64,000 nucleotides of DNA. Source: Leptodactylus fallax. Its lineage: Eukaryota > Chordata > Amphibia > Anura > Leptodactylidae. Positions 1 to 64,000 of this stretch are shown here, one piece after another. A program made the translations under genes and the position numbers. The notes under the pieces are model-generated. The model made no database searches, was not told where the DNA came from, and saw only the letters and a program-made list of their open reading frames with translations. The stretch lies in NCBI GenBank assembly GCA_947044405.1, contig CAMRHE010000196.1:1781001-1845000 (forward strand). The letters are read 5' to 3'. Each line of letters begins with the position of its first letter. Positions within the stretch are counted from its first letter, which is position 1.

Positions 1-524
1 GTCAAACTGCCGAACCTGGGCGTATAATAATAATAATAACTTTACATAGTGCTAACATATTCCCCTTAGTCCCTTAGATGCCACAGTCAATAGCGACCGA
101 GGCATCTAAGAGGTTTTGGAGGAAGGGGGCTCACTCCTAGAGTCATTGGAACCCCTGCAAACAAGAATGCCGATGCATTTAAATGGCAGCCGGGCCCAAT
201 TGAAAGCCCCCAAGGGCTGTTTATGTACATTCCAAAGGCATGGCCTAATAGAATGCCTGTCATTAAAAGACAGGTATTATAATGCATTGCACTACAGTGT
301 ATTCTAAAAGTGATCAAAAGCTCACAAGTTAAAGTCCCCTAGGGAATAAAATAGTATTAAAAATTACAATAACACTTTAGTTCCCCCATTTCAAAATAAT
401 AAAACATAAGCAATAAAACACACATAAGGAACTCAGCAATAAAACTGTAATGTTGTTTTACCTGCAAGCTGAAGTGTAAAAAAAAAATCTAAAAAAAGAT
501 ACCAAAATTGCTGGATTAGACTAA
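1..524. other. Unassigned AT-rich intron sequence
   Basis: No exon or recognisable element is visible. A short (TAA)n run lies near 26-39. Short open frames here lack splice context and coding character. By position this is the 3' part of the atg10 intron upstream of the first visible exon. Confidence 0.5.
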
Positions 525-850
525 GGCCCCATGTAGCGGGCTGCAGCAAAAAAGCGTTGCAGGAAAAACCGCGGCGCCAAAGCATTGCGGTTTTTCCCAC
601 AGCTCTTTTCACAGAAAGTCCGCAGAGGTTTCCTCTGTGGACTTTCTGCTTCCATTATCCCTATAGGAAAACAGCCGATGTTTCCATGGATATAATTGAC
701 TTGCTGCGATTTCCAAAACCGCAATGGTTTTGGAAATCGCAGCGTCTCTGCTGCTCTTATTTTTCTACAATGTGCGGATGGGATTTGCTAGAATGCCATC
801 CACTTTGCAGGGACTGTAAAAGCCTGCGTTTTTTTTCCATGGTGTTTACG
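525..850. mobile_element. Foldback MITE of the GGCCCCAYRTTGCGG family
   Basis: It starts with AAGGCCCCATGTAGCGG and is full of internal inverted repeats: a CTTTCTGTGAAAAG-like hairpin, a CCGCAGAGG/CCTCTGTGG pair and a TTTCCAAAACC/GGTTTTGGAAA pair. The same words (CTGC.AA, TCCACTTTGCAGG.ACTGTAAA, ATAATTGACTTGCTGCGATTT) recur at 15.2-15.8, 32.1-32.4, 34.1-34.35, 35.74-36.17 and 38.6-38.8 kb, so this is one dispersed family. It has no coding capacity. Superfamily not assigned because no consistent target duplication was found. Confidence 0.65.
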
Positions 851-879
851 TAATAAAAAGCAATCAAAAAGCGTTTCCA

Positions 880-1360
880 AAAATAGCATCAATAAAAACA
901 GTAAGTCTTCCCACAAAAAAATAAATAAGCCCTTTGCAATTCCATTAGCAAAAAAATTATTAAATTATGGGTCTTGGAAAGTGTTGATTACAAAAAGGTT
1001 TTTTACTTTAAAAAAAGTGGAAAACTTAAAAAAAAAAAAAAACTATATAAATTTGGTATCATTGTAATCGTATCAACCCAGTGAATACATTTATGAGGTT
1101 TTTAAGTAGTACAGTGAATGGTGCAAAATTTATAGCATAAAAATCCAATGGCAAAATTGCAGTTTTATTTATGTTGCCTCCCAGAAAGAGTGAATGAAAG
1201 TTACTCAAAAAACACTACCACTTGTCCTGCAAAAAAACATGCCCTTATACTTTGACGGAAAAATAAAAAAGCTATAGGACTTGGTAGGTGTTGAGGGAAA
1301 AAACACAAAAAATAGTTTGGTCATCAAGATGTAGAAGAGGCCGGTCACTAAAGGGTTATT
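880..1360 (+). repeat. Dispersed repeat, 'ACTATATAAATTTGGTATC' family
   Basis: It contains ACTATATAAATTTGGTATC, a CAGTGAATGGTGCAAAATTTAT-like segment, CACTTGTCCTGC, a GACGGAAAAATAAAAAAG-like segment and terminal GGTCACTAAAGGGTTA. The same string of words, more or less diverged, is found at 31.95-32.60, 46.38-46.72, 59.59-59.80 and 63.47-63.78 kb, and reversed at 53.8-54.35 kb. It has no ORF. The transposon superfamily is not assigned. Confidence 0.6.
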
Positions 1361-1399
1361 TCAGTGTCATTGTATACCAACATAATATTCAATGTTCCT

Positions 1400-1520
1400 A
1401 CACGTACTAAGAGGGGTGCTAGAGAGAAAATTCCAATTGTGCCGAAATCCGTGGAGCAGCACCTATTTACAGGTGCTAAGAACTAGAATTAGTGGAGGTG
1501 CTGAAAGGTCCTCTTTAAGA
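1400..1520. repeat. Remnant end of a T2-like MITE
   Basis: It ends in GGTGCTGAAAGGTCCTCTTTAA, the inverse of the TTAAAGAGGAACTTTCACCAC end of the MITE at 8058-8395, and shares CTAGAATTAGTGGA with it. The partner end is missing or too diverged to see. Confidence 0.45.
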
Positions 1521-1637
1521 TTCATCTATCATGTATTATTTATGTGCAACTATATACTGACCTGAATGTTATTGCCAACTGTGGTGACATGCATATGGAC
1601 ATATTTGTAACCCATGTTGTTGATCTTTTGGATGCAG

Positions 1638-1751
1638 GGTGGTGAGGAAGGATATCTGAGTAAGACTTGCTACCAAACAAGAGCTATTGAATCAGATCAT
1701 GGGAAGAAGCATGAGCAGGAAGATGAGAAATCATCCACCATTATTGTGGAG
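1638..1751 (+). CDS. atg10: atg10 internal exon (first visible coding exon)
   Basis: This is a 114-bp, 38-codon exon. It follows an acceptor (TTTTGGATGCAG) and precedes a consensus donor (GTGAGT at 1752). The open frame is phase 0 at both ends. The translation begins GGEEGYLSKTCYQTR and ends in an acidic, serine-rich stretch (EQEDEKSSTIIVE). The GY..K core matches the part of vertebrate ATG10 just N-terminal of its divergent acidic linker (human ...SDGYMCK...). Its phase-0 end joins in frame to the next exon at 30034. ATG10 is the cytosolic E2-like enzyme that accepts ATG12 from ATG7 and conjugates it to ATG5. The assignment leans on splice sites, phase and order, since conservation in this segment is low. 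The initiator exon lies upstream of the window. Confidence 0.78.
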
Positions 1752-2129
1752 GTGAGTCAGTATTCATCATTACTCATTACTGTGAGATCCCACCACTATA
1801 CGAAGAGGCATAAATGTCATCTATAGCTCTGAGCATGAAAAGTACTTCTAGTAGTTGTCACTTCCCTTTCTCCACAAAGCAGTCTTAGTTAGGACAGAAG
1901 ATAGACAGGTTTGGAGACCTCTTAATGAGGTCCTCTGAGTAGTCCGACACTAAATATGTCGATTTCAAGCTTCATGTTCATAGAAGAGCCATGTATACAA
2001 AGCTTAATGGAAGAACATGGATTCCTTGTGAGACAGAACTGTGTGGAGTCTTTGAGAATAATAAGGAAATTCCAGAGATAAGTTTTACCCATGTTTATTA
2101 ACAATATTTAGATGAGCTTTAATTTTTTT

Positions 2130-2290
2130 TTTCAGAAATGGTGCTGTTCTTGTCCTTTGGCCTACTGTCTAAGATTTCAGCTCATCTCCACTAAAGTGAG
2201 AGGCTGAGCTGCAATTCCAGACACAGCCATATGTCAACTGTGGCACCATTTCTAGAAAAAGCAGACACTTTTTTTTTCTATACCCTCGAC
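2130..2290. repeat. Copy of a GAGCTGCAATTCCAGACAC module
   Basis: CAGCTCATCT...GTGGAGA...GAGCTGCAATTCCAGACACAGCC has a second copy at 52975-53100. It ends in a TGGTGC/GCACCA inverted pair (2138-2146 and 2242-2250). It is short and non-coding, probably the body of a MITE. Confidence 0.45.
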
Positions 2291-2336
2291 ACCCTTTAAA
2301 GGGGTTCTCTAGGCCATGTATGAGGATGATGTATCC

Positions 2337-2732
2337 TTAAAGGGGTTGTACAGGAATGTTTAATTCATCCCCAATCTTTAGAGTATGTCATTATTATGTG
2401 ATTGTGGGTGGAGGGGGTTCAACAGGTGGTCCCTGCATGGTCTAGCAGTACGAGGTACTTCTGATGCCCATACTATACACAAGATAGAAGCAGTTGGCTT
2501 CAGTCCTTCTATAGTGGCTCATGTCCCATTGACTTCAAAAGGAGAAAGGAGCGGAGCTGTACTACTGGCGCCTGGCCACGATACAGGGCACAGATCCAAC
2601 TCCTTCCAGTTCTATGAAGTGTATAGTACAGGCAGCGGTCCCGGACAGCTGATTCCTGTGGAGACCGCCTGTTGGCCCCCCACTGATGAGATATATAAGA
2701 TTTACTTAAAAATTCCTCGACAACCCTTTTAA
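2337..2732. mobile_element. T2-type MITE nested in the 2296-3195 copy
   Basis: The ends are TTAAAGGGGTTGTACAGGAAT and ATTCCTCGACAACCCTTTTAA. An ORF of 115 codons at 2385-2732 reads through the element and its terminus; it has no protein-like features and I treat it as chance. A relative with the same ends is at 30844-31169. Confidence 0.6.
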
Positions 2733-2741
2733 AAATAACAT

Positions 2742-3122
2742 TAAAAACATAAGCTGGGGAATGTATAGTAAATATACATAATGTCTTCCGCCAATTCTTG
2801 TCCCTCTTGCTTTCATCAAGATGGCCACCAGCTTTTTAGACTACCCTATGCACAATATCGCAGTAGTCTTAAATAACTTTCATTACTGATGATGCTACTC
2901 ACAGGAATGGAAGGCAAGTCACAGACGAGATGGATCAGCAGTGCTGGTCCATCCGACAACACAGAGGAGTATCTTAGACTATTGCAGCACACAGTGCAGA
3001 CCATAGTGTGAGAAGATGGGAACCATCTTAGATGGACACATAAGGAGCTTGGAACTGGTACATCTGTGTAACAATAGAGGCCACAACGTACATTCACTTT
3101 ACATTTCCCAGCTTATGTTTAA
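2742..3122. mobile_element. Foldback MITE, second inner unit
   Basis: The arms AAACATAAGCTGGGGAATG (from 2746) and CATTTCCCAGCTTATGTTT (to 3121) are inverted repeats, edged by TTAAAA and TTTAA. The interior also pairs partly (AAGATGGCCACC with GGGAACCATCTT). It has no coding capacity. Confidence 0.5.
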
Positions 3123-3416
3123 GTTTTATATTAAACCGGAGATTTGCTTCCTAAACATACCCAATCAATGTTTACATCTCAGAGAACCCCTTTAAGTTTT
3201 AAAGTCTATGCGTGGTATAGACTCTCTGTAGTAAGATCGTAATAGTAGATGTAGGCCTGAAAGTATGTGGCATGTAAAGTGTCTGAATGCATGGCCTCTG
3301 GGACACACCTAGTTTTATAACTTCATATACACCTGTTCTCAATATGATTGACCTCTATATGTTCCCTGCTATTGGCTTAGTACCTCTTTATGGTTGTAAT
3401 GAGCAGCAGGGACATA

Positions 3417-3574
3417 GCTATAGGGCTCGGAGGTAGCAATCACTACCGGCCCTGGAGCGTCTAGGCACCCTAGGCCTCTCTACAATATAAGCAGTGTTAC
3501 AGATAGCACATGGTAACTGGGGGCCCCATTACATAGTTTGCATTGGGGCCCAGAAGCTTCAAGTTATGGCTCTG
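3417..3574. mobile_element. Short hAT-type MITE, 158 bp
   Basis: It starts CAGGGACATAGCTATAGGG and ends CTTCAAGTTATGGCTCTG, giving CAG.G.CATA.CT termini. The flanks ATGAGCAG (3409-3416) and ATGATTAG (3575-3582) match at 6 of 8 bases, the duplication length of hAT elements. A relative sits at 6645-6790 and a better-preserved one at 45447-45706. Confidence 0.6.
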
Positions 3575-3582
3575 ATGATTAG

Positions 3583-4979
3583 AATATATATTAGTAAATA
3601 GAAAATATCCAGCATTGTATTGGTCGGTTATCCTGAAGAGTTCACTTTTAGATGGGTAGTGATATTTGTCTACTGTCTTGCTATGTGGGAGTCATACAAT
3701 ACTCGCATCTTTATCTTTCTTATCAGTTTTTAGCCATGTCCCTAATTGCTTGTTGCTTGTGCTCTTGAGTTCTGTTGTATAAACATTAGATAGACGTTAC
3801 AGCATTGGGAATGTGTCATCCTTTCCCTCCCTACTTCTCAGTTTGTCCTCTGAGGTTGGAAGCAATGATCTCCCTTTGACTCTGACTTTGATCTCTCCTC
3901 AAATTCTGTTACATTCCCCCAAAAGAATATGTTTGATTGACAGTGACAACAATAAGTAAATCAAAGCATATTTACAAGGGAGCTGGAGGGAGAGCTTAAA
4001 ATGCTGACTTTTCTGACCTGAAAATATTTCCCTTTATCCACATTTTGTAGCACGGTGACCTTACAGAGCTGATTATCTGTGTCACTGGAATAGGTTTTGT
4101 TATGGATTGCTAACAAATAAACTGTTCACTAGCTGGAACTGAACATAAAAGTATGGCTGTGCAGCCAAGAGCAGGGCTCCGCAGCTAAGTGTTCCATTAG
4201 CGAATGTTAAGAGTTGGCATGTAGTCTGTACTGTGATATTACCTTTATTAATAAAATGAGCGCACAAAGCCTACTTTGCAATTAGACTCTGTTTATGTAT
4301 CATTTACTACTATTATAGTTTATTCCAGCTTAATACATATTTACTGAAATTACATACAAGAACTTATAATAGTATATAGAAATTGTATATGAAAATTAAA
4401 CTAGTTGCAAGAAATGTTATAAAATAAAAAACAAGCTTTACTTACCTGTTAAATCCTCTGCCAGTCTTAGTTTATTTTCCTACTGTGATAATGCCAGTTA
4501 CATGCCACTCCCGCTAGTTACTAGCCTCAGCGGTCTGGTGCTGTACATTGCAATAGCACCAAGGCCAGTGGGTGGTGGAAGCCATTGGGAGTTCAAGAAC
4601 AGGAAAGGAAACAAAGACCAGCAGGGTCCACCAGATTTTTGCTAGAAACAGCAGACCCTTAAACCTTATTCTTTGCATTATCTAATGAAGTTTCTCAACC
4701 TGCGGTATGCAGTCCCTGGGGTGTGCACAGTGGCTGAGAATAAGGATGAACACCTGTATACAAGCACAGGCACCTGCCTTTTTTTGGACAGCCTGCCAGC
4801 CTTAGCAAGCTGATCCCAGCAGTTTAGAAGTGCAGTGAGCTTATGGACATGCTCATTGATGCAATAGATGCCCCAAGAAAGTGAGTGATGAATTGGCTCA
4901 CTCTGCTCCCCACTTCCTCTCTACTCTGGGAGGTGAGTGTTGAAGTCACAGTAGACCCCAGAGCAAAGAAGAAACAGGG
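3583..4979. other. Unassigned intron sequence
   Basis: No exon with both splice sites and coding character was seen. Around 4440-4680 there is a moderately GC-rich stretch (CTTACCTGTTAAATCCTCTG...) that looks like repeat debris but was not matched to a family. Confidence 0.45.
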
Positions 4980-5345
4980 ACATTACTGTGTATGGGTGCA
5001 CTGAGGGGGCCAAATGGGTATGGAGGCACTGGGGGACCATTGTATGTTGTGTGGGAGTATCGAGGGGACATTATATGATGTGTTCAGCACTGATGGGGTC
5101 AGTGTACTGTGTGTTGGGGCACTGAAATGGCCATTATACTGGCTGTGGGGGTACTGAGGGGACCATTATAGCGGCTGTGGGGGGCACTAAGGGGTCCATT
5201 ATATGTTGGTGAGAACAATTAATGGGCCATTATACTGTGTGAAGGAGCATTATGCAGTGGGGAAAACTGCTGGAGCAATAAAAGGGAATTATACTGTGGG
5301 AGTTTTATTGTTTTGGGGGCACTAATGGAGCAATATTCATACTTG
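4980..5345. repeat. Degenerate tandem repeat (CATTATACTGTGTGGGGGCACTG units)
   Basis: About eight imperfect units of roughly 40-46 bp, each with CATTATA(T/C)TG..GTG, GGGGGCACT and GGGG.CCATT. The same words make up the array inside the hAT element at 48.1-49.6 kb. No protein is implied. Confidence 0.65.
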
Positions 5346-6644
5346 CCAACTCTCCCAGAACATTCAGGAGGGCCACAGAAAAAGCAGTGTCCTCACAGAT
5401 TTCCAGGTTAGTGAGCAAATCTCCTGTGCCTGGTGGAATGATTTTACATTCGCCTGGCTCTTGGTCATATTGTATGTAACGTGAGCAAATTATGTGCATC
5501 ATGTGTTAAAATAGGGCCCTGGCCAGCATGTTGGACATCATGTGATGGGCCTGAAGTCCCCCTATACCATCTTCCTCCACAGACCTCATTCCCTTACAAT
5601 GATGTCTGCCGGGGTTTCGTTGTGATATCTGTCACTTTGGTGGTAAGCATAGTGCTGCATGCTGTGCTATTCTTCCCATTAGGTCTTACATAATAGATGT
5701 TAGAGACTCCAAACAAAGCCCTATTTTGTTAATATGTATAACTGATGGCTATTTTGGGGGTATTTGGTTGGAAATTTTTTTGTTTGAGAAACACTGGTGT
5801 AGAAGTTGTAAGATCCAGAATAATTTCACAATGACTACAGTAGATAAAGGCATTTTCTAGTCACATTGTTGGGTATTTATAATTTAAACAGATTATTACA
5901 TCAACACGATAACCCTTGCATATATGCCCTATTCTGGCATGTGGGTGTTTTAGAGGAGAACCCACACTCAGGACTTCACTTTGTTGACCAGAGTGGGCTT
6001 TTGTTACACTAAATGTCTCCCACTGGGCATCATTAAGTTGAATTGGTTGTCCACCTTCCCATTGTAGAATGTGTGACCATCTGTAACTTTTCGTCATCGT
6101 CAGGGGTCTCAGCAGTTAGACTATAGTTGACTATCATTGAAACTAACATTTGATCACATACTTGTATATGATGGTGATCATGTGCGGCACAAAAGCTCTG
6201 CATGGTCCATCACCTGCTGAAGTACTTAACAGCTAGCTCCGATAGGAGAAAACTCTGATCCCAGCGGTTTAGCTTTTTGTCTGATCCCTTTGTCATCCCC
6301 CTGCCAGCAACAAGAGTATCTTTATTTAAAAACAAAACAAAAGAAAACATGTTATTTTACTTTAACCGCATGTGTCGTCAGAAAATTACCTATGTTTCTA
6401 TCAAGTTTTATGTTCAACATATTTTCTAGAATTTTTTGTGTTTTTTTTTGTTTTTTTTGTTTTTTATATTTGAAATTACCAACTATGAAAACAGCAGTTT
6501 CATCGTGGGCCACTGAGTCTTATAATAGACTAACATTTCCTGTTCTGTAGAGAACAATTTTCAACACTTTGCTTATTTTCATCACAGACAGAGTTATCGT
6601 AATGGATAGCACGTGTGTATATATATATAGCTAACACCTGATCC
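5346..6644. other. Unassigned intron sequence
   Basis: No gene or clear element. A long T/G-rich tract lies at 6430-6465 and an (AT)n run at 6618-6630. Open frames at 5305-5693, 5861-6097 and 6290-6550 look like chance. Confidence 0.45.
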
Positions 6645-6790
6645 CTCCATAAGTGATGGGGGGGGTATAGCCATAAGAAGTGCAGAGGTAGCAGTCACTA
6701 CTACAACCTGGACCCTGGGGGTCCCAAAGGTAACATGACATATGCTCCTATTCTAAATAGCAAACAGTAAGTAGAGGACTCATTACAGAT
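6645..6790. mobile_element. Diverged hAT MITE fragment
   Basis: TATAGCCATAAGAAGTGCAGAGGTAGCAGTCACTAC resembles the interior of the MITE at 3417-3574 (TAGC.AT...GGAGGTAGCAATCACTAC). Its termini are eroded and no target duplication is visible. Confidence 0.4.
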
Positions 6791-7579
6791 TTTTCATTGT
6801 CATCCTGGAACTTCATATGTATCTTGTTTTAATTAGTAAACAATATAGGTGATACATTGCCTTTAAGAACAGTAAGTGCACATTTACATTCTTTTTGCCT
6901 GTTTTCATTTTTAAATTTACAGCATTTTGTAACTACATGAAAATTACTGATACAAAGTATGAATAATTACATAAACTGAATTCAGACATTTGCGAAACAT
7001 AAGGACTTTGTGAAGGGTAGATACTTATTCAATGCATTGTACATCACTGTTTTTGATGGAAACTATTATCCGAAATGTTGATGCACATGGTAAGTTAATA
7101 TAACCCATCATACAGTGAATAATGACTTATTGCCGTACTTCTGGACAAGACATGTTTGTTGCAGGCGCAACAGAGCATAACCTGATGTAAAACTGCAGAC
7201 ATATATCTGTTAGTTTCACATTTTCTATTGATGTTTCTTAGATTAACTTGGAGTGAGACACGAGCAGTTCTCGGTAGTGACAGTCAATCAATACAAATAT
7301 GAGGACATGAGTCATGTTTCTTCATCAGTATCTTGCTGTAATGTTCCATCTGAAATTGTTTTCTTTTCTACTGAATGAGACGGGGTAATGACTGTACAAC
7401 CAGTCCTCAGAGGATGAATCCATGATGATGTCCAGGATGGATGCATGAAACAGAGAAGCTGAGACACAGAAGATGAATTACTGAAGAATGTTCTGTTAGC
7501 TGTGGCCGAGATGTCCAGGCCCAGACCTTGTTACCTGTGTATTTATATGGATAAGCAGGGAAAGTGATTGATCAAATAA
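6791..7579. other. Unassigned intron sequence
   Basis: AT-rich single-copy-looking DNA. No exon, RNA gene or repeat family was recognised. Confidence 0.45.
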
Positions 7580-7860
7580 TCTATTCAAAGGGGTTGTCTC
7601 GCTGATAAAATTATTTATAAAAAAAGCTTGGCATGGTGTAAAAAGAATATCAACCTCACCTTACAAATCCCCCTTGATTCTTGTTCCCATGCTGGTCTCT
7701 ACTTCCTAGTTCCAGAAAATGAGTGGAAACTTTTCTTAGCTAGTGATTGACTGATCAGTCACTTCCTTTGTTTTGAAAGGGACCAGGAAGTAGAGACCAG
7801 CAGGGATCTGGTAAGTACTGGGAACAGGATCCATGAGGATTTTTTTTGCTGTGTTTTGAG
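7580..7860. mobile_element. Foldback repeat with AAAGGGGTTGTCTCGC end
   Basis: The left end AAAGGGGTTGTCTCGCTGATAA is T2-like. The interior is an inverted pair, CTGGTCTCTACTTCCTAGTTCC (about 7692) against GGACCAGGAAGTAGAGACCAG (about 7780). The right terminus is not clear. Confidence 0.45.
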
Positions 7861-8057
7861 TGTTTTCTAATTTTTTTTAAAGAAAATAATAATTAGAGAA
7901 TAGATGTAATTTTTTTGCTGTAGGTGTTTTGTCCACTTCTCAAGTAAAGCTGTGCGGCTGCCATACAAGGGCTACGTTAAATTACAGAATAGTAAAAATA
8001 AAAAGTAAAAACTATTGTACAAAATATTTCAAATTAGTGATATGTTTTTTGGCTTGT

Positions 8058-8395
8058 TTAAAGAGGAACTTTCACCACCTTCACAAAATACAATTCTTTA
8101 CATCCTTCAATACGCACAGCTCCACTGATTCCAGTACAGTTAGAATTTTTTTTTCTCAAGCCCCCACCATTTCTGAGCAATCTCTGCTGTTATTTTGAGC
8201 CCCAAATAGGCTCTCTGCAGTCAGGCGGAAGATCCTAGCCTGGAGCAGGCAGACAGGGATCGCCCACTTGACTAGAGAGGCAAATATTGGGTGCTGAAAC
8301 GGAAATTATTGATCAGGAACAAACTGGGCTAGAAATAAAATTCTGCGCTAGAATTAGTGGAATTGGAATTGGAAGTGGTGAAAGGTATTTTTTAA
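8058..8395. mobile_element. T2-like MITE, TTAAAGAGGAACTTTCACCAC ends
   Basis: The left end TTAAAGAGGAACTTTCACCAC inverts to the right end GTGGTGAAAGGTATTTTTTAA, with TTAA at both edges. It is 338 bp and non-coding. The end at 1400-1520 is a relative. Confidence 0.6.
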
Positions 8396-8886
8396 GGGAT
8401 TCCCATTGAAATGATGGTACAAACAGCTATGTGTATGGGCACACTGAGTCTTTTGACTCCAGCATTTGATTATTACTTTTCACTCTCATGTGTCAACTTT
8501 ACAGCAAAAAATATTGTCCTACCGAGTGCTCTACCATTTAGGTGGAGTTCGCATGTTGTGGTCAAATCATAGTGCATGGAGACAGCAATTCCCCCTAGTA
8601 TTGAGCCTCATATTGTCTATTTGGGCTTTTTTTTGGGAGCTGTGTAGACTAAGATCTAGGTCAGAATTCCACTGTAAATGTGGAATCATTTGGTACATGC
8701 CATGACTGGTTTCCTGTTGTATTTGTTTTGGAAAATCTCAAAGGGCAAGTCAGAGGCCAACAAGGTTACAGTAGTAATCCTAAACACCTATGTAGGAGCT
8801 CTACAGTTGGGCCATACAAAACTGTGGTATAAAACTGCCATAGTATTAAAAGTGACACATACTAGATGGGGGCTTGATGTAGCACC
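8396..8886. other. Unassigned intron sequence
   Basis: Two overlapping frames (8466-8705, 8678-8890) run through here. They lack splice sites in register and recognisable domains, and the second ends at the edge of the next MITE. Confidence 0.45.
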
Positions 8887-9586
8887 TTAAAGGGATCCTA
8901 TCATTCAGAAAGGCCAATTTTTGTAAGACCACGTCGTAATAGCCTTTATAAAGGCTATTCTTCTCCTACCTTTCTTGTTTCGCTCCTCGCCGCCATTTAG
9001 AAGAAATGTTGATTTTTGTTTTTATGCTAATGCATCTTCAGAATGCAGAGGAGGCGTTCCTCCAGTGCTGAAACTGCACAGGGGGCGTCCCCTGTGCTCT
9101 CCTCAGACGCATTTTTGAACTTACGGCGCCGCCTCTCTTCTTCTTTAACAGATGCCTCTTCTTGATGTTATCATCATTCGGGAGACATGCGCTGAGTGCG
9201 CATGTCCATTCGGCCATTTTCCTGTGGCCTATTACACAAGCATACTGCATGTGCTGTATGTAATAGGCCACAGGAAAATGGCCGAACGAAGACACGTACA
9301 AGGATGACGTCAAGAAGAGGCGTCTTTTAAAGAAGAAGAGAGGCGGTGCGGTAAGTTCAAAAATGCGTCTGAGGAGAGCACGGGGGCGCCCCTGTGCAGT
9401 TTCAGCACTGGGGAAACGCCCCCTGTGCATTCTGAAGACGCATTAGCATAAAGATAAAAATAAACATTTCTTCTAAACGGCGGCGAGGAGCGAAACAAGA
9501 AAGGTAGGAGAAGTATAGCCTTTATAAAGGCTATTACGACGTGGTCTTACTAAAATTGGCCTTTCTGAATGATAGGATCCCTTTAA
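8887..9586. mobile_element. T2/Kolobok-type MITE, ~700-bp near-perfect palindrome
   Basis: TTAA at 8887 and 9583 flank a unit starting AGGGATCCTATCATTCAG and ending CTGAATGATAGGATCCCT. The inversion goes on through almost the whole element: TTTATAAAGGCTATT, a CGCTCCTCGCCGCC/GGCGGCGAGGAGCG pair, GAAATGTTGATTT/AAACATTTC, CACAGGGG/CCCCTGTG, GTAATAGGCCACAGGAAAATGG on one arm against CCATTTTCCTGTGGCCTATTAC on the other. The centre is near 9237. Open frames at 9038-9498 are by-products of the palindrome. It is non-coding and would form a very long hairpin. Confidence 0.8.
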
Positions 9587-9858
9587 ATGGCTTACCCATA
9601 TTCTAATATTGATGGCCTGTCTTTAAGATAGGCCATCAGTATTACATCCGTAGGGATCCAATTTCTGCACAGTTCAGCTAGTTTGCCATAAAAAGTGTAG
9701 TGGCGCCTTTAAGTACTACAGTACTATATACTTCATTGGGGCAGTGCTGGAGTACCTAAGGCTGTCACTGTCCCAGAGCAGCTGATCTGCAGGGGTCATG
9801 GGTGTTGGACTCTTGCAGACCAAGGCCATCAATATTAGAATATGAATAACCCATTTAA
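9583..9858. mobile_element. Second TTAA-flanked MITE, adjoining the palindrome
   Basis: It runs from TTAAATGGCTTACCCATATTC to GAATATGAATAACCCATTTAA with TTAA at both edges. Next to the ends is CTAATATTGATGGCC/GGCCATCAATATTAG. Its left TTAA is the right TTAA of the preceding element, so one of the two inserted at the edge of the other. Confidence 0.6.
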
Positions 9859-10956
9859 ACCTTTTGTCAAGTACCCATAGAAATCTATGACCTATACCCT
9901 GTGCCTCCAGTTTCATATAGAAGTACAAATAGGTTTTCACTCACTGAGATATATATGGAATCAGTTATTATGCATGTATAATATGAGCTAAAAATATAGT
10001 ACCTCACAGATATAGCACCAAACAGCAGAACACATATTTCCTATGGAAATATTCACATATGGCAGATTTCTTGCAGAAATATGGTTTATTCTGCAGCATG
10101 TACATGCCATATAAGACATAGCGGAATGATATAGAGAGACTTCTGCAATGTAGAGTGAGCTGAGTACAGTCTACACTGGAGCAGGCAGTGGTTTGGGATA
10201 CATGTCATGTGCTTTGCCCTGGTAAAGGGCAACTAACCACATAATAACCAGTGACAGTTCTACAGAAGACAACATGGTAGCCTTCAAATACCAAATCCAA
10301 AATGCCAAAATACAGAGACAATATTCATGAATGATTCATAGGGTTCTGTTTTTTGCTTTCTTGAAAATCCATTTCCCACATCATTTTTGGACTGTAAGGA
10401 TTTCTACGGTTACATTTCTTTCCCTGGAGACTGTGAGTCATTCTCTGTGACATTTTCATGTGAGGAAAAGCAAAGGCAAAATGTATATCTTTCACTGGAC
10501 TCCTTACAAGAATCACGATTGCATTGCACGTCTCTGTTTCTTATTTTACCTCTGTATAACATAATCAGCATGGTGGGGGGTGCATAGTGAAAATTATCCT
10601 TTTTTGGGGGAGGGCGTACAAGATGCTGGCTTGTTTTTCATAGCTTTGCTAACAGATCCCTAAAGATAATCTGTTTTGCCCTGATGTTCTCTTTAAAGTC
10701 AGTAAGGCATATTTACTAACACTGTCTAATATTTAGACAGTTTAAACTTAGACTAAACAGTCTAGAAATGCACGATTGATCACATTGGAGGGTGCTGGTG
10801 CTGGATAATAAATCTGGTGCAGCTTTAGACACTCTTGTGTAACTTTACACCACTGATTTCTTGGCAAGTCATTCCCTATTTACACTGAGCCATGCTCCCT
10901 TGTCTGTCAAGGTGCAAGAAGTGTCAAAAACAATCAATAAATCTGGTGCAAGGTAT
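9859..10956. other. Unassigned intron sequence
   Basis: No exon or element was recognised. Short overlapping frames occur on both strands at 10325-10587 without splice context. Confidence 0.45.
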
Positions 10957-11443
10957 TTAAAGGGGTTGTCCACCTTCAGAACAATATTGAGAAACAAATG
11001 TTATTGTTTGTATAATAAAAAGTTGTACAATTTTCCAATATACTTTCTGTATCAATTCCTCAGTTTTCTAGATCTCTGCTTGCTGTCATTCATTCTGCTT
11101 ACTCACAGTGGATAAAAACCAGTGCATTGTCATGTGATGTACAGTCCATGGTCATGTGACAAACGCACAGGTGCACAGCTTGTTACCAGGCAGATGTATG
11201 ATTACTGAGCTGTGACTATAATGTGCACCGGTGTGTCCATCACATGACCTGGACTGTAGATCACATGACCATGGACGAATTTGTATCCACTGGGAGTAAG
11301 CAGAATAAATGACAGCAAGCAGAGATCTAGAAAACGGTGATGAATTGATTCAGGAAGTATATTGGAAAATTGTACAACTTTTTATTATATAAACAATAAC
11401 GTTTGTCTCTCAATATTGGTCTGAAAGCGGCCAACCCCTATAA
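10957..11443. mobile_element. T2-type MITE (GGGGTTGTCCACCTTCAGA family)
   Basis: It begins TTAAAGGGGTTGTCCACCTT and ends AAGCGGCCAACCCCTATAA (eroded TTAA). The arms match inward for about 200 bp: AATTTTCCAATATACTTTC/GAAAGTATATTGGAAAATT-like, TCATTCATTCTGCTTACTC/GAGTAAGCAGAATAAATGA, CATGTGATGTACAGTCCATG/CATGACCATGG. A second, larger copy is at 58367-58970. Confidence 0.75.
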
Positions 11444-12364
11444 GACAGTAACAGATGGCAGACAGTGGTAAATTTTAATTAGTAAATCTTCCCCAGTGTG
11501 GTGACACAAAGCTTATTTGCTCTTAAGGTAACCTTTTAAACCTGTTTGTTCCTTAGAACAGCACATTTTTCCAATGTAACTTAAATGAACAATTTGCAAA
11601 AGGTCTTCATTAAAAATGAATACTTGCTAACAGTCCCAAATTTTCATTACCAATCCCCACATATTTGGGCATTTCTTGGTGCATAAAGGAGGGTGAGTTG
11701 CTGAAATCGGGCAGTCCCGAGCACAGGACTTTAATCATTTCTATTCCTGCGACTGAAATGTTGCCAAGTATGAAAATATCCTCTTTATGTTTACAACACC
11801 TATGCAGACCTTTAACAGGCAACAAACTAGTGTTCTGTGATTTTGCAGTTATCCTCCATTCCATGTATTCCCTATTTATACGTAGTAGATTAGAAAGAAG
11901 TAGTGGACAGTTAAAATATCTCATGACTGCAGGATCAGACTACACCGTTTTAGGCAGTCTGTTACCATGGAGACACATATTTACTGTAGACAAATCTGCT
12001 ATGGATTTTTATATAGCCTGTGGAAAAAATTGTAGCTGAAACATGGATTCTTGCCATGGATTGACGATAGGATCTACACATGGTTTAGCCCCAGTGTAAT
12101 TCAATACAGCTAATACTTGATAATAATGGCTACCCATGGATGTTTCTTGAGTATGTGAATCAGTTGCAAATTACTCCATTTACATGCATTGTAGCTGCCA
12201 GAATGTCAACAGATACTCACAAGATTTAGGCTCAGGTTTCAGGCCTCCCCTGAATCCTTAGCATGTAGACATGGCCTAAGACTTTTTTTCATAGTTACTC
12301 CAAAAATGCATTGGGTTGATAAAAGAAAATGGATGCAAATGTGTGCATAGCCTTTAAATATCTA
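11444..12364. other. Unassigned intron sequence
   Basis: Frames of 104 and 124 codons overlap on opposite strands at 11610-12039. Neither has a domain, splice signals in register or plausible coding bias. I see no element. Confidence 0.4.
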
Positions 12365-12568
12365 TAAGGCTGAGGCCCCATGTTGCGGAAAAGCAGTTTT
12401 TTTTGTTGCAGATTTTGCTGCAGTTTTTTGAGCCAAAGCGAGGAGTGGACTGAGCAGAAGGGAGAAGTATAAGAACTTCCTATATATTTCCTTGCTTTGA
12501 CTCAAAAAAATACAGCTAAATCTGCAACAAAAATAGCTGCGTTTCCGCAATGTGGGGCCTCAGCCTAA
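12365..12568. mobile_element. Foldback MITE, ~200 bp palindromic
   Basis: The left arm AAGGCTGAGGCCCCATGTTGCGG inverts to the right arm CCGCAATGTGGGGCCTCAGCC. Inner arms are TTGTTGCAGATTT/AAATCTGCAACAA and TTTTTTGAGCCAAAGC/GCTTTGACTCAAAAAA. The centre reads AACTTCCTATATATTTCC, which matters for the microsatellite at 51926. Non-coding. Confidence 0.75.
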
Positions 12569-13349
12569 GCATTGAAGTGGTTATCCAAGATCGGGAGGCG
12601 CAGGAGATCTAACAGGTAACCAATGCTTATTTTTTTAATTTTACACCATCCCCTGCCTTTGCCACAATTTTGTCCAATCTTGGAAACCGTCTTAGATCAA
12701 GTGAGGAATATTGCACTGTCCTAGGTAAACTGCCCAGCCTTTACCCCAGTAGATACTAGTAGGCAAGAGGTCAGCATAGTGCTCCAAAGGTCAGCTTGAA
12801 GTTATGTTATTAAAGTTAGTTTTTCACAAATCCATAGTTGAGTCTCCTATTGACGATGGGACTGTATAGTTCTGTCTAACGTGTCATACAAGATGCACTT
12901 AACCTTCATACATGAATATTGTAATTTTTGTCTCTCGCTGTCTTTTTTATCATTCTAGCAGAAGTGCTAAATAGAAAGCAGAGCTAAGGACTAGCTCGCT
13001 ATATGATAAAGAATTCACACTGGTGTTTGAGACATGTATTGACAAGCAGAGTAAGAAAGACTCTTTCAGCAAATGCTTGGAAGCAGTGCCAGTGTCTTTC
13101 AACACATCCATTCAGAATTATTATACATAACTCTTCCTCTCTGGGACTTTCTCTTATGGAATGCCTCTAGGATAGCAATAAAGAGGAAATGCTTTGTTTT
13201 GTCAGGTGAGAATTATATAAATATATAGCACATGGTATTATTGCTTAGGTTAAGCTTGTGCATGGGAATTTTGTATCCCCTGTACACCATGTGAGGATGT
13301 AGTGTCACAATGTGCCAGTGTTGCATCCTGTGGTCATGTAATCCTAGCC
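12569..13349. other. Unassigned intron sequence
   Basis: Nothing recognised. Mixed composition, no splice-flanked open frame. Confidence 0.45.
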
Positions 13350-13667
13350 TTAAAGAAGACCTGTCGCCACTCCTGGTATATCTGTTTAAGAAATAACTTC
13401 CATTCCTCTGTTACTCTTCCTGGAAATGTATAAATAAATTGACTACCACTTGTCAAAGTAGCAAAGGAGTGTGTCCCTACTCGCACACTGTCAGCACTAA
13501 TAGGATACTGTCAGAATGTGGAGGGACACACACCCAATTGGTAACACCCAGTTGTCAATATATTCATACATTTCTAGTGAGAGTATATGCTTCAGAATTG
13601 TTATATTATGATGAATACAGTTTTTACTAAAACAGACATGTCAGGAGAGCTGACTGATCTTCTTCAA
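13350..13667. mobile_element. T2-like MITE, TTAAAGAAGACCTGTC family
   Basis: The left end TTAAAGAAGACCTGTCGCCAC pairs with the inverse of the right end GACATGTCAGGAGAGC...GATCTTCTTCAA. Internal arms: GTGTGTCCCTACTCGCAC and GGAGGGACACACACC. A truncated relative is at 39770-40018. Confidence 0.55.
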
Positions 13668-14069
13668 AGGGGAAAATGTAAATTAAGGTTAAGCTTTTTA
13701 CGATGAAAAGATTTCTTTGCTTTCTTGATATATTCTTGTTTAATACTTCTCACAGCTGGGAATTTGCTTTAATATTGTCAAATTTCTGCAATTTTCCTAG
13801 AGCTGACACTAGCTGACCGCTAGAATATGTCATTGCTTACTGATCACTGGGGGTTCAGTCATCAGGGCCTTCCTGATCACTAGAACAAAGGTCTGGCAGC
13901 ACGAGCAAGGCACACACCTAACCTTGCAGGTACAGTATGTCAATTTAGCCCTGGGTTTACCTGTTCCTCGCTGAAGGAGCCATTGTGGTCAGAAGGTTTA
14001 TGTTTCTATTGAGATCTAGACATAGGATTGCCTGGGTTAGATACTATCTCCCTACATGGGGATCATAGT
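13668..14069. other. Unassigned intron sequence
   Basis: No feature recognised. Confidence 0.4.
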
Positions 14070-14392
14070 CAGGGCTGTGGAGTCAGAGTCAATGCTCATT
14101 TTGGGTAAAGTTGGAGTCTGAAAAAATTTACTAATTCTGACTCTGACTTCAAAATAATATGAATTATTTTGAATGATATGATACAATTATTAATATTGTA
14201 TAATTATTTAGATACATAGTTTATTACACATTTTCTTTCATAGGAATTCAATCACCAGCTTTTTAATCAATTAGAGGATCTTTACTGCTTCCGACTAACC
14301 ATGACTGCTATTCATTTAGGAAGGAGTCGAAGTCAGGCTGTGGAAAATAGAGGAGTTGGGGTTTTTGGTTTGGCCTACCGACTCCAGCCCTG
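14070..14392. mobile_element. hAT MITE, CAGGGCTGTGGAGTC family
   Basis: It starts CAGGGCTGTGGAGTCAGAGTC and ends ACCGACTCCAGCCCTG. Flanking octamers ATCATAGT (14062-14069) and ATCGTAGC (14393-14400) match at 6 of 8. A younger copy of the family is at 18675-19031. The centre is very AT-rich and non-coding. Confidence 0.7.
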
Positions 14393-14724
14393 ATCGTAGC
14401 TTGAGGGATAGATGTGGGTCCTAGCAGTTGGACCATCAAATCAGTAAGTGATAGAGTCATCAATTTGTGACTGGTAAACCCCTTATTTATAGCACATGGA
14501 TTTAATATGATGTAAGTGTCCAAGGACTTAGAACCCCAGTACTACTATAACTGTTCATGCTACAAGCACCAGTATCCAAATATACTGCAGCACTAAATTT
14601 GCAGCCATTATGGAGCATAACTTATAGGAACACAAAGAGGTAGCCACACACTCCTGATAACAAGAGAACTTTATTTGTGTGTTCCAGGACTAGTACTTGT
14701 TCTTTGATAAATTTAATAGTATAC
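14393..14724. other. Unassigned intron sequence
   Basis: About 330 bp without a recognised feature. Confidence 0.4.
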
Positions 14725-14805
14725 TGTTGTACCGTGTTAGCCGTAGAAAGTAGTGGAAGAGTGAAGAAATCAGGCGATACCTTTTAGAGACTAACTGAGT
14801 ATATT
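14725..14805 (-). mobile_element. 3'-end fragment of a Penelope-like element
   Basis: Read on the minus strand it contains CTCAGTTAGTCTCTAAAAGG, TATCGCCTGATTTCTTCAC and CTACGGCTAACACGGTACAAC. The first two match the 3' end of the Penelope-like element at 16.03 kb. It is cut off just before the hammerhead region and is a separate insertion or deletion relic. Confidence 0.6.
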
Positions 14806-15221
14806 TGGTGTTGGATGAAGAGGACTGTATTACAACAATAACAAAAAAAAGCTCAACAAAATGTGCTTTCAGCTGTCGGACACTAGTTACATCACATCTT
14901 TATGGTTTTGGTTATGCTGAGAATACTTCTCCGCTGTGTAACGCTTTCAGTGCCATTGAGGTAGGCATGCCCTGTTTCATGTCTGAAGTAACTTGAGACA
15001 TAATATGATTTTAGAGTTTATGAAAAGACATGTCACAAAGCTGAGGCACAGAAGTAAAGTAAATTTATGATGTCTACAAACCCTTTTACTCAGTGAAATC
15101 ATTCTGTGCTCCCATCTGGGAGGAATTGGAAAGGTACTTGGAACATTCAGCGCTAGATAGATGTCTGTGATCAGTTTGCTGTGGCTTGTGTATATATAAT
15201 AAAAAATAAAGCAGCATAGTA

Positions 15222-15835
15222 AGGCCGCGTCCACATGAGACATAGGAGAAGCATATTAGCTGATGCGGACTCACTAGCGACTAACCTGCTGCGATGTATT
15301 GTTGCAGCATAGTGGATGAGATTTCACCAATCTGCTAAGAACTTGCAGTGCAAATTGACCTACAATACACTGCAGGTTTTCTACCTTCAGCATGTCAATT
15401 TTATGTTTCTGGTTTTGACCTCAGTTTTAACCATTTGCAATGTAATGGCTGAATGCACCAGGATACTCGCTGAGAATACAGAAGGAATACCATCACATTC
15501 TGGGCAGTTTTTGCATTGGCATTCAGAGAAACCTATGTGGACATATGCTAAAAATGTGTCACAGAGGTACAAGTTCCTGCACCCATGCAACTTGTATGTC
15601 TCTGACAGGTCCCTATTATACCTATATGGAAAACACCAGCTTTCCGTAGGTATAATTGACATGTTGCAATTTACAAAAACGCAACTGTTTTTGAAATCAC
15701 AGCATTTCCGCTGCAGAGATTTTTCTGCAATATGTGGATAGAATTAGCCAGAATCCCATCCACTTCGCAGGTACTGTAAAACGCTGTGGCCAAATAGCAG
15801 CATTTTTGCAACATGGGGCCCCGGCCTTAAAGGGA
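15222..15835. mobile_element. Long copy of the GGCCCC...GCGG foldback MITE family
   Basis: The ends are TAAGGCCGCGTCCACATGAG and TTGCAACATGGGGCCCCGGCC. The right half carries the family words CCTATATGGAAAACACCAGC, GTATAATTGACATGTTGCAAT, TTTTTGAAATC and CCATCCACTTCGCAGGTACTG. The 141-codon frame at 15316-15741 lies wholly in it and is not a protein. Confidence 0.55.
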
Positions 15836-16108
15836 TTTTTCATATATATGCAAGGGTTCAATTCTTTCCAGGATTATTGTGAAAAGGGACTCCACTTGAG
15901 AATTGTGCAGAAATTCAGGGGCATGTCAGATTAGCAGATAAAGTTTTTACTCAGGTGTGAGGCTTGAAACTTGGTGGTTACCATCTTACAAACAGCAACA
16001 GGTTTAGTGGTCACAAGAGTCTTACAAAAGACAACTAGCTGGATGGTTGCAGAAGAGTTAAGAAATCAGGCAATACCTTTTAGAGGCTAACTGAGTATAT
16101 TTATAAGT

Positions 16109-16150
16109 AAGCTTTCAGAAGCCTAGCTTCCTTCATCAGACATGGTGTTA
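16109..16150 (-). ncRNA. Hammerhead ribozyme motif of the Penelope-like element
   Basis: On the minus strand the conserved boxes are CTGATGA (16139-16133) and GAAA (16116-16113). Between them AGGAAGC-TAG-GCTTCT forms helix II. GAAA runs into the palindrome AAGCTT (16114-16109), the minimal helix III typical of Penelope-element hammerheads, which are thought to cleave best as dimers. Helix I pairing is weaker (GTATAA with TTATAaaTATAC). Hammerheads in the terminal repeats of Penelope-like elements are established (Cervera and De la Peña). Activity of this copy is not shown. Confidence 0.75.
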
Positions 16151-16369
16151 TACAAGAACTGAAAATTCACAGATTTTTTATATACCCTATACACATGGTC
16201 TTCAAAGGATTTTAGAGTCCTTAAAAAAAAAAAAAAAAACTAAGCAAAATGCAATCTAAGTAGAGGAGTTATTTACAACCGGTCAAAAAACAATCTGGAA
16301 AGTTGTGGTGCGTGACAGAGGGATCTGTTATCTGTTTGCTATCAGAAGGTGATTTGTGACCTTCACAGT

Positions 16370-16810
16370 TCATACATAGTGTGACATGAAGCTGGCATGA
16401 ATATTAAGTCCAAATTGCAGAGTTTTAAATTTTTGCATAAACTTGTACTCCCATTGTTTCCTCTCCTCCTGCGTCTTAAACTGTCCCATTAAAACCACAA
16501 CCCGCAAGTCTTCAATAGAGTGGTTTTCTCCGGAGAAATGTGTGGCCACTGGGAAATCGGTTCTGCTGTTATTAATATTGGATCTGTGTGAGTTCTTTCG
16601 CTGACTAAGTCTCTGCCCTGTTTCCCCCACATAGAGGCCTGTGGTGGGACATTGCACACACATTATGAGGTACACCACATTGGAAGACCTGCAGGAAAAT
16701 GTCCCCCTAATTCTGTGCACCTTTTGTGACTGTGGGACAGGTACACTGTCAGCGGTGTGGATGTGCCTGCAGGTCATGCACCTTTTTTGTAGGCAAGGTG
16801 AGGTGCCATT
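16370..16810 (-). pseudogene. GIY-YIG endonuclease domain of the Penelope-like element
   Basis: The frame ends at a stop at 16370. The translation has a Cys/His linker (CLQKRCMTCRHIH), then VVYLI (the GIY strand), YVGETGQRLSQR (the YIG strand with the catalytic Arg region) and ATHF. These nick target DNA for priming in active elements. The longest Met-initiated frame starts at 16777, but homology runs upstream to about 16810, where it overlaps the RT frame's end in a different register. It was therefore once one polyprotein with the RT and is now separated by a frameshift. No change in the visible GIY-YIG core is obvious. Confidence 0.82.
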
Positions 16811-16811
16811 T

Positions 16812-18005
16812 TCAGTTGGGGCCTTCAGGGCACTCTGGACAATAATACACTTGAGGTTTGGTGGTTGTCAAAAAGGAAAGGAGAGGGGGGACTGGAAATA
16901 TGTCCTTGAGTCTGTTGTCCCTATGTAGCACAGGTTGGAGATCCTTGGCAATCCTTCGTAGGATCTCCAGCTGTGGGTTGTAGGTGACAACTAGGGGCAC
17001 TCGGGCTTCTTTCTGGGTCTTTTTATATGTGAGCAGACTGTCTCTCTTAATGGCTGCCGCTTTGTTTAATTGGTTGTCTGTCACTTTTGGTTTGTATCCC
17101 AATCGGAGAAATTTCATCCTCAGATCCAGGAGGTGCTTGTCCAGGTCTGCTTTGTCGGAGCAAATACTATTGTATCGTATAGCCTGGCTGTAGATAATAG
17201 ATTGTCTTGTGTGCTTGGGGTGGAAGCTGTCGTTTCTCAGGTAGGCCGTTCTGTCTGTGGGTTTGTGGTATATTGATGTGAGTAGCCGGTGGTCTTTGAT
17301 GTATATTGTGGTATCCAGAAAGTGAATTTCACTCCCTGAATAGCTAAGTTTAAGGTTGATGGTAGGGTGAAAGTCATTGAAGTCATTATGGAATTGAAGT
17401 AGGGCCTCCTCACCTGCATTCCAGATGACAAGGATATCATCGATATAACAAAGGTAAATCATAGGTTTGGTGGTGCATGTTGATAAATATGCTCCTTCCA
17501 GTTCTGCCATAAAGAGATTTGCATATTGGGGTGCACATCTGGTCCCCATTGAAGTTCCCATTCGCTGTAGATATAGATCCTCTCTAAAGGTAAAATAGTT
17601 GCAGCTAAGGATGAATTGTATGAGCTGCGTTACTGGTTCTGTTGGGAGGTTTTGTTTTGCCAGGTGTACCCGACATGCTACAACTCCATCCTTGTGGGGA
17701 ATGTTGGTATACAGGGATTCCACATCCATGGTGGCCAAAATGGTACCCTCAGGTAGTGGGCCCAGGGCATTCAGTTTGTTAAGAAGGTCAGTAGTGTCCT
17801 GGATATAGCTTGGAGTATCCCTGACAAGGTGTTTTAGGAGATTTTCCACCCAACCTGAGATGTTTTCTGTCAGTGTCCCAATGCCTGAAATGATAGGCCT
17901 CCCAGGGTTGCCATCTTTGTGTATCTTTGGGAGCATATAGAAGCAGCCCGGCCTGGGATCTTGTGGGATACGTCCTTTTATCTGATGGTGGTTGCAGACA
18001 GTCTC
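16812..18005 (-). pseudogene. Reverse transcriptase of the Penelope-like element, 5' incomplete
   Basis: Open from just inside an in-frame stop at 18006-18008 to a stop at 16812, about 397 codons; the first Met is at 17936. Motifs in order from that Met: LPKIHK...PGRPIIS at 2-17, MDVESLYTNIP at about 70-80 (palm, first Asp), GTSMGTRCAP at about 127-136, YIDDI at about 164-168 (catalytic Asp pair), and FLD at about 203-205. This is the Penelope clade RT pattern, related to telomerase. The C-terminus (CPECPEG) starts the Cys-rich linker and then stops early because of a one-base shift in GAAGGCCCCAAC. The N-terminal part of the usual protein is missing. Confidence 0.85.
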
Positions 18006-18054
18006 TCAATGAAGGCACATCCTTGGCATTTTTATGTCTTTACAGAGTCAACAT

Positions 18055-18307
18055 TCTTGGTGGTTTTACTCTTGGCAGAGGCACACACACAAACAGTACA
18101 CCGTCCTTTGTATATGGCTATAATGGTAGCAAGCGAAAACAGTTCTTTGCAGTAGAAGACTTACATAATTATCAGTTCCTCCATATAAAGGTAGTGATTT
18201 ATAGTGCCCATTTATATGGATTTCAACGTGCCCGATCTGTTTCTACTGTGGTTAATAAGAGACTGCCCAAAGAGCCTGGTAGTGGCTTATTCTTCTCTCC
18301 CAATTAA
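18055..18307 (+). other. Unidentified exon-like ORF next to the Penelope-element breakpoint
   Basis: A pyrimidine-rich tract and AG (TTTTTATGTCTTTACAG) lead into an open frame beginning VNILGGFTLGRGTHTNSTPS, followed by FVYGYNGSKRKQFFAVEDLH, and a possible donor (AAAG/GTAGTG at 18188). The frame stays open across that donor to a stop at 18307, after RLPKEPGSGLFFSPN. Composition looks protein-like, with no repeat match in the window. I do not recognise it. It is not ATG10. It could be a retrocopied gene fragment, part of an unrelated element, or an exon of a gene nested in the intron. The larger frame from 17927 includes antisense Penelope sequence and is not real. Confidence 0.35.
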
Positions 18308-18666
18308 TGTCTATGTATACGCTGGTTACATAATTGTTGACTCATGAACTTGTATTACACTATTCTCCTTGTTTTGCACTGCAATGTACAGCACTATAGG
18401 ATATGATATTGAAACTAGTATCCAAATATAAATCAATACATTTTCTGTGGAAGTCTTACATCAGTCACATTGTTTATTCCTGCTTATTTTCAGTGTTTGC
18501 CTGACACGATCGATCAATCATTTTATTTCTCCTTTTTTTCATTTAGCAGGTGTCTTTCTGTTCATATTTATCAGAATATTGTAGCTGACATATGCTAAGG
18601 TAGATCTGTGAACATGTGGGAGTGGACCATATGCCTAAGCTACAAGTGTGGTGTACATTCCCATCA
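18308..18666. other. Unassigned intron sequence
   Basis: AT-rich, no recognised feature. Confidence 0.4.
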
Positions 18667-18674
18667 ATTATAAT

Positions 18675-19031
18675 CAGGGCTGTGGAGTCGGAGTCGTGGA
18701 GTCGGAGTCGGTACCTATTTTGGTGGAGTCGGAGTCGGTATAAAATGGACCGACTCCGACTCCCAAAATATATAATAAATTGGTACAGTTAGTAGTACAA
18801 TGCAGTATGTGCTGAATATATTTTCATAAGAATTTGGGAAAATGATGAAATGTTGAAAATGATGAAATGTCCTGTAAAGGTCTGTTCTATTCCTCATATA
18901 ATGATGGGACTGAGTGAACCTATAAGGTTTAGCAGTGCCAGGGCTGTGGAGTCGGAGTCGTGGAGTCGGAGTCGGTGCCTATTTTGGTGGAGTCGGAGTC
19001 GGGGCTTTGGCGTACCGACTCCACAGCCCTG
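18675..19031. mobile_element. hAT MITE, CAGGGCTGTGGAGTC family, perfect target duplication
   Basis: It starts CAGGGCTGTGGAGTCGGAGTC and ends CCGACTCCACAGCCCTG, flanked by ATTATAAT at 18667-18674 and 19032-19039: a perfect 8-bp duplication as made by hAT transposases. The left terminal block (CAGGGCTGTGGAGTCGGAG...) occurs a second time at about 18941, so the last ~91 bp form a complete mini-copy inside the longer one. Short GGAGTCGGAGTCG repeats fill both ends. Confidence 0.85.
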
Positions 19032-19284
19032 ATTATAATTATATGAACGGAAAAATACATAGAATAACTAAATTACTAGCTCCAGCACTGGCTCACGCTT
19101 TAGCAAGTGCTGTTTACATCAATATCCAATACGGTATTTGATAGGGGACAAAGAGCCAAAGAGCATCATCTTAGGCCATCTGCATCTACACTGCAATGTA
19201 TACTGTGCTTTCTCACCAGACACTGGACCAACTGCCAATAATTCTATGCCTATGACATCTAAAAATATAATGAAATGTCTATCA

Positions 19285-19570
19285 AATTTATTTTCTTTCA
19301 ATGGAGTCTGTCAGCAGGAAAATCGGTATCAAACTAATGACCGTACCTTCTAGGGCAGCTTCTGCACTAACCAGAGATGTCTTTTTTTATTCTGCATTGC
19401 AGCTCAATTTTCATGAAAAAAAGGGGTTTAGGGGCATTTCTTTTCCTGCTGGAGCTTCACTTTCCGCTCCAAATAACCGCCTCTAACTGCAGATAAAGTG
19501 ACTAATGGAGAGATGTCACTCAAGCAATGGAGGGCAGAGATAGGTCGGCAGTTAGGAGAGGTTATCTAGA
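19285..19570. repeat. Probable dispersed repeat (GAGTCTGTCAGCAGGAAAAT)
   Basis: The segment GGAGTCTGTCAGCAGGAAAA to TTTCCTGCTGGAGC, with an AACCGCCTCTAACTGC/GCAGTTAGGAGAGGTT pair, has MITE-like inverted structure. No second copy was identified in the window, so the family call is tentative. Confidence 0.3.
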
Positions 19571-19588
19571 GCAGAGAGTTAAACCCAC

Positions 19589-20136
19589 TGTAACGTCTCT
19601 GCCTGTTCGGGTCTCAAGAGGCGAGTTCAGTTTGATTCCTTGCTTAAGGTTCTTGTTGCTTAGTCTGAACTTTGTCCTAGTACTACTTCTCTGTAATTGA
19701 ATTTCAGCCACACCCGTCTCCTGCACCTTCTTTCTTTCTGCTCCTCAAATAGTTAATCTTAGCCTTGCCTGTGTGATTGACAGCCTGTCTACCAATCAAG
19801 TCTGGGGCAGGTCCTGGACTTCCTATAAACAGGTCATCAGCTCACACATGGTCACTGGCTATTGTGACTCTGTCCTGTGACCTTGTCCTTGCTAAGCTGT
19901 TCCTTTGCTATTGTATTGTTTTACTCACCTCTGACCTTTGGCTTCCTTGTGACTACTCTTTTGGATTACGATTTGATACTGCTTTTTCTCTCTGGTTAGT
20001 TGTCGCCTAGGATAGTCAGGCTATTAGGTAGGGACAGGGGCTGGGTTGAGTTTAGGGCTCACTGTCTCTGTCATTCCCTTCTTCCCTTGTTTCTGCAGCA
20101 GCACTGGGGAATTGCTCAACTAGCAATTCCCTTACA
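19589..20136. mobile_element. Possible solo LTR, ~548 bp
   Basis: It begins TGTAACGTCTCTGCCTG and ends AATTCCCTTACA, with the TG...CA edges of LTRs. The flanking 5-mers CCCAC and CCCGC match at 4 of 5. The interior is C/T-rich on the + strand (CCTCTGACCTTTGGCTTCC, GTGACTACTCTTTTGGATTA). No gag/pol is present nearby. It may instead be another repeat type; a library search for a two-LTR copy would decide. Confidence 0.35.
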
Positions 20137-21057
20137 CCCGCGCAGAAGAAGAAATGCCCCTAGAGCTCTTTTCAGTAATAATGCTGTGTAGAGTCCTTTA
20201 ATAGGAGCAGACACATTTGTGGACAAAAACTGATGAAGCAATGCAGAGATTATTATTTTATTGATATGAAATTACCGGCAAGTACAAGGTAGGGTAGACC
20301 CAAATTGCCAGATTTGCCTTCAGACAGCCAGAACAAAAGCAGATGCTAAAAATGTCATTTACAGCCAAATGTGGGAGGGCAATTGAAAAGGACAGCTAGA
20401 GTATTTGTAGCTGTCTCTAAGCAAGTTTGGCAATTTGGGTTAGCCCCTGGTGTACTTGCAGACATATCCATTTTAAGATGGTTATCTCTCCATTGCTTCT
20501 TCATTTTTTGGTCACAAAGTTATGTTTCTGCTCCTGTTAGTTTGTCAAAAAAGTCTGAATGTTGGTGGTCCAGCTACTACGTCTTATTGATCATGAGTAC
20601 TGGATTTTGCTGGATATCCATAGAAATTGTTGGGCACATTAAGTTACTATTAAAATGGGATTCTCAGAAAGTCCGAACACGCACTATTCATTTTGATAGA
20701 GAGTAACGGCTTATTTGTGAGCTTTTCCCTTGATGGCTAACACCAGTCAGTTCTTAGAATGATATCAAAATAGTAATTTTGACACATTATTGCATCAGGC
20801 ATCTCCTGAATGATATGCAGTTTGTACACTGAATGAGGCAGTTCTCTCCATTGAAATCTACATTTTTTGTCTAGAAATGTCTAGATGTGCATTATGAGAG
20901 GACTAACGTTTCAAGACAATATTGTTTTCTAATATTGTGTCACAAAGTGATATACTATATCTGTGTCTATGACTACCCAGTGATCGTGTTGTAAATTGCA
21001 GCTTTTCAAGGGTTTGGTTATCAAGTTGGCATTCCTTTCATAAAAAAATTGGAATCC
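20137..21057. other. Unassigned intron sequence
   Basis: A 111-codon frame at 20371-20706 has no recognisable domain and lacks splice context. A short inverted pair (GGGTAGACCCAAATTGCCA near 20290, GGCAATTTGGGTTAGCCCC near 20428) suggests a decayed foldback MITE. Confidence 0.4.
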
Positions 21058-21312
21058 TTAATGGCGTTGTCCTGCGAAGTAAACTGGAGGACCTTTCTTG
21101 TGCAGCCAGGCTGAACATGGGCAGGACTGGTGACCATTGACGCTCCCATTCACTTCAATCGGAGCATCGGAGATAGCCGAGTCCTATACTTCGGCTATCT
21201 CCATCACTCCCATTGAAGAGAATTGGTGTGTAGACCGTTGACAGTCCCACCTGGTCCCATCCACATTCAGTCTGGCTGCAGTCAGTTTACTTTGTGGGAC
21301 AAACCCCTTTAA
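21058..21312. mobile_element. T2-type MITE, GTTGTCCTGCGAAGT family
   Basis: The ends are TTAATGGCGTTGTCCTGCGAAG and CTTTGTGGGACAAACCCCTTTAA. The centre folds: GGAGATAGCCGA against TCGGCTATCTCC, and CATTCACTTCAATCGGAG against CTCCCATTGAAGAGAATTG. A second copy is at 35443-35736. Confidence 0.7.
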
Positions 21313-24300
21313 CCAAACCTGAGCTAAATTAAAGGTGAACACATCTGTATGTGAGGAGACCTTCCTTCTGCCAGTAGAAGAGAGTGGCGTAGGTAAGAAC
21401 CCCTACCAATCAAACATTTATATAGGGGTTTTCCTAAAGTAAATATTTTCAGCATACCAATTTGAGATGCTATAAATATGTTATGGATTGGGGACCCAAT
21501 AAACCTGACAGTGAGAGTGTCCAGTTCCTAGCTCATGGAGCCGAGTTGGCCACATATGCACGGTCTCTTTTCCTGACATTAAAAACAGCTGAGTAATAGA
21601 GTATCTCAATAGAGTTCAATGAGAAAGATCACAAGTGTGACAGCTATCTGCTGAGAATAGGGAACATAGCACTGATGAGAAATTTATGACATATAAAATG
21701 GATTTGCCATAATTGTGTATTGATGGATGACATAGCATATAAAGAGAATATATTAGATAGTCACTAACCTTTCAACATTCTTCGCATAAATCAATAGTAC
21801 AATGTGTGTACATGAGGAATAACACTGATATTGATTTATACAGTATTTTGCATTTTTAACTGTTTTCACCTCTGCAGACTCTATTGCTAATTTTCATTTG
21901 TCCCAGAAATAATAGGTTAAGACTGGCTATCATGATGTCTCCTATACACTGCTATGATGTAAATAAAGCACTTAGGGTGAGATAGAAAACTTACTATTAG
22001 CTCCAGCAGCATCTGTGTGTGTGTCTGCTCCTTTCTCACTCAGCCCCTCTTCCCCCTCAGTTAACTTCTATACATGACTGTAATTTCAGTTACAGTCCCT
22101 GTAACTGAAGAGTAACTAACCTTTTGAACAATTTTCTGGCAGTATTTGTATCATTAAAAAATTTTGTAATATAATTTAGTAACACATTTTGGTTCCTTTC
22201 TGTGATATCCTGAACTTCTTTACTCTTTCCCTTGTTTCTCTGTTAGAGCTATACATTGCTTCTCACTTTTGGTGTCATATGAAAGATAAGATTGTCAGCT
22301 TTCATATGATACCAAGATCACAGTTTGAGCTATAAAGCGGAATCATCAGTGAAAACATTTTTGTTATTGGCATGTATATATATATGTATTAAGTAGAGAT
22401 TTCAGGCAATGTTATTTTAGCAGAGAGGAAAAACAGGAAAAAGTCTGATATCTGGAGAAAAAAGCAGTTTGCTCTTATAAGGTACTACAAAATGTCTCAT
22501 ATATACAAAGTTTGTTGAATAGGTGTCCATTTAAGGTTCTTGTTACAGAGCACGTGCAGTCGGTTGCTGTCTGCTGTTCCTGGAGGTTTCTGCAGTACAT
22601 AGCCGCATTATTTTGTTCTTTACTTTGAAAAGATCCAGCACATGAAGACAGGGAGTCCGAGCATTGTTCTTTGCTACATGAGTCATATCACTTGGCTAGA
22701 ATTGTACATGGCATCAGATTTAAGATTATTTTGTTGGATCTGTCTATTGTAGTTTCCCAGAAAGTCGTGTACATGCATTTTTTGTTTGCTATGAGGCTTA
22801 TTGATTTAATCTAATAAAACCCAAAATTTTTACGTTTTATTTCACTAGGTTAAAGCTAACATATGCTCTTCTGTTGTATAGATGGGGGCCCAGATGTGCA
22901 TTCCTTTACCGTCAATCTTTGCTGGACATGTCCAGAATAGAGATGTTCAGGTTGGAATTTTAAAAAAATTTTGGGTTCAGCTGAACCCAAAATTTTGCAT
23001 GTTTGCCACTAATGTATCATTATAATACTTTGGCCCAATCATCATGACATCAATGCCTCCGCATCACCTAGGCCTGCAATTGTGGCTACTGATAAAGACC
23101 AGACACCGCGTGGAGCCCAGGAAAAGTGAGTCTGAGTGTTTTTAGTTTTTCTACAACTCCACTGGGCTTAGATTATTATACTCTGGAGTCTGAAGAGATA
23201 TCAGCATATAATATCAGCACTTCTGGTTTGGTCTGAAATAAAACTTGAAGGCAAATATTTGCAAAAAAGGAATCTCACAAGGTTCACCCCCCACTAGTTC
23301 AGATACTTGTGTTATGAGATTGCAAGCATTTCAAAACAACATGATTTCACAATATTGGATGACAAAACAGCATCTTATGTATGTCATGTTATGTATGTGT
23401 GGCTGCTCTGTCAGTCCTTATGTCAGGGATTACAGCCAGGCAAGAGTTTTGCTACCATGTTGCCATATAGTATTGAATTGGTTACATGAGAAATTGTCCT
23501 TATTCATTGGAGTGGAAACACCTTTAAGTGGCTCTGGTCATACTAGTAGCATTGTTTCCATTTTAGAGGCAACATGTCGGATATGTTAAGTTCTTTTTCT
23601 AACATATTCTAATGATAGCTCAGAGAAATCAATCTTCTGCTTCCATTCTGGAACATCCAGAAAAGCATTAAAGCCCATGCAGATTTAGTCTGAGAAACAT
23701 TGTCGGTGTGACAGATGTATTTCCCGAATCGACTGCAGCTCATCTGAACTGAAGTCATAGCATCATTGTGAATTATGATGCTATGAGTTTTTGTACTAGC
23801 GCGACTCTACCACTACTAAAATCATTGTCTAGTCACTGTTTTTCTGACTTCCAATATGTCAACTTCAATAGAAGACTTCACTTGACAAGTGCTATTGTCA
23901 TGAAGTAATCAATACTATTTAGACACTGTTTATATGACTAATCAGAGTATATACCGTATATGGTGCAAAGAGGACCAGGATTACCCTGTTGTTGTCATAT
24001 GAATACATCCATTGGTGTTGAAACAGAATGTAATGCTATCAGCATACACAATCCATCTTGTATCCAAAAAAACACCACTAAAACCATTCAGAATTATTCT
24101 CACTTTCTTGTTTCATAATTGTAAGTGTGCCGCCTGCTTCTGTACGACAGAAATCTTGACTTTTTTTTAAGAAACATTAAATGTCCTTAGCAATCATCAC
24201 TTCAGTTTATGATTAAATTTACCCTAAGCTGACCTCTACCAATCTTCTAAAACTGTCTTCTTTCAATTGGCATTTCAAGAAGGAGGATAAATGTGTTTTG

Positions 24301-26025
24301 TTTTCCTTGGATACAATTCAGATCATCTTGATACCATTGTGAACTGATTTTAAGAGCGCTCTTGACTGCGAGAAAGAACAAAATTGTAGAGCGTGCGGGA
24401 GGTCATTGCTGCAATGAGTGATCATGGCTAACCTTGGGCTTGTTTAGTCTGTCAGCATGCTAGAGTGGTAAATAGGGACTATACAACACATTGGGTGCAG
24501 CTCAAAGCAATGCTGAGAAAATACTTGATAATTTGCAGCATTAACATGTAATTTATATTGTGAGAATCAGATAAATTACAAGGATAAAATAGCTGTATAT
24601 CTTTATCTTACTACTGTTATTTTATGTAGTATTAAGAAATTATGAAGTCAAAGTAAGACTTGCAATGCAAAGGAGCCCAGTTTTATATCCTAGAAAGAGG
24701 AACCTACTCCTCGGTAGCACCATTTGTTCAAAGCAGACCTGTCGTTTCATTTAACCATGTGTATACATAGGAAGAAACACTATTTCTGGTTATTATTTGA
24801 TTAATATTCTGTGATTTTTAGCAGTATTTCCCTATTACTTGCTATAGCTGTAATTTTGAGTCCTCTCTGAACTGACGGGTGGTGAGTAACTACCATAAAC
24901 TGTACACAGTAAGTAGAGAAGAATCTGCTCTTTAACTCTCACTCAGAAATAACTCCAAGAACAGGAAGGATATATGTAGAGATTACTGACTTGTACCAAT
25001 GTACCAACACTTTAGTTGTGATAGAAAGCTATAGGGTCAGACTAAAAGCTGTCTTTCTTCCCTTGTCTGCCTGTCATCCTGCTCAGTCTTCCCACCTCTT
25101 CTCTCCATAGACTTCTGCAGAGATGAGTTGTCTGAGTCATGTGTCCTACAGACCATCTTGAAACCTATAGAGCAGTGATTTTGACAGTGAAAGTCATTTT
25201 AGCAGAGAGAGTGGGAACAGAGAAACAACTTGATAAGAGGAGAAAGAGGCTTTTTTCTCTGATAAGATATATTGCAAAGTTTTTTCCAATCGCCATTGAT
25301 ACTAGTAGTGTTATATCTTATGTTGCAAAAACAGTCTACGGTTTTACTTCTCTGTTTATAGTTTAATGTAGTGGCTGGTATGATGCTAGTGGTGCAGTTG
25401 TGTGTCCACACATCATTATAACTAGATTCTCAAGGCTCAAAGACCACAAGCCCATAAACTAATTTACATATAATAGTGTACTCCTTGATAATACAATCAT
25501 ACAGTACCAAGTAATACCACTGTATGGGAGCCTAATAATACCTGACCATTGTGACCACTTACTGCATTACTGTCACATCTTTACTGAATAATACTACCAT
25601 TTGGTTACTAATTAGAAAACACTGTTGAAAAAACAATATTCCCATTGTGCAGTGTCCCTATAGTGGTAGATACCAGCTCTAAAATACACAGACCAATGAC
25701 CTCTTCTCTGATCACATTGACTTTGCATTTTCTTCTTTGTCCCACTCAGACAGCCATGGCGACTTCTCCTAACAGTGACTCATCTCTGCGGAGTTGTTGC
25801 CCATATATGTTTGCCTCTTCGGTTTTATATCTTGTCCCCATCCTCTATACAAAGTTTGCATTGTTGTACCCATTTATCACGACCATTCCGCTGCTTCCTG
25901 TATAACTGTGCTTGCTGCTATCCCAGGTGCTTACTGTACCTGCTGTGTAGTAAATTGTATAAGAGAGAGGATCTTAAATATCCAACTGATCCCAAAATAA
26001 GGACACTATCATTTATTCAATGCTG
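21313..26025. other. Long unassigned intron stretch
   Basis: About 4.7 kb with no confident exon, RNA gene or transposon boundary. Items seen: CACACACACAGATGCTGC region near 22000 with clustered C/T, an (TA)n run near 22377, the 32-bp palindrome at 22965, and a CTCTGGAGTCTGAAGAGATATC motif near 23180 that echoes the hairpin at 48107. Open frames at 23245-23589, 25139-25411 and 25645-26026 lack protein features. Confidence 0.4.
22965..22996. repeat. Perfect 32-bp palindrome
   Basis: AAAATTTTGGGTTCAG is followed directly by its exact reverse complement, centred on CAG|CTG at 22980/22981. It has no spacer. It is probably a MITE relic; no function is implied. Confidence 0.7.
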
Positions 26026-26849
26026 AATTATTTGTGGGTATAGGTCTTTAGATAATAAATATCTGAAATATGTCTAAAACTTTTAATAAATAATGTATTA
26101 AAAATATGGAATATTAACATGTGAAAAAAATAAAACATATCATAAGTAGCCATGTGTCACAGATTGAAGATAATGGTCATACACATAGCTTCTTTCTGAT
26201 CAGAAGTGCAGTCTAAAGTCTATTAAAGACCATGTGCATAAGAAGCATAATATTTGGGTGCTGACCCTTTAAATTCCACTAGTAACTCTAGCTTGTCATG
26301 GCCATGTATAGGCTACATATTCCCCTGATGATCCAGCATAGCTGGGGAAACGCGTTATTTTATCTTTAAACTTCTGTAGCAGACTGTGGGGCTGTACCTC
26401 TTTGGGGCTGTAGCTTTTCTACATCTAAAACCTCTAGGAGTACGCTATTTTCAGAGCGCATCCTCACTGGGGTGAATTTATATTAAATTATATTTACTAT
26501 AGTTGTCAGCAATGCCATGCTCTGTGTATGACCACAATAATTACTAATGGACTTTAAAGGGGCAGCACCTATATATTTAGCCTCTTATGCACATGGTCTT
26601 TAATAGACTTTAGACTGCACGTTTGATCATTACCTTTAATTTTTGACATTTAGCTGCTTCTAATATGGGAATTGCATTCGCGGGTATCCCATTTGTGCTT
26701 CACAGTTGAGGGAGTGCTCCTTTATTTATTTTTTTTCACAAGTTAATATTCCGGATTTTTAGCAAATTATGTATTAAAGTTAAGTTTTAGACATATTTCA
26801 GATATGTATTCTCTAAAATCATTTTTGAGACCTATCCCCACAAATAATT
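26026..26849. mobile_element. 0.8-kb foldback element containing a hammerhead motif
   Basis: The ends are AATTATTTGTGGGTATAGGTC (26026) and GACCTATCCCCACAAATAATT (26849), inverted. Further inverted pairs, in order inward: ATATCTGAAATATGTCTAAAA with TTTTAGACATATTTCAGATAT; GGAATATTAACATGTGAAAAAA with TTTTTTCACAAGTTAATATTCC; GTGCAGTCTAAAGTCTATTAAAG with CTTTAATAGACTTTAGACTGCAC; GACCATGTGCATAAGA with TCTTATGCACATGGTC. The middle ~310 bp is single-copy and carries the hammerhead fold at 26312-26381. No ORF. No target duplication was identified, so the mobilising enzyme is unknown. Confidence 0.7.
26312..26381 (+). ncRNA. Hammerhead ribozyme motif, intact core
   Basis: CTGATGA (26325-26331), helix II TCCAGC-ATA-GCTGGG (six pairs including one G-U, 26332-26346), then GAAA (26347-26350) and the self-complementary AACGCGTT (26349-26356) as a minimal helix III. 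All catalytic core bases are consensus and the cut would fall after GTT. A possible distal helix I pairs GCTACA (26312-26317) with TGTAGC (about 26375-26380). It has the same palindromic helix III design as Penelope-element hammerheads. Cleavage is inferred, not shown. Confidence 0.7.
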
Positions 26850-26889
26850 GTGTATACTGTGGTTCAGAAATAATCGTCTCATATCTAAA

Positions 26890-27220
26890 GTTACCCTAGA
26901 AATAATATTGTCAAACAGTGTCCCAGATGCTTATACTGTAGTTTCCCAAATAGTAATATGCTTGCCTTTGGGATTCACACAGTACCCTCTAAGCGGCATC
27001 AACACTGTAATAATGCTCCCGCTTTGTGTCCTTACACAATAATAGCATCCCGTTAGTTTCCCTACACTGCAACAGTGCCCCATTTTTCCCACTTTCTAAA
27101 TGTTTTTCCTATTGAGTAAAAGCCTCTTGAGTTCTCCCCACGCAGTAATAGTGCCCTTAGTTAGCCCCAGCTCAGTAAGTGGCCATTTATCTCCCTTAGA
27201 TAGCAATAGTGCCCAATAAA
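26890..27220. repeat. Degenerate tandem repeat (ACACTGTAATAATGCTCCC units)
   Basis: Roughly nine drifting units of about 35 bp built from ACA.(T/A)GTAATA.TG.CCC and CC.TTTGTGTCC-like words (for example CACACAGTACCC, CACTGTAATAATGC, CACAATAATAGCATCCC, CGCAGTAATAGTGCCC). It is the same style as the array at 55.1-55.8 kb. Confidence 0.5.
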
Positions 27221-27224
27221 ATAA

Positions 27225-27460
27225 TAAAACTGCCTCAATCAATTGGCTGCTAGGGCCCAGATTCTGCCTTGAAATCAGCACCAAATCTGCCTCCATTGTT
27301 TTCAATGGGAGGTAGAGATTGACGCAGGACATGAAAATAAGCATCCTGCTTGATCTTTCCATGGATTCCGCAGCTGATTCAGTCACAGAGTCTGTGGCGT
27401 GAAGCTCTGTTGACTCAAATTCCTCTTCCTTTTCCACCGTGTGAACATACCCTTAGGGGC
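27225..27460. repeat. MITE-like repeat (ATTCCGC...CCATTG...GTGAACATACCCTTA)
   Basis: It contains CAGATTCTGCC, TTTTCAATGGGAGG, AATAAGCATCCTGCTTGATCT, GATTCCGCAGCTG and ends CCGTGTGAACATACCCTTA. The same words occur at 38817-39093 and in part at 60354-60520. Confidence 0.55.
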
Positions 27461-29423
27461 AGGGCACATGAGAGTGTGATGATGTTACTGCATTGCACCA
27501 TCTTGCACCACTGACTTCCTGCTCTGCATAGTATTCAGCTGTATGCATGTCCTAAGGTCGCAGATACAGTTTAAAGTAGCGCTCGCTCAGCAACACCCCT
27601 GTCCAGGGCACAAGAGGCCACTTTTAAAAATGCCCTGCTAAGCCCTACTATCCATAAAAATTACCAGCACATTGCCAAATACAGCATTTCTTTGATGGAG
27701 GTCCATAGATTTTAGATCTGGATTTGCACCTCTATTAGTGGTAGAAGCTAATACTTTATGTCATGAGAAGGTAAATTAATATAATACGAGAAACCTATCC
27801 GGAATAAATATAGTATACAGGGAGTGCACTGACTACATTATTTTATCAGTAGTTCTGTTCCTAGGTCCTTCTGCGGCTTTTGTTGGCTCTTCCTTGCGTC
27901 GACTTCCAATAATACCTGCAGAGTGAAATGACTGTATTAATGATGGGTTCGGGAGAGAGGGCCAGCAGCAGATTCTTCTTGATCATTATAGTTTATACTT
28001 TATTGCTGTGTACACATGTGAAAGAGCAGCCGGTCCACAGACCATCATGGCATGACGCTACACTTTACACAATTACTGTGTACTATACAATAAGTTATAT
28101 ACATACTGTAGCTATATGTAACAATGTCATTTGGTCTAAATATATGATGGTACAATAAATATAATATATTATATAATATATAAATAAAATATATGATGGT
28201 ACAATAATATGTCTGTAAATACTTTTTGAATGAGAATAAAAATATCTAATTTACTATATCGCACGCGTTATGAATAAGACTTGAGGCACAAGGGGGAACT
28301 ATCAGAAAATGAGTGGAGAATCAATGGTAATAGTCATAGCAACCAAAATGATGTATCCAGAATTTGAAGGTTAGAAAATGAGTTGGTTAATACAGGGACA
28401 TTATAATTTTTATCTTTTGGTGACCTCTCTTGTCCTTAAAGGGATGCTAAATATAGAAAATATACAAACAAAAACATCCGTTCCTCTCTTTAATCTTCAG
28501 AAATATGCACTGAAACATCTCCAAAAGACCTCATCTTTCAGAACAACTCAGATAGAAGCATTATAGGAAGGACAGAAACAAAACCAGTGTAAAAATACAT
28601 CTATCATCATCTGCCTTCTCAGATGCAGTAGTAGATCCACCAGAGCAATAAGCAAAAGGGGACATGACTTTGTGAATGGAGGACTTGTAACCCCTGCAGT
28701 CTTCTCTATATACAGTAGTTATAAATTTAACGAAAGGTGGTTTTATCTCTGTATTTGATCACATATGCCCCAAACTTGCGCGTGGGGGGAGAGGCCTAGC
28801 TTTTGCCTTAAGATTGGAATTTCATATGCCAGTCTTAATCCACCAGAGCCTCCGGACTCTTAATAATTCTGACACACTGCAGTAAATCTTGTGTTCCAGA
28901 ATTGCATTACGCCTCTTTTTTGGCAGGAATTATAGGGAATTTAACGGACAGGGCCTCCCCAGGCCTCCTTGATCCTCTCCCAGCTCCATCCATTTCCAAT
29001 AAAAATTGGTAAAGGTATTGCAGAAAGAAGAAAGTGGCACAAAAAAGGGCTGTGCTCCAAAGATGCTCCACATGTATGCTAGTTTTCTGGCATAGAGAAA
29101 ATAGCAAATTTCCCCCACCGTATGCAAATGCACGCTCTTTTTAATACAGTTTGAAAATTGAAAAGTGTGGTCACCTGCTCCTTATAAGATATACCAGCCA
29201 AGTATATGGACACAGTTTTGGTATATCAATGGCTATTAATGGATTTGTCATACTTTCACCCCTGCGTGGTGTAAATCCAGTCTCAACATTTTTTCTTAGC
29301 AACAGTTCACAATGTGTAGATTATCAATAATTAACTATTATTAATTGTTTGTAATTTATTGATAATTAATTTACTAATTAATTTATTTCTACACCATAGA
29401 AAAAAAAGTTGAATTGGAGTTTA
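27461..29423. other. Unassigned intron sequence
   Basis: About 2 kb without a supported gene. An AT-only stretch lies near 28150-28200. TTAAAGGGATGCTAAATATAG at 28437 resembles a solitary T2 end. Open frames at 27928-28158 and 28907-29133 look like chance. Confidence 0.4.
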
Positions 29424-29685
29424 AGGTAATGTTCACATTTGCATTGTAGTTTCCATTAGGAGCCTTTATCACAGATTCTGTCAATAACCATATATGAAAA
29501 AGTCCTATGTCCTACTTTTTTAGCCAGCAAAATGCAGATACCTAATGAAAACCCAACAGACCCCAATATAGTCAATGGTGTCCATCAGGATCTGTTTGTG
29601 TCCATTATATGATTCATCCCTGATGCTGATTTTAGTTTTTCTATTCTTATGGAGATTCCTAATGGAGATGTGAACATAGCCTAAG
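29424..29685. mobile_element. Foldback repeat with TTCACAT ends
   Basis: AAGGTAATGTTCACATTTGCA at the left inverts to GGAGATGTGAACATAGCCTAAGG at the right, and TCCATTAGGAGCC inside pairs with ATTCCTAATGGAG. Non-coding. Confidence 0.5.
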
Positions 29686-29952
29686 GTAGGTTTCATGTCT
29701 GTGTCAGAATTTAGGTTGGGGACTGTGTCACAGAGACCGGCAAAAATCCGCGGTAAAAAAAGTCCTCCATGGACTTTATTCTCCACCGCTTTCAGTTTTG
29801 AAACGGTAGACACCTGGTGGACCCCATTATAGCAAATGGAGTCCGCCAGTCTGTGTATAACCTCTGTTGCAGCAGTCCAGCCCTTCATCATTCAGGTCCC
29901 CTGACGGACCCGAACAATGGGGAGCCCGACACTAGTGTGAACCTAGCGTAAG
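29686..29952. mobile_element. Foldback repeat with AGTGTGAACCTAGCG end
   Basis: The right end CACTAGTGTGAACCTAGCG inverts to an eroded left end (AAGGTAGGTTTCATGTCTGTG). It holds GGTGGACCCCATTATAG...GGAGTCC, shared with the repeat at 39138-39355. The 123-codon minus frame at 29520-29891 spans two repeats and is not a gene. Confidence 0.5.
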
Positions 29953-30033
29953 TTTACTGTAAAATAGTAGAGAAATTCTATGAATGCTCAAAATATTGTT
30001 GTTCATTCTTGTTAATACAGTATATGTTTTCAG

Positions 30034-30172
30034 GGGAACCACGAAGAAGAAGATGATCATTGTGTCCTACCACAAGGAGCTCTTCAGTCCGAAGTCATTC
30101 TCTCTGAATATCATGTTCTGTATTCCATCAGCTATCAGGCACCGATTCTGTACTTTAGAGCAAGCTTCTTAG
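30034..30172 (+). CDS. atg10: atg10 internal exon (E2-fold core)
   Basis: This is a 139-bp exon, 46 codons plus one base: phase 0 at the start (TATATGTTTTCAG acceptor) and phase 1 at the end (GTAAGA donor at 30173). The translation runs from an acidic GNHEEEDDH linker through SEVILSEYHVLYSISYQAPI and LYFRASFL. This closely matches the beta-strand core of vertebrate ATG10 (EYHVLYS.SYQ.P.LYFRASFLDG), part of the E2-like fold that contacts ATG12 and ATG5. The frame is the +1 frame of the splice phase, not an ATG-initiated ORF, so the Met-starting frame at this place is a shadow. The terminal G combines with AT of the exon at 44847 to make the conserved Asp of FLDG. Confidence 0.95.
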
Positions 30173-30264
30173 GTAAGATATCTGCAGTAGTACCATGAAC
30201 CACTAGTGCACCGTTCACTGGAGTTTTACCAGTTTGAAGATAATTCTAATCACTGGTTGCTTAA

Positions 30265-30830
30265 AGGGGTATTTTTGCAACTAAGGAATATCCATTGTAT
30301 AATGAAAAATAATGTAATTTGCCTATATACCTTCTATATTAATTCATCACATTAATTATGCATCAGATTAACCTACATGTAAGCAAACAGCTGGTGTAAT
30401 ATTTTTCTGACGGGTAATCAAGGAATTACCATTAACCTCAGGACGGTCCCTCATTAGTATCATTATTGTGAATTGTCATCTTCTCAGTTACACCAGGTAG
30501 TCAGCACCCGCTACATTGATATGACAGAGCTCACCTTTAAGATGTTTTCATTATTGTCTAATTACTAAATGTAATAGAAAAGAAGAAGGAAAAACTTATC
30601 CCAGATGTCACTAATCCACATTACTTGATCTACAGTATTATCCATAGATTGTGTGTCTGTGTTACTTATGTCTTTTAGTATAGATGGTGTCCTGACGTAA
30701 TTGTCATGTATATTTCTAGATGGGGGCTGATCTTTATGCAATAAACATTAAAAAGGAGAAATAACATTATAATGCATAATTTAAATCATTTTATAATGAC
30801 CTCATTGATCTCCATTGGATCTGTAGTGCC
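30265..30830. other. Unassigned intron sequence with a T2-like end
   Basis: TTAAAGGGGTATTTTTGCAAC at 30265 resembles a T2 terminus, and CACCTTTAA near 30537 could be the other end, but the arms do not match well. Nothing else was recognised. Confidence 0.35.
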
Positions 30831-30843
30831 CCATCTGTAATCC

Positions 30844-31169
30844 TTAAATGGGCAATTGGGCAGATAAAATTTAGCAAAGAGAAAAGCTTACAGTTCACCC
30901 ATGCCAGGTTCCTCTAGTGGCCAGGCCTCATAACTGCAGCTCAGCTCTCATTGAATTCAAAGGCAGCGTAGCTGCAAACTAGCGCCCGGCCAGTATACAG
31001 GCACGAGAGACATCTGCTTCCCACTCTGAGCAGTGTTTGTAGGGGCGTTGGAAGTGGCTCTTATCAGCTGATCTGTGTGGGGGCTGCCAGTTGGTCCCCA
31101 TCCGATCAGATATTTATGGCCTATTCTAACATAGGCCATAAATTTAAAATTCCTGGCCAACCCTTTTGA
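30844..31169. mobile_element. T2-type MITE, relative of 2337-2732
   Basis: It starts TTAAATGGGCAATTGGGCAG and ends AAATTCCTGGCCAACCCTTTTGA (eroded TTAA). GGCCTATTCTAACATAGGCC lies next to the right end. It holds CTCATTGAATTCAA...GTAGCTGCAAACTAG, the module also present at 2527. Confidence 0.6.
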
Positions 31170-31949
31170 TGTAAAATCTTAAGACTTTATTCAAACATCC
31201 ATAAAATCCATCTTCACAAGACAGAAATTCACTGCTTACACTGTCAGGGTTATGGTAGTCTTTAACCCCTCCCAACATCTGCCATAATAGTGTGGCAGAT
31301 GTTGCGTCTTTTATTATGGCAGAACATTATACAGTGGAAACCTGGCGGTAATGTCCACGACCAGAGTCCATTCTGATCATGGGTATTAAACCTTCTACAG
31401 CTTCTGCACAGCGAAATCGCATGAGCCCAGAGATATCCATGACAGCTCCATCCTTGTGAAGGATCCCAGGCCTGTTATATGAATGTAACTACTGAGGATT
31501 TCCAGTGGCAAGCTTCAATAGGTACACTATGAATCTCCCATAGACTGCCCCCTAGGGGGGCTAATTATGCACTTAAAAAAAAAAAAAATAATTGAATCAC
31601 CCCCCCTTACTTAGATCTCATCTTTCGCCTTTTGACTTCCTAAAAAATTTAACTAAAAAGACAAAATGTCAGACATTCCCCAAAAAATGGTTAATTAACT
31701 TTTAATAAATAAATATTAGAAAGGGCTTAGATCTTAGGGCTCATATACACAGAATACAAACATCCCAAAAAGGACACAAATAAGTAAGGTAGATGGTATG
31801 GGTGAGGATCGATAAAGATGACTCTAATCCAACACAAAGAGTCCAGTGTAGGAAATTGTAACAATTAACAAATTAACAGGACAAGCTTACCCTAAAACGC
31901 CCTGGGCTGTGTATACTAAAATGATATAGATAAAGATGCTAAAACATAA
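31170..31949. other. Unassigned intron sequence
   Basis: An inverted pair CAACATCTGCCATAATAG/TATTATGGCAGA near 31270-31323 suggests a decayed repeat. A poly(A) run lies at 31576-31589. No exon recognised. Confidence 0.4.
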
Positions 31950-32600
31950 CCAAAACTATATAAATTTGCTATAGCTGTAATTGTTCTGACCTGCAGAATA
32001 TAGGTAACATATCATTTTGGCTGGACAGTGAACACCATAAAAACAAAACCCATAAGAAAGTCACACAAATACCTTCCTTCCTTCCTTCCTTAATCACTTG
32101 GCAAAAACTATGCCATTTTACAGTACCTGCAAAGTGGATGAGATTCTGGCTAATCCCATATACGTATTGCAGAAAGATATCTGCAGCAGACATGCTGCCA
32201 TTTCAGAAACCATTGCATTTTTGTAAATTGCAGCATGTCAATTATACCTACATTGGCGTGTTCTGTATAGGTATAATTAAAGCAGAAAGTCAGCAGAGGA
32301 AAACAAAAGCTGCATCCAAAAAGCGCTGCGGAATAAACCGCGATGCGTTTCCAAACATTTTTTCCCGCACTGCTTTTTGGATGCAGTTCGCTATGTGGGG
32401 ACTCAGCCTTTCTTTCATTCTTTTTTCACCCAATTTGGAATTTTTTTCCAGCTTCCTAGTACATCGTATGGAATGTTAAATGGTACCCTTACGAAGTAGA
32501 ATTTGTCCTGAAAAAATTAAGCCCTCATATGGTTCTGTCAATAGAAAAATAAAAAATAAAAATGATGGATTTTGAAAGGCCTGGAGTAAAAAATGAAAGT
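31950..32600. repeat. Dispersed repeat split by a MITE insertion
   Basis: 31950-32071 has ACTATATAAATTTGCTATAG...GACAGTGAACACCATAAAAAC. 32410-32600 continues the same family (CCAGCTTCCTAGTACATCG, GAATGTTAAATGGTACC, AATTTGTCCTG, AAGCCCTCATATGG). The MITE at 32095-32405 interrupts it. A (TTCC)5 microsatellite lies at the junction, 32072-32091. Confidence 0.5.
32095..32405. mobile_element. Foldback MITE of the GGCCCC...GCGG family
   Basis: It carries ACAGTACCTGCAAAGTGGATG, GTCAATTATACCTACATTGG, GTATAGGTATAATTAAAGCAG and ends GCAGTTCGCTATGTGGGGAC, the reversed order of the copy at 525-850. CAAAAAGCGCTGCGG pairs with CCGCACTGCTTTTTG. Confidence 0.55.
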
Positions 32601-33006
32601 ATGATATAGGTAATTTGGTAAACCACAATGGCTTATCCTTATCTGCCATCGCTATAATGCATGCTACCGTCTTCCTTTAGGAGTTTTTCTAATTCAGGTT
32701 AAACCCATCACCTGTTCTTCAAGGAGCCGTGAGCTATATCACACTAATAATTTCCCTAGTACGTGCCATTAAGAAGCAGCTTGCTTTCAATGACAGCGCA
32801 GGTCATGATCACTATTCAGATTACCTCTGTTGGCATTTTAATGCTATAGTTACTGTTCTTTTCAGAGTCTTAACTCTCCGCTGGCAGGAGGAGCGAAAGA
32901 CAATACAAAAGATGACCGTCATTTAGATGAGAGCTCATGGAGACGCAGAGAGTTCTTATGTTAATAAATATGTCTGACTGTACTGTATATTATAATGATA
33001 TGATAA

Positions 33007-33012
<6 letters not shown>

Positions 33013-33053
<41 letters not shown>
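33013..33053. repeat. (TA)n microsatellite
   Basis: About 20 uninterrupted TA units, continuing into AT-only sequence to 33120. Confidence 0.9.
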
Positions 33054-33062
<9 letters not shown>

Positions 33063-33120
33063 TATTAATTTAGTAATGTAATATTAATTAATTTAATATT
33101 AATTGAATAATATTTAATAT

Positions 33121-34061
33121 TCACCAAAATGGTTTAGGTGGTTTAGGACATGTCATAGCGTAGAGTGTCAGTATAGAGCCGGGGTCAGGACCTTTTATGT
33201 ACGGTGCACCAATTTTTTTTTTAAAAATTCAAAGATGAAAGCAGTCCGTGTGCCATGCAGTAACTGTAGGGATGTTGACCTCCTACATGAAAGTTATATA
33301 ATTCACACCGTAACCAATTTATGGTTGATTAAACTTCCATTTCAATGCGATCCTTTTCCATGACCTTTTTTTTGTGCAACGATGATTCTTCTGTAGTGGA
33401 TAGGACTTTTGGCATACCATAATACTTAGAGTGATCTGCAGTAAGCCATCTTTTGTGGGGGCAGAGCATGTCCCTTACATAGCCCATTCTTTTTTGTTGC
33501 ATACACCAATACAAATCTATCCACCCTTGTTAAACTGAACAAACACCTACTTTGCTCAGCTGCCATATCATACTTTAATTTTGCACCTGCTTCAAGTTAC
33601 AAAAACATATTGCCTGGGCAATTGTTACCGTCCGACAAGGCTAGCTAACAGCCCGGGCACTAGGATGCCATGCTTCCTCCCCTCTGATTGTGTCTACATG
33701 GTCCATGAGAGAGAGGGATTGCTTGGAGCAGCAGCATTTTAAACATTAGAGAGAACCCTGTGCCAAGCATATATGCCTGAAATGGTGCCGGAGGTTGCTG
33801 ACCCCTGGTGTAGAGTAACTACATATAGATGGTCTGCTCTCCACTGGGACAAAAACCAGTCCATTTTTGTGATCATGTCCTACAACAAGTTTGTTGGAAA
33901 GGGTGGGGTATATACACCATGGCATAACTAGAGACCGCATTGTACAGTATGGAGTTAGGTGAAAGGGGAGGATTTGCCACCAGCAGCAGCAGTAATGTAG
34001 GTATACATACTTGTCAAAAGTTGCTAGTGGCAAAATTTACACCAAAAACTGTTGTACATGC
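33121..34061. other. Unassigned intron sequence
   Basis: No exon or clear element. CCTTGTCGGACGG-type GC patches near 33630 are isolated. Confidence 0.4.
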
Positions 34062-34352
34062 CTTAGGCTAAATCCCCCCATTGCAAAAACGCTGCGTTTT
34101 ACGTTACCTGCAAAGTGGATCCCATCCACACATTGTAGAAAATACCAGCAATAGAAAAGCTCAGCATGTCAATTATACTTGTGGAAATGCTGGCATTTTC
34201 CATATAGGTATAATGGAGCAGAAAGTCCCAGAGGAAAATTCTGCAAAATCGCAATGAAAAATACTGCGGAAAAAAATGTAATGCGTTTACTCTGCGTTTT
34301 TTTTTTCTGCAGTGTTTTTCTTGCTGCACTTCGCTACGTGGGGCTTTAGACT
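34062..34352. mobile_element. Foldback MITE of the GGCCCC...GCGG family
   Basis: It starts TTAGGCTAAATCCCCCCATTGC and ends CTTCGCTACGTGGGGCTTTAG. The interior has GTTACCTGCAAAGTGGATCCC, ATTATACTTGTGGAAATGCTGG and TTCCATATAGGTATAAT, as in the other long copies. Confidence 0.65.
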
Positions 34353-35442
34353 TATACCATATTTACAGTCATTTTAGGCACTTTTTATGATTTAGAGTAT
34401 GGCTTAGTGACAAGGGTGTATGTCCTTGCAGAAAAAGGGTGTGGCCTAAAATATGATTGTGTGCCAAACAGTACATCAAGAATATGTCTAAGTAATGTTG
34501 TTTAAATTCAAAGTGAACTTTAGCTAAAGTTGCTAAATTGTATGAGTTAAGGGAAGCAGCACCAAAATAACTTCTAAACCACTTATATGCTGATGTAGGG
34601 CAGGTTAGTGACATATGAATATACCTTTCTTGTGTCAAAGTGCAATCTTGCTGCCAAGACAATGAACTTTTATTCATATGCAAGTAAGCTGTTTGGTGCA
34701 CTCATGGTGGGGCCACACCTGCTGGAGCACCATTCTTTTCTGGTTGCCATCTAGTTCTGCCCTCCAAAATGAAAGACTGACATGTCCCATGGATAGCAAT
34801 TTGCAGTGATGGTAAGAGAAAGTGGTTCTCCAGCGGGTTTGGCTCCACCCCCATTGCATGAAACAGTTCATTTGCACATGAATAAAAAGCTAAATTCCTA
34901 AGCAGAAAAATGATACTATGATACAAGTGAGGTATGTGTAGTAATGCCGCTAACTGCCCCTACAATAGCATATAAGTGGTGTAAGGATTCTTTCAGCCAT
35001 CAAAACCGACATAGATGCCATGTGAATAGACCCATTGCAACTCATGGATTCTATAGTGGCCATGTGAATAAGGGCCATCTGTGCATTTGCATGGACTCAC
35101 ACAGCTGTTTTTCACAGCCATTAGGTGCATAAGGCCTAGAAGTGGTTTTGGTGGCAAACTCACCGATACCCACAGGAATCAGCAAAGTTGTGATCTGTGT
35201 TGCTCATATTGAAAAGTTGATTTAGTATGGCAGATGCGAACCTGGGCAAAATCTCTCTCTAAGTAATAAAATAGTTCTCTTGCCCTAAGAACTACTATTT
35301 ATGTTTTTGTAGGGACAACATTTGTGTACCTCTATTGTGTTTGTGTGTGGTCAGTGGGTGATGTGGTTGGATTGTATTGATTTATCCCACTCTATTTTTG
35401 ACATGAAGGTTGGAGTCACACATAGTTTTTGATGGAGTTTTT
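34353..35442. other. Unassigned intron sequence
   Basis: Overlapping minus frames at 34369-34926 have no domain or splice context. TTGCTATCCATGG-type words and CACTTATATGC/GCATATAAGTGG inverted pairs suggest an old foldback repeat at about 34580-34980. Confidence 0.35.
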
Positions 35443-35736
35443 TTAAAGGGGTTATCCTGCGAAGTGAAAACAGGAGGACCTTTCTCCCACTGTACATTTA
35501 ACTTGATCGCAGCCAGGCTGAATGTGGGCATGACTGGTGGTGGACAGTCATTTTCTTCAATGGGAGTGCCAGAGATAGCTGAAGTGCAGCATTGTGCTAT
35601 CTCCAGCACTCCCATTGAAGTAAATGGGTGCACCATCCACCGCCAGTCATGCCCACCTTCAGCCTGGCTGAGGTCAGGCTGAATGTGCACCGGGAGAAAA
35701 GTCCACACATTTTTGCTTCATTGGATAACCCCTTGA
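35443..35736. mobile_element. T2-type MITE, GTTATCCTGCGAAGT family
   Basis: It starts TTAAAGGGGTTATCCTGCGAAG and ends CATTGGATAACCCCTTGA (eroded TTAA). Internal arms: GGAGTGCCAGAGATAGC/GCTATCTCCAGCACTCCC and TTCAGCCTGGCTG/CAGCCAGGCTGAA. Overlapping ORFs on both strands are products of the palindrome. It is a sister copy of 21058-21312. Confidence 0.75.
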
Positions 35737-35960
35737 GGGTAAGGCCCCACATTGCGGAAATGCCGCAGAAAGAAAATGTTGCACTTTACAGTACCAGCAA
35801 AGTGGTAATATCATCGACACATTGTGGAAAAATAAAGCTGCGGAAAAGCCGTGTTTTCAGAAATGCTTGCGTTTTCAAGTGTAGCTGGTTAATTTTAGCT
35901 GTGGAATGGAAAGTGTTTTCTCTATAACTTTAACGGGAAGGAAAAAAGCTGAGAAAACTG
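35737..35960. mobile_element. Foldback MITE, partial
   Basis: It starts TAAGGCCCCACATTGCGGAAA and contains CTTTACAGTACCAGCAAAGTGG and ACATTGTGGAAAAATAA. The right end is missing or fused to the next copy. Confidence 0.55.
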
Positions 35961-35974
35961 CAACAAAAATTTAA

Positions 35975-36165
35975 TTTGGCGAAAGCCCCACATTGCAGAA
36001 ACGCTGCATTTTTTTGTTGCAGTATTGCGGAGGTTTTTTTGAGCCAAAGTCAGGAGTGGATTTACCATCTAAGAGATTCTCCACTCCTGACTTTGGCTCA
36101 AAAAAAACACAGCAAATTCTGCAACAAAAAACTCTGCGTTTCCGCATTGTGGGGCCTTAGCCTTA
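35975..36165. mobile_element. Foldback MITE, ~190 bp palindromic
   Basis: AAGCCCCACATTGCAGAAACGC at the left and GCGTTTCCGCATTGTGGGGC at the right. Inner arms TTTTTTTGAGCCAAAGTCAGG and CCTGACTTTGGCTCAAAAAAA are perfect inverses. It is the same short subfamily as 12365-12568. Confidence 0.8.
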
Positions 36166-37815
36166 AAAGCGCAATGAGAATAGAAGTCTCAGATTTTCCT
36201 TCTGTTTGCATCCAATCATGGATTTGGCTAGTAAATCTTACAAAAAGACTATATAACCCCAGCCTTAGTTTAGCTCACCTTGTTCAAGTAGCTATATGGT
36301 TAAAGAAATATTTTTTTTATTTTGTTTTTAGTTTTATTACTATGTACAGAAAGTAGAACACAAAACATATCATCAAGGTCTAATAGTTCTGTGAATGCAC
36401 CAATAAGAAACAAACCTTTGTGTTGGGGTTGTCTTCTACTGGAGTGTTGAGGTCCATTATTGTGTAAGACCCTGATGGTAGGACATTATTGAACAATACC
36501 TAATGCTCCGAAAAGTGTGTTGATGGTGATTTATGGTGTTACCCAGCACACAAGGGAAACATCCGTTTCTTATTTGAGTGCAGGGGATTGTATTCCGCCG
36601 CTAATTTCATTATCTTTTTGTATTAGAAAATGCAGAGCATCTTTACAGCTGCCATAGTGAAGGTACACTAGCTTCTATACGGCAAGAAACGTTTTGTCCT
36701 TCCTAAGCTAGATAAACCCATGAGAATTAGTATTTCCTATCCTGCACAGACTTTCCTATCTATAATTATGTATCTATAAGCTCCCTGTAAGACAGACACC
36801 GAAGATGCAAAAATAGTCAAATTACATCCAAGCTTATCACAAGTCCTCATTTGCCTTGTTAGTGTATCATTCGACGCCTTCATAAATGATCTAACATATG
36901 GTTGTAGTATTTTCTCAGTGTAACGCGTACCAACCCTGTTCCTGTCTGAATCTACTTCAAGATACATTGTTAATATCTGTTATTTCATTTCATTTCTTTG
37001 TGGCCTTCAGCAAAAAAAACAAACTGTAAAAATCAGTAAAATTATTCCAGAACCTAAAATTGAATATTCAAAGAACGACCTAAAAACTTGACCAATAGAA
37101 GCTGTAAACTAAACACCAATTTGGGTGCACTAGCAACAACATTTAAAGAAGCTTCTGTATTATTTAGACATTTCTGAAAACACTGAATAAATAATAAAAA
37201 ATTGTAAAAGCCCCCGAAAACACAAATTCCATGAACCTGGGAGCCCTTCATTTAATTAGTATTCACTGTAAGCAGTTAATCACCACCGAAAAGCTCCCAG
37301 AGACAAAACAACTTGTTTAGCTTGTCAGCATCTGGGAGTCGGAGGTGTTGAAACATGACTGCTTGTATCTAGGCCTGAATTGTATAGATGAGGAGAAGAA
37401 GCAGCGCCTGAGTCTCTCCGGCGTACCAACAGCTCCCCTTACTGTGCACTGCAACAAATGTTCCTCCGTGCCTGCTTGCCGCCTGCTTCATACAGCTGAG
37501 CAACTTTGGTTCTCTCCAGCTTACACCTTGCCAGTGTGGCATGTGAGACTCCCAGTGGAAGCTGCAGAACATTAATGTTTACACATATATTTAATTATAG
37601 ACATCTGGAGGCCAAAGAATACACCAAGTTTTAGTGAAACGGAACATTTGCTGCGAGCTCCTTCCAGCATCTTGTTATTACAGGTGCTTGTCTAATTGGG
37701 TCTGAATCAAATCAGTTATTTGATAACATAGAAACGCAAATACAAATTGTCATAGAAGCAAAATGAAGGCTTTACATATAACACAATATGCTACACAATA
37801 TACATAATGTAATGA
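36166..37815. other. Unassigned intron sequence with a GC-richer block
   Basis: No exon supported. At about 37280-37575 the sequence is clearly less AT-rich and looks unique, with an open frame on each strand (37345-37575, 37369-37572). Without splice sites or domain matches it cannot be called coding; it could be a conserved non-coding element. Confidence 0.35.
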
Positions 37816-37818
37816 GCC

Positions 37819-38000
37819 ACAGCAGTATAGAGGTTAATGCTGTTACTGTTTAGCATCAGGGCTATGGGTTTGATCTAGCAAGGTCACGGTTTGCATGGTA
37901 TTTGTATATTCCTCCCCTGTTTGCATGAGTCACTGCCGGAGTTTTCTAGTTTGGTCTCACAGTCCAAAATATGCAATGATGTGAGTGGATGTTTTCCCTG
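37819..38000 (+). repeat. tRNA-derived SINE relic
   Basis: It reads like a decayed V-SINE/HE1-type element: CAGTATAGAGGTTAATGCTG (tRNA head with an A-box-like part), GGGTTTGATCTAG (B-box-like), then TTTGTATATTCCTCCCCTG, TTTGCATGAGTCACTGCCGG and TCACAGTCCAAAATATGCA, the conserved central domain seen in fish and frog SINEs. Confidence 0.6.
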
Positions 38001-38596
38001 TACACTGTGTTATGGTGTTTTAGAGCTAATAAGGGGGCAGGAATGTGTTTTGGTTTTAGCCCCTTATATATATTACATGGTGTATGAATAAACCCTACCT
38101 GTAATTATTATACAACATATTTCTGTAGACATTTCTGCATCTGTTCCTTTCATATACTGTAATTGGAGCTTGCAGAAATCCATGCACTTGCCGATTAAAA
38201 CATCTCCATACAGATTTCCAGGCAAGAAATTTTTGCAACAGATCTGCTGCATGTGAAAATACCCATACTATAGTGATGGTTCCCTATGATTCATGGAATA
38301 TCTGGCAGTATTTGCATTATACTGTATGTATTGTCACTATTATAGCTGTGCTCAACTCCAGCTTTGTCATTGCCATGCAGAACAATGAGGATCAATCTAA
38401 TGGATCATAAATTCTTTAATAAAGACAGACTATCTATTCTACTTGAAATAGCAATGGCCTGCACAGAGAACCAGTTTAATCCATTGACAGATGATAGTGT
38501 GCTGTAAAAGACTGTACTCTGAGGATGTAAGTGCAGGGAATCTAATCTTCTTTTAGAGATTAGTATATTATTGGTAGGACTTCAACTTTACATTTG

Positions 38597-38815
38597 GGTG
38601 TTTTAGGCTAAAAAAATTGCGATAGAAATGCATTGTGTTTTTTTCCGCAGTGTTTTTCATTGCATTTTCGCAGAGTTTTGATCTATAGACTCTCTGTCCC
38701 TATTATACTTATACAGAAAACGCCAGCGTTTATGCAAGTATAATTGACAGGCTGCGATTTTCAAAATTTTACACTTTGCAGGTAATGTAAAACATAACGT
38801 GGGCCCTGTCCTTCG
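38597..38815. mobile_element. Foldback MITE of the GGCCCC...GCGG family, eroded
   Basis: It contains GCATTGTGTTTTTTTCCGCAG, GTCCCTATTATACTTATAC, AAGTATAATTGACAGGCTGCG, CACTTTGCAGGTAATGTAAAA and ACGTGGGCCC. Both ends are degraded. Confidence 0.5.
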
Positions 38816-38816
38816 G

Positions 38817-39093
38817 TATGTTCACATGGCTGAATTTGAAGCTGAATTTAAGGTGGATTCCTCCTCAAAATACGCCTCAAATTCCGCCTTCAATCTGCAT
38901 CCCATTCATTTCAATGGAAAAAATAAGCATCATGCTTGATCTTCAGGCAGATTCCGCCTGAGATCATCCAATGAAGTGAATGGCAGGCTGAGTGGTGTGG
39001 AATTTGCAAATTCTGTGGCAGATTCCACAGTGGAATTTGGTCAAGCATAAAAATTCACCTTCATATAAATTCCGCCACGTAAACATACCCTTA
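38817..39093. mobile_element. MITE-like repeat with GTATGTTCACAT ends
   Basis: The left end GGTATGTTCACATGGCTGAA inverts roughly to the right end CCACGTAAACATACCC. Words AATTCCGCC, TCATTTCAATGGA, AAGCATCATGCTTGATCTTC and GATTCCGCCTGAG repeat those at 27225-27460. Confidence 0.55.
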
Positions 39094-39137
39094 CATATAC
39101 AAAATTTTATCTTCAGGTAATTGTAAAGTTTATAATA

Positions 39138-39355
39138 AGGCTACGGTCACACTAGCGCTGTGTGACCGTTTGGGGATTCCGTCCACCATTCCTCTTGAAA
39201 AATGCAGACAGAAAAGTCCTGCAATAGGGTGGACCCCATTATAGTCTATGGAGTCCACAGGTAATCGCTTTTTAAGCATATTGGGTTTCCGTTTTTCTGG
39301 TCCCCAAGCGGACCTGAAGAACGTGAACCCCAACACTAGTGTGAACCTAGCATAA
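39138..39355. mobile_element. Foldback repeat with GGTCACACTAGCG end
   Basis: The left end AAGGCTACGGTCACACTAGCG inverts to CACTAGTGTGAACCTAGCAT. The interior GGTGGACCCCATTATAGTC...GGAGTCC is shared with 29686-29952. Confidence 0.6.
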
Positions 39356-39544
39356 TAAAGGATATTAACAATAAACTCATTTAGTTTAGATACTTGTATT
39401 CTCTATGATATATCAATTCTGGAACATATTTTCACACTGTGCAAAATCACAAAAAGATATGCACACCTCCTTTCGTAGTTAATTCCCCTATAGGGTAGGG
39501 TGCCAGGGCTCAGTGCGACGGCAGCTGAACAACTTACTGAGCGG

Positions 39545-39600
39545 TATACAGACATCCCGCAGTTGAAGGTCGGTAAGACCGAAACGTTCGGGGTCTGTTG
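39545..39600 (+). ncRNA. Hammerhead-like fold with a degenerate core
   Basis: Helix I pairs ACAGAC(AT)CCCG (39549-39560 region) with CGGGGTCTGT (to 39598). Helix II is GGTC-GGTAA-GACC (39568-39580), followed by GAAA (39581-39584) and the near-palindrome AACGTT. The first core box reads CAGTTGA instead of CTGATGA, so two core positions are changed. The architecture is hammerhead; activity of this copy is unlikely. Confidence 0.5.
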
Positions 39601-39769
39601 ACATTTGATGCCTAAACCGCTGTTTATGTAACAATATGCTGCCATATGATATATGATTTTATAAAGATGTCATAATAAAGTTTGTTCTATAAATTTTCAA
39701 TATTGGAGTGCCGGAGATGACTTTTTGCATATTTAGAAACATCACTGTGCCATTCTTCTGTTATTTTTA

Positions 39770-40018
39770 TTGGAAATTTATGAATAATTTGCCATTGGGG
39801 TGTTACCACTTCCCTTCTCAAAGGCATGTGGACTGTGACAGAGTGTGTAGGGAAATGCCCTCGACTGGTAACACTCATTTGTTTTGTTTTTTTTCCTACA
39901 ACAAATAACAGGAACAGCATAACAATAGAGATATTTTTTTTTCTTTTTTTTGTTCTGTTACATTATGCAGTATGTAAGTATTTACTAAAACATTCAGGAG
40001 AGCTGAGGGGTCCTTTTT
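39770..40018. mobile_element. T2-like MITE, TTAAAAAGGACCCCTC end, truncated
   Basis: The right end TACTAAAACATTCAGGAGAGC...GGTCCTTTTTAA matches the right end of 13350-13667. The inside also matches in type (GTGTGTAGGGAAATGCCCTCG, TGGTAACACTC). The left end is unclear. Confidence 0.45.
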
Positions 40019-40113
40019 AATGAATATCTGATGATGCAATAAAATTTTATTTATGTTCAGGTTAAACTTGAAAATTTTTACAGCTTCAATGCATCTATAT
40101 ATATATATATATA

Positions 40114-41731
40114 CAGTACAGACCAAAAGTTTGGACACACCTTCTCATTCCAAGAGTTTTCTGTATTTTCATGACTATAAAAATTGTAGATTCACACTGA
40201 AGGCATCAAAACTATGAATTAACACATGTGGAATTATATACTTAACAAAAAAGTGTGAAACAACTGAAAATATGTCTTATATTCTAGGTTCTTCAAAGTA
40301 GCCACCTTTTGCTTTGATTACTGCTTTGCACACTCTTGGCATTCTCTTGATGAGCTTCAAGAGATAGTCACCTGAAATGGTTTTCACTTCACAGGTGTGC
40401 CCTGTCAGTTTTAATAAGTAGGATTTCTTGCCTTATAAATGGGGTTGGGACCATTAGTTGTGTTGTTCAGAAGTCAGGTGGATACACAACTGAATGGAGT
40501 GTTAGAATTTGTATTATGGCAAGAAAAAAGCAGCTAAGTAAAGAAAAATGAGTGGTCATCATTACTTTAAGAAATGAAGGTCAGTCAGTCCGAAAAATTG
40601 GGAAAATTTTGAAAGTGTCCCCAAGTGCAGTGGCCAAAACCATCAAGCGCTACAAAGAAACTGGCTCACATGAGGACCGCCCCAGGAAAGGAAGACCAAG
40701 AGTCACCTCTGCTGCGGAGGATAAGTTCATCCGAGTCACCAGCCTCAGAAATCGCAGGTTAACAGCAGCTCAGATTAGAGACCAGGTCAATACCACACAG
40801 AGTTCTAGCAGCAGACACATCTCTACAACAACTATTAAGAGGAGACTGTGTGCAGCAGGCCTTCATGGTAAAATTGCTGCTAGGAAACCACTGCTAAGGA
40901 CAGGCAACAAGCAGAAGAGACCTGTTTGGGCTAAAAAACACAAGGAATGGACATTAGACCTGTGGAAATCTGTGCTTTGGTCTGATGAGTCCAAATTTGA
41001 GATCTTTGGTTCCAACCACCGTGTCTTTGTGCGACGCAGAAAAGGTGAATGAATGGACTCTACATGCCTGGTTCCCACTGTGAAGCATGGAGGAGGAGGT
41101 GTGATGGTGTGGGGGTGCTTTGCTGGTGACACTGTTGGGGATTTATTCAAAATTGAAGGAATACTGAACCAGCATGGTTACCACAGCATCTTGCAGCGGC
41201 ATGCAATTCCATCCGGTTTGCGTTTAGTTGGACCATTATTTATTTTTCAACAGGACAATGACCCCAAACACACTTCCAGACTGTGTAAGGGCTATCTGAC
41301 CAAGAAGTAGAGTGATGGGGTGCTATGCCAGATGACCTGGCCTCCACAGTCACCAGACCTGAACCCAATCGAGATGGTTTGGGGTGAGCTGGACCGCAGA
41401 GTGAAGGCAAAAGGGCCAACAAGTGCTAAGCATCTCTGGGAACTCCTTCAAGACTGTTGGAAGACCATTTCAGGTGACTAGCTCTTGAAGCTCATCAAGA
41501 GAATGCCAAGAGTGTGCAAAGCAGTAATCAAAGCAAAAGTTGGCTACTTTGAAGAACCTAGAATATAAGACATATTTTCAGATGTTTCACACTTTTTTGT
41601 TAAGTATATAATTCCACATGTGTTAATTCATAGTTTTGATGCCTTCAGTGTGAATCTACAATTTTTATAGTTATGAAAATACAGAAAACTCTTGGAATGA
41701 GAAGGTGTGTCCAAACTTTTGGTCTATACTG
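40114..41731 (+). mobile_element. Tc1-like transposon, 1618 bp, long inverted repeats
   Basis: It starts CAGTACAGACCAAAAGTTTGG and ends CCAAACTTTTGGTCTATACTG, with TA at 40112-40113 and 41732-41733. It sits in an (AT)n run. The inverted arms extend about 268 bp (40114-40381 against 41464-41731), long enough for the right arm to overlap the last part of the transposase gene. The arms are highly similar. Full length but inactive: see the transposase entry. Confidence 0.9.
40516..41568 (+). pseudogene. Tc1-like transposase, full length with four in-frame stops
   Basis: Starts at ATG 40516 (MARKKQLSKEK) and stays in one frame for 350 codons to TAA at 41566. It has an N-terminal paired-like HTH (about 12-120: SVRKIGKILKVSPSAVAKTI, then a GRPR-like linker RKGRPR) and an RNase H-like DDE domain with D157 (WSDES), D247 (QQDNDP) and E286 (SPDLNPIE). 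There are 38 residues between D247 and E286, the spacing of the DD38E (Intruder) group, not the usual DD34E. Internal stops: TGA 40549, TGA 41050, TAG 41308, TAG 41479. Both TGAs sit where CGA would fit, so CpG decay is likely. No indels are visible. Confidence 0.9.
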
Positions 41732-41737
41732 TATATA

Positions 41738-41773
<36 letters not shown>

Positions 41774-42490
41774 AGCATGTTTACAAATAGTGTTGTTTAC
41801 AAATATTCCGTTTTTTTGTGTTTTACTCTCCTGTGCAGGCCTATATATTTCTATGCAGAGACTTAGCTACATGGGTGACAGCTGCAACTTGTCCCTATGC
41901 CGGGGGGCCTACCCTCACCAAACACTGTTTGCTAAAGCAATTCTAGCAGAATCCTGTAGCTGTTGGCTCGCAAAGAAACCCACATACGCTTTCATGTAAT
42001 CTGGCATTGTGATTAGATATGTGTGTGGCAGGGAGGAGGACCTTTTGCTACTCTTCACTCACTTACCTGGCCAGCCCAGAAGTCCAGACAATAGTGTATA
42101 TAGGTAATAAGTTTGTTCAGCCCTAATACGGTATATCTTCTTGTTCCTTATCCATATGAGATTGAAGAGCCCAAAGGAGTTACATGTATAATAATGCTTT
42201 TCCAGGTTTTCATGCCCTGGACTTGTCTGCTGCTAAGAGAAATTGCTCTCTAATTCATAGAGCGTTCAGCTGAAAGCTCCCTTATTGTATAGGGATTAGG
42301 TTTATAACCAATCTACTGCTGACAGACTCCCTATAAACAATCAATTGTTTAAGATCTAATAGAAGTCAGTAGCAGCTGACTTGGCGACATGGTTTTCAGC
42401 CATATCCTGACTGCATCATGGCCATGTCTGGCCTTGCCGTAAAGAAACACTCCCACAAAAAGTTGTCACACTGGTAATGCAGATGGTATA
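41732..42490. other. Unassigned intron sequence between two Tc1 elements
   Basis: It begins with the remainder of an (AT)n run and a poly(T) tract at about 41742-41769. No exon or repeat family was recognised in the rest. Confidence 0.45.
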
Positions 42491-44129
<1,639 letters not shown>

Positions 44130-44846
44130 TAAATAGCATTGCAAAATTATACGCTCTGTTCTGGTCCGAGCTTCTACCACACTAACTGTTTTGTTGTTGA
44201 GCAGGGATAGACAGGTGGACATTGGGGGAAAGTTGACAGTTGGGGTATGATAACAAGTACAGGGGGCCCAAGTTGAACTCATGTTACTGGGTCCATGAGC
44301 CTTTAGCTATGTACCTGTTTCTGTGGTTAGAGATATACATATTTATGTCAATTTGTCTTACTACTTAATAGAGAGAATAACTGCACAGTCAGTATACACA
44401 GGCTTTGTCTGTGCTCTGATCCCTAGTAGACACACAGTTCTGCCATGTAGTTGTAGACACAAAACGGTATATTTTTAAGACTTTTTACAAAGTTGCTTTG
44501 TTAGAGGATATTTTGGCTACAAAATTCTTCATAACATTCCATCATTCCATGGGAACAGAGGGCCCTGTACTAACTAAGCTTCTTCATACTAGTTTCAAGT
44601 CCCCAGATCGGCTGTATATGAGGTTTACTTCAGTGCTGTATAGTTTGTCAGTGAGGTCTTTCTAACATGAATGTATTGTGTGTGTTCCTATTTCCCTAAT
44701 ATATTTTGTCAAATATAAAATACCATAAGGGTAGATTTACACTGAGTACCACTAGTAGTTTTAATATAAACTAGCCCAGGTTTTCCTATCTGGTTGCCTC
44801 ATAAACTACGGTATACTGTTTTATACTTTATGTTTTCTTATTGTAG
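44130..44846. other. Unassigned intron sequence before the third atg10 exon
   Basis: No element was recognised. The last ~20 bases form the pyrimidine-rich acceptor of the exon at 44847. Confidence 0.45.
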
Positions 44847-44944
44847 ATGGAACACCCCTAACACTAAATGCAATATGGGACAGGGTACATGACAGCTATA
44901 AACCCCGGCTTCTACATGGACCATGGGAAACTATTACTCAGCAA
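44847..44944 (+). CDS. atg10: atg10 internal exon (C-terminal half of the E2-like domain)
   Basis: This is a 98-bp exon, entered at phase 1 and left at phase 0, with acceptor TTTTCTTATTGTAG and donor GTAAGA at 44945. With the G from the previous exon it reads 33 codons starting DGTPLTLNAIWDRVHDSYK and ending HGPWETITQQ. Vertebrate ATG10 has DG.PLTL.DIWE.VH..YK..LL.GPWDTITQQ here. The phase-0 end is where the human protein continues EHPILGQPFF and reaches the catalytic Cys of the HPC motif; that exon was looked for and not found in the remaining 19 kb. The coding frame is intact, so the locus looks functional. Confidence 0.97.
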
Positions 44945-44977
44945 GTAAGACTAACAGTTTTCTTTCTATCTTTCTAA

Positions 44978-45200
44978 GTGCCTGTTCACACGACTGAGAA
45001 CCTAGATCTGTGAAAAAATACAACATGCTCTATTTTTTCACAGATTGGACTATCAGGACTGTTTTCACCCACTGAGGTGAATGGATCCATGTGAAAAAGG
45101 ATTGGTGTGTGACTAAAGCCTTTCTTAGGCTACTTTCACACCACAGTTTATAAAACTTTTGTCTATATGCACTGGGAAAGCTCCCTGGACATATGGTAAA
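44978..45200. repeat. Foldback repeat pair with TTCACAC ends
   Basis: TGCCTGTTCACACGACTGAG at the left, a TCTGTGAAAAAATA/TATTTTTTCACAGA hairpin in the middle, and GGCTACTTTCACACCACAG following. Non-coding MITE-like. Confidence 0.45.
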
Positions 45201-45446
45201 CGGATCCATAGAATCCCAATTATCCAGCAGAGGCCGAAATAGCTACTGTTTGGTTGGTATTTGGTGGGCTTCTCATTTTTTGCTGCATGGCTGTGCTATT
45301 TCATGCAGTTGCATCAAATTTAACATGGGTACCTATGAGTGCAGAAAAAAAACCAACCATTTTTGTAATAAATCCTTTTTTCTTTTCCTTGAATTGGTTG
45401 CATTTCACATTAATAGACCCCAATACTTAACTTTTGTGTGCATAAC

Positions 45447-45706
45447 CAGGGGCGTAACTTGAGGGGGTGCAGTCGCACCAGGGCCCAGGAGCCTTGGGCC
45501 CATAAGAACTGGCATCAGTATTGAGATTGCAGCTTCCATCTGGCACATAAGCCAAGGAGACCCACAGATTACCCTAACCACACTGAGGTTGATTAAACTC
45601 CTTAGCACCTGTAACCATCACTATCAAGAATTCGCTGTAGGGATGAGGTAGGGGGCCCCGAACAAAAGATTGTACCGGGGCCCAGAAGACTTTAGCTACG
45701 CCACTG
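45447..45706. mobile_element. hAT MITE, 260 bp, perfect 8-bp duplication
   Basis: It starts CAGGGGCGTAACTTGAGGG and ends TTTAGCTACGCCACTG, flanked by TGCATAAC at 45439-45446 and 45707-45714. Next to both ends lie GGGCCC-rich blocks. It is non-coding; it belongs with the CAGGG.C.TA.CT relatives at 3417 and 6645. Confidence 0.9.
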
Positions 45707-45714
45707 TGCATAAC

Positions 45715-46379
45715 CAAAGCTAAGAATGATCTGGGCTGTTCTGCACTCCAGCATCTTCTTTATTTGCATCTGTTTAAAAGTGCGAAAATGAATTACCAGC
45801 ACACACCTGCTTAGCAAGACCGTCAAACGTCTGTGCCAGTCTATGTGGGTATTTATTGGTTACTCATAGAAATATCACTTTTGTATACCTGGGAAAACAA
45901 CAAGAGTCAAGCTCAACAAGAGTCATGCTCAAGATGTAAGAGAACGGAGCATGCATTATTTTGTATTGTGTATCGTGTAGCACTCAATGTCATACTATTA
46001 CGGCACAATGATGGATCCTGCATCATCAGTGGATGTCAGTAGCAATGTACTGTACAGATGACATCCCGCTGCACAGTATAATGTACTGCTATTGCAGTGT
46101 ATTCTACTAGTGATTGGACCTTCTAGTGTTCAAGTCCCATACTAGGACTAACTAAAAATATTAAAAGGTAAAAAGTATTAAAACAAGTGCCCCCCCAAAA
46201 AGTCACCAAAAAATGTTTTCTTACTGTAAAAATTCAAAAAAATATTGAAAACAAAAGTAGGTATATTTGGTGTGGTCCGTAATAACCCATGTTATATACA
46301 TAATGCATTATTTATCTCAAATGAATGTCAGAATTGCTTTTTGGGGTCACATTTCTTCCAATAAAATTGAATAAAAATG
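45715..46379. other. Unassigned intron sequence
   Basis: No exon. CAATGTACTGTACAG...TGCACAGTATAATGTACTG near 46045-46085 is a small inverted cluster. Confidence 0.4.
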
Positions 46380-46720
46380 TTTAAAAAAAACCTTGAATAT
46401 AACTCTAAATGGTACCAATAATTACTACAGCTCATCCTGCTATAAACAAGCTCTGACAGCTCTGTTGATGGAAATTTTTTTTTTTTTTAAAGTTATGGCT
46501 GTCAGTATAGCGTTATATTAAAAGAAATTATTTTAAAAAAATGTAATTATTTTTCATTGTGCAAAAGTAGTGCAACACAAATAACTATATAAATTTAATA
46601 TTGCAGTAATTGTGCTGTCCACAGATTAATTAGTATGATATTTGTGCAGTAAAGAACATAGCACAAAATTTGAAATGTAAAAAAAATTTCCTGTTTTTTT
46701 TTCAATCTACGTTAATACAG
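46380..46720 (+). repeat. Dispersed repeat, 'ACTATATAAATTT' family
   Basis: It contains AAATGGTACCAATAATTACTACAGCTC, CAAGCTCTGACAGCTCTGTTGATGGAAA-like, AAAGTTATGGCTGTCAG, and a second block ACTATATAAATTTAATATTGC. Compare with 880-1360 and 63470-63780. This copy has two partial units joined. Confidence 0.5.
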
Positions 46721-46889
46721 TTTAATTAATAAGCTAGGAAAATATAGTTCATTTTACAAAAACCCTTGTATTCAGGAATGAACCTAGCTTCTCTGCATCC
46801 TGCCTTTCTATTGAGGCAAATAATAGAAAGTCGTCCCCCCCAAAAAAAAAATAAAATAAATAATGCCTCACTCTTCTTCTGACAGCAAT

Positions 46890-47250
46890 CTTTGGTTGCA
46901 TGATGGGCCTCCTCATCCCTTTACTGGCACCCACACTGTATAACCGCCCCCTTTACTGGCACACACAGTATGTTGTCTCCCTTTACTGGCCCGAACACAG
47001 TATAACACCTCCTTTATTAGCCCCTAACACATAATATGGCCCCTTTTTTTTTGGCCCCCATACAGTATATGGCCCACCTTTTTTTTTTGGCACCCACACA
47101 TTATATAGCACGCTTTTTTGGCCCCTTCACAGTATATAACTCCTTTTTTTCTTGGCCTCCACACAGTATATGGCCCTCTTTTTTCTTGGCCCCAACACAG
47201 GATATGACCTCCTCCCTTTTTTCTTGGCCCCCACAGTTAAATGTTAGGCT
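46890..47250. repeat. Degenerate tandem repeat (CCCACACAGTATATGGCCC units)
   Basis: About nine units of 35-45 bp made of CC(C/A)ACACAGTATA(A/T)..CC.CC and TTTTTTTTGGC. The words are the reverse complement of the TATACTGTGTGGGG units at 48.1-49.6 kb. Open frames on both strands are repeat artefacts. Confidence 0.7.
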
Positions 47251-47626
47251 GCTACCTATTGTATTATTGTAAAAAGTAGCGGCCTCCACTGTCACCTCCA
47301 GGGCTCGCTGTACCAGACGCGGAAGAAGTTTTTCAGCATCGTGACATAATGTGCAGCGCTGTCTAGAGGTGGCAGTGGAGGGTCGCCTGGACAGGAGCGT
47401 GGATAGGTGAGTAAATTATTGGCCACTACCTTTTGTGCTAATCCAATAGGTAGTGACCAATTAAAAAAGAATGCCCCCCAGTTTATGCCATGATGCCTCA
47501 GGTTGTCTCATGGCAGATGCACCCCTTGTTATATTTCTTTACAATTGTCGCATAGCCTGTTACATTTATTTGCCATATCAGATAGGTTATTTAGTACTTA
47601 TTGCTGTAATACATCAGGTGGTTGTG
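47251..47626. other. Unassigned intron sequence
   Basis: An inverted pair CTAGAGGTGGCAGTGGAGG near 47361 and CCTCCACTGTCACCTCCAGGG near 47283, and TGCTAATCCAATAGGTAGTGACCAATTA, indicate a small decayed foldback at about 47240-47470. Confidence 0.4.
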
Positions 47627-47787
47627 GGTTCATGCAGGGCCGGCGTTAGGGGGGGGGGGCAAACTGGGCAATTGCCCGGGGCCCCGTCCCCAAAGGGGCC
47701 CCCGGGATCTGGAACCTGATGACTCCGGATCCCGGAGTCAGGCCCGGCCAAATCAATAACAGAAAGGGACCGCAGGGCCCCTTTCCG

Positions 47788-47822
47788 AGGTGAGTAAAAA
47801 TAACAAACATTTTTACTCACCT
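47788..47822. repeat. Perfect hairpin
   Basis: AGGTGAGTAAAAA and its exact inverse TTTTTACTCACCT flank a 9-base loop. It lies inside the hAT element at the edge of a GC-rich inner foldback (47822-48060, with TCAGCGGTGACGTCC/GGACATCACCGCTTA). Confidence 0.75.
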
Positions 47823-48106
47823 GTCCTTGCGACCAACGTCATCTTCTGGCAATCCGGACATCACCGCTTAGGCCAGGCCTCAGACTTAGCGATCACGTGG
47901 GGCGTGCTGACAGCGTGCCTCACGTAATCGCTGAGGCCCAATCACAGGCCTCAGCGGTGACGTCCACAACGTGTCACGTCAGCCGCAGAGAAGAAGAAGC
48001 CAGCGCCGGCGGGAATAACGGAGCAGCGCGAGGAGGCCCAGGAGAGGTAAGACAAGGTGAGTATAACTGTTCGTTATTTTCCCTCACCTCCCCCGGGCCT
48101 TTCATT

Positions 48107-48144
48107 ATTATACTCTGGGGTCTGAAGAGACCCCAGAGTATAAT
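48107..48144. repeat. Perfect hairpin, 17-bp arms
   Basis: ATTATACTCTGGGGTCT, loop GAAG, AGACCCCAGAGTATAAT. It stands at the start of the tandem array and uses the same words (TATACT, GGGG), so it may be the seed from which the array grew. Confidence 0.75.
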
Positions 48145-49580
48145 ATAATAATAGCACTGTAGGGCCCCTGTGGATAGCGTATTATACTGTGTGGGGCCAC
48201 TGTAGAGCATTATACTAGGGAAGGGGCCCTCTGGATAGCATGTTATATTCTGTGAGGCCTCTGTGGAAAATTATAATGTGGGGGGAGGAGGCTCTGGAGA
48301 TAATGTTATATTATATGGGGCCACTTTGGAGCATTATGCTCTCCAGAGGGGCCTCCCAGTATAATGCTCCACAGTGGCCCCACACAGTACAATATGCTCT
48401 CCAGAGGGGCCCCCCAGTATAATGCTCCAAAGTGGCCCCATAGAATATAACATGTTCTCCAGAGGGCCCCCTCCCCAGTATAATGCTCCACAGTGGCCCC
48501 ACACAGTATAATATGCTCTCCAGAGCCCCCGCCAGTATAATGCTCCGCGGTTTCCCCACACAGTATAATATGCTCTCCAGAGGGGCCCCCCAGTATATTA
48601 TACTGTGTGGGGCCACTGTGGAGCATTATACTGGGGGGTCTCTGGAGAGCATATTATACTGTTTTGGGCCGCTGTGGAGTATTATACTGGGGAAACCTCT
48701 CTGTGGAGGCCATTTCTGGAGCATGTTATACTGAGTGGGGTCACTGTGAAGCATTATTCTGGGGGGGCCATCAGCAGAGCATATTATATTGCGTGGCGCC
48801 ACTGTTGGGCATTATTCGGGGGGGGACTAATGAGCATTATACTAGGGGGCCCTCTGGGGAGCATATTATACTGCGTGGGGCCTATTGTGGAAAATTATAC
48901 TGGGGGGACGCTCTGGGGAGCATAATATATTGCGTGGGCCACTGTGGCGCAAAATACTGGAGGGGGCACGGTGGAGCATTATACTAGCGGGGGCCCTCTG
49001 GGGAGCATATTATACTATGGGCCACTGTGGAGCTTTATACTGGGGAAAGGGACAGTGTAGGGAGCCTGTTATACTGTGTGGGGCCACTGTGGAGTGTATT
49101 ATATTGTGTGGGGCTTTTCGGGAGTATATGATACTCTGTGGGGCCATTGTAGAGCATTATACTGTGGGGGACTGTGGGGAACATATTATACTGTGTGGAG
49201 GTCATTATGGAGCATGTTATACTGTGTTAGGCCACTGGAGCATTATACTGGGGGGGCACTGTGGGGTGCATATTATACTGTATGCAGCATATTATATTGT
49301 GTGGGGCTGCTGGGGAGCATATTGCACTGTCTGGGGCCACTAAGGGGTAGTATACTGTGTGGGCCACTGTGGAGTATTATACTGTGTGGAGCCTTACATA
49401 CTATGTGGGGCCACTATGGGGGGGCTCAGGGGAGCATTTTATACTGTGTGGGGTCACTGTGGAGCATTATATACCATGTGGGGAAACTGGAGGGCTCAGG
49501 AGAGCATTGTATACTGTGGAGCATTATATACCATGTGGAGCATTATACTGTGGGGGAGGGGCTCACAATTCCTGCTGGCA
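48145..49580. repeat. Tandem array, ~57-bp unit, with an internal strand switch
   Basis: The unit is roughly GAGCATATTATACTGTGTGG, GGCCACTGTGGAGCATTATA, CTGGGGGGCCCTCTGG. About 48330-48598 the units run in the reverse-complement orientation; from 48599 onward they run forward, so the switch makes a long inverted repeat centred near 48598. Units decay towards 49580. Reading frames with repeated WGHCGALY or WSIILGG motifs are artefacts of the repeat. Confidence 0.85.
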
Positions 49581-49879
49581 GCCCTGTGTGCTATGTCTGC
49601 ATCACAGCTCCCTCACTATAATCTTGCACATACGTGTAGTGCTCCATGGCCATATCCTTCTCCATACAGTACTGTGCATGAAATGGCCATGTAGTTATTG
49701 GGGCCTGCACAGTATTATAGGGGCTGACTATACTGGGAACATACTCAGTAACACCAGATAGTCAGCACATATGTAAGACTTCAGTGAAGGAGCCATGGTG
49801 TAGGCTATTAGCAGGAAGCTGTTGGGTGGGGCCCCAGAACAAGATCCTCTGGTGGGCCTAAGGCCCTTCAATCCGACAC

Positions 49880-50340
49880 TGTATAACGGAGAACTATAAT
49901 ATATAAGGGTGGGTTACTATATATAATTGGGAAACTTAAGTATGAGGGGGCTATTATAAGGGGGAACTATTATTTATAAGATGGGCTATTATTTATAAGG
50001 GGGGAACTATTATATATAAGACATCCATTATAAGGGGGAGCTATTATTTATAAGAGGGGAACTTTTTATAAGGGGGGTATAATTGTTAAGTGGGCTTATT
50101 TATAAAGGGGGCTATTAGTGATAATGGGGACTATTATTTATAAGGGTAACTATTATTTATGAGAGGGCTATTATTTATAAGGGAGCAGTATTATTTTTAC
50201 GGGGTGTCTGTTACTGATAAGGGGGAATATTACTGATACAGGACACTATTTATCATTTATAAGGGAGCTATTACTGATAAGGGAGTAATATTATTTATCA
50301 ACAGAGACTATTATTTATAAGGAGGCGCTATAATAACTGA
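49880..50340. repeat. Tandem array, ~20-24-bp unit
   Basis: The unit is GGGGG(A/C)TATTATTTATAAG with many variants; about 20 units. It lies inside the hAT element, after the 57-bp array. Confidence 0.75.
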
Positions 50341-50560
50341 TGACTGGGTACAAAAATCTATTAGGCTGTACAAAGGTGCTCATTTGAATTGTGTGTGGTA
50401 AAATGGGACTTGTTATTACTTTTTTTGTTGGCAGAAAGGAGGCGTTATTATAGGGGTTGCCACTGGAAGACAATGGTGTTGTTTGCATATCAGCATTTGG
50501 GGCCCCGCTTTTAATCTTGCCCAGGGCCCCACTTTGTCTAAAACCGGCCCTGGGTTCATG

Positions 50561-51290
50561 TATAACATTCATGAAGGTCTAGGCGTGTTAGTGGTTGACA
50601 CTTGATGCATTGTTTGTGCCCCAAAGCGATGTCATTAAAATTTACAACTTTTCTCATTATAAAGACCCCTTATGGCTATGTTGTCCTCGACAGCTGTGTT
50701 GTTAGTGCATTTGGAAGATTTAGAAATCTAAAGGGCCTTGTCCTTATGATAAATACTCTATAAATCACCAAATGAAATGTTATATACTGACTGGCAATAA
50801 TAATGTAAAAATTCCACCCAAACTTCCAATTATTACTTATTATTACTTTTGTTTGTCTTCCAAATGTAGTATTTCCTGAGAACAAGTGCAAGTCCACTGC
50901 GCTATTTAGAAGAACAATAAAATGTGTGAGTCCAGGAAAGAGGAAATATAAGGGATTTACAGGCGTTGGTTCTGCTGTGAAGTACTTGACACTCTTCATG
51001 AAGCAGTGCTGCACATGCTGAAGTGTGATGTCTACCATGAGAATGATTATCCTGTTAATGCACATACAGAACACTTGCTTCAGCCCTAGTAAAGGCCCCA
51101 CTGTGTGCTGTGAAAGAACGAAGCCCCATAAATGCAACCTTGTTTTATAGAAAGTTCGTTAATTTGATGATTTTTTATGAGAAAAGAAGTGTCTATCAAA
51201 TAGTAAGGGGGGGGGGGGACTCGGAAAGTTGAATAATTGTAATTTAGGTCATAGTAAGTAGCAAAACTGGGCATGATTGTGGTATTGGTG
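50561..51290. other. Unassigned intron sequence
   Basis: A 153-codon minus frame at 50676-51137 has hydrophobic stretches but no recognisable domain and no splice context; a poly(G) run lies at 51207-51218. I do not call a gene. Confidence 0.35.
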
Positions 51291-51633
51291 TGAGGCTTTG
51301 TTCACACTTTGTTCAGCATGCATATTTGAAGTGTGCCAATGAACTTATACCCTACGTAATGGGCGAGCACCCCAGGTATGTCTTCAGCAGGATACTGTAT
51401 AAGACTTAAGTTCAGATCTGTGTCGGAGTCTCCTTTTGGAGACTCTGTCACAGTGTCCATTGAAAATCGCAGGTCATAAAAAGTGCTATAAGTCCGACTT
51501 TTTCATCTGACGGATCCCGTAATAGTCAAGGGGTATATCTGTCCACTGTTTTAATGGTCCGCCCATCCATTGTTCTGGTCCTCCAACAGACCAGAACAAC
51601 GAACACCACAATGCATATGTGAACATAGTGTCA
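51291..51633. mobile_element. Foldback repeat with TTGTTCACA ends
   Basis: The left end GAGGCTTTGTTCACACTTTG inverts to GCATATGTGAACATAGTGTC. Inner pairs: CTCCTTTTGGAGACTCTGTCACAG and CCATTGTTCTGGTC/GACCAGAACAACG. It is related in type to 29424-29952. Confidence 0.5.
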
Positions 51634-51869
51634 GTGGACACTTTACTTGAGGTAGTTTCAGGTACAGAAGAATTGTAGTTTGTCAGTATTTTCACAGCAG
51701 CCTCCTCAAACGCAAGTAAAGATCTTCACTGACAATAGTAGAATCACAAGGTCTGCAGAATCACAGCCGCGTTCCTGTTCACACAGATGATACTCGCCAA
51801 GCTCTCAAGGTTCTCAAAGCTGTCGCTGCAGTTTGCTCTGTGAACTTTTGGGATGTCTTCTGGCCTAAC

Positions 51870-51922
51870 GCTGGACTAATTCCAGGAATGGATTGAGCAG
51901 AAGATAAATGTATAAGAACTTC

Positions 51923-51971
<49 letters not shown>

Positions 51972-52066
51972 ATTCATTTTTAACCATTCTTGGCTTTGGC
52001 TCAAAAAAAACGCAGCAAAATCTGCAACAAAAAGAGATGCGTTTCCGCAACATGGGGCCTTATCCT
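51870..52066. mobile_element. Foldback MITE (12365 subfamily) with an expanded centre
   Basis: GGATTGAGCAGAAG.TAAATGTATAAGAACTTCCTG matches the 12365-12568 copy, as does TTTGGCTCAAAAAAAACGC, AAATCTGCAACAAAAA and GCGTTTCCGCAACATGGGGC. The left terminus is missing. The central TATATA of the family has become the microsatellite at 51926-51968. Confidence 0.7.
51926..51968. repeat. (TA)n microsatellite inside a MITE
   Basis: About 21 pure TA units between AACTTCCTG and CCCATTC. In the sister MITE at 12365-12568 the same place reads TCCTATATATTTCC. Confidence 0.9.
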
Positions 52067-52558
52067 TAGGCCCCTTGCAGACGACCGTGGGCGAGATCCA
52101 CGTGCTATCCGTGTTTTTCGCAGATAACACACTGACCCATTCATTTCTATAGCCACATGCACACGACCATGTTTTTCACTGATCAGTGTGCGAGCCATGA
52201 GTCCTCGCCGCATAATATAGAACAGGTCCTATTCTGTTCAGTTTTTGCGGAACGGACTCGCCCATAGAAGCCTATGGGAGAATAAAAACCTGGGACGGCA
52301 CACTGATGTACTCAGTGTGTCATCAGTGTGCCGTCCATTTTCGCGGACAAGCTAGGGACATCATTAGATGTGTCCTGTGTTTTTTTTCATGGTGGATCCG
52401 CAAACTAGGATCACACACTGATGGCACACTGTCCGTTTCTGCGGACCTACTTCACTGATGTTCAAGACACACTGAAGACACTCTGTCCGCAAAAACTGAA
52501 GACTAATTACTAGTCTGCTGACAGCAAAATACACACGGTTGTCTGCAACTAGACTTAT
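52067..52558. mobile_element. Foldback MITE with TTGCAGACGACCGTG ends
   Basis: TTAGGCCCCTTGCAGACGACCGTG at the left and CACACGGTTGTCTGCAACTAG at the right. Internal inverted words include CACACTGATG.../CATCAGTGTG and TTTTTGCGGA/TCCGCAAAAA. Non-coding. Confidence 0.65.
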
Positions 52559-52974
52559 AGTAAGTTTTTCCTGCCCCAGCATGATAGCAAAAATGTCAAG
52601 CCACAGCTTGGGCCACCATCTCCACCATAGCTTTTAGGTATCTCTTCTCCAAAACATGCTAAAACACATAAATGGATGCACATAACGGTACAAGGCCTAT
52701 CTTGAATGGGGGATCCTGCACTGGAACTGTTTGCCCACTATTGAAGGCATAACTGTAGAAAGGAATGGCTTTCACCATCTTACACCCAGACACATGCAAC
52801 TGTGCATTTTTGACTCCAGTTGTAAAAATAAATATTATATATATATTTCTAAGCGGGATCCACTTATATTTGAATATTGAATACTAGAATGTTTGACTAT
52901 ATTTTTTTATACTTTTTACAGGCAAAACATGTCTATGCAACAATGTAAAAACCCAACAAATAAAGATGGCTGCA

Positions 52975-53110
52975 CCACATGAAGGTTGTTTTTGCTATTG
53001 CAGCTCATCTTTTTTCATTTCAGTGGAGATAAGCTGCAATACCAGACACAACCATTGTGGTGCTGTTTTTGGAAGAAAACGTTCTTGTTTTTCTGGTCAT
53101 GAACAATGCT
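52975..53110. repeat. Copy of the GAGCTGCAATTCCAGACAC module
   Basis: CAGCTCATCTTTTTTCATTTCAG, TGGAGATAAGCTGCAATACCAG and ACACAACCATTGTGGTGCTG match 2130-2290. The 95-codon frame across it is not convincing. Confidence 0.45.
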
Positions 53111-53769
53111 CTAAGGCCTATAAACCACCATGTGTGCAATATTACTATGTCTGGTCATTGGAGACATCGTCTCACCACAGACAACTCTGGGAGACACCAA
53201 TGATCAGTAGATCTCTACACGTCTGGATCCTAACATTCTTAGTAAAGAACTGATTTTATCAGGGTAAACTGCAGCTAGCCATTCATTTCCCCTGCCATAG
53301 TATTGCAGGAGTAGTTTACATCATGTGTTTTGCTGGAAAAACGTTTATGCAGAATGTGTGCAGTATTAAGCACCTGTGCTCTACAGAAGCATCAGGCATT
53401 TGGGCTACAAGATGGAGATGTAGTGACATGAACAGCAGATGGTAGCATAGTCAAACACTTGTAATTTCACCGTTTCACTTCCCTGCACAGTCTGTTGTGT
53501 TCTAACAGCATAACTTCTCCAGCATGTCTATTAAAAGGCCCAGTAAGGAGGACAAGCTACGGTAACTGGAATGAATTTTTAGCATTTTAAGCACATTTAT
53601 TTCTTGATATCAGTTTTGTAATTGTCTTCAGGAAAAATTATTAAGAAGAGATCCAGATTCTCACAGACTCAAAGAGTAGAAAAGAAAATGAAGCAGACGC
53701 ACGTAGTAGCCAATTATTAATCTAGCATAGATAAAAGAAAATCGAAGAAATAAAGCTGAAAACAGGCAA
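53111..53769. other. Unassigned intron sequence
   Basis: No feature recognised. Confidence 0.4.
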
Positions 53770-54360
53770 TGTAGGAATTGTAGACACTGGAGGTGTTTTT
53801 ACTGGTTATTTTTTAATTTAATCCTTTAAAACCATTTTGGGCTCAAGGACCAGGCAAGTTGTTTTTGCAGTATTCTGGATTGTATAACTTTGTGCATATT
53901 ATTTTTGCATTGATGTGGCTGAAGGAGGCATCAGTGCATACAATTCTCATATTTTTTTTTATTTTGCATTTTTTCAATTAATGAACACAAACCTTCCCAC
54001 CGGTGACATTTTTCGATTTTCGTTTTTGACTCCCTACCTTCCAAACGACATAACTTTTTTTTTATTTTTCTGTTCACAGAGCCTATTAGGGCTTAATGTT
54101 TGCAGGACAAATTGTTCTTTATAATTGTACAATTTATTATTCTGTACAATGTACTGGGAAGCTGGAAAAAAATTCAGAATGGGGTGGAATTGGAGAAAAA
54201 ATGCATTTCATTTGTGTGACTTTCTTACGGGCTTTGTTTTTACGGCGTTCGCTCTGCAGCCAAAGTGACATGTCACCTGTATTTTATGTTTTGGTATGAT
54301 TTGGGAGATACCAAATTTCTATAGTTTTATTAACATTTTAACCCCTTAACAAAAATCTAA
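53770..54360 (-). repeat. Dispersed AT-rich repeat, reverse orientation
   Basis: On the minus strand it contains CAGCTTCCCAGTACATTGTAC, AACAATTTGTCCTGCAAACAT, TAAGCCCTAATAGGCTCTGTG and AACAGAAAAATAAAAAAAAAG-like words, as at 59590-59800 and 32410-32600. The two T-rich runs (54367-54385, 54418-54437) lie just beyond it. Confidence 0.55.
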
Positions 54361-54559
54361 AATTTATAATAATTTTTTTTTTTTTTTTGCAAAGTTGCCA
54401 TATTCTGACACCCATACTTTTTTTTTTTTTTTTTTTTAATTTTTGTTTTCATTGTATTTATTAGACCCCCAGGGGGTCTGATCACTATTACAATGCTAAT
54501 GCATTGCAAAATATCATCGCTCCTTCTCCTTCTGCTCGGCTGTCTTCTTGCAGTGGAAT

Positions 54560-54790
54560 TTTTTGCCGGCTGTGACATCCCATTTCCCTACCGGTGAGGC
54601 CGCTGATTGGCCTTAGCAATCACGTGCAGCAGGGACTTCCACCAGAAGTCAACAACATATCTGCAGGACCAGACTGCATCGGGAGGCATCGGAGCATCAG
54701 GGACAGGTGAGTATGTTTTTTTTGTTTTATTCTCACGTCCCCCAGCCTAATTAAAAAATGTAATTTTAGCCTGGACAACCCCTTTAAGGT
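54560..54790. mobile_element. T2-type MITE, right part
   Basis: The right end GCCTGGACAACCCCTTTAA is a T2 terminus. The interior (GGTGAGGCCGCTGATTGGCC, GGCATCGGAGCATCAGGGACAGGTGAGTATG) matches 57070-57438 (CGCTGAGGCCACTGATTGG, CACTGGAGCACCAGGG.AAAGGTGAGTATG) and resembles the core at 47822-48070 in the hAT element. Confidence 0.55.
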
Positions 54791-55129
54791 ACAAATATTG
54801 TTAAGGAGTTAAATTTAAGCGCAAAATCAGCACAATGAGGCCTACAAATATTTTGTCTCTTGTAAAGCACTGTCACATCACTGTCATCTGTCATATAATG
54901 CAATTGAATTAAATACCACCACATTAAATAAAACACACTATATGGCAGTGGATACCAATTTTACATAGGCGTATAACAATAGACCGTATAACTGATTACT
55001 GTACATTTATATCCAGTGACTTACCAGTGACATTTCTAACTATAATAGTTCAGTTTCTTTTGGCCAAGACCTCCTTGATGACATCTTTCCAACAATTTGT
55101 CCCTGCAGAATTGGATGCAAAGAATTCTT
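54791..55129. other. Unassigned intron sequence
   Basis: No feature recognised. Confidence 0.4.
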
Positions 55130-55760
55130 TGTCTAAATGCTTTTCCAACACCATACAGTAATAGTATGCCCCTATTAAAAGTGCTACTTTTAGCTTCCCT
55201 TCATACCCCATACAGTGCCATTTTAGTGCCCATTTTTAGAGCTCCTCTTAGTGCTCTCTAGTGCCCCTTTTATGCCTGTACTTAGTAAAAATGTTCTCTT
55301 TTATGTGTCCACTTAGTACTTATCCCCTTTGTTTAATCACTCGATAGTAATGATCCTTTATGCCCCCACTAGTCATCCCTAGTGGTAATTTCCCTTGTGT
55401 CCCCACTTAGTCATAATGCCCCCTGTTATGCCTCTTCTCAGTAAAAATGCCCTCTTTATGTCTCTAGTTAGCTTTAATGTCCCCTTTGTTGATCCACTCA
55501 GTAATAATGCCCCAATGTTTCCTCATTTAGCAATAATGGCTCCTTGTGCTCCCACTCACTAATAATGCCCCTTTATTCTCTCACGTAATATTAATGCCCC
55601 TTTTGTATCCCTACTGAGTAAGAATGCATCATTAGTATGCCCCACACTCAGTATTGATGCCCCCTTTGTGCCCTCACTCAGTAATAATGCCCTCTTTCTG
55701 CACAAGGTCAGTAATAATAGTCTCTGTTGTGCCCCCACTGACTATTACTATCCCTTTGGA
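55130..55760. repeat. Degenerate tandem repeat (CACTCAGTAATAATGCCCC units)
   Basis: About 20 units of roughly 28-32 bp built on CCCACTCAGTAATAATGCC plus CCTTTGTG.CC. Unit drift is strong. It shares its vocabulary with 26890-27220. Confidence 0.7.
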
Positions 55761-56399
55761 TGTCCCCAACCAGTATAACAGCTCAATGAGATGCAGTAAT
55801 ATCATCTAAACCACATTACTTCACCACTAATGTAATGTTTTCTGATCCTGGATTGCTACTTCAACAATGAAAAAAAAAAACAAACAGTAAATCCTGACAG
55901 GACTCTTAGGAGAGAGAGTGCGAGTCCTGATTTCTCCACCCACACACAGTGATTGACAGCTTTCTCTGTATCAGGGTATGTATGTAAAAGTCCTAAACCA
56001 CGCGGCATGTTCACTTTAGTAATCCCTTCTACCCTAGACCACCAGGGATTCCGTTTTTTAGAACTTAAAACATGAAAGGTTGAAGCAATAAACCCCTTGC
56101 TACCCTAGACCACCCTGGATAACATTGCAGGAATGGTATCATTGTGGTATATTCTTGTAGTAACTGTGGCAGCCGTCTTCATCTGACTAGAGCTGGCAGA
56201 AATCCATGATGTGTTTACTGCCAGAACAACCCTATTCAGAGTAACAGAACAGATTTTCAGCCACATAAATTTCTGCAACAAATTTTCTGCATGTGAATAT
56301 ACCCTTAACACTTTCATCACCCTAGGCCTGCAGGGATCAGAGCATTAATTTCTTCACCAAGCTAGACAATGAATAGAATAAATTGACTTCTAAACCACT
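55761..56399. other. Unassigned intron sequence
   Basis: It contains two copies of CTACCCTAGACCACC (about 56029 and 56101). Otherwise no feature was recognised. Confidence 0.4.
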
Positions 56400-57030
56400 A
56401 TAATTCACTACAATTGACTATATAAGGTATAAGATATAATTCAGATGAATCCTACCTGGAGTACAAGATCTCAATGATAATAACCTTATAAGACAGTATC
56501 AGCATAGGTTTGTGAGAGATCAGTCCAGCCAGACTAATCTGATCAGCTTCTATGAAGAGGTCAGTTGTACTGGATCCGGAGAGGCTGTGGATATAGTGTA
56601 TTCTGACTTCTTACAGGCGTTTGTTTACTGTACTTTTACTGTAAAAGGTTGTCATATACAATGGGAATATGTGTACATTGGTTAACAACTGGGTCAGGGA
56701 TAGGAAACAAAGGATGGTTATTAATAGTACACATTCCTACACAGGGTCGCAGTCACCAGTGTGGTGACACAGGGGTCAGTATTAGGTCCTCTTCTTTTTA
56801 ATATTCTTCTTATTGACCTAGTAGAGGGTTTTCAGGGTAGAACCTCAATATTAGCAGATGATGTTAAGCTCTCTAACCTAGTGAACACAGAGCATGATAA
56901 TGTAATACAGTGAAGGGGAGTAGCTGCTGCTCATGATAAGGACATAGTTTTGCCTCTGTGCAAATCACTAGTCAGACCACACATGCAATATTGTGTACAG
57001 TTTTGGGCACTTGTGTATAATAAGGATGTA
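56400..57030 (+). pseudogene. Non-LTR retrotransposon (LINE) reverse-transcriptase relic
   Basis: Frame pieces on the + strand read QHRFVRDQSSQTNLISFYEE with VDIVYSDFLQAF (RT motif around the first catalytic Asp), then VTSVVTQGSVLGPLLFNI (the PQGS..GPLLF motif), then LADDVKL (the Y/FADD catalytic motif, in a shifted frame), then KSLVRPHMQYCVQFW (thumb/C-terminal motif). Between ADD and the last block a few hundred bases of a normal LINE are missing. Frameshifts and stops separate the parts. The motifs are those of CR1/L2/Rex-like LINEs; the exact clade is open. Confidence 0.8.
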
Positions 57031-57069
57031 AGGTAAGGAAATAAGTGAATCAGAGGTTAAAGATGACAT

Positions 57070-57438
57070 AAAAATGTTGTCCAAGGAATAAATATATTTT
57101 TTAAATAGGCCGGGGGAGGTGAAAAAAAAAATGCTCACCTGTCCTTGGTGCTCTGGTGACCTCCCAGTGCGGCCCAATCCTGCTGTTCAGCTGTCTTTTT
57201 GAAGTGAAATTCTTCACCAGCTGTGACGTCCCGGATCCCTTCCGCTGAGGCCACTGATTGGTCTACAGTCAAAAGTGGCGGGGATTTCGGCTGGAAGACA
57301 ACAACGGACCGGAAGAAACAGACTGTTCTGGGAAGCACTGGAGCACCAGGGAAAGGTGAGTATGATTTTTTAATTTTTTTTTTTTTCACCTCCCCAGCCC
57401 ATTTAAAAAATAAATTTTTTGCCTGGACAACCTCTTTA
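57070..57438. mobile_element. T2-type MITE, GTTGTCCAAGG ends
   Basis: AATGTTGTCCAAGGAATAAAT...TTTTTTAAAT at the left inverts to ATTTAAAAAATAAATTTTTTG...CCTGGACAACCTCTTTAA at the right. Middle arms: TGCTCACCTGTCCTTGGTGCTC against GGAGCACCAGGGAAAGGTGAG. Overlapping ORFs on both strands come from the palindrome. Confidence 0.6.
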
Positions 57439-58366
57439 ACGGTGATCTACAGGTAATTAAAATGTACAGGAGTTTAGCAGATTAATGTATAGTTTAGTGG
57501 AGAAGGTTGGCCCTTTCTATGCATAGAGACAGCCATCTAGTCCTACCTAGTAATTCACATCTCTGTGTATGACTGGGCTTATAGAGACAACTCTAGTCAC
57601 TGATAGTTCTGCACCCATGACTAGATTATACAGAATCTTTTTCAAAAAAATTATTTAGCAGTCTGCTGAGCTCCCTCTGCTCTATAACACGCTGCCTACA
57701 GTTTATCCTCCATTTTTTGGTGACAGGTTCCCTTTAAAGGTACAAAAAAGATGCACAATAAATAAAACGTTGGAGCTAAACACACAGGTAGAAGAGGGTA
57801 ATAGAGGTGTAACTGCTACATTATAGCCTAATAGGCAGTAGTGATGGGCAAAAGTGAGGAATCAGCAAATGTGACTGCGTGTCTTGTTAAATATACCAGA
57901 TCCGCTAGAGAAAGTGACGGTGGTGTTTCATTTGTGTCACTTGCACTGCCTGATAAATCAGGTGTCTTTGTTATTCTTCTGGACATATTGTGTCGTTTAT
58001 GTCAGTCATGTTTTCACCTTACGCTGATTCTTTATTTGCTTCTTTATTTTGATGCCTATTATTATAAATCATAAGAATGTGACAGAGAAGAAAACAGATC
58101 AGATAGCAGAACCTAGTTTTTGTAGGTCATAAATTTCCCACAGGCAAGCAAATAACTGCTTTTGTTGAACTAGAGCAGAGCATCATTGCGGGCACATAGC
58201 GGCACTGGTTAGAGTGGATATGGATTTATTAGTGTTCAGCCATCTCCTGACATACTTCCCTCTAACCATACTACTGTCACTACTTCTGTACAATTAGGTT
58301 TCCTTCATGATCTATATTATGGCTTTCTATTCTTTATTGTTACCTATCAACATTTGAGTATTTGCA
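57439..58366. other. Unassigned intron sequence
   Basis: A 77-codon frame at 57841-58074 looks hydrophobic at its end but has no splice context. No repeat recognised. Confidence 0.4.
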
Positions 58367-58970
58367 TTAAAGGGGTTGTCCACTTTCAGACCAATATTAA
58401 GAGTCAAATGTTATCGTTATATTATAAAAAGTTGTACAATTTTCCAATATACTTTCTGTATCAATTTTTCATAGTTTTCTAGCTCTCTGCTTGCTGTCAT
58501 TCATTCTGCTTACTCCTAGTATATAAAAATCAGTCCATGGTCATGTGATGTACAGTCTATGGTCATGTGATGTACAGTCTATGGTCATGTGATATACAGT
58601 CCATTGTCATGTGATGAACACACAGGTGCACAGCTCGTTACCAGGCAGATGTCTGATTACTGAGCTGTGACTACAACGAGCCGTGCACCTGTGTGCCCAT
58701 TACATGACCATGGACTGTATATCACATGACCATGGACTGCACATCACATGACCTTGGACTGAGTATCACATGACCATGGACTGTATATCACATGACCATG
58801 GACTGATTTTTTTTTTTTTATCCACTGAAAGTAAACAATGAATGAGCAGAGATCGAGAAACCCATGATAAATTGATACAGAAAGTATATTGGAAAATTGT
58901 AGAACTTTTTATTATACAAACAATAACATTTGTCTCTTAATGTTGGTCTGAAACTGGACAACTCCTTTAA
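58367..58970. mobile_element. T2-type MITE, larger copy of 10957-11443, with tandem amplification
   Basis: It starts TTAAAGGGGTTGTCCACTTTC and ends GAAACTGGACAACTCCTTTAA, with TTAA at both edges. Both arms contain a ~22-bp unit (TGGTCATGTGATGTACAGTC and its inverse) repeated four to five times, where the 10957 copy has about two. The extra units explain its larger size (604 against 487 bp). Confidence 0.8.
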
Positions 58971-59589
58971 GGTGTTAAATAGAACTATGCCTTGAGGCCT
59001 CTGTAATGCAATGTCCCACATTCAAATCCATGTGCAGCAGATGTTGGGACTTTAAACATGGCTGCCAGGCCAATTATTACTGAGCTTCTATTTCAGATTG
59101 ACATAATGGTGGCTGTAGGCAGCAAAGTTCACCACTCGGAGGTGTATAGAGGAAATACATTGAAAAATATGGGGGCTGGTTTATATAAACCATGTATAAA
59201 GTAGCAATTTTTAGAGCATGGCCATAAAATTACCCCCTTCCCTCATTTGCACGGCACTAGCCACTTTTCTTAAAAGTGGGCAGAGAGATTTTTGGGGCTT
59301 CACACCCCAACAAATTTACAGGTGCAAATAATGGTTTAATGGCTGAACGGACCACCTTAGTTGTGTGTGTTGTTTTGGTACATTTCACTCTGACATGACT
59401 GCTTATAAGACTAGCATAGTATATTCCCCATGGTAAATCAACCCTATGGTGTTCAGAATGAGTCCTGTATTTAATAAGCACCTGGGCATGTGGAGTGTGA
59501 ATTTTTTTTTCTTTTTAAAATTTTTTTGACTTTATAAAAACATCACAAGGACCTCTAACTACATTGATATGATATATGGGTACGCCTCT
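58971..59589. other. Unassigned intron sequence
   Basis: No feature recognised. Confidence 0.4.
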
Positions 59590-59800
59590 GATTCCAGCCC
59601 ATTCGGAATTTTTCCAGCTTCCCAGTATGTCGTTTGGAATACAGTACTGTACCATTATGAAGAACTATTAGTCCCACAAAAACTAAGCCTCATGCAGTTT
59701 GTGAACAGAAAACTAAAAACGTTATGACTTTTGTAAGGTGGAGAGCAAAAAAATGAAAATGCAAAAACAAAAATGGCTGCAATGGGAACATGTTAACTAT
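59590..59800 (+). repeat. Dispersed repeat fragment
   Basis: TTCCAGCTTCCCAGTATGTCG, TTTGGAATACAGTACTGTACC, ATTATGAAGAACTATTAGTCC and AGAAAACTAAAAACGTTATG match 32410-32600 and the minus strand of 53770-54360. Confidence 0.5.
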
Positions 59801-59851
59801 GTACTATAATAATGTAAAGGTGGGGCACCTATAGATCAGTGAATGTTGTTA

Positions 59852-60353
59852 CAGTGCTTTGCGAAAGTATTCGGCCCCCTTGAACTTTTCAACCTTTTGC
59901 CACATTTCAGGCTTCAAACATAAAGATATAAAATTTTAATTTTTTGGTGAAGAATCAACAACAAGTGGGACACAGTGAAGTGGAATGAAATTTATTGGAT
60001 ATTTTAAACTTTTGTAAAAAATAAAAAACTGAAAAGTGGGGCATGCCAAATTATTCGGCCCCCTTAAGTTAATACTTTGTAGCGCCACCTTTTGCTGCGA
60101 TTACAGCTGCAAGTCGCTTGGGGTATGTCTCTATTAGTTTTGCACATCGAGAGACTGAAATTCTTGCCCATTCTTCCTTGGAAAACAGCTGGAGCTCAGT
60201 GAGGTTGGATGGAGAGCGTTTGTGAACAGCAGTTTTCAGCTCTTTCCACAGATTCTCGATTGGATTCAGGTCTGGACTTTGACTTGGCCATTCTAACACC
60301 TGGATACGTTTATTTGTGAACCATTTCATTGTAGATTTTACTTTATGTTTTGC
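59852..60353 (-). mobile_element. Truncated Tc1-like transposon
   Basis: One intact end, CAGTGCTTTGCGAAAGTATTCGG, preceded by TA at 59850-59851. An inner copy of the motif (CCAAATTATTCGGCCCCCTT near 60047) shows IR/DR structure. The element stops at about 60353 inside the transposase, where an unrelated MITE-like repeat begins, so about two thirds is missing. Confidence 0.85.
60069..60345 (-). pseudogene. C-terminal fragment of a Tc1-like transposase
   Basis: About 90 codons ending at a stop at 60069. It begins just after the second catalytic Asp (residues like PKHKVKS, then MKWFTNKRIQVLEWPSQ), contains SPDLNPIENLW with the third catalytic Glu intact, and ends AAKGGATKY. This is the end of a DD34E Tc1 transposase of a different family from the two at 40-44 kb. 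The N-terminal DNA-binding domain and first two Asp are absent. Confidence 0.9.
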
Positions 60354-60520
60354 AACAAAAATTCTGCCTCATTCATTTCAAAAGTGTCCTACTCAATTTT
60401 CCAGCGGATTCCGCCTGAAACTCCCATTGAAGTGAATGGAAGTAAGAAATCATTCTGGTGACTTTTACATGGCTGATTCTGTCCAAAATCCACTGTATAA
60501 ACCAAGCCTAATATCCACAT
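60354..60520. repeat. MITE-like fragment (GATTCCGCCTGAAAC)
   Basis: CAAAAATTCTGCC, GCGGATTCCGCCTGAAAC, CCATTGAAGTGAATGG and ACATGGCTGATTCTG match 38817-39093. It adjoins the broken end of the Tc1 element. Confidence 0.5.
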
Positions 60521-61543
60521 AAATGCATTAACAAAAACATTCCCAGCAGAACAATTCCAGGAGGATCACACTACCTCCACTCACTTACCTTTTTCCCATA
60601 ATATATACTAGTGCCATCTCTTCCCCAGGTAAGTGATGTATGCACCCCTGGCCATCCACATGATTTAACAGAAAACATGATTCATCAGGCTAGGCCACCT
60701 TCTTCCTTTGCTCTGTGGTCCATTTCTGACGTTCATGTGCCCATTATATTTTAGGCACTTTTGTCAGTGGAAGGGATCAGCATGCGCGCTATGACAGGTT
60801 GGTTATGCAGCAATTGTGTATTCTGACACCTTTTGATCATAGCCAACATTAACTTTTTCATCAATTTGTGATAGACTAGCCTTTGCACCCCTTACTTATC
60901 ATTGAGTCTTGAGTACTCACCGGTTATCCTTTAGACCACTTTTGGTAAGTACTTACCACTGGTGCCTGATGTTCCTATAAAAGCTCTGATGGCGAGCAAA
61001 GCAAATATTTTTTTTTCCACATCATCTAAAGTTATTGCTACAAAAATATGATAAAGTCCAACTGGGGATAATATTCAGATTCACATTTGGATGCTGATTA
61101 ACAAGAAACTGATAAATATCTGGAGGATTAGCATTGTCACCTCTACTCTACATGGCATATAAATGAGCAAACTTCTTATTTTATAGACGTTACCTTTCTC
61201 TAATATTATTACCAGGATGTACCAACCGCACCACAGAAACACATACAAATGTGCCCCCACTAATACACAATAAATACCATATATCACAGATAAATACAAT
61301 TAAAGGGATTATCCGGTAATTTAAGATTCACTTACCTGATCAATTATACTCTTGATCATAGACCTAGGGGTTCCAGCCCCATCCCAACCACGAGTCATGT
61401 TATCGGAAGTGGGGCTCTGCCGCATCCCTCTTTCTGCAATCTCACAGGTAACTACCTATGTTGTTGGGACTGGCATAGTCAAATAAAAACAGTAAAAAGA
61501 TTGGAGAGTAGAAGTTTGTGGCTAGCCCTAAAAAATAAAATAG
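60521..61543. other. Unassigned intron sequence with a T2-like end
   Basis: TTAAAGGGATTATCCGGTAA at about 61301 looks like one end of a T2 MITE with no visible partner. Nothing else was recognised. Confidence 0.4.
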
Positions 61544-62272
61544 TTAAAGGGGTTGTTCGGGACAAATGGAAATCTCTACACTAATCTAAACACCCTCCTA
61601 CTTTCTAAATGACATAATTAATTAAAAATGTATATTTACCCATTTGCTGGCTATCCAGTGATGATCCGTTTCCGGAAACGGAACATCACTACTACTCCCT
61701 CCCCCATCCACTCCATCAATACTTACCTGTCTTCCTTCTTCCTGTGGGACGGCTCCTCCCTCTTTTCTGACTGCCAGCGCTGCTCTGTGCTCTGCTGCCG
61801 ATAATTCACCTCTACTGCGCAGCTCCCATGCCTGCACAGTAGAGGTGGATCGTCGCTGCAGAGCACAGACCAGCGCTGGGACTGTAGCGTGCGTCGGCAG
61901 TCAGAAAAGAGGGAGGAGCCGTCCCGCAGGAAGAGAGGTAAGTATATAATGGGGTCGGGGGGTTGGGCCGAGTAGGTTGGGAAGAGCTAGTAGTGGGCAG
62001 GATAGCTAGAGAGACAGGGAGGGGGTGTATGGGAGGGAGGAAGAGAGAGGAAAGGGGCGAGTGAGGTGAGAGGAAGTTAGTGAGAAAGTTACATAGCAAG
62101 AAGCTGAACCATGTAAACAAATGCAGAAGATACCAGGAGCTCCCAGACACACCCAGAAATCACTCAAAACACTGCTAAAGGTATATGGGTGCATTTATTA
62201 ATAGCACTAACAGACCTTTTTTAAAAAAAAAAAAAAAAAAAAAAACATTTTTTGCCCAGAAAAACCCTTTAA
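61544..62272. mobile_element. T2-type MITE, 729 bp
   Basis: It starts TTAAAGGGGTTGTTCGGGAC and ends GCCCAGAAAAACCCTTTAA with TTAA at both edges. Middle arms: CCTCTACTGCGCAGCTCCC against CCTGCACAGTAGAGG, and GACGGCTCCTCCCTCTTTTCTGACTG against the inverse at about 61898-61923. A purine-rich (GGGAGG.AAGAGAG) tract and a poly(A) run (62223-62245) lie in the right half. The frames at 61622-62194 are not genes. Confidence 0.7.
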
Positions 62273-62529
62273 TGGATGTAATATACAGTTCTACAATTAC
62301 AAGTTTATACATTTGTAGTACAGACAGTGAACAAATATGTATGTGAAATTCCAGACTGATTTACTACTGTAAAATACATCCCAGTAACACCTCTGGTTAA
62401 ATACAAAAAAGCTCACATCACAATAAAGAGCCAAAGTGTAGCATAATAGGCAGACACAAACCCAGGATGAGGTACAAGCAAGGGCAGAATAGCCACGACC
62501 TCCATGTATCTACATACCCCTCAGCTTTC
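62273..62529. other. Unassigned intron sequence
   Basis: No feature recognised. Confidence 0.35.
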
Positions 62530-62800
62530 AAAGGACACTAAGAAGGACAGAATGTCTGGCGCCCTCCAGCTTCCCCCACAGCTTAATGTCTCTCTCCAAC
62601 TACCCCAACGGTTTATGTCCCGCTTCATCTGCCTACCAGTTTAATGTCCCACTCCAGCTGCTCCAACAGTTTAATTTCCCCCTCTAGCTGCCCCTACAGT
62701 TTAATCCCCCCTTCCAGCTGCCTCCCCAGTTTAATTTCCCCCTCCAGCTACCCCCATGGTTTAAAATCCCTCTGCAGTTGCCACCACAATATTATTTCCC
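62530..62800. repeat. Degenerate tandem repeat (CCAGTTTAATTTCCCCCTCC units)
   Basis: About eight units of ~34 bp: CAG(C/T)TTAATGTC.C.CTCCA(G/A)CTGCC.C.A. The 63-codon frame over it (repeated SLISPSSCP) is an artefact. Confidence 0.7.
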
Positions 62801-63469
62801 CTTCCTGGTACCAAAGAAACATTAAAAAACACTAATACTCACCTTACCCAATTCCCTTGTTGTTCAGTCAGCCATCTCTGGTCTGGAGCCTTTAGGGAGC
62901 TGCAGGTGCAATGTAAGTGGCGTCACTACATTGCACCTAAGAACGCAGATGAGTTGAGATCGGGACATACCTCCCACCAACCTGGACAGCGGGACAGGAC
63001 CTGGAGTCCGGGACTGTCCTGCTGAATTTGGGATGGTTGGGTGTTCTAGATCTATGATATATGGTATTTACTGGTGGGAGCATATTTGTAGGTGTTTTTA
63101 TATCAATTTATACAACATATGGATTTACATGTATAGACAGCTTATGACCTAAATGAAAGGGATCATCAGTTACGTGACAGCTTCAGGTTTTGACCATGGT
63201 TGAGTAGAAGGTTGTGGCTTTCATGGTCCATCATTGTTCCGATGTGTTGTAGTTGGGTAACTGCTATAGACTGTTTTGCTTTAGGTAGGGGGTCATATTT
63301 ATACGGGCAGATGCTTACATGGTTTTAAATAACAGATCCGAGAAGAATCAGTTACGTAAATCTGAACTTCGTTCTGAAGGATGAAAACCTCCATTACATA
63401 AGTCATTTGGGTAACAGACCTTGATGGGTACATCATAATTTATTAGCATCCATGTACTGTAAATAAAGA
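62801..63469. other. Unassigned intron sequence
   Basis: GCTGCAGGTGCAATGTAAGTGG and CACTACATTGCACCTAAG near 62900-62940 form a small inverted pair, perhaps the core of a MITE. No exon recognised. Confidence 0.4.
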
Positions 63470-63780
63470 TTGTAGATTACTGATAAATCTAATAGGCTCA
63501 TGAAGCCGCATGGTGAATGGTGCACACTTTATAACATAAAAAGACAATGGCTGATTTTTTTCCTATCCCCCTCCAGTTAATAAAAGTTAATCAATGAAAT
63601 CTGTGTACCCCCAAAAAAAGTGTCATTACACGCTATTTGTCCCACAAAAAACAAGCCCTTATAGGGGTAGATTGACAGAAAAATAAAGTTATGGCTGTCG
63701 GCATGAAATGACACACAAAACACAATAAATGGTTTCATCATTAAAGCCCAAAACAGGCTGTCACTAAGGGGTTAATGTAT
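63470..63780 (+). repeat. Dispersed repeat, 'ACTATATAAATTTGGTATC' family, 3' part
   Basis: TGGTGAATGGTGCACACTTTA, ACACGCTATTTGTCCCAC, AACAAGCCCTTATAGG, TTGACAGAAAAATAAAGTTA, GGCTGTCACTAAGGGGTTAA parallel 1110-1360 word for word in order. Confidence 0.6.
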
Positions 63781-64000
63781 TTGTAGTTTACATCATTTTT
63801 TTTTCCAGTTTATAAAGAGGAACCAGATAAATGCTCTTTTTTTTTTCTTTAATCTCCCCACAGTACAATGAAGTGGTCTCAGCATGGAACAATTCTGTCC
63901 TCTAGTGGCTACATCTGCTAATGACTGCCGACAGGAATTCTTAGTTGGAATTTGTAGAAATGTGTTCAATGTAGGACATGTTCACATGCTAAAGTTTTGT
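63781..64000. other. Unassigned intron sequence at window end
   Basis: A CCCCACAG acceptor-like site at about 63862 precedes TACAATGAAGTGG, but the frames that follow close quickly and do not resemble ATG10. Confidence 0.4.

Follow-up and report, generated by a model that had tools for sequence, protein, structure and literature searches.

A hammerhead-like core without helix I in the loop of a MITE-like foldback unit of Leptodactylus fallax

The window, a 64-kb stretch of the Leptodactylus fallax genome, contains a foldback unit of 824 bp at positions 26026-26849. The unit resolves into four colinear inverted blocks that are 83-95% complementary. A hammerhead-like core lies on the plus strand in the loop of this foldback, at 26325-26356. 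The blocks, the arms and the parts of the core are as follows.

26026-26047/26828-26849: inverted block 1, 22 nt, 95% complementary
26047-26082/26782-26817: inverted block 2, 36 nt, 94% complementary
26082-26135/26725-26778: inverted block 3, 54 nt, 83% complementary
26197-26285/26541-26629: inverted block 4, 89 nt, 89% complementary
26026..26285, plus strand: left arm of the foldback, inverted blocks against 26541-26849, with a poor match at about 26136-26196
26541..26849, minus strand: right arm of the foldback, inverted blocks against 26026-26285, with a poor match at about 26630-26724
26286..26540, no strand: loop that separates the arms, single-copy within the unit
26325..26331, plus strand: CTGATGA, catalytic strand C3-A9 (from the sequence)
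26332..26346, plus strand: helix II, TCCAGC-ATA-GCTGGG, six pairs with U-G next to the core (from the pair list)
26347-26350, plus strand: GAAA (from the sequence)
26351-26354, plus strand: CGCG palindromic tetraloop, closed by A15.1-U16.1 (from the sequence)
26355-26356, plus strand: TT, including the cut-site base U17 at 26356 (from the sequence)
26357..26364, plus strand: expected place of the helix I 3' strand (ATTTTATC after the cut site), unpaired (0/8 pairs with 26317-26324)

An initial annotation of this DNA had described an 824-bp unit with four successive inverted-repeat blocks, and the four blocks bear this out, as does a single gapped match of arm against arm that runs across them (214/310, E 3e-35). 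The arms are only partly colinear, given the poorly matching stretches and a 16-nt inverted match (26174-26189 with 26519-26534) that lies outward of the 89-nt block on the left and inward of it, on the loop side, on the right. The longest stop-free stretch in the whole unit is 42 aa, and the unit is noncoding. With long inverted arms and no coding sequence, it has the make-up of a foldback or long-TIR MITE. The fold of the whole unit is a long rod (-325.8 kcal/mol), which is a product of the inverted arms; an HDV-like or viroid-like rod was set aside for this reason.

The unit begins with AATTATTTGTGGG and ends with CCCCACAAATAATT. No clear target-site duplication is present at these ends. 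AATT occurs at 26026 and 26846 and is uninformative as a target duplication because it is a palindrome that the inverted repeat supplies anyway, and other short matches are out of register. There is no direct terminal repeat in 25700-27200.

The core has the catalytic bases CUGANGA and GAAA, A15.1-U16.1 and H17 of a type I hammerhead. Its helix II adjoins both core strands with six pairs, one of them U-G. The position names used for the core bases (A15.1-U16.1, and U17 at 26356) follow the usual naming for hammerheads. The sequence and the pair list agree with the earlier description of CTGATGA, a six-pair helix II and GAAA at this place, and the cut that had been proposed after 26356 falls where a type I hammerhead would cut. 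The same description named a palindromic helix III. The palindrome is present as the CGCG loop, and the helix itself, when the core is read as type I, is the single pair A15.1-U16.1 closed by that tetraloop.

The core had also been called intact, and here the sequence disagrees. Helix I is absent: none of the eight core-adjacent positions pairs between the ATTTTATC strand at 26357-26364 and 26317-26324 before CTGATGA. Between 26295-26324 and 26357-26395 there are 18 helices of at least 4 bp, but not one has both of its strands within 6 nt of the core. Of those in its neighbourhood, the longest joins GCTACA at 26312-26317 to TGTAGC at 26375-26380, 7 and 18 nt away. Because helix I is missing, the strand with the cut site is left unheld. 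Cleavage as a dimer is also disfavoured, since a dimer would need the same helix I strands to pair; these strands do not, and a dimeric hammerhead was set aside. A type III hammerhead was likewise set aside, as no upstream cut site with a fitting helix III strand was seen by eye. In the local minimum-energy fold, helix II is kept and the CTGATGA strand is paired elsewhere; this is a weak test, as the fold of the Penelope-like control core described below is also without its helix II. The candidate hammerhead is probably inactive, judging from its sequence, and would not be expected to cleave as a monomer or as a dimer, as both need helix I. Random letters would usually pair at more than zero of eight positions, and simple decay of a once-paired helix I is therefore only one reading of the absence. 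It would equally agree with chance, or with a breakpoint that lies at the cut site or close to it.

Chance occurrence of the core was assessed in 2000 simulated 64-kb windows with the dinucleotide frequencies of the real window. The descriptor of the core (CTGANGA, helix II and GAAA) has 50 matches in these windows when helix II must have 4 bp or more, 20 when it must have 5 bp or more (about 0.01 per 64 kb) and 2 when 4 bp or more are combined with a palindromic tetraloop, U16.1 and H17 (0.001 per 64 kb). These figures flatter the core, since the motif was already known when the descriptor was drawn up. A separate simulation of 300 windows gives 0.02 matches per window at 4 bp or more and 0 at 5 bp or more. 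The real window has two matches, the candidate core on the plus strand and a core at 16139 on the minus strand. A core of this kind arises only rarely by chance in the simulated windows. Viral contigs, which have at least 120 matches to the pattern CTGANGAN{8,30}GAAACGCGT, served as a further chance control: among the 120 matches listed, a helix II of 5 bp or longer is present in 1. The same contigs contain 0 matches to a 25-nt pattern from the arm, 3 stretches with a frog-like core pattern (none with a helix II by eye) and 69 stretches with a Penelope-like core pattern (0/69 with a helix II of at least 4 bp). No relatives of the unit emerge from these viral-contig pattern scans.

The second core in the window belongs to a Penelope-like element and was used as a control.

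16081-18005, minus strand: Penelope-like element containing RVT_1 and GIY-YIG, followed on the 3' side by a hammerhead-like core
16812-18005, minus strand: RVT_1 (E 1.1e-10)
16370-16867, minus strand: GIY-YIG (E 4.1e-6)
16139-16113, minus strand: control hammerhead-like core, 3' of the Penelope-like element

Among the best 120 of 965 protein matches to the reverse transcriptase stretch, the best named matches are from turtles and frogs, and those named in this list include Chrysemys picta, Caretta caretta, Pelobates cultripes and Ranitomeya imitator. A 51-bp piece of the 3' end of the element (16052-16102) recurs at 14756-14806 with 94% identity. Minimal hammerheads are reported in Penelope-like elements in extracts of two papers (PMC6155905, PMC11167929). 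In the control core, CTGATGA, helix II with its 3-nt loop and GAAA follow one another just as they do in the candidate, at equal distances. The two differ in helix I and in the letters that follow: in the control the first two helix I positions pair (3/8 in all) and the sequence reads GAAAGCTTAC, whereas the candidate pairs at 0/8 and reads GAAACGCGTT.

No Rfam family is matched at its gathering score anywhere in the 64 kb, and no Rfam hammerhead is found up to E 10 in 26000-26870 or in 26300-26390. A covariance-model search of this kind had been suggested as a check in the initial annotation. It returns no match at the candidate and carries little weight, because the core at 16139, the control, is missed by Rfam too; the lack of a match at the candidate is weak evidence.

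The candidate resembles the type I hammerheads of amphibians (newt satellite, axolotl HHR_Amex1 and Xenopus repeats), as far as their published descriptions in extract allow comparison, in having CTGATGA, helix II and GAAA, and in combining a one-pair helix III with a palindromic tetraloop. According to the available part of PMC7229834, hammerheads of the axolotl and other amphibians have a single-pair helix III with a palindromic tetraloop and cleave poorly as monomers and better as dimers. Repeat-associated hammerheads are reported from Xenopus in the available part of PMC3088659. Unlike the amphibian type, the candidate is without helix I, the pair at the base of its helix II is U-G, the loop of that helix measures 3 nt, and it is located in a foldback instead of a tandem repeat of approximately 330-350 bp.

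The unit shares with retrozymes a hammerhead-like core and the lack of coding sequence. Retrozymes carry hammerheads in direct repeats, whereas the unit has one core, inverted arms and no direct repeats around it. It had earlier been suggested that the unit might be retrozyme-like. This suggestion is not supported, as the only other match to the descriptor in the window is 10 kb away on the other strand, beside the Penelope-like element. A retrozyme was set aside on account of the single core.

The unit is read here, with roughly even confidence, as an old non-autonomous foldback, a long and MITE-like inverted repeat, with a broken amphibian-type hammerhead core that is carried passively. The colinear arms and the lack of a long reading frame favour an old foldback. 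A hammerhead relic is favoured by the rarity of the core in the simulations and by the form of helix III, which agrees with the available part of PMC7229834. The motif would be derived from a repeat-borne hammerhead of the kind that frogs and salamanders are reported to have, the foldback would have carried the core passively, and a transposase working on the ends of the element would once have mobilised it in trans. Mobile-family status, and the membership of the core in such a family, are unproven because no second copy of the unit is present within the 64-kb window. The earlier alternative of a MITE that captured a ribozyme is supported as regards the MITE-like foldback and not supported as regards a working hammerhead, as helix I is missing; a captured or inherited ribozyme relic in a MITE-like unit is possible. 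The main rival, which is rather unlikely, is that the core is a chance match in an ordinary foldback and was never a ribozyme. The absence of helix I and of any Rfam hammerhead is consistent with a chance match, as are the U-G pair at the base of helix II and the choice of the motif in a reading for striking features of any kind, with this window presumably one among many. It is harder to reconcile with the expectation of about 0.01 cores per 64 kb at a helix II of at least 5 bp, or 0.001 with the tetraloop features, and with the letters GAAACGCGT(T), which agree with the published amphibian type. A live ribozyme, in a foldback or rod-like, retrozyme-like RNA that cuts its own transcript, is highly improbable. 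The conserved catalytic bases are present and the whole unit folds as a long rod (-325.8 kcal/mol), but there is no helix I, the unit has a single core and the rod follows from the inverted arms. The pairing of the CTGATGA strand elsewhere in the local fold also argues against activity, weakly, since helix II of the control is likewise unformed.

Derivation of the unit from a Penelope-like element, with inverted pLTR pieces surrounding a pLTR hammerhead, is unlikely. The element with RVT_1, GIY-YIG and its own hammerhead-like core is only 10 kb from the unit, and Penelope elements typically have inverted pLTRs and palindromes in them, according to the available part of PMC3846280. In addition, 26212-26240 matches 16216-16188 on the minus strand (24/29, E 0.003), and the two pieces lie on corresponding sides of their cores. 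The score of this match is reached by 2/1000 shuffles, but the segments for the shuffle test were chosen after the match had been seen. The piece ranks first among 1044 window pieces, but the runner-up scores 31 against 33, or 18.5 against 19 under other scoring. The pLTR likeness consists of one 29-bp match, which is too short to class the unit as Penelope-like. The region after the core differs (GAAACGCGTT in the unit, GAAAGCTTAC in the Penelope-like control), and the shared piece faces outward on both sides of the unit (tail-to-tail), while head-to-head is the most frequent arrangement in the same extract of PMC3846280. Coding for a telomerase-like reverse transcriptase or GIY-YIG is absent from the unit, in which the longest stop-free stretch is 42 aa; non-autonomous Penelope copies would lack coding anyway.

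A broader proposal is that amphibians have a DNA-type foldback family whose members regularly have a hammerhead core in the loop; intact copies would have helix I, and their read-through transcripts would cut themselves inside the hairpin loop. This is quite improbable, and the present copy more probably represents a relic or a near-chance match. If the proposal were true, the ribozyme would have been spread by a cut-and-paste element and not by a retro-element. Intact copies with a working hammerhead would mean that ribozymes can also spread by way of DNA elements, from which domesticated ribozymes might arise. In the titles and extracts of the literature surveyed, animal hammerheads are linked with retro-elements, satellites and a small number of introns. 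Among the titles and abstract openings, no description of a hammerhead inside a foldback DNA element was found, which is not proof of absence. The main lesson of the locus is that the letters CTGATGA...GAAA are insufficient and that helix I must be checked.

A foldback as such is ordinary in this DNA, because at least five others are present in the same 64 kb, as seen in the 25 longest of 149 inverted pairs. They are the following inverted pairs.

8887-9586: foldback
10957-11443: foldback
12367-12566: foldback
35446-35734: foldback
58417-58919: foldback

The unit has no similarity to these five foldbacks at E 0.01. The foldbacks at 8887-9586, 10957-11443 and 58417-58919 (487-700 bp) have long imperfect inverted arms like those of the unit. 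The unit starts AATTATTTGTGGG, whereas 8887-9586 (at both ends) and 10957-11443 (at one end) start TTAAAGGG. The 700-bp foldback at 8887-9586 has TTAAAGGGATCC at both ends and is 86% self-complementary over its length. The foldbacks at 10957-11443 and 58417-58919 are related to one another (77-88% in the longer pieces) and have different ends.

The window also contains two Tc1/mariner-type elements with transposase fragments. Their long terminal inverted repeats measure 283 nt (98%) in the element at 40103-41742 and 152 nt (91%) in the one at 42489-44131. A dense minisatellite with units of approximately 28-30 bp occupies 48156-49553 and shows up as many inverted repeats because its units occur in both orientations.
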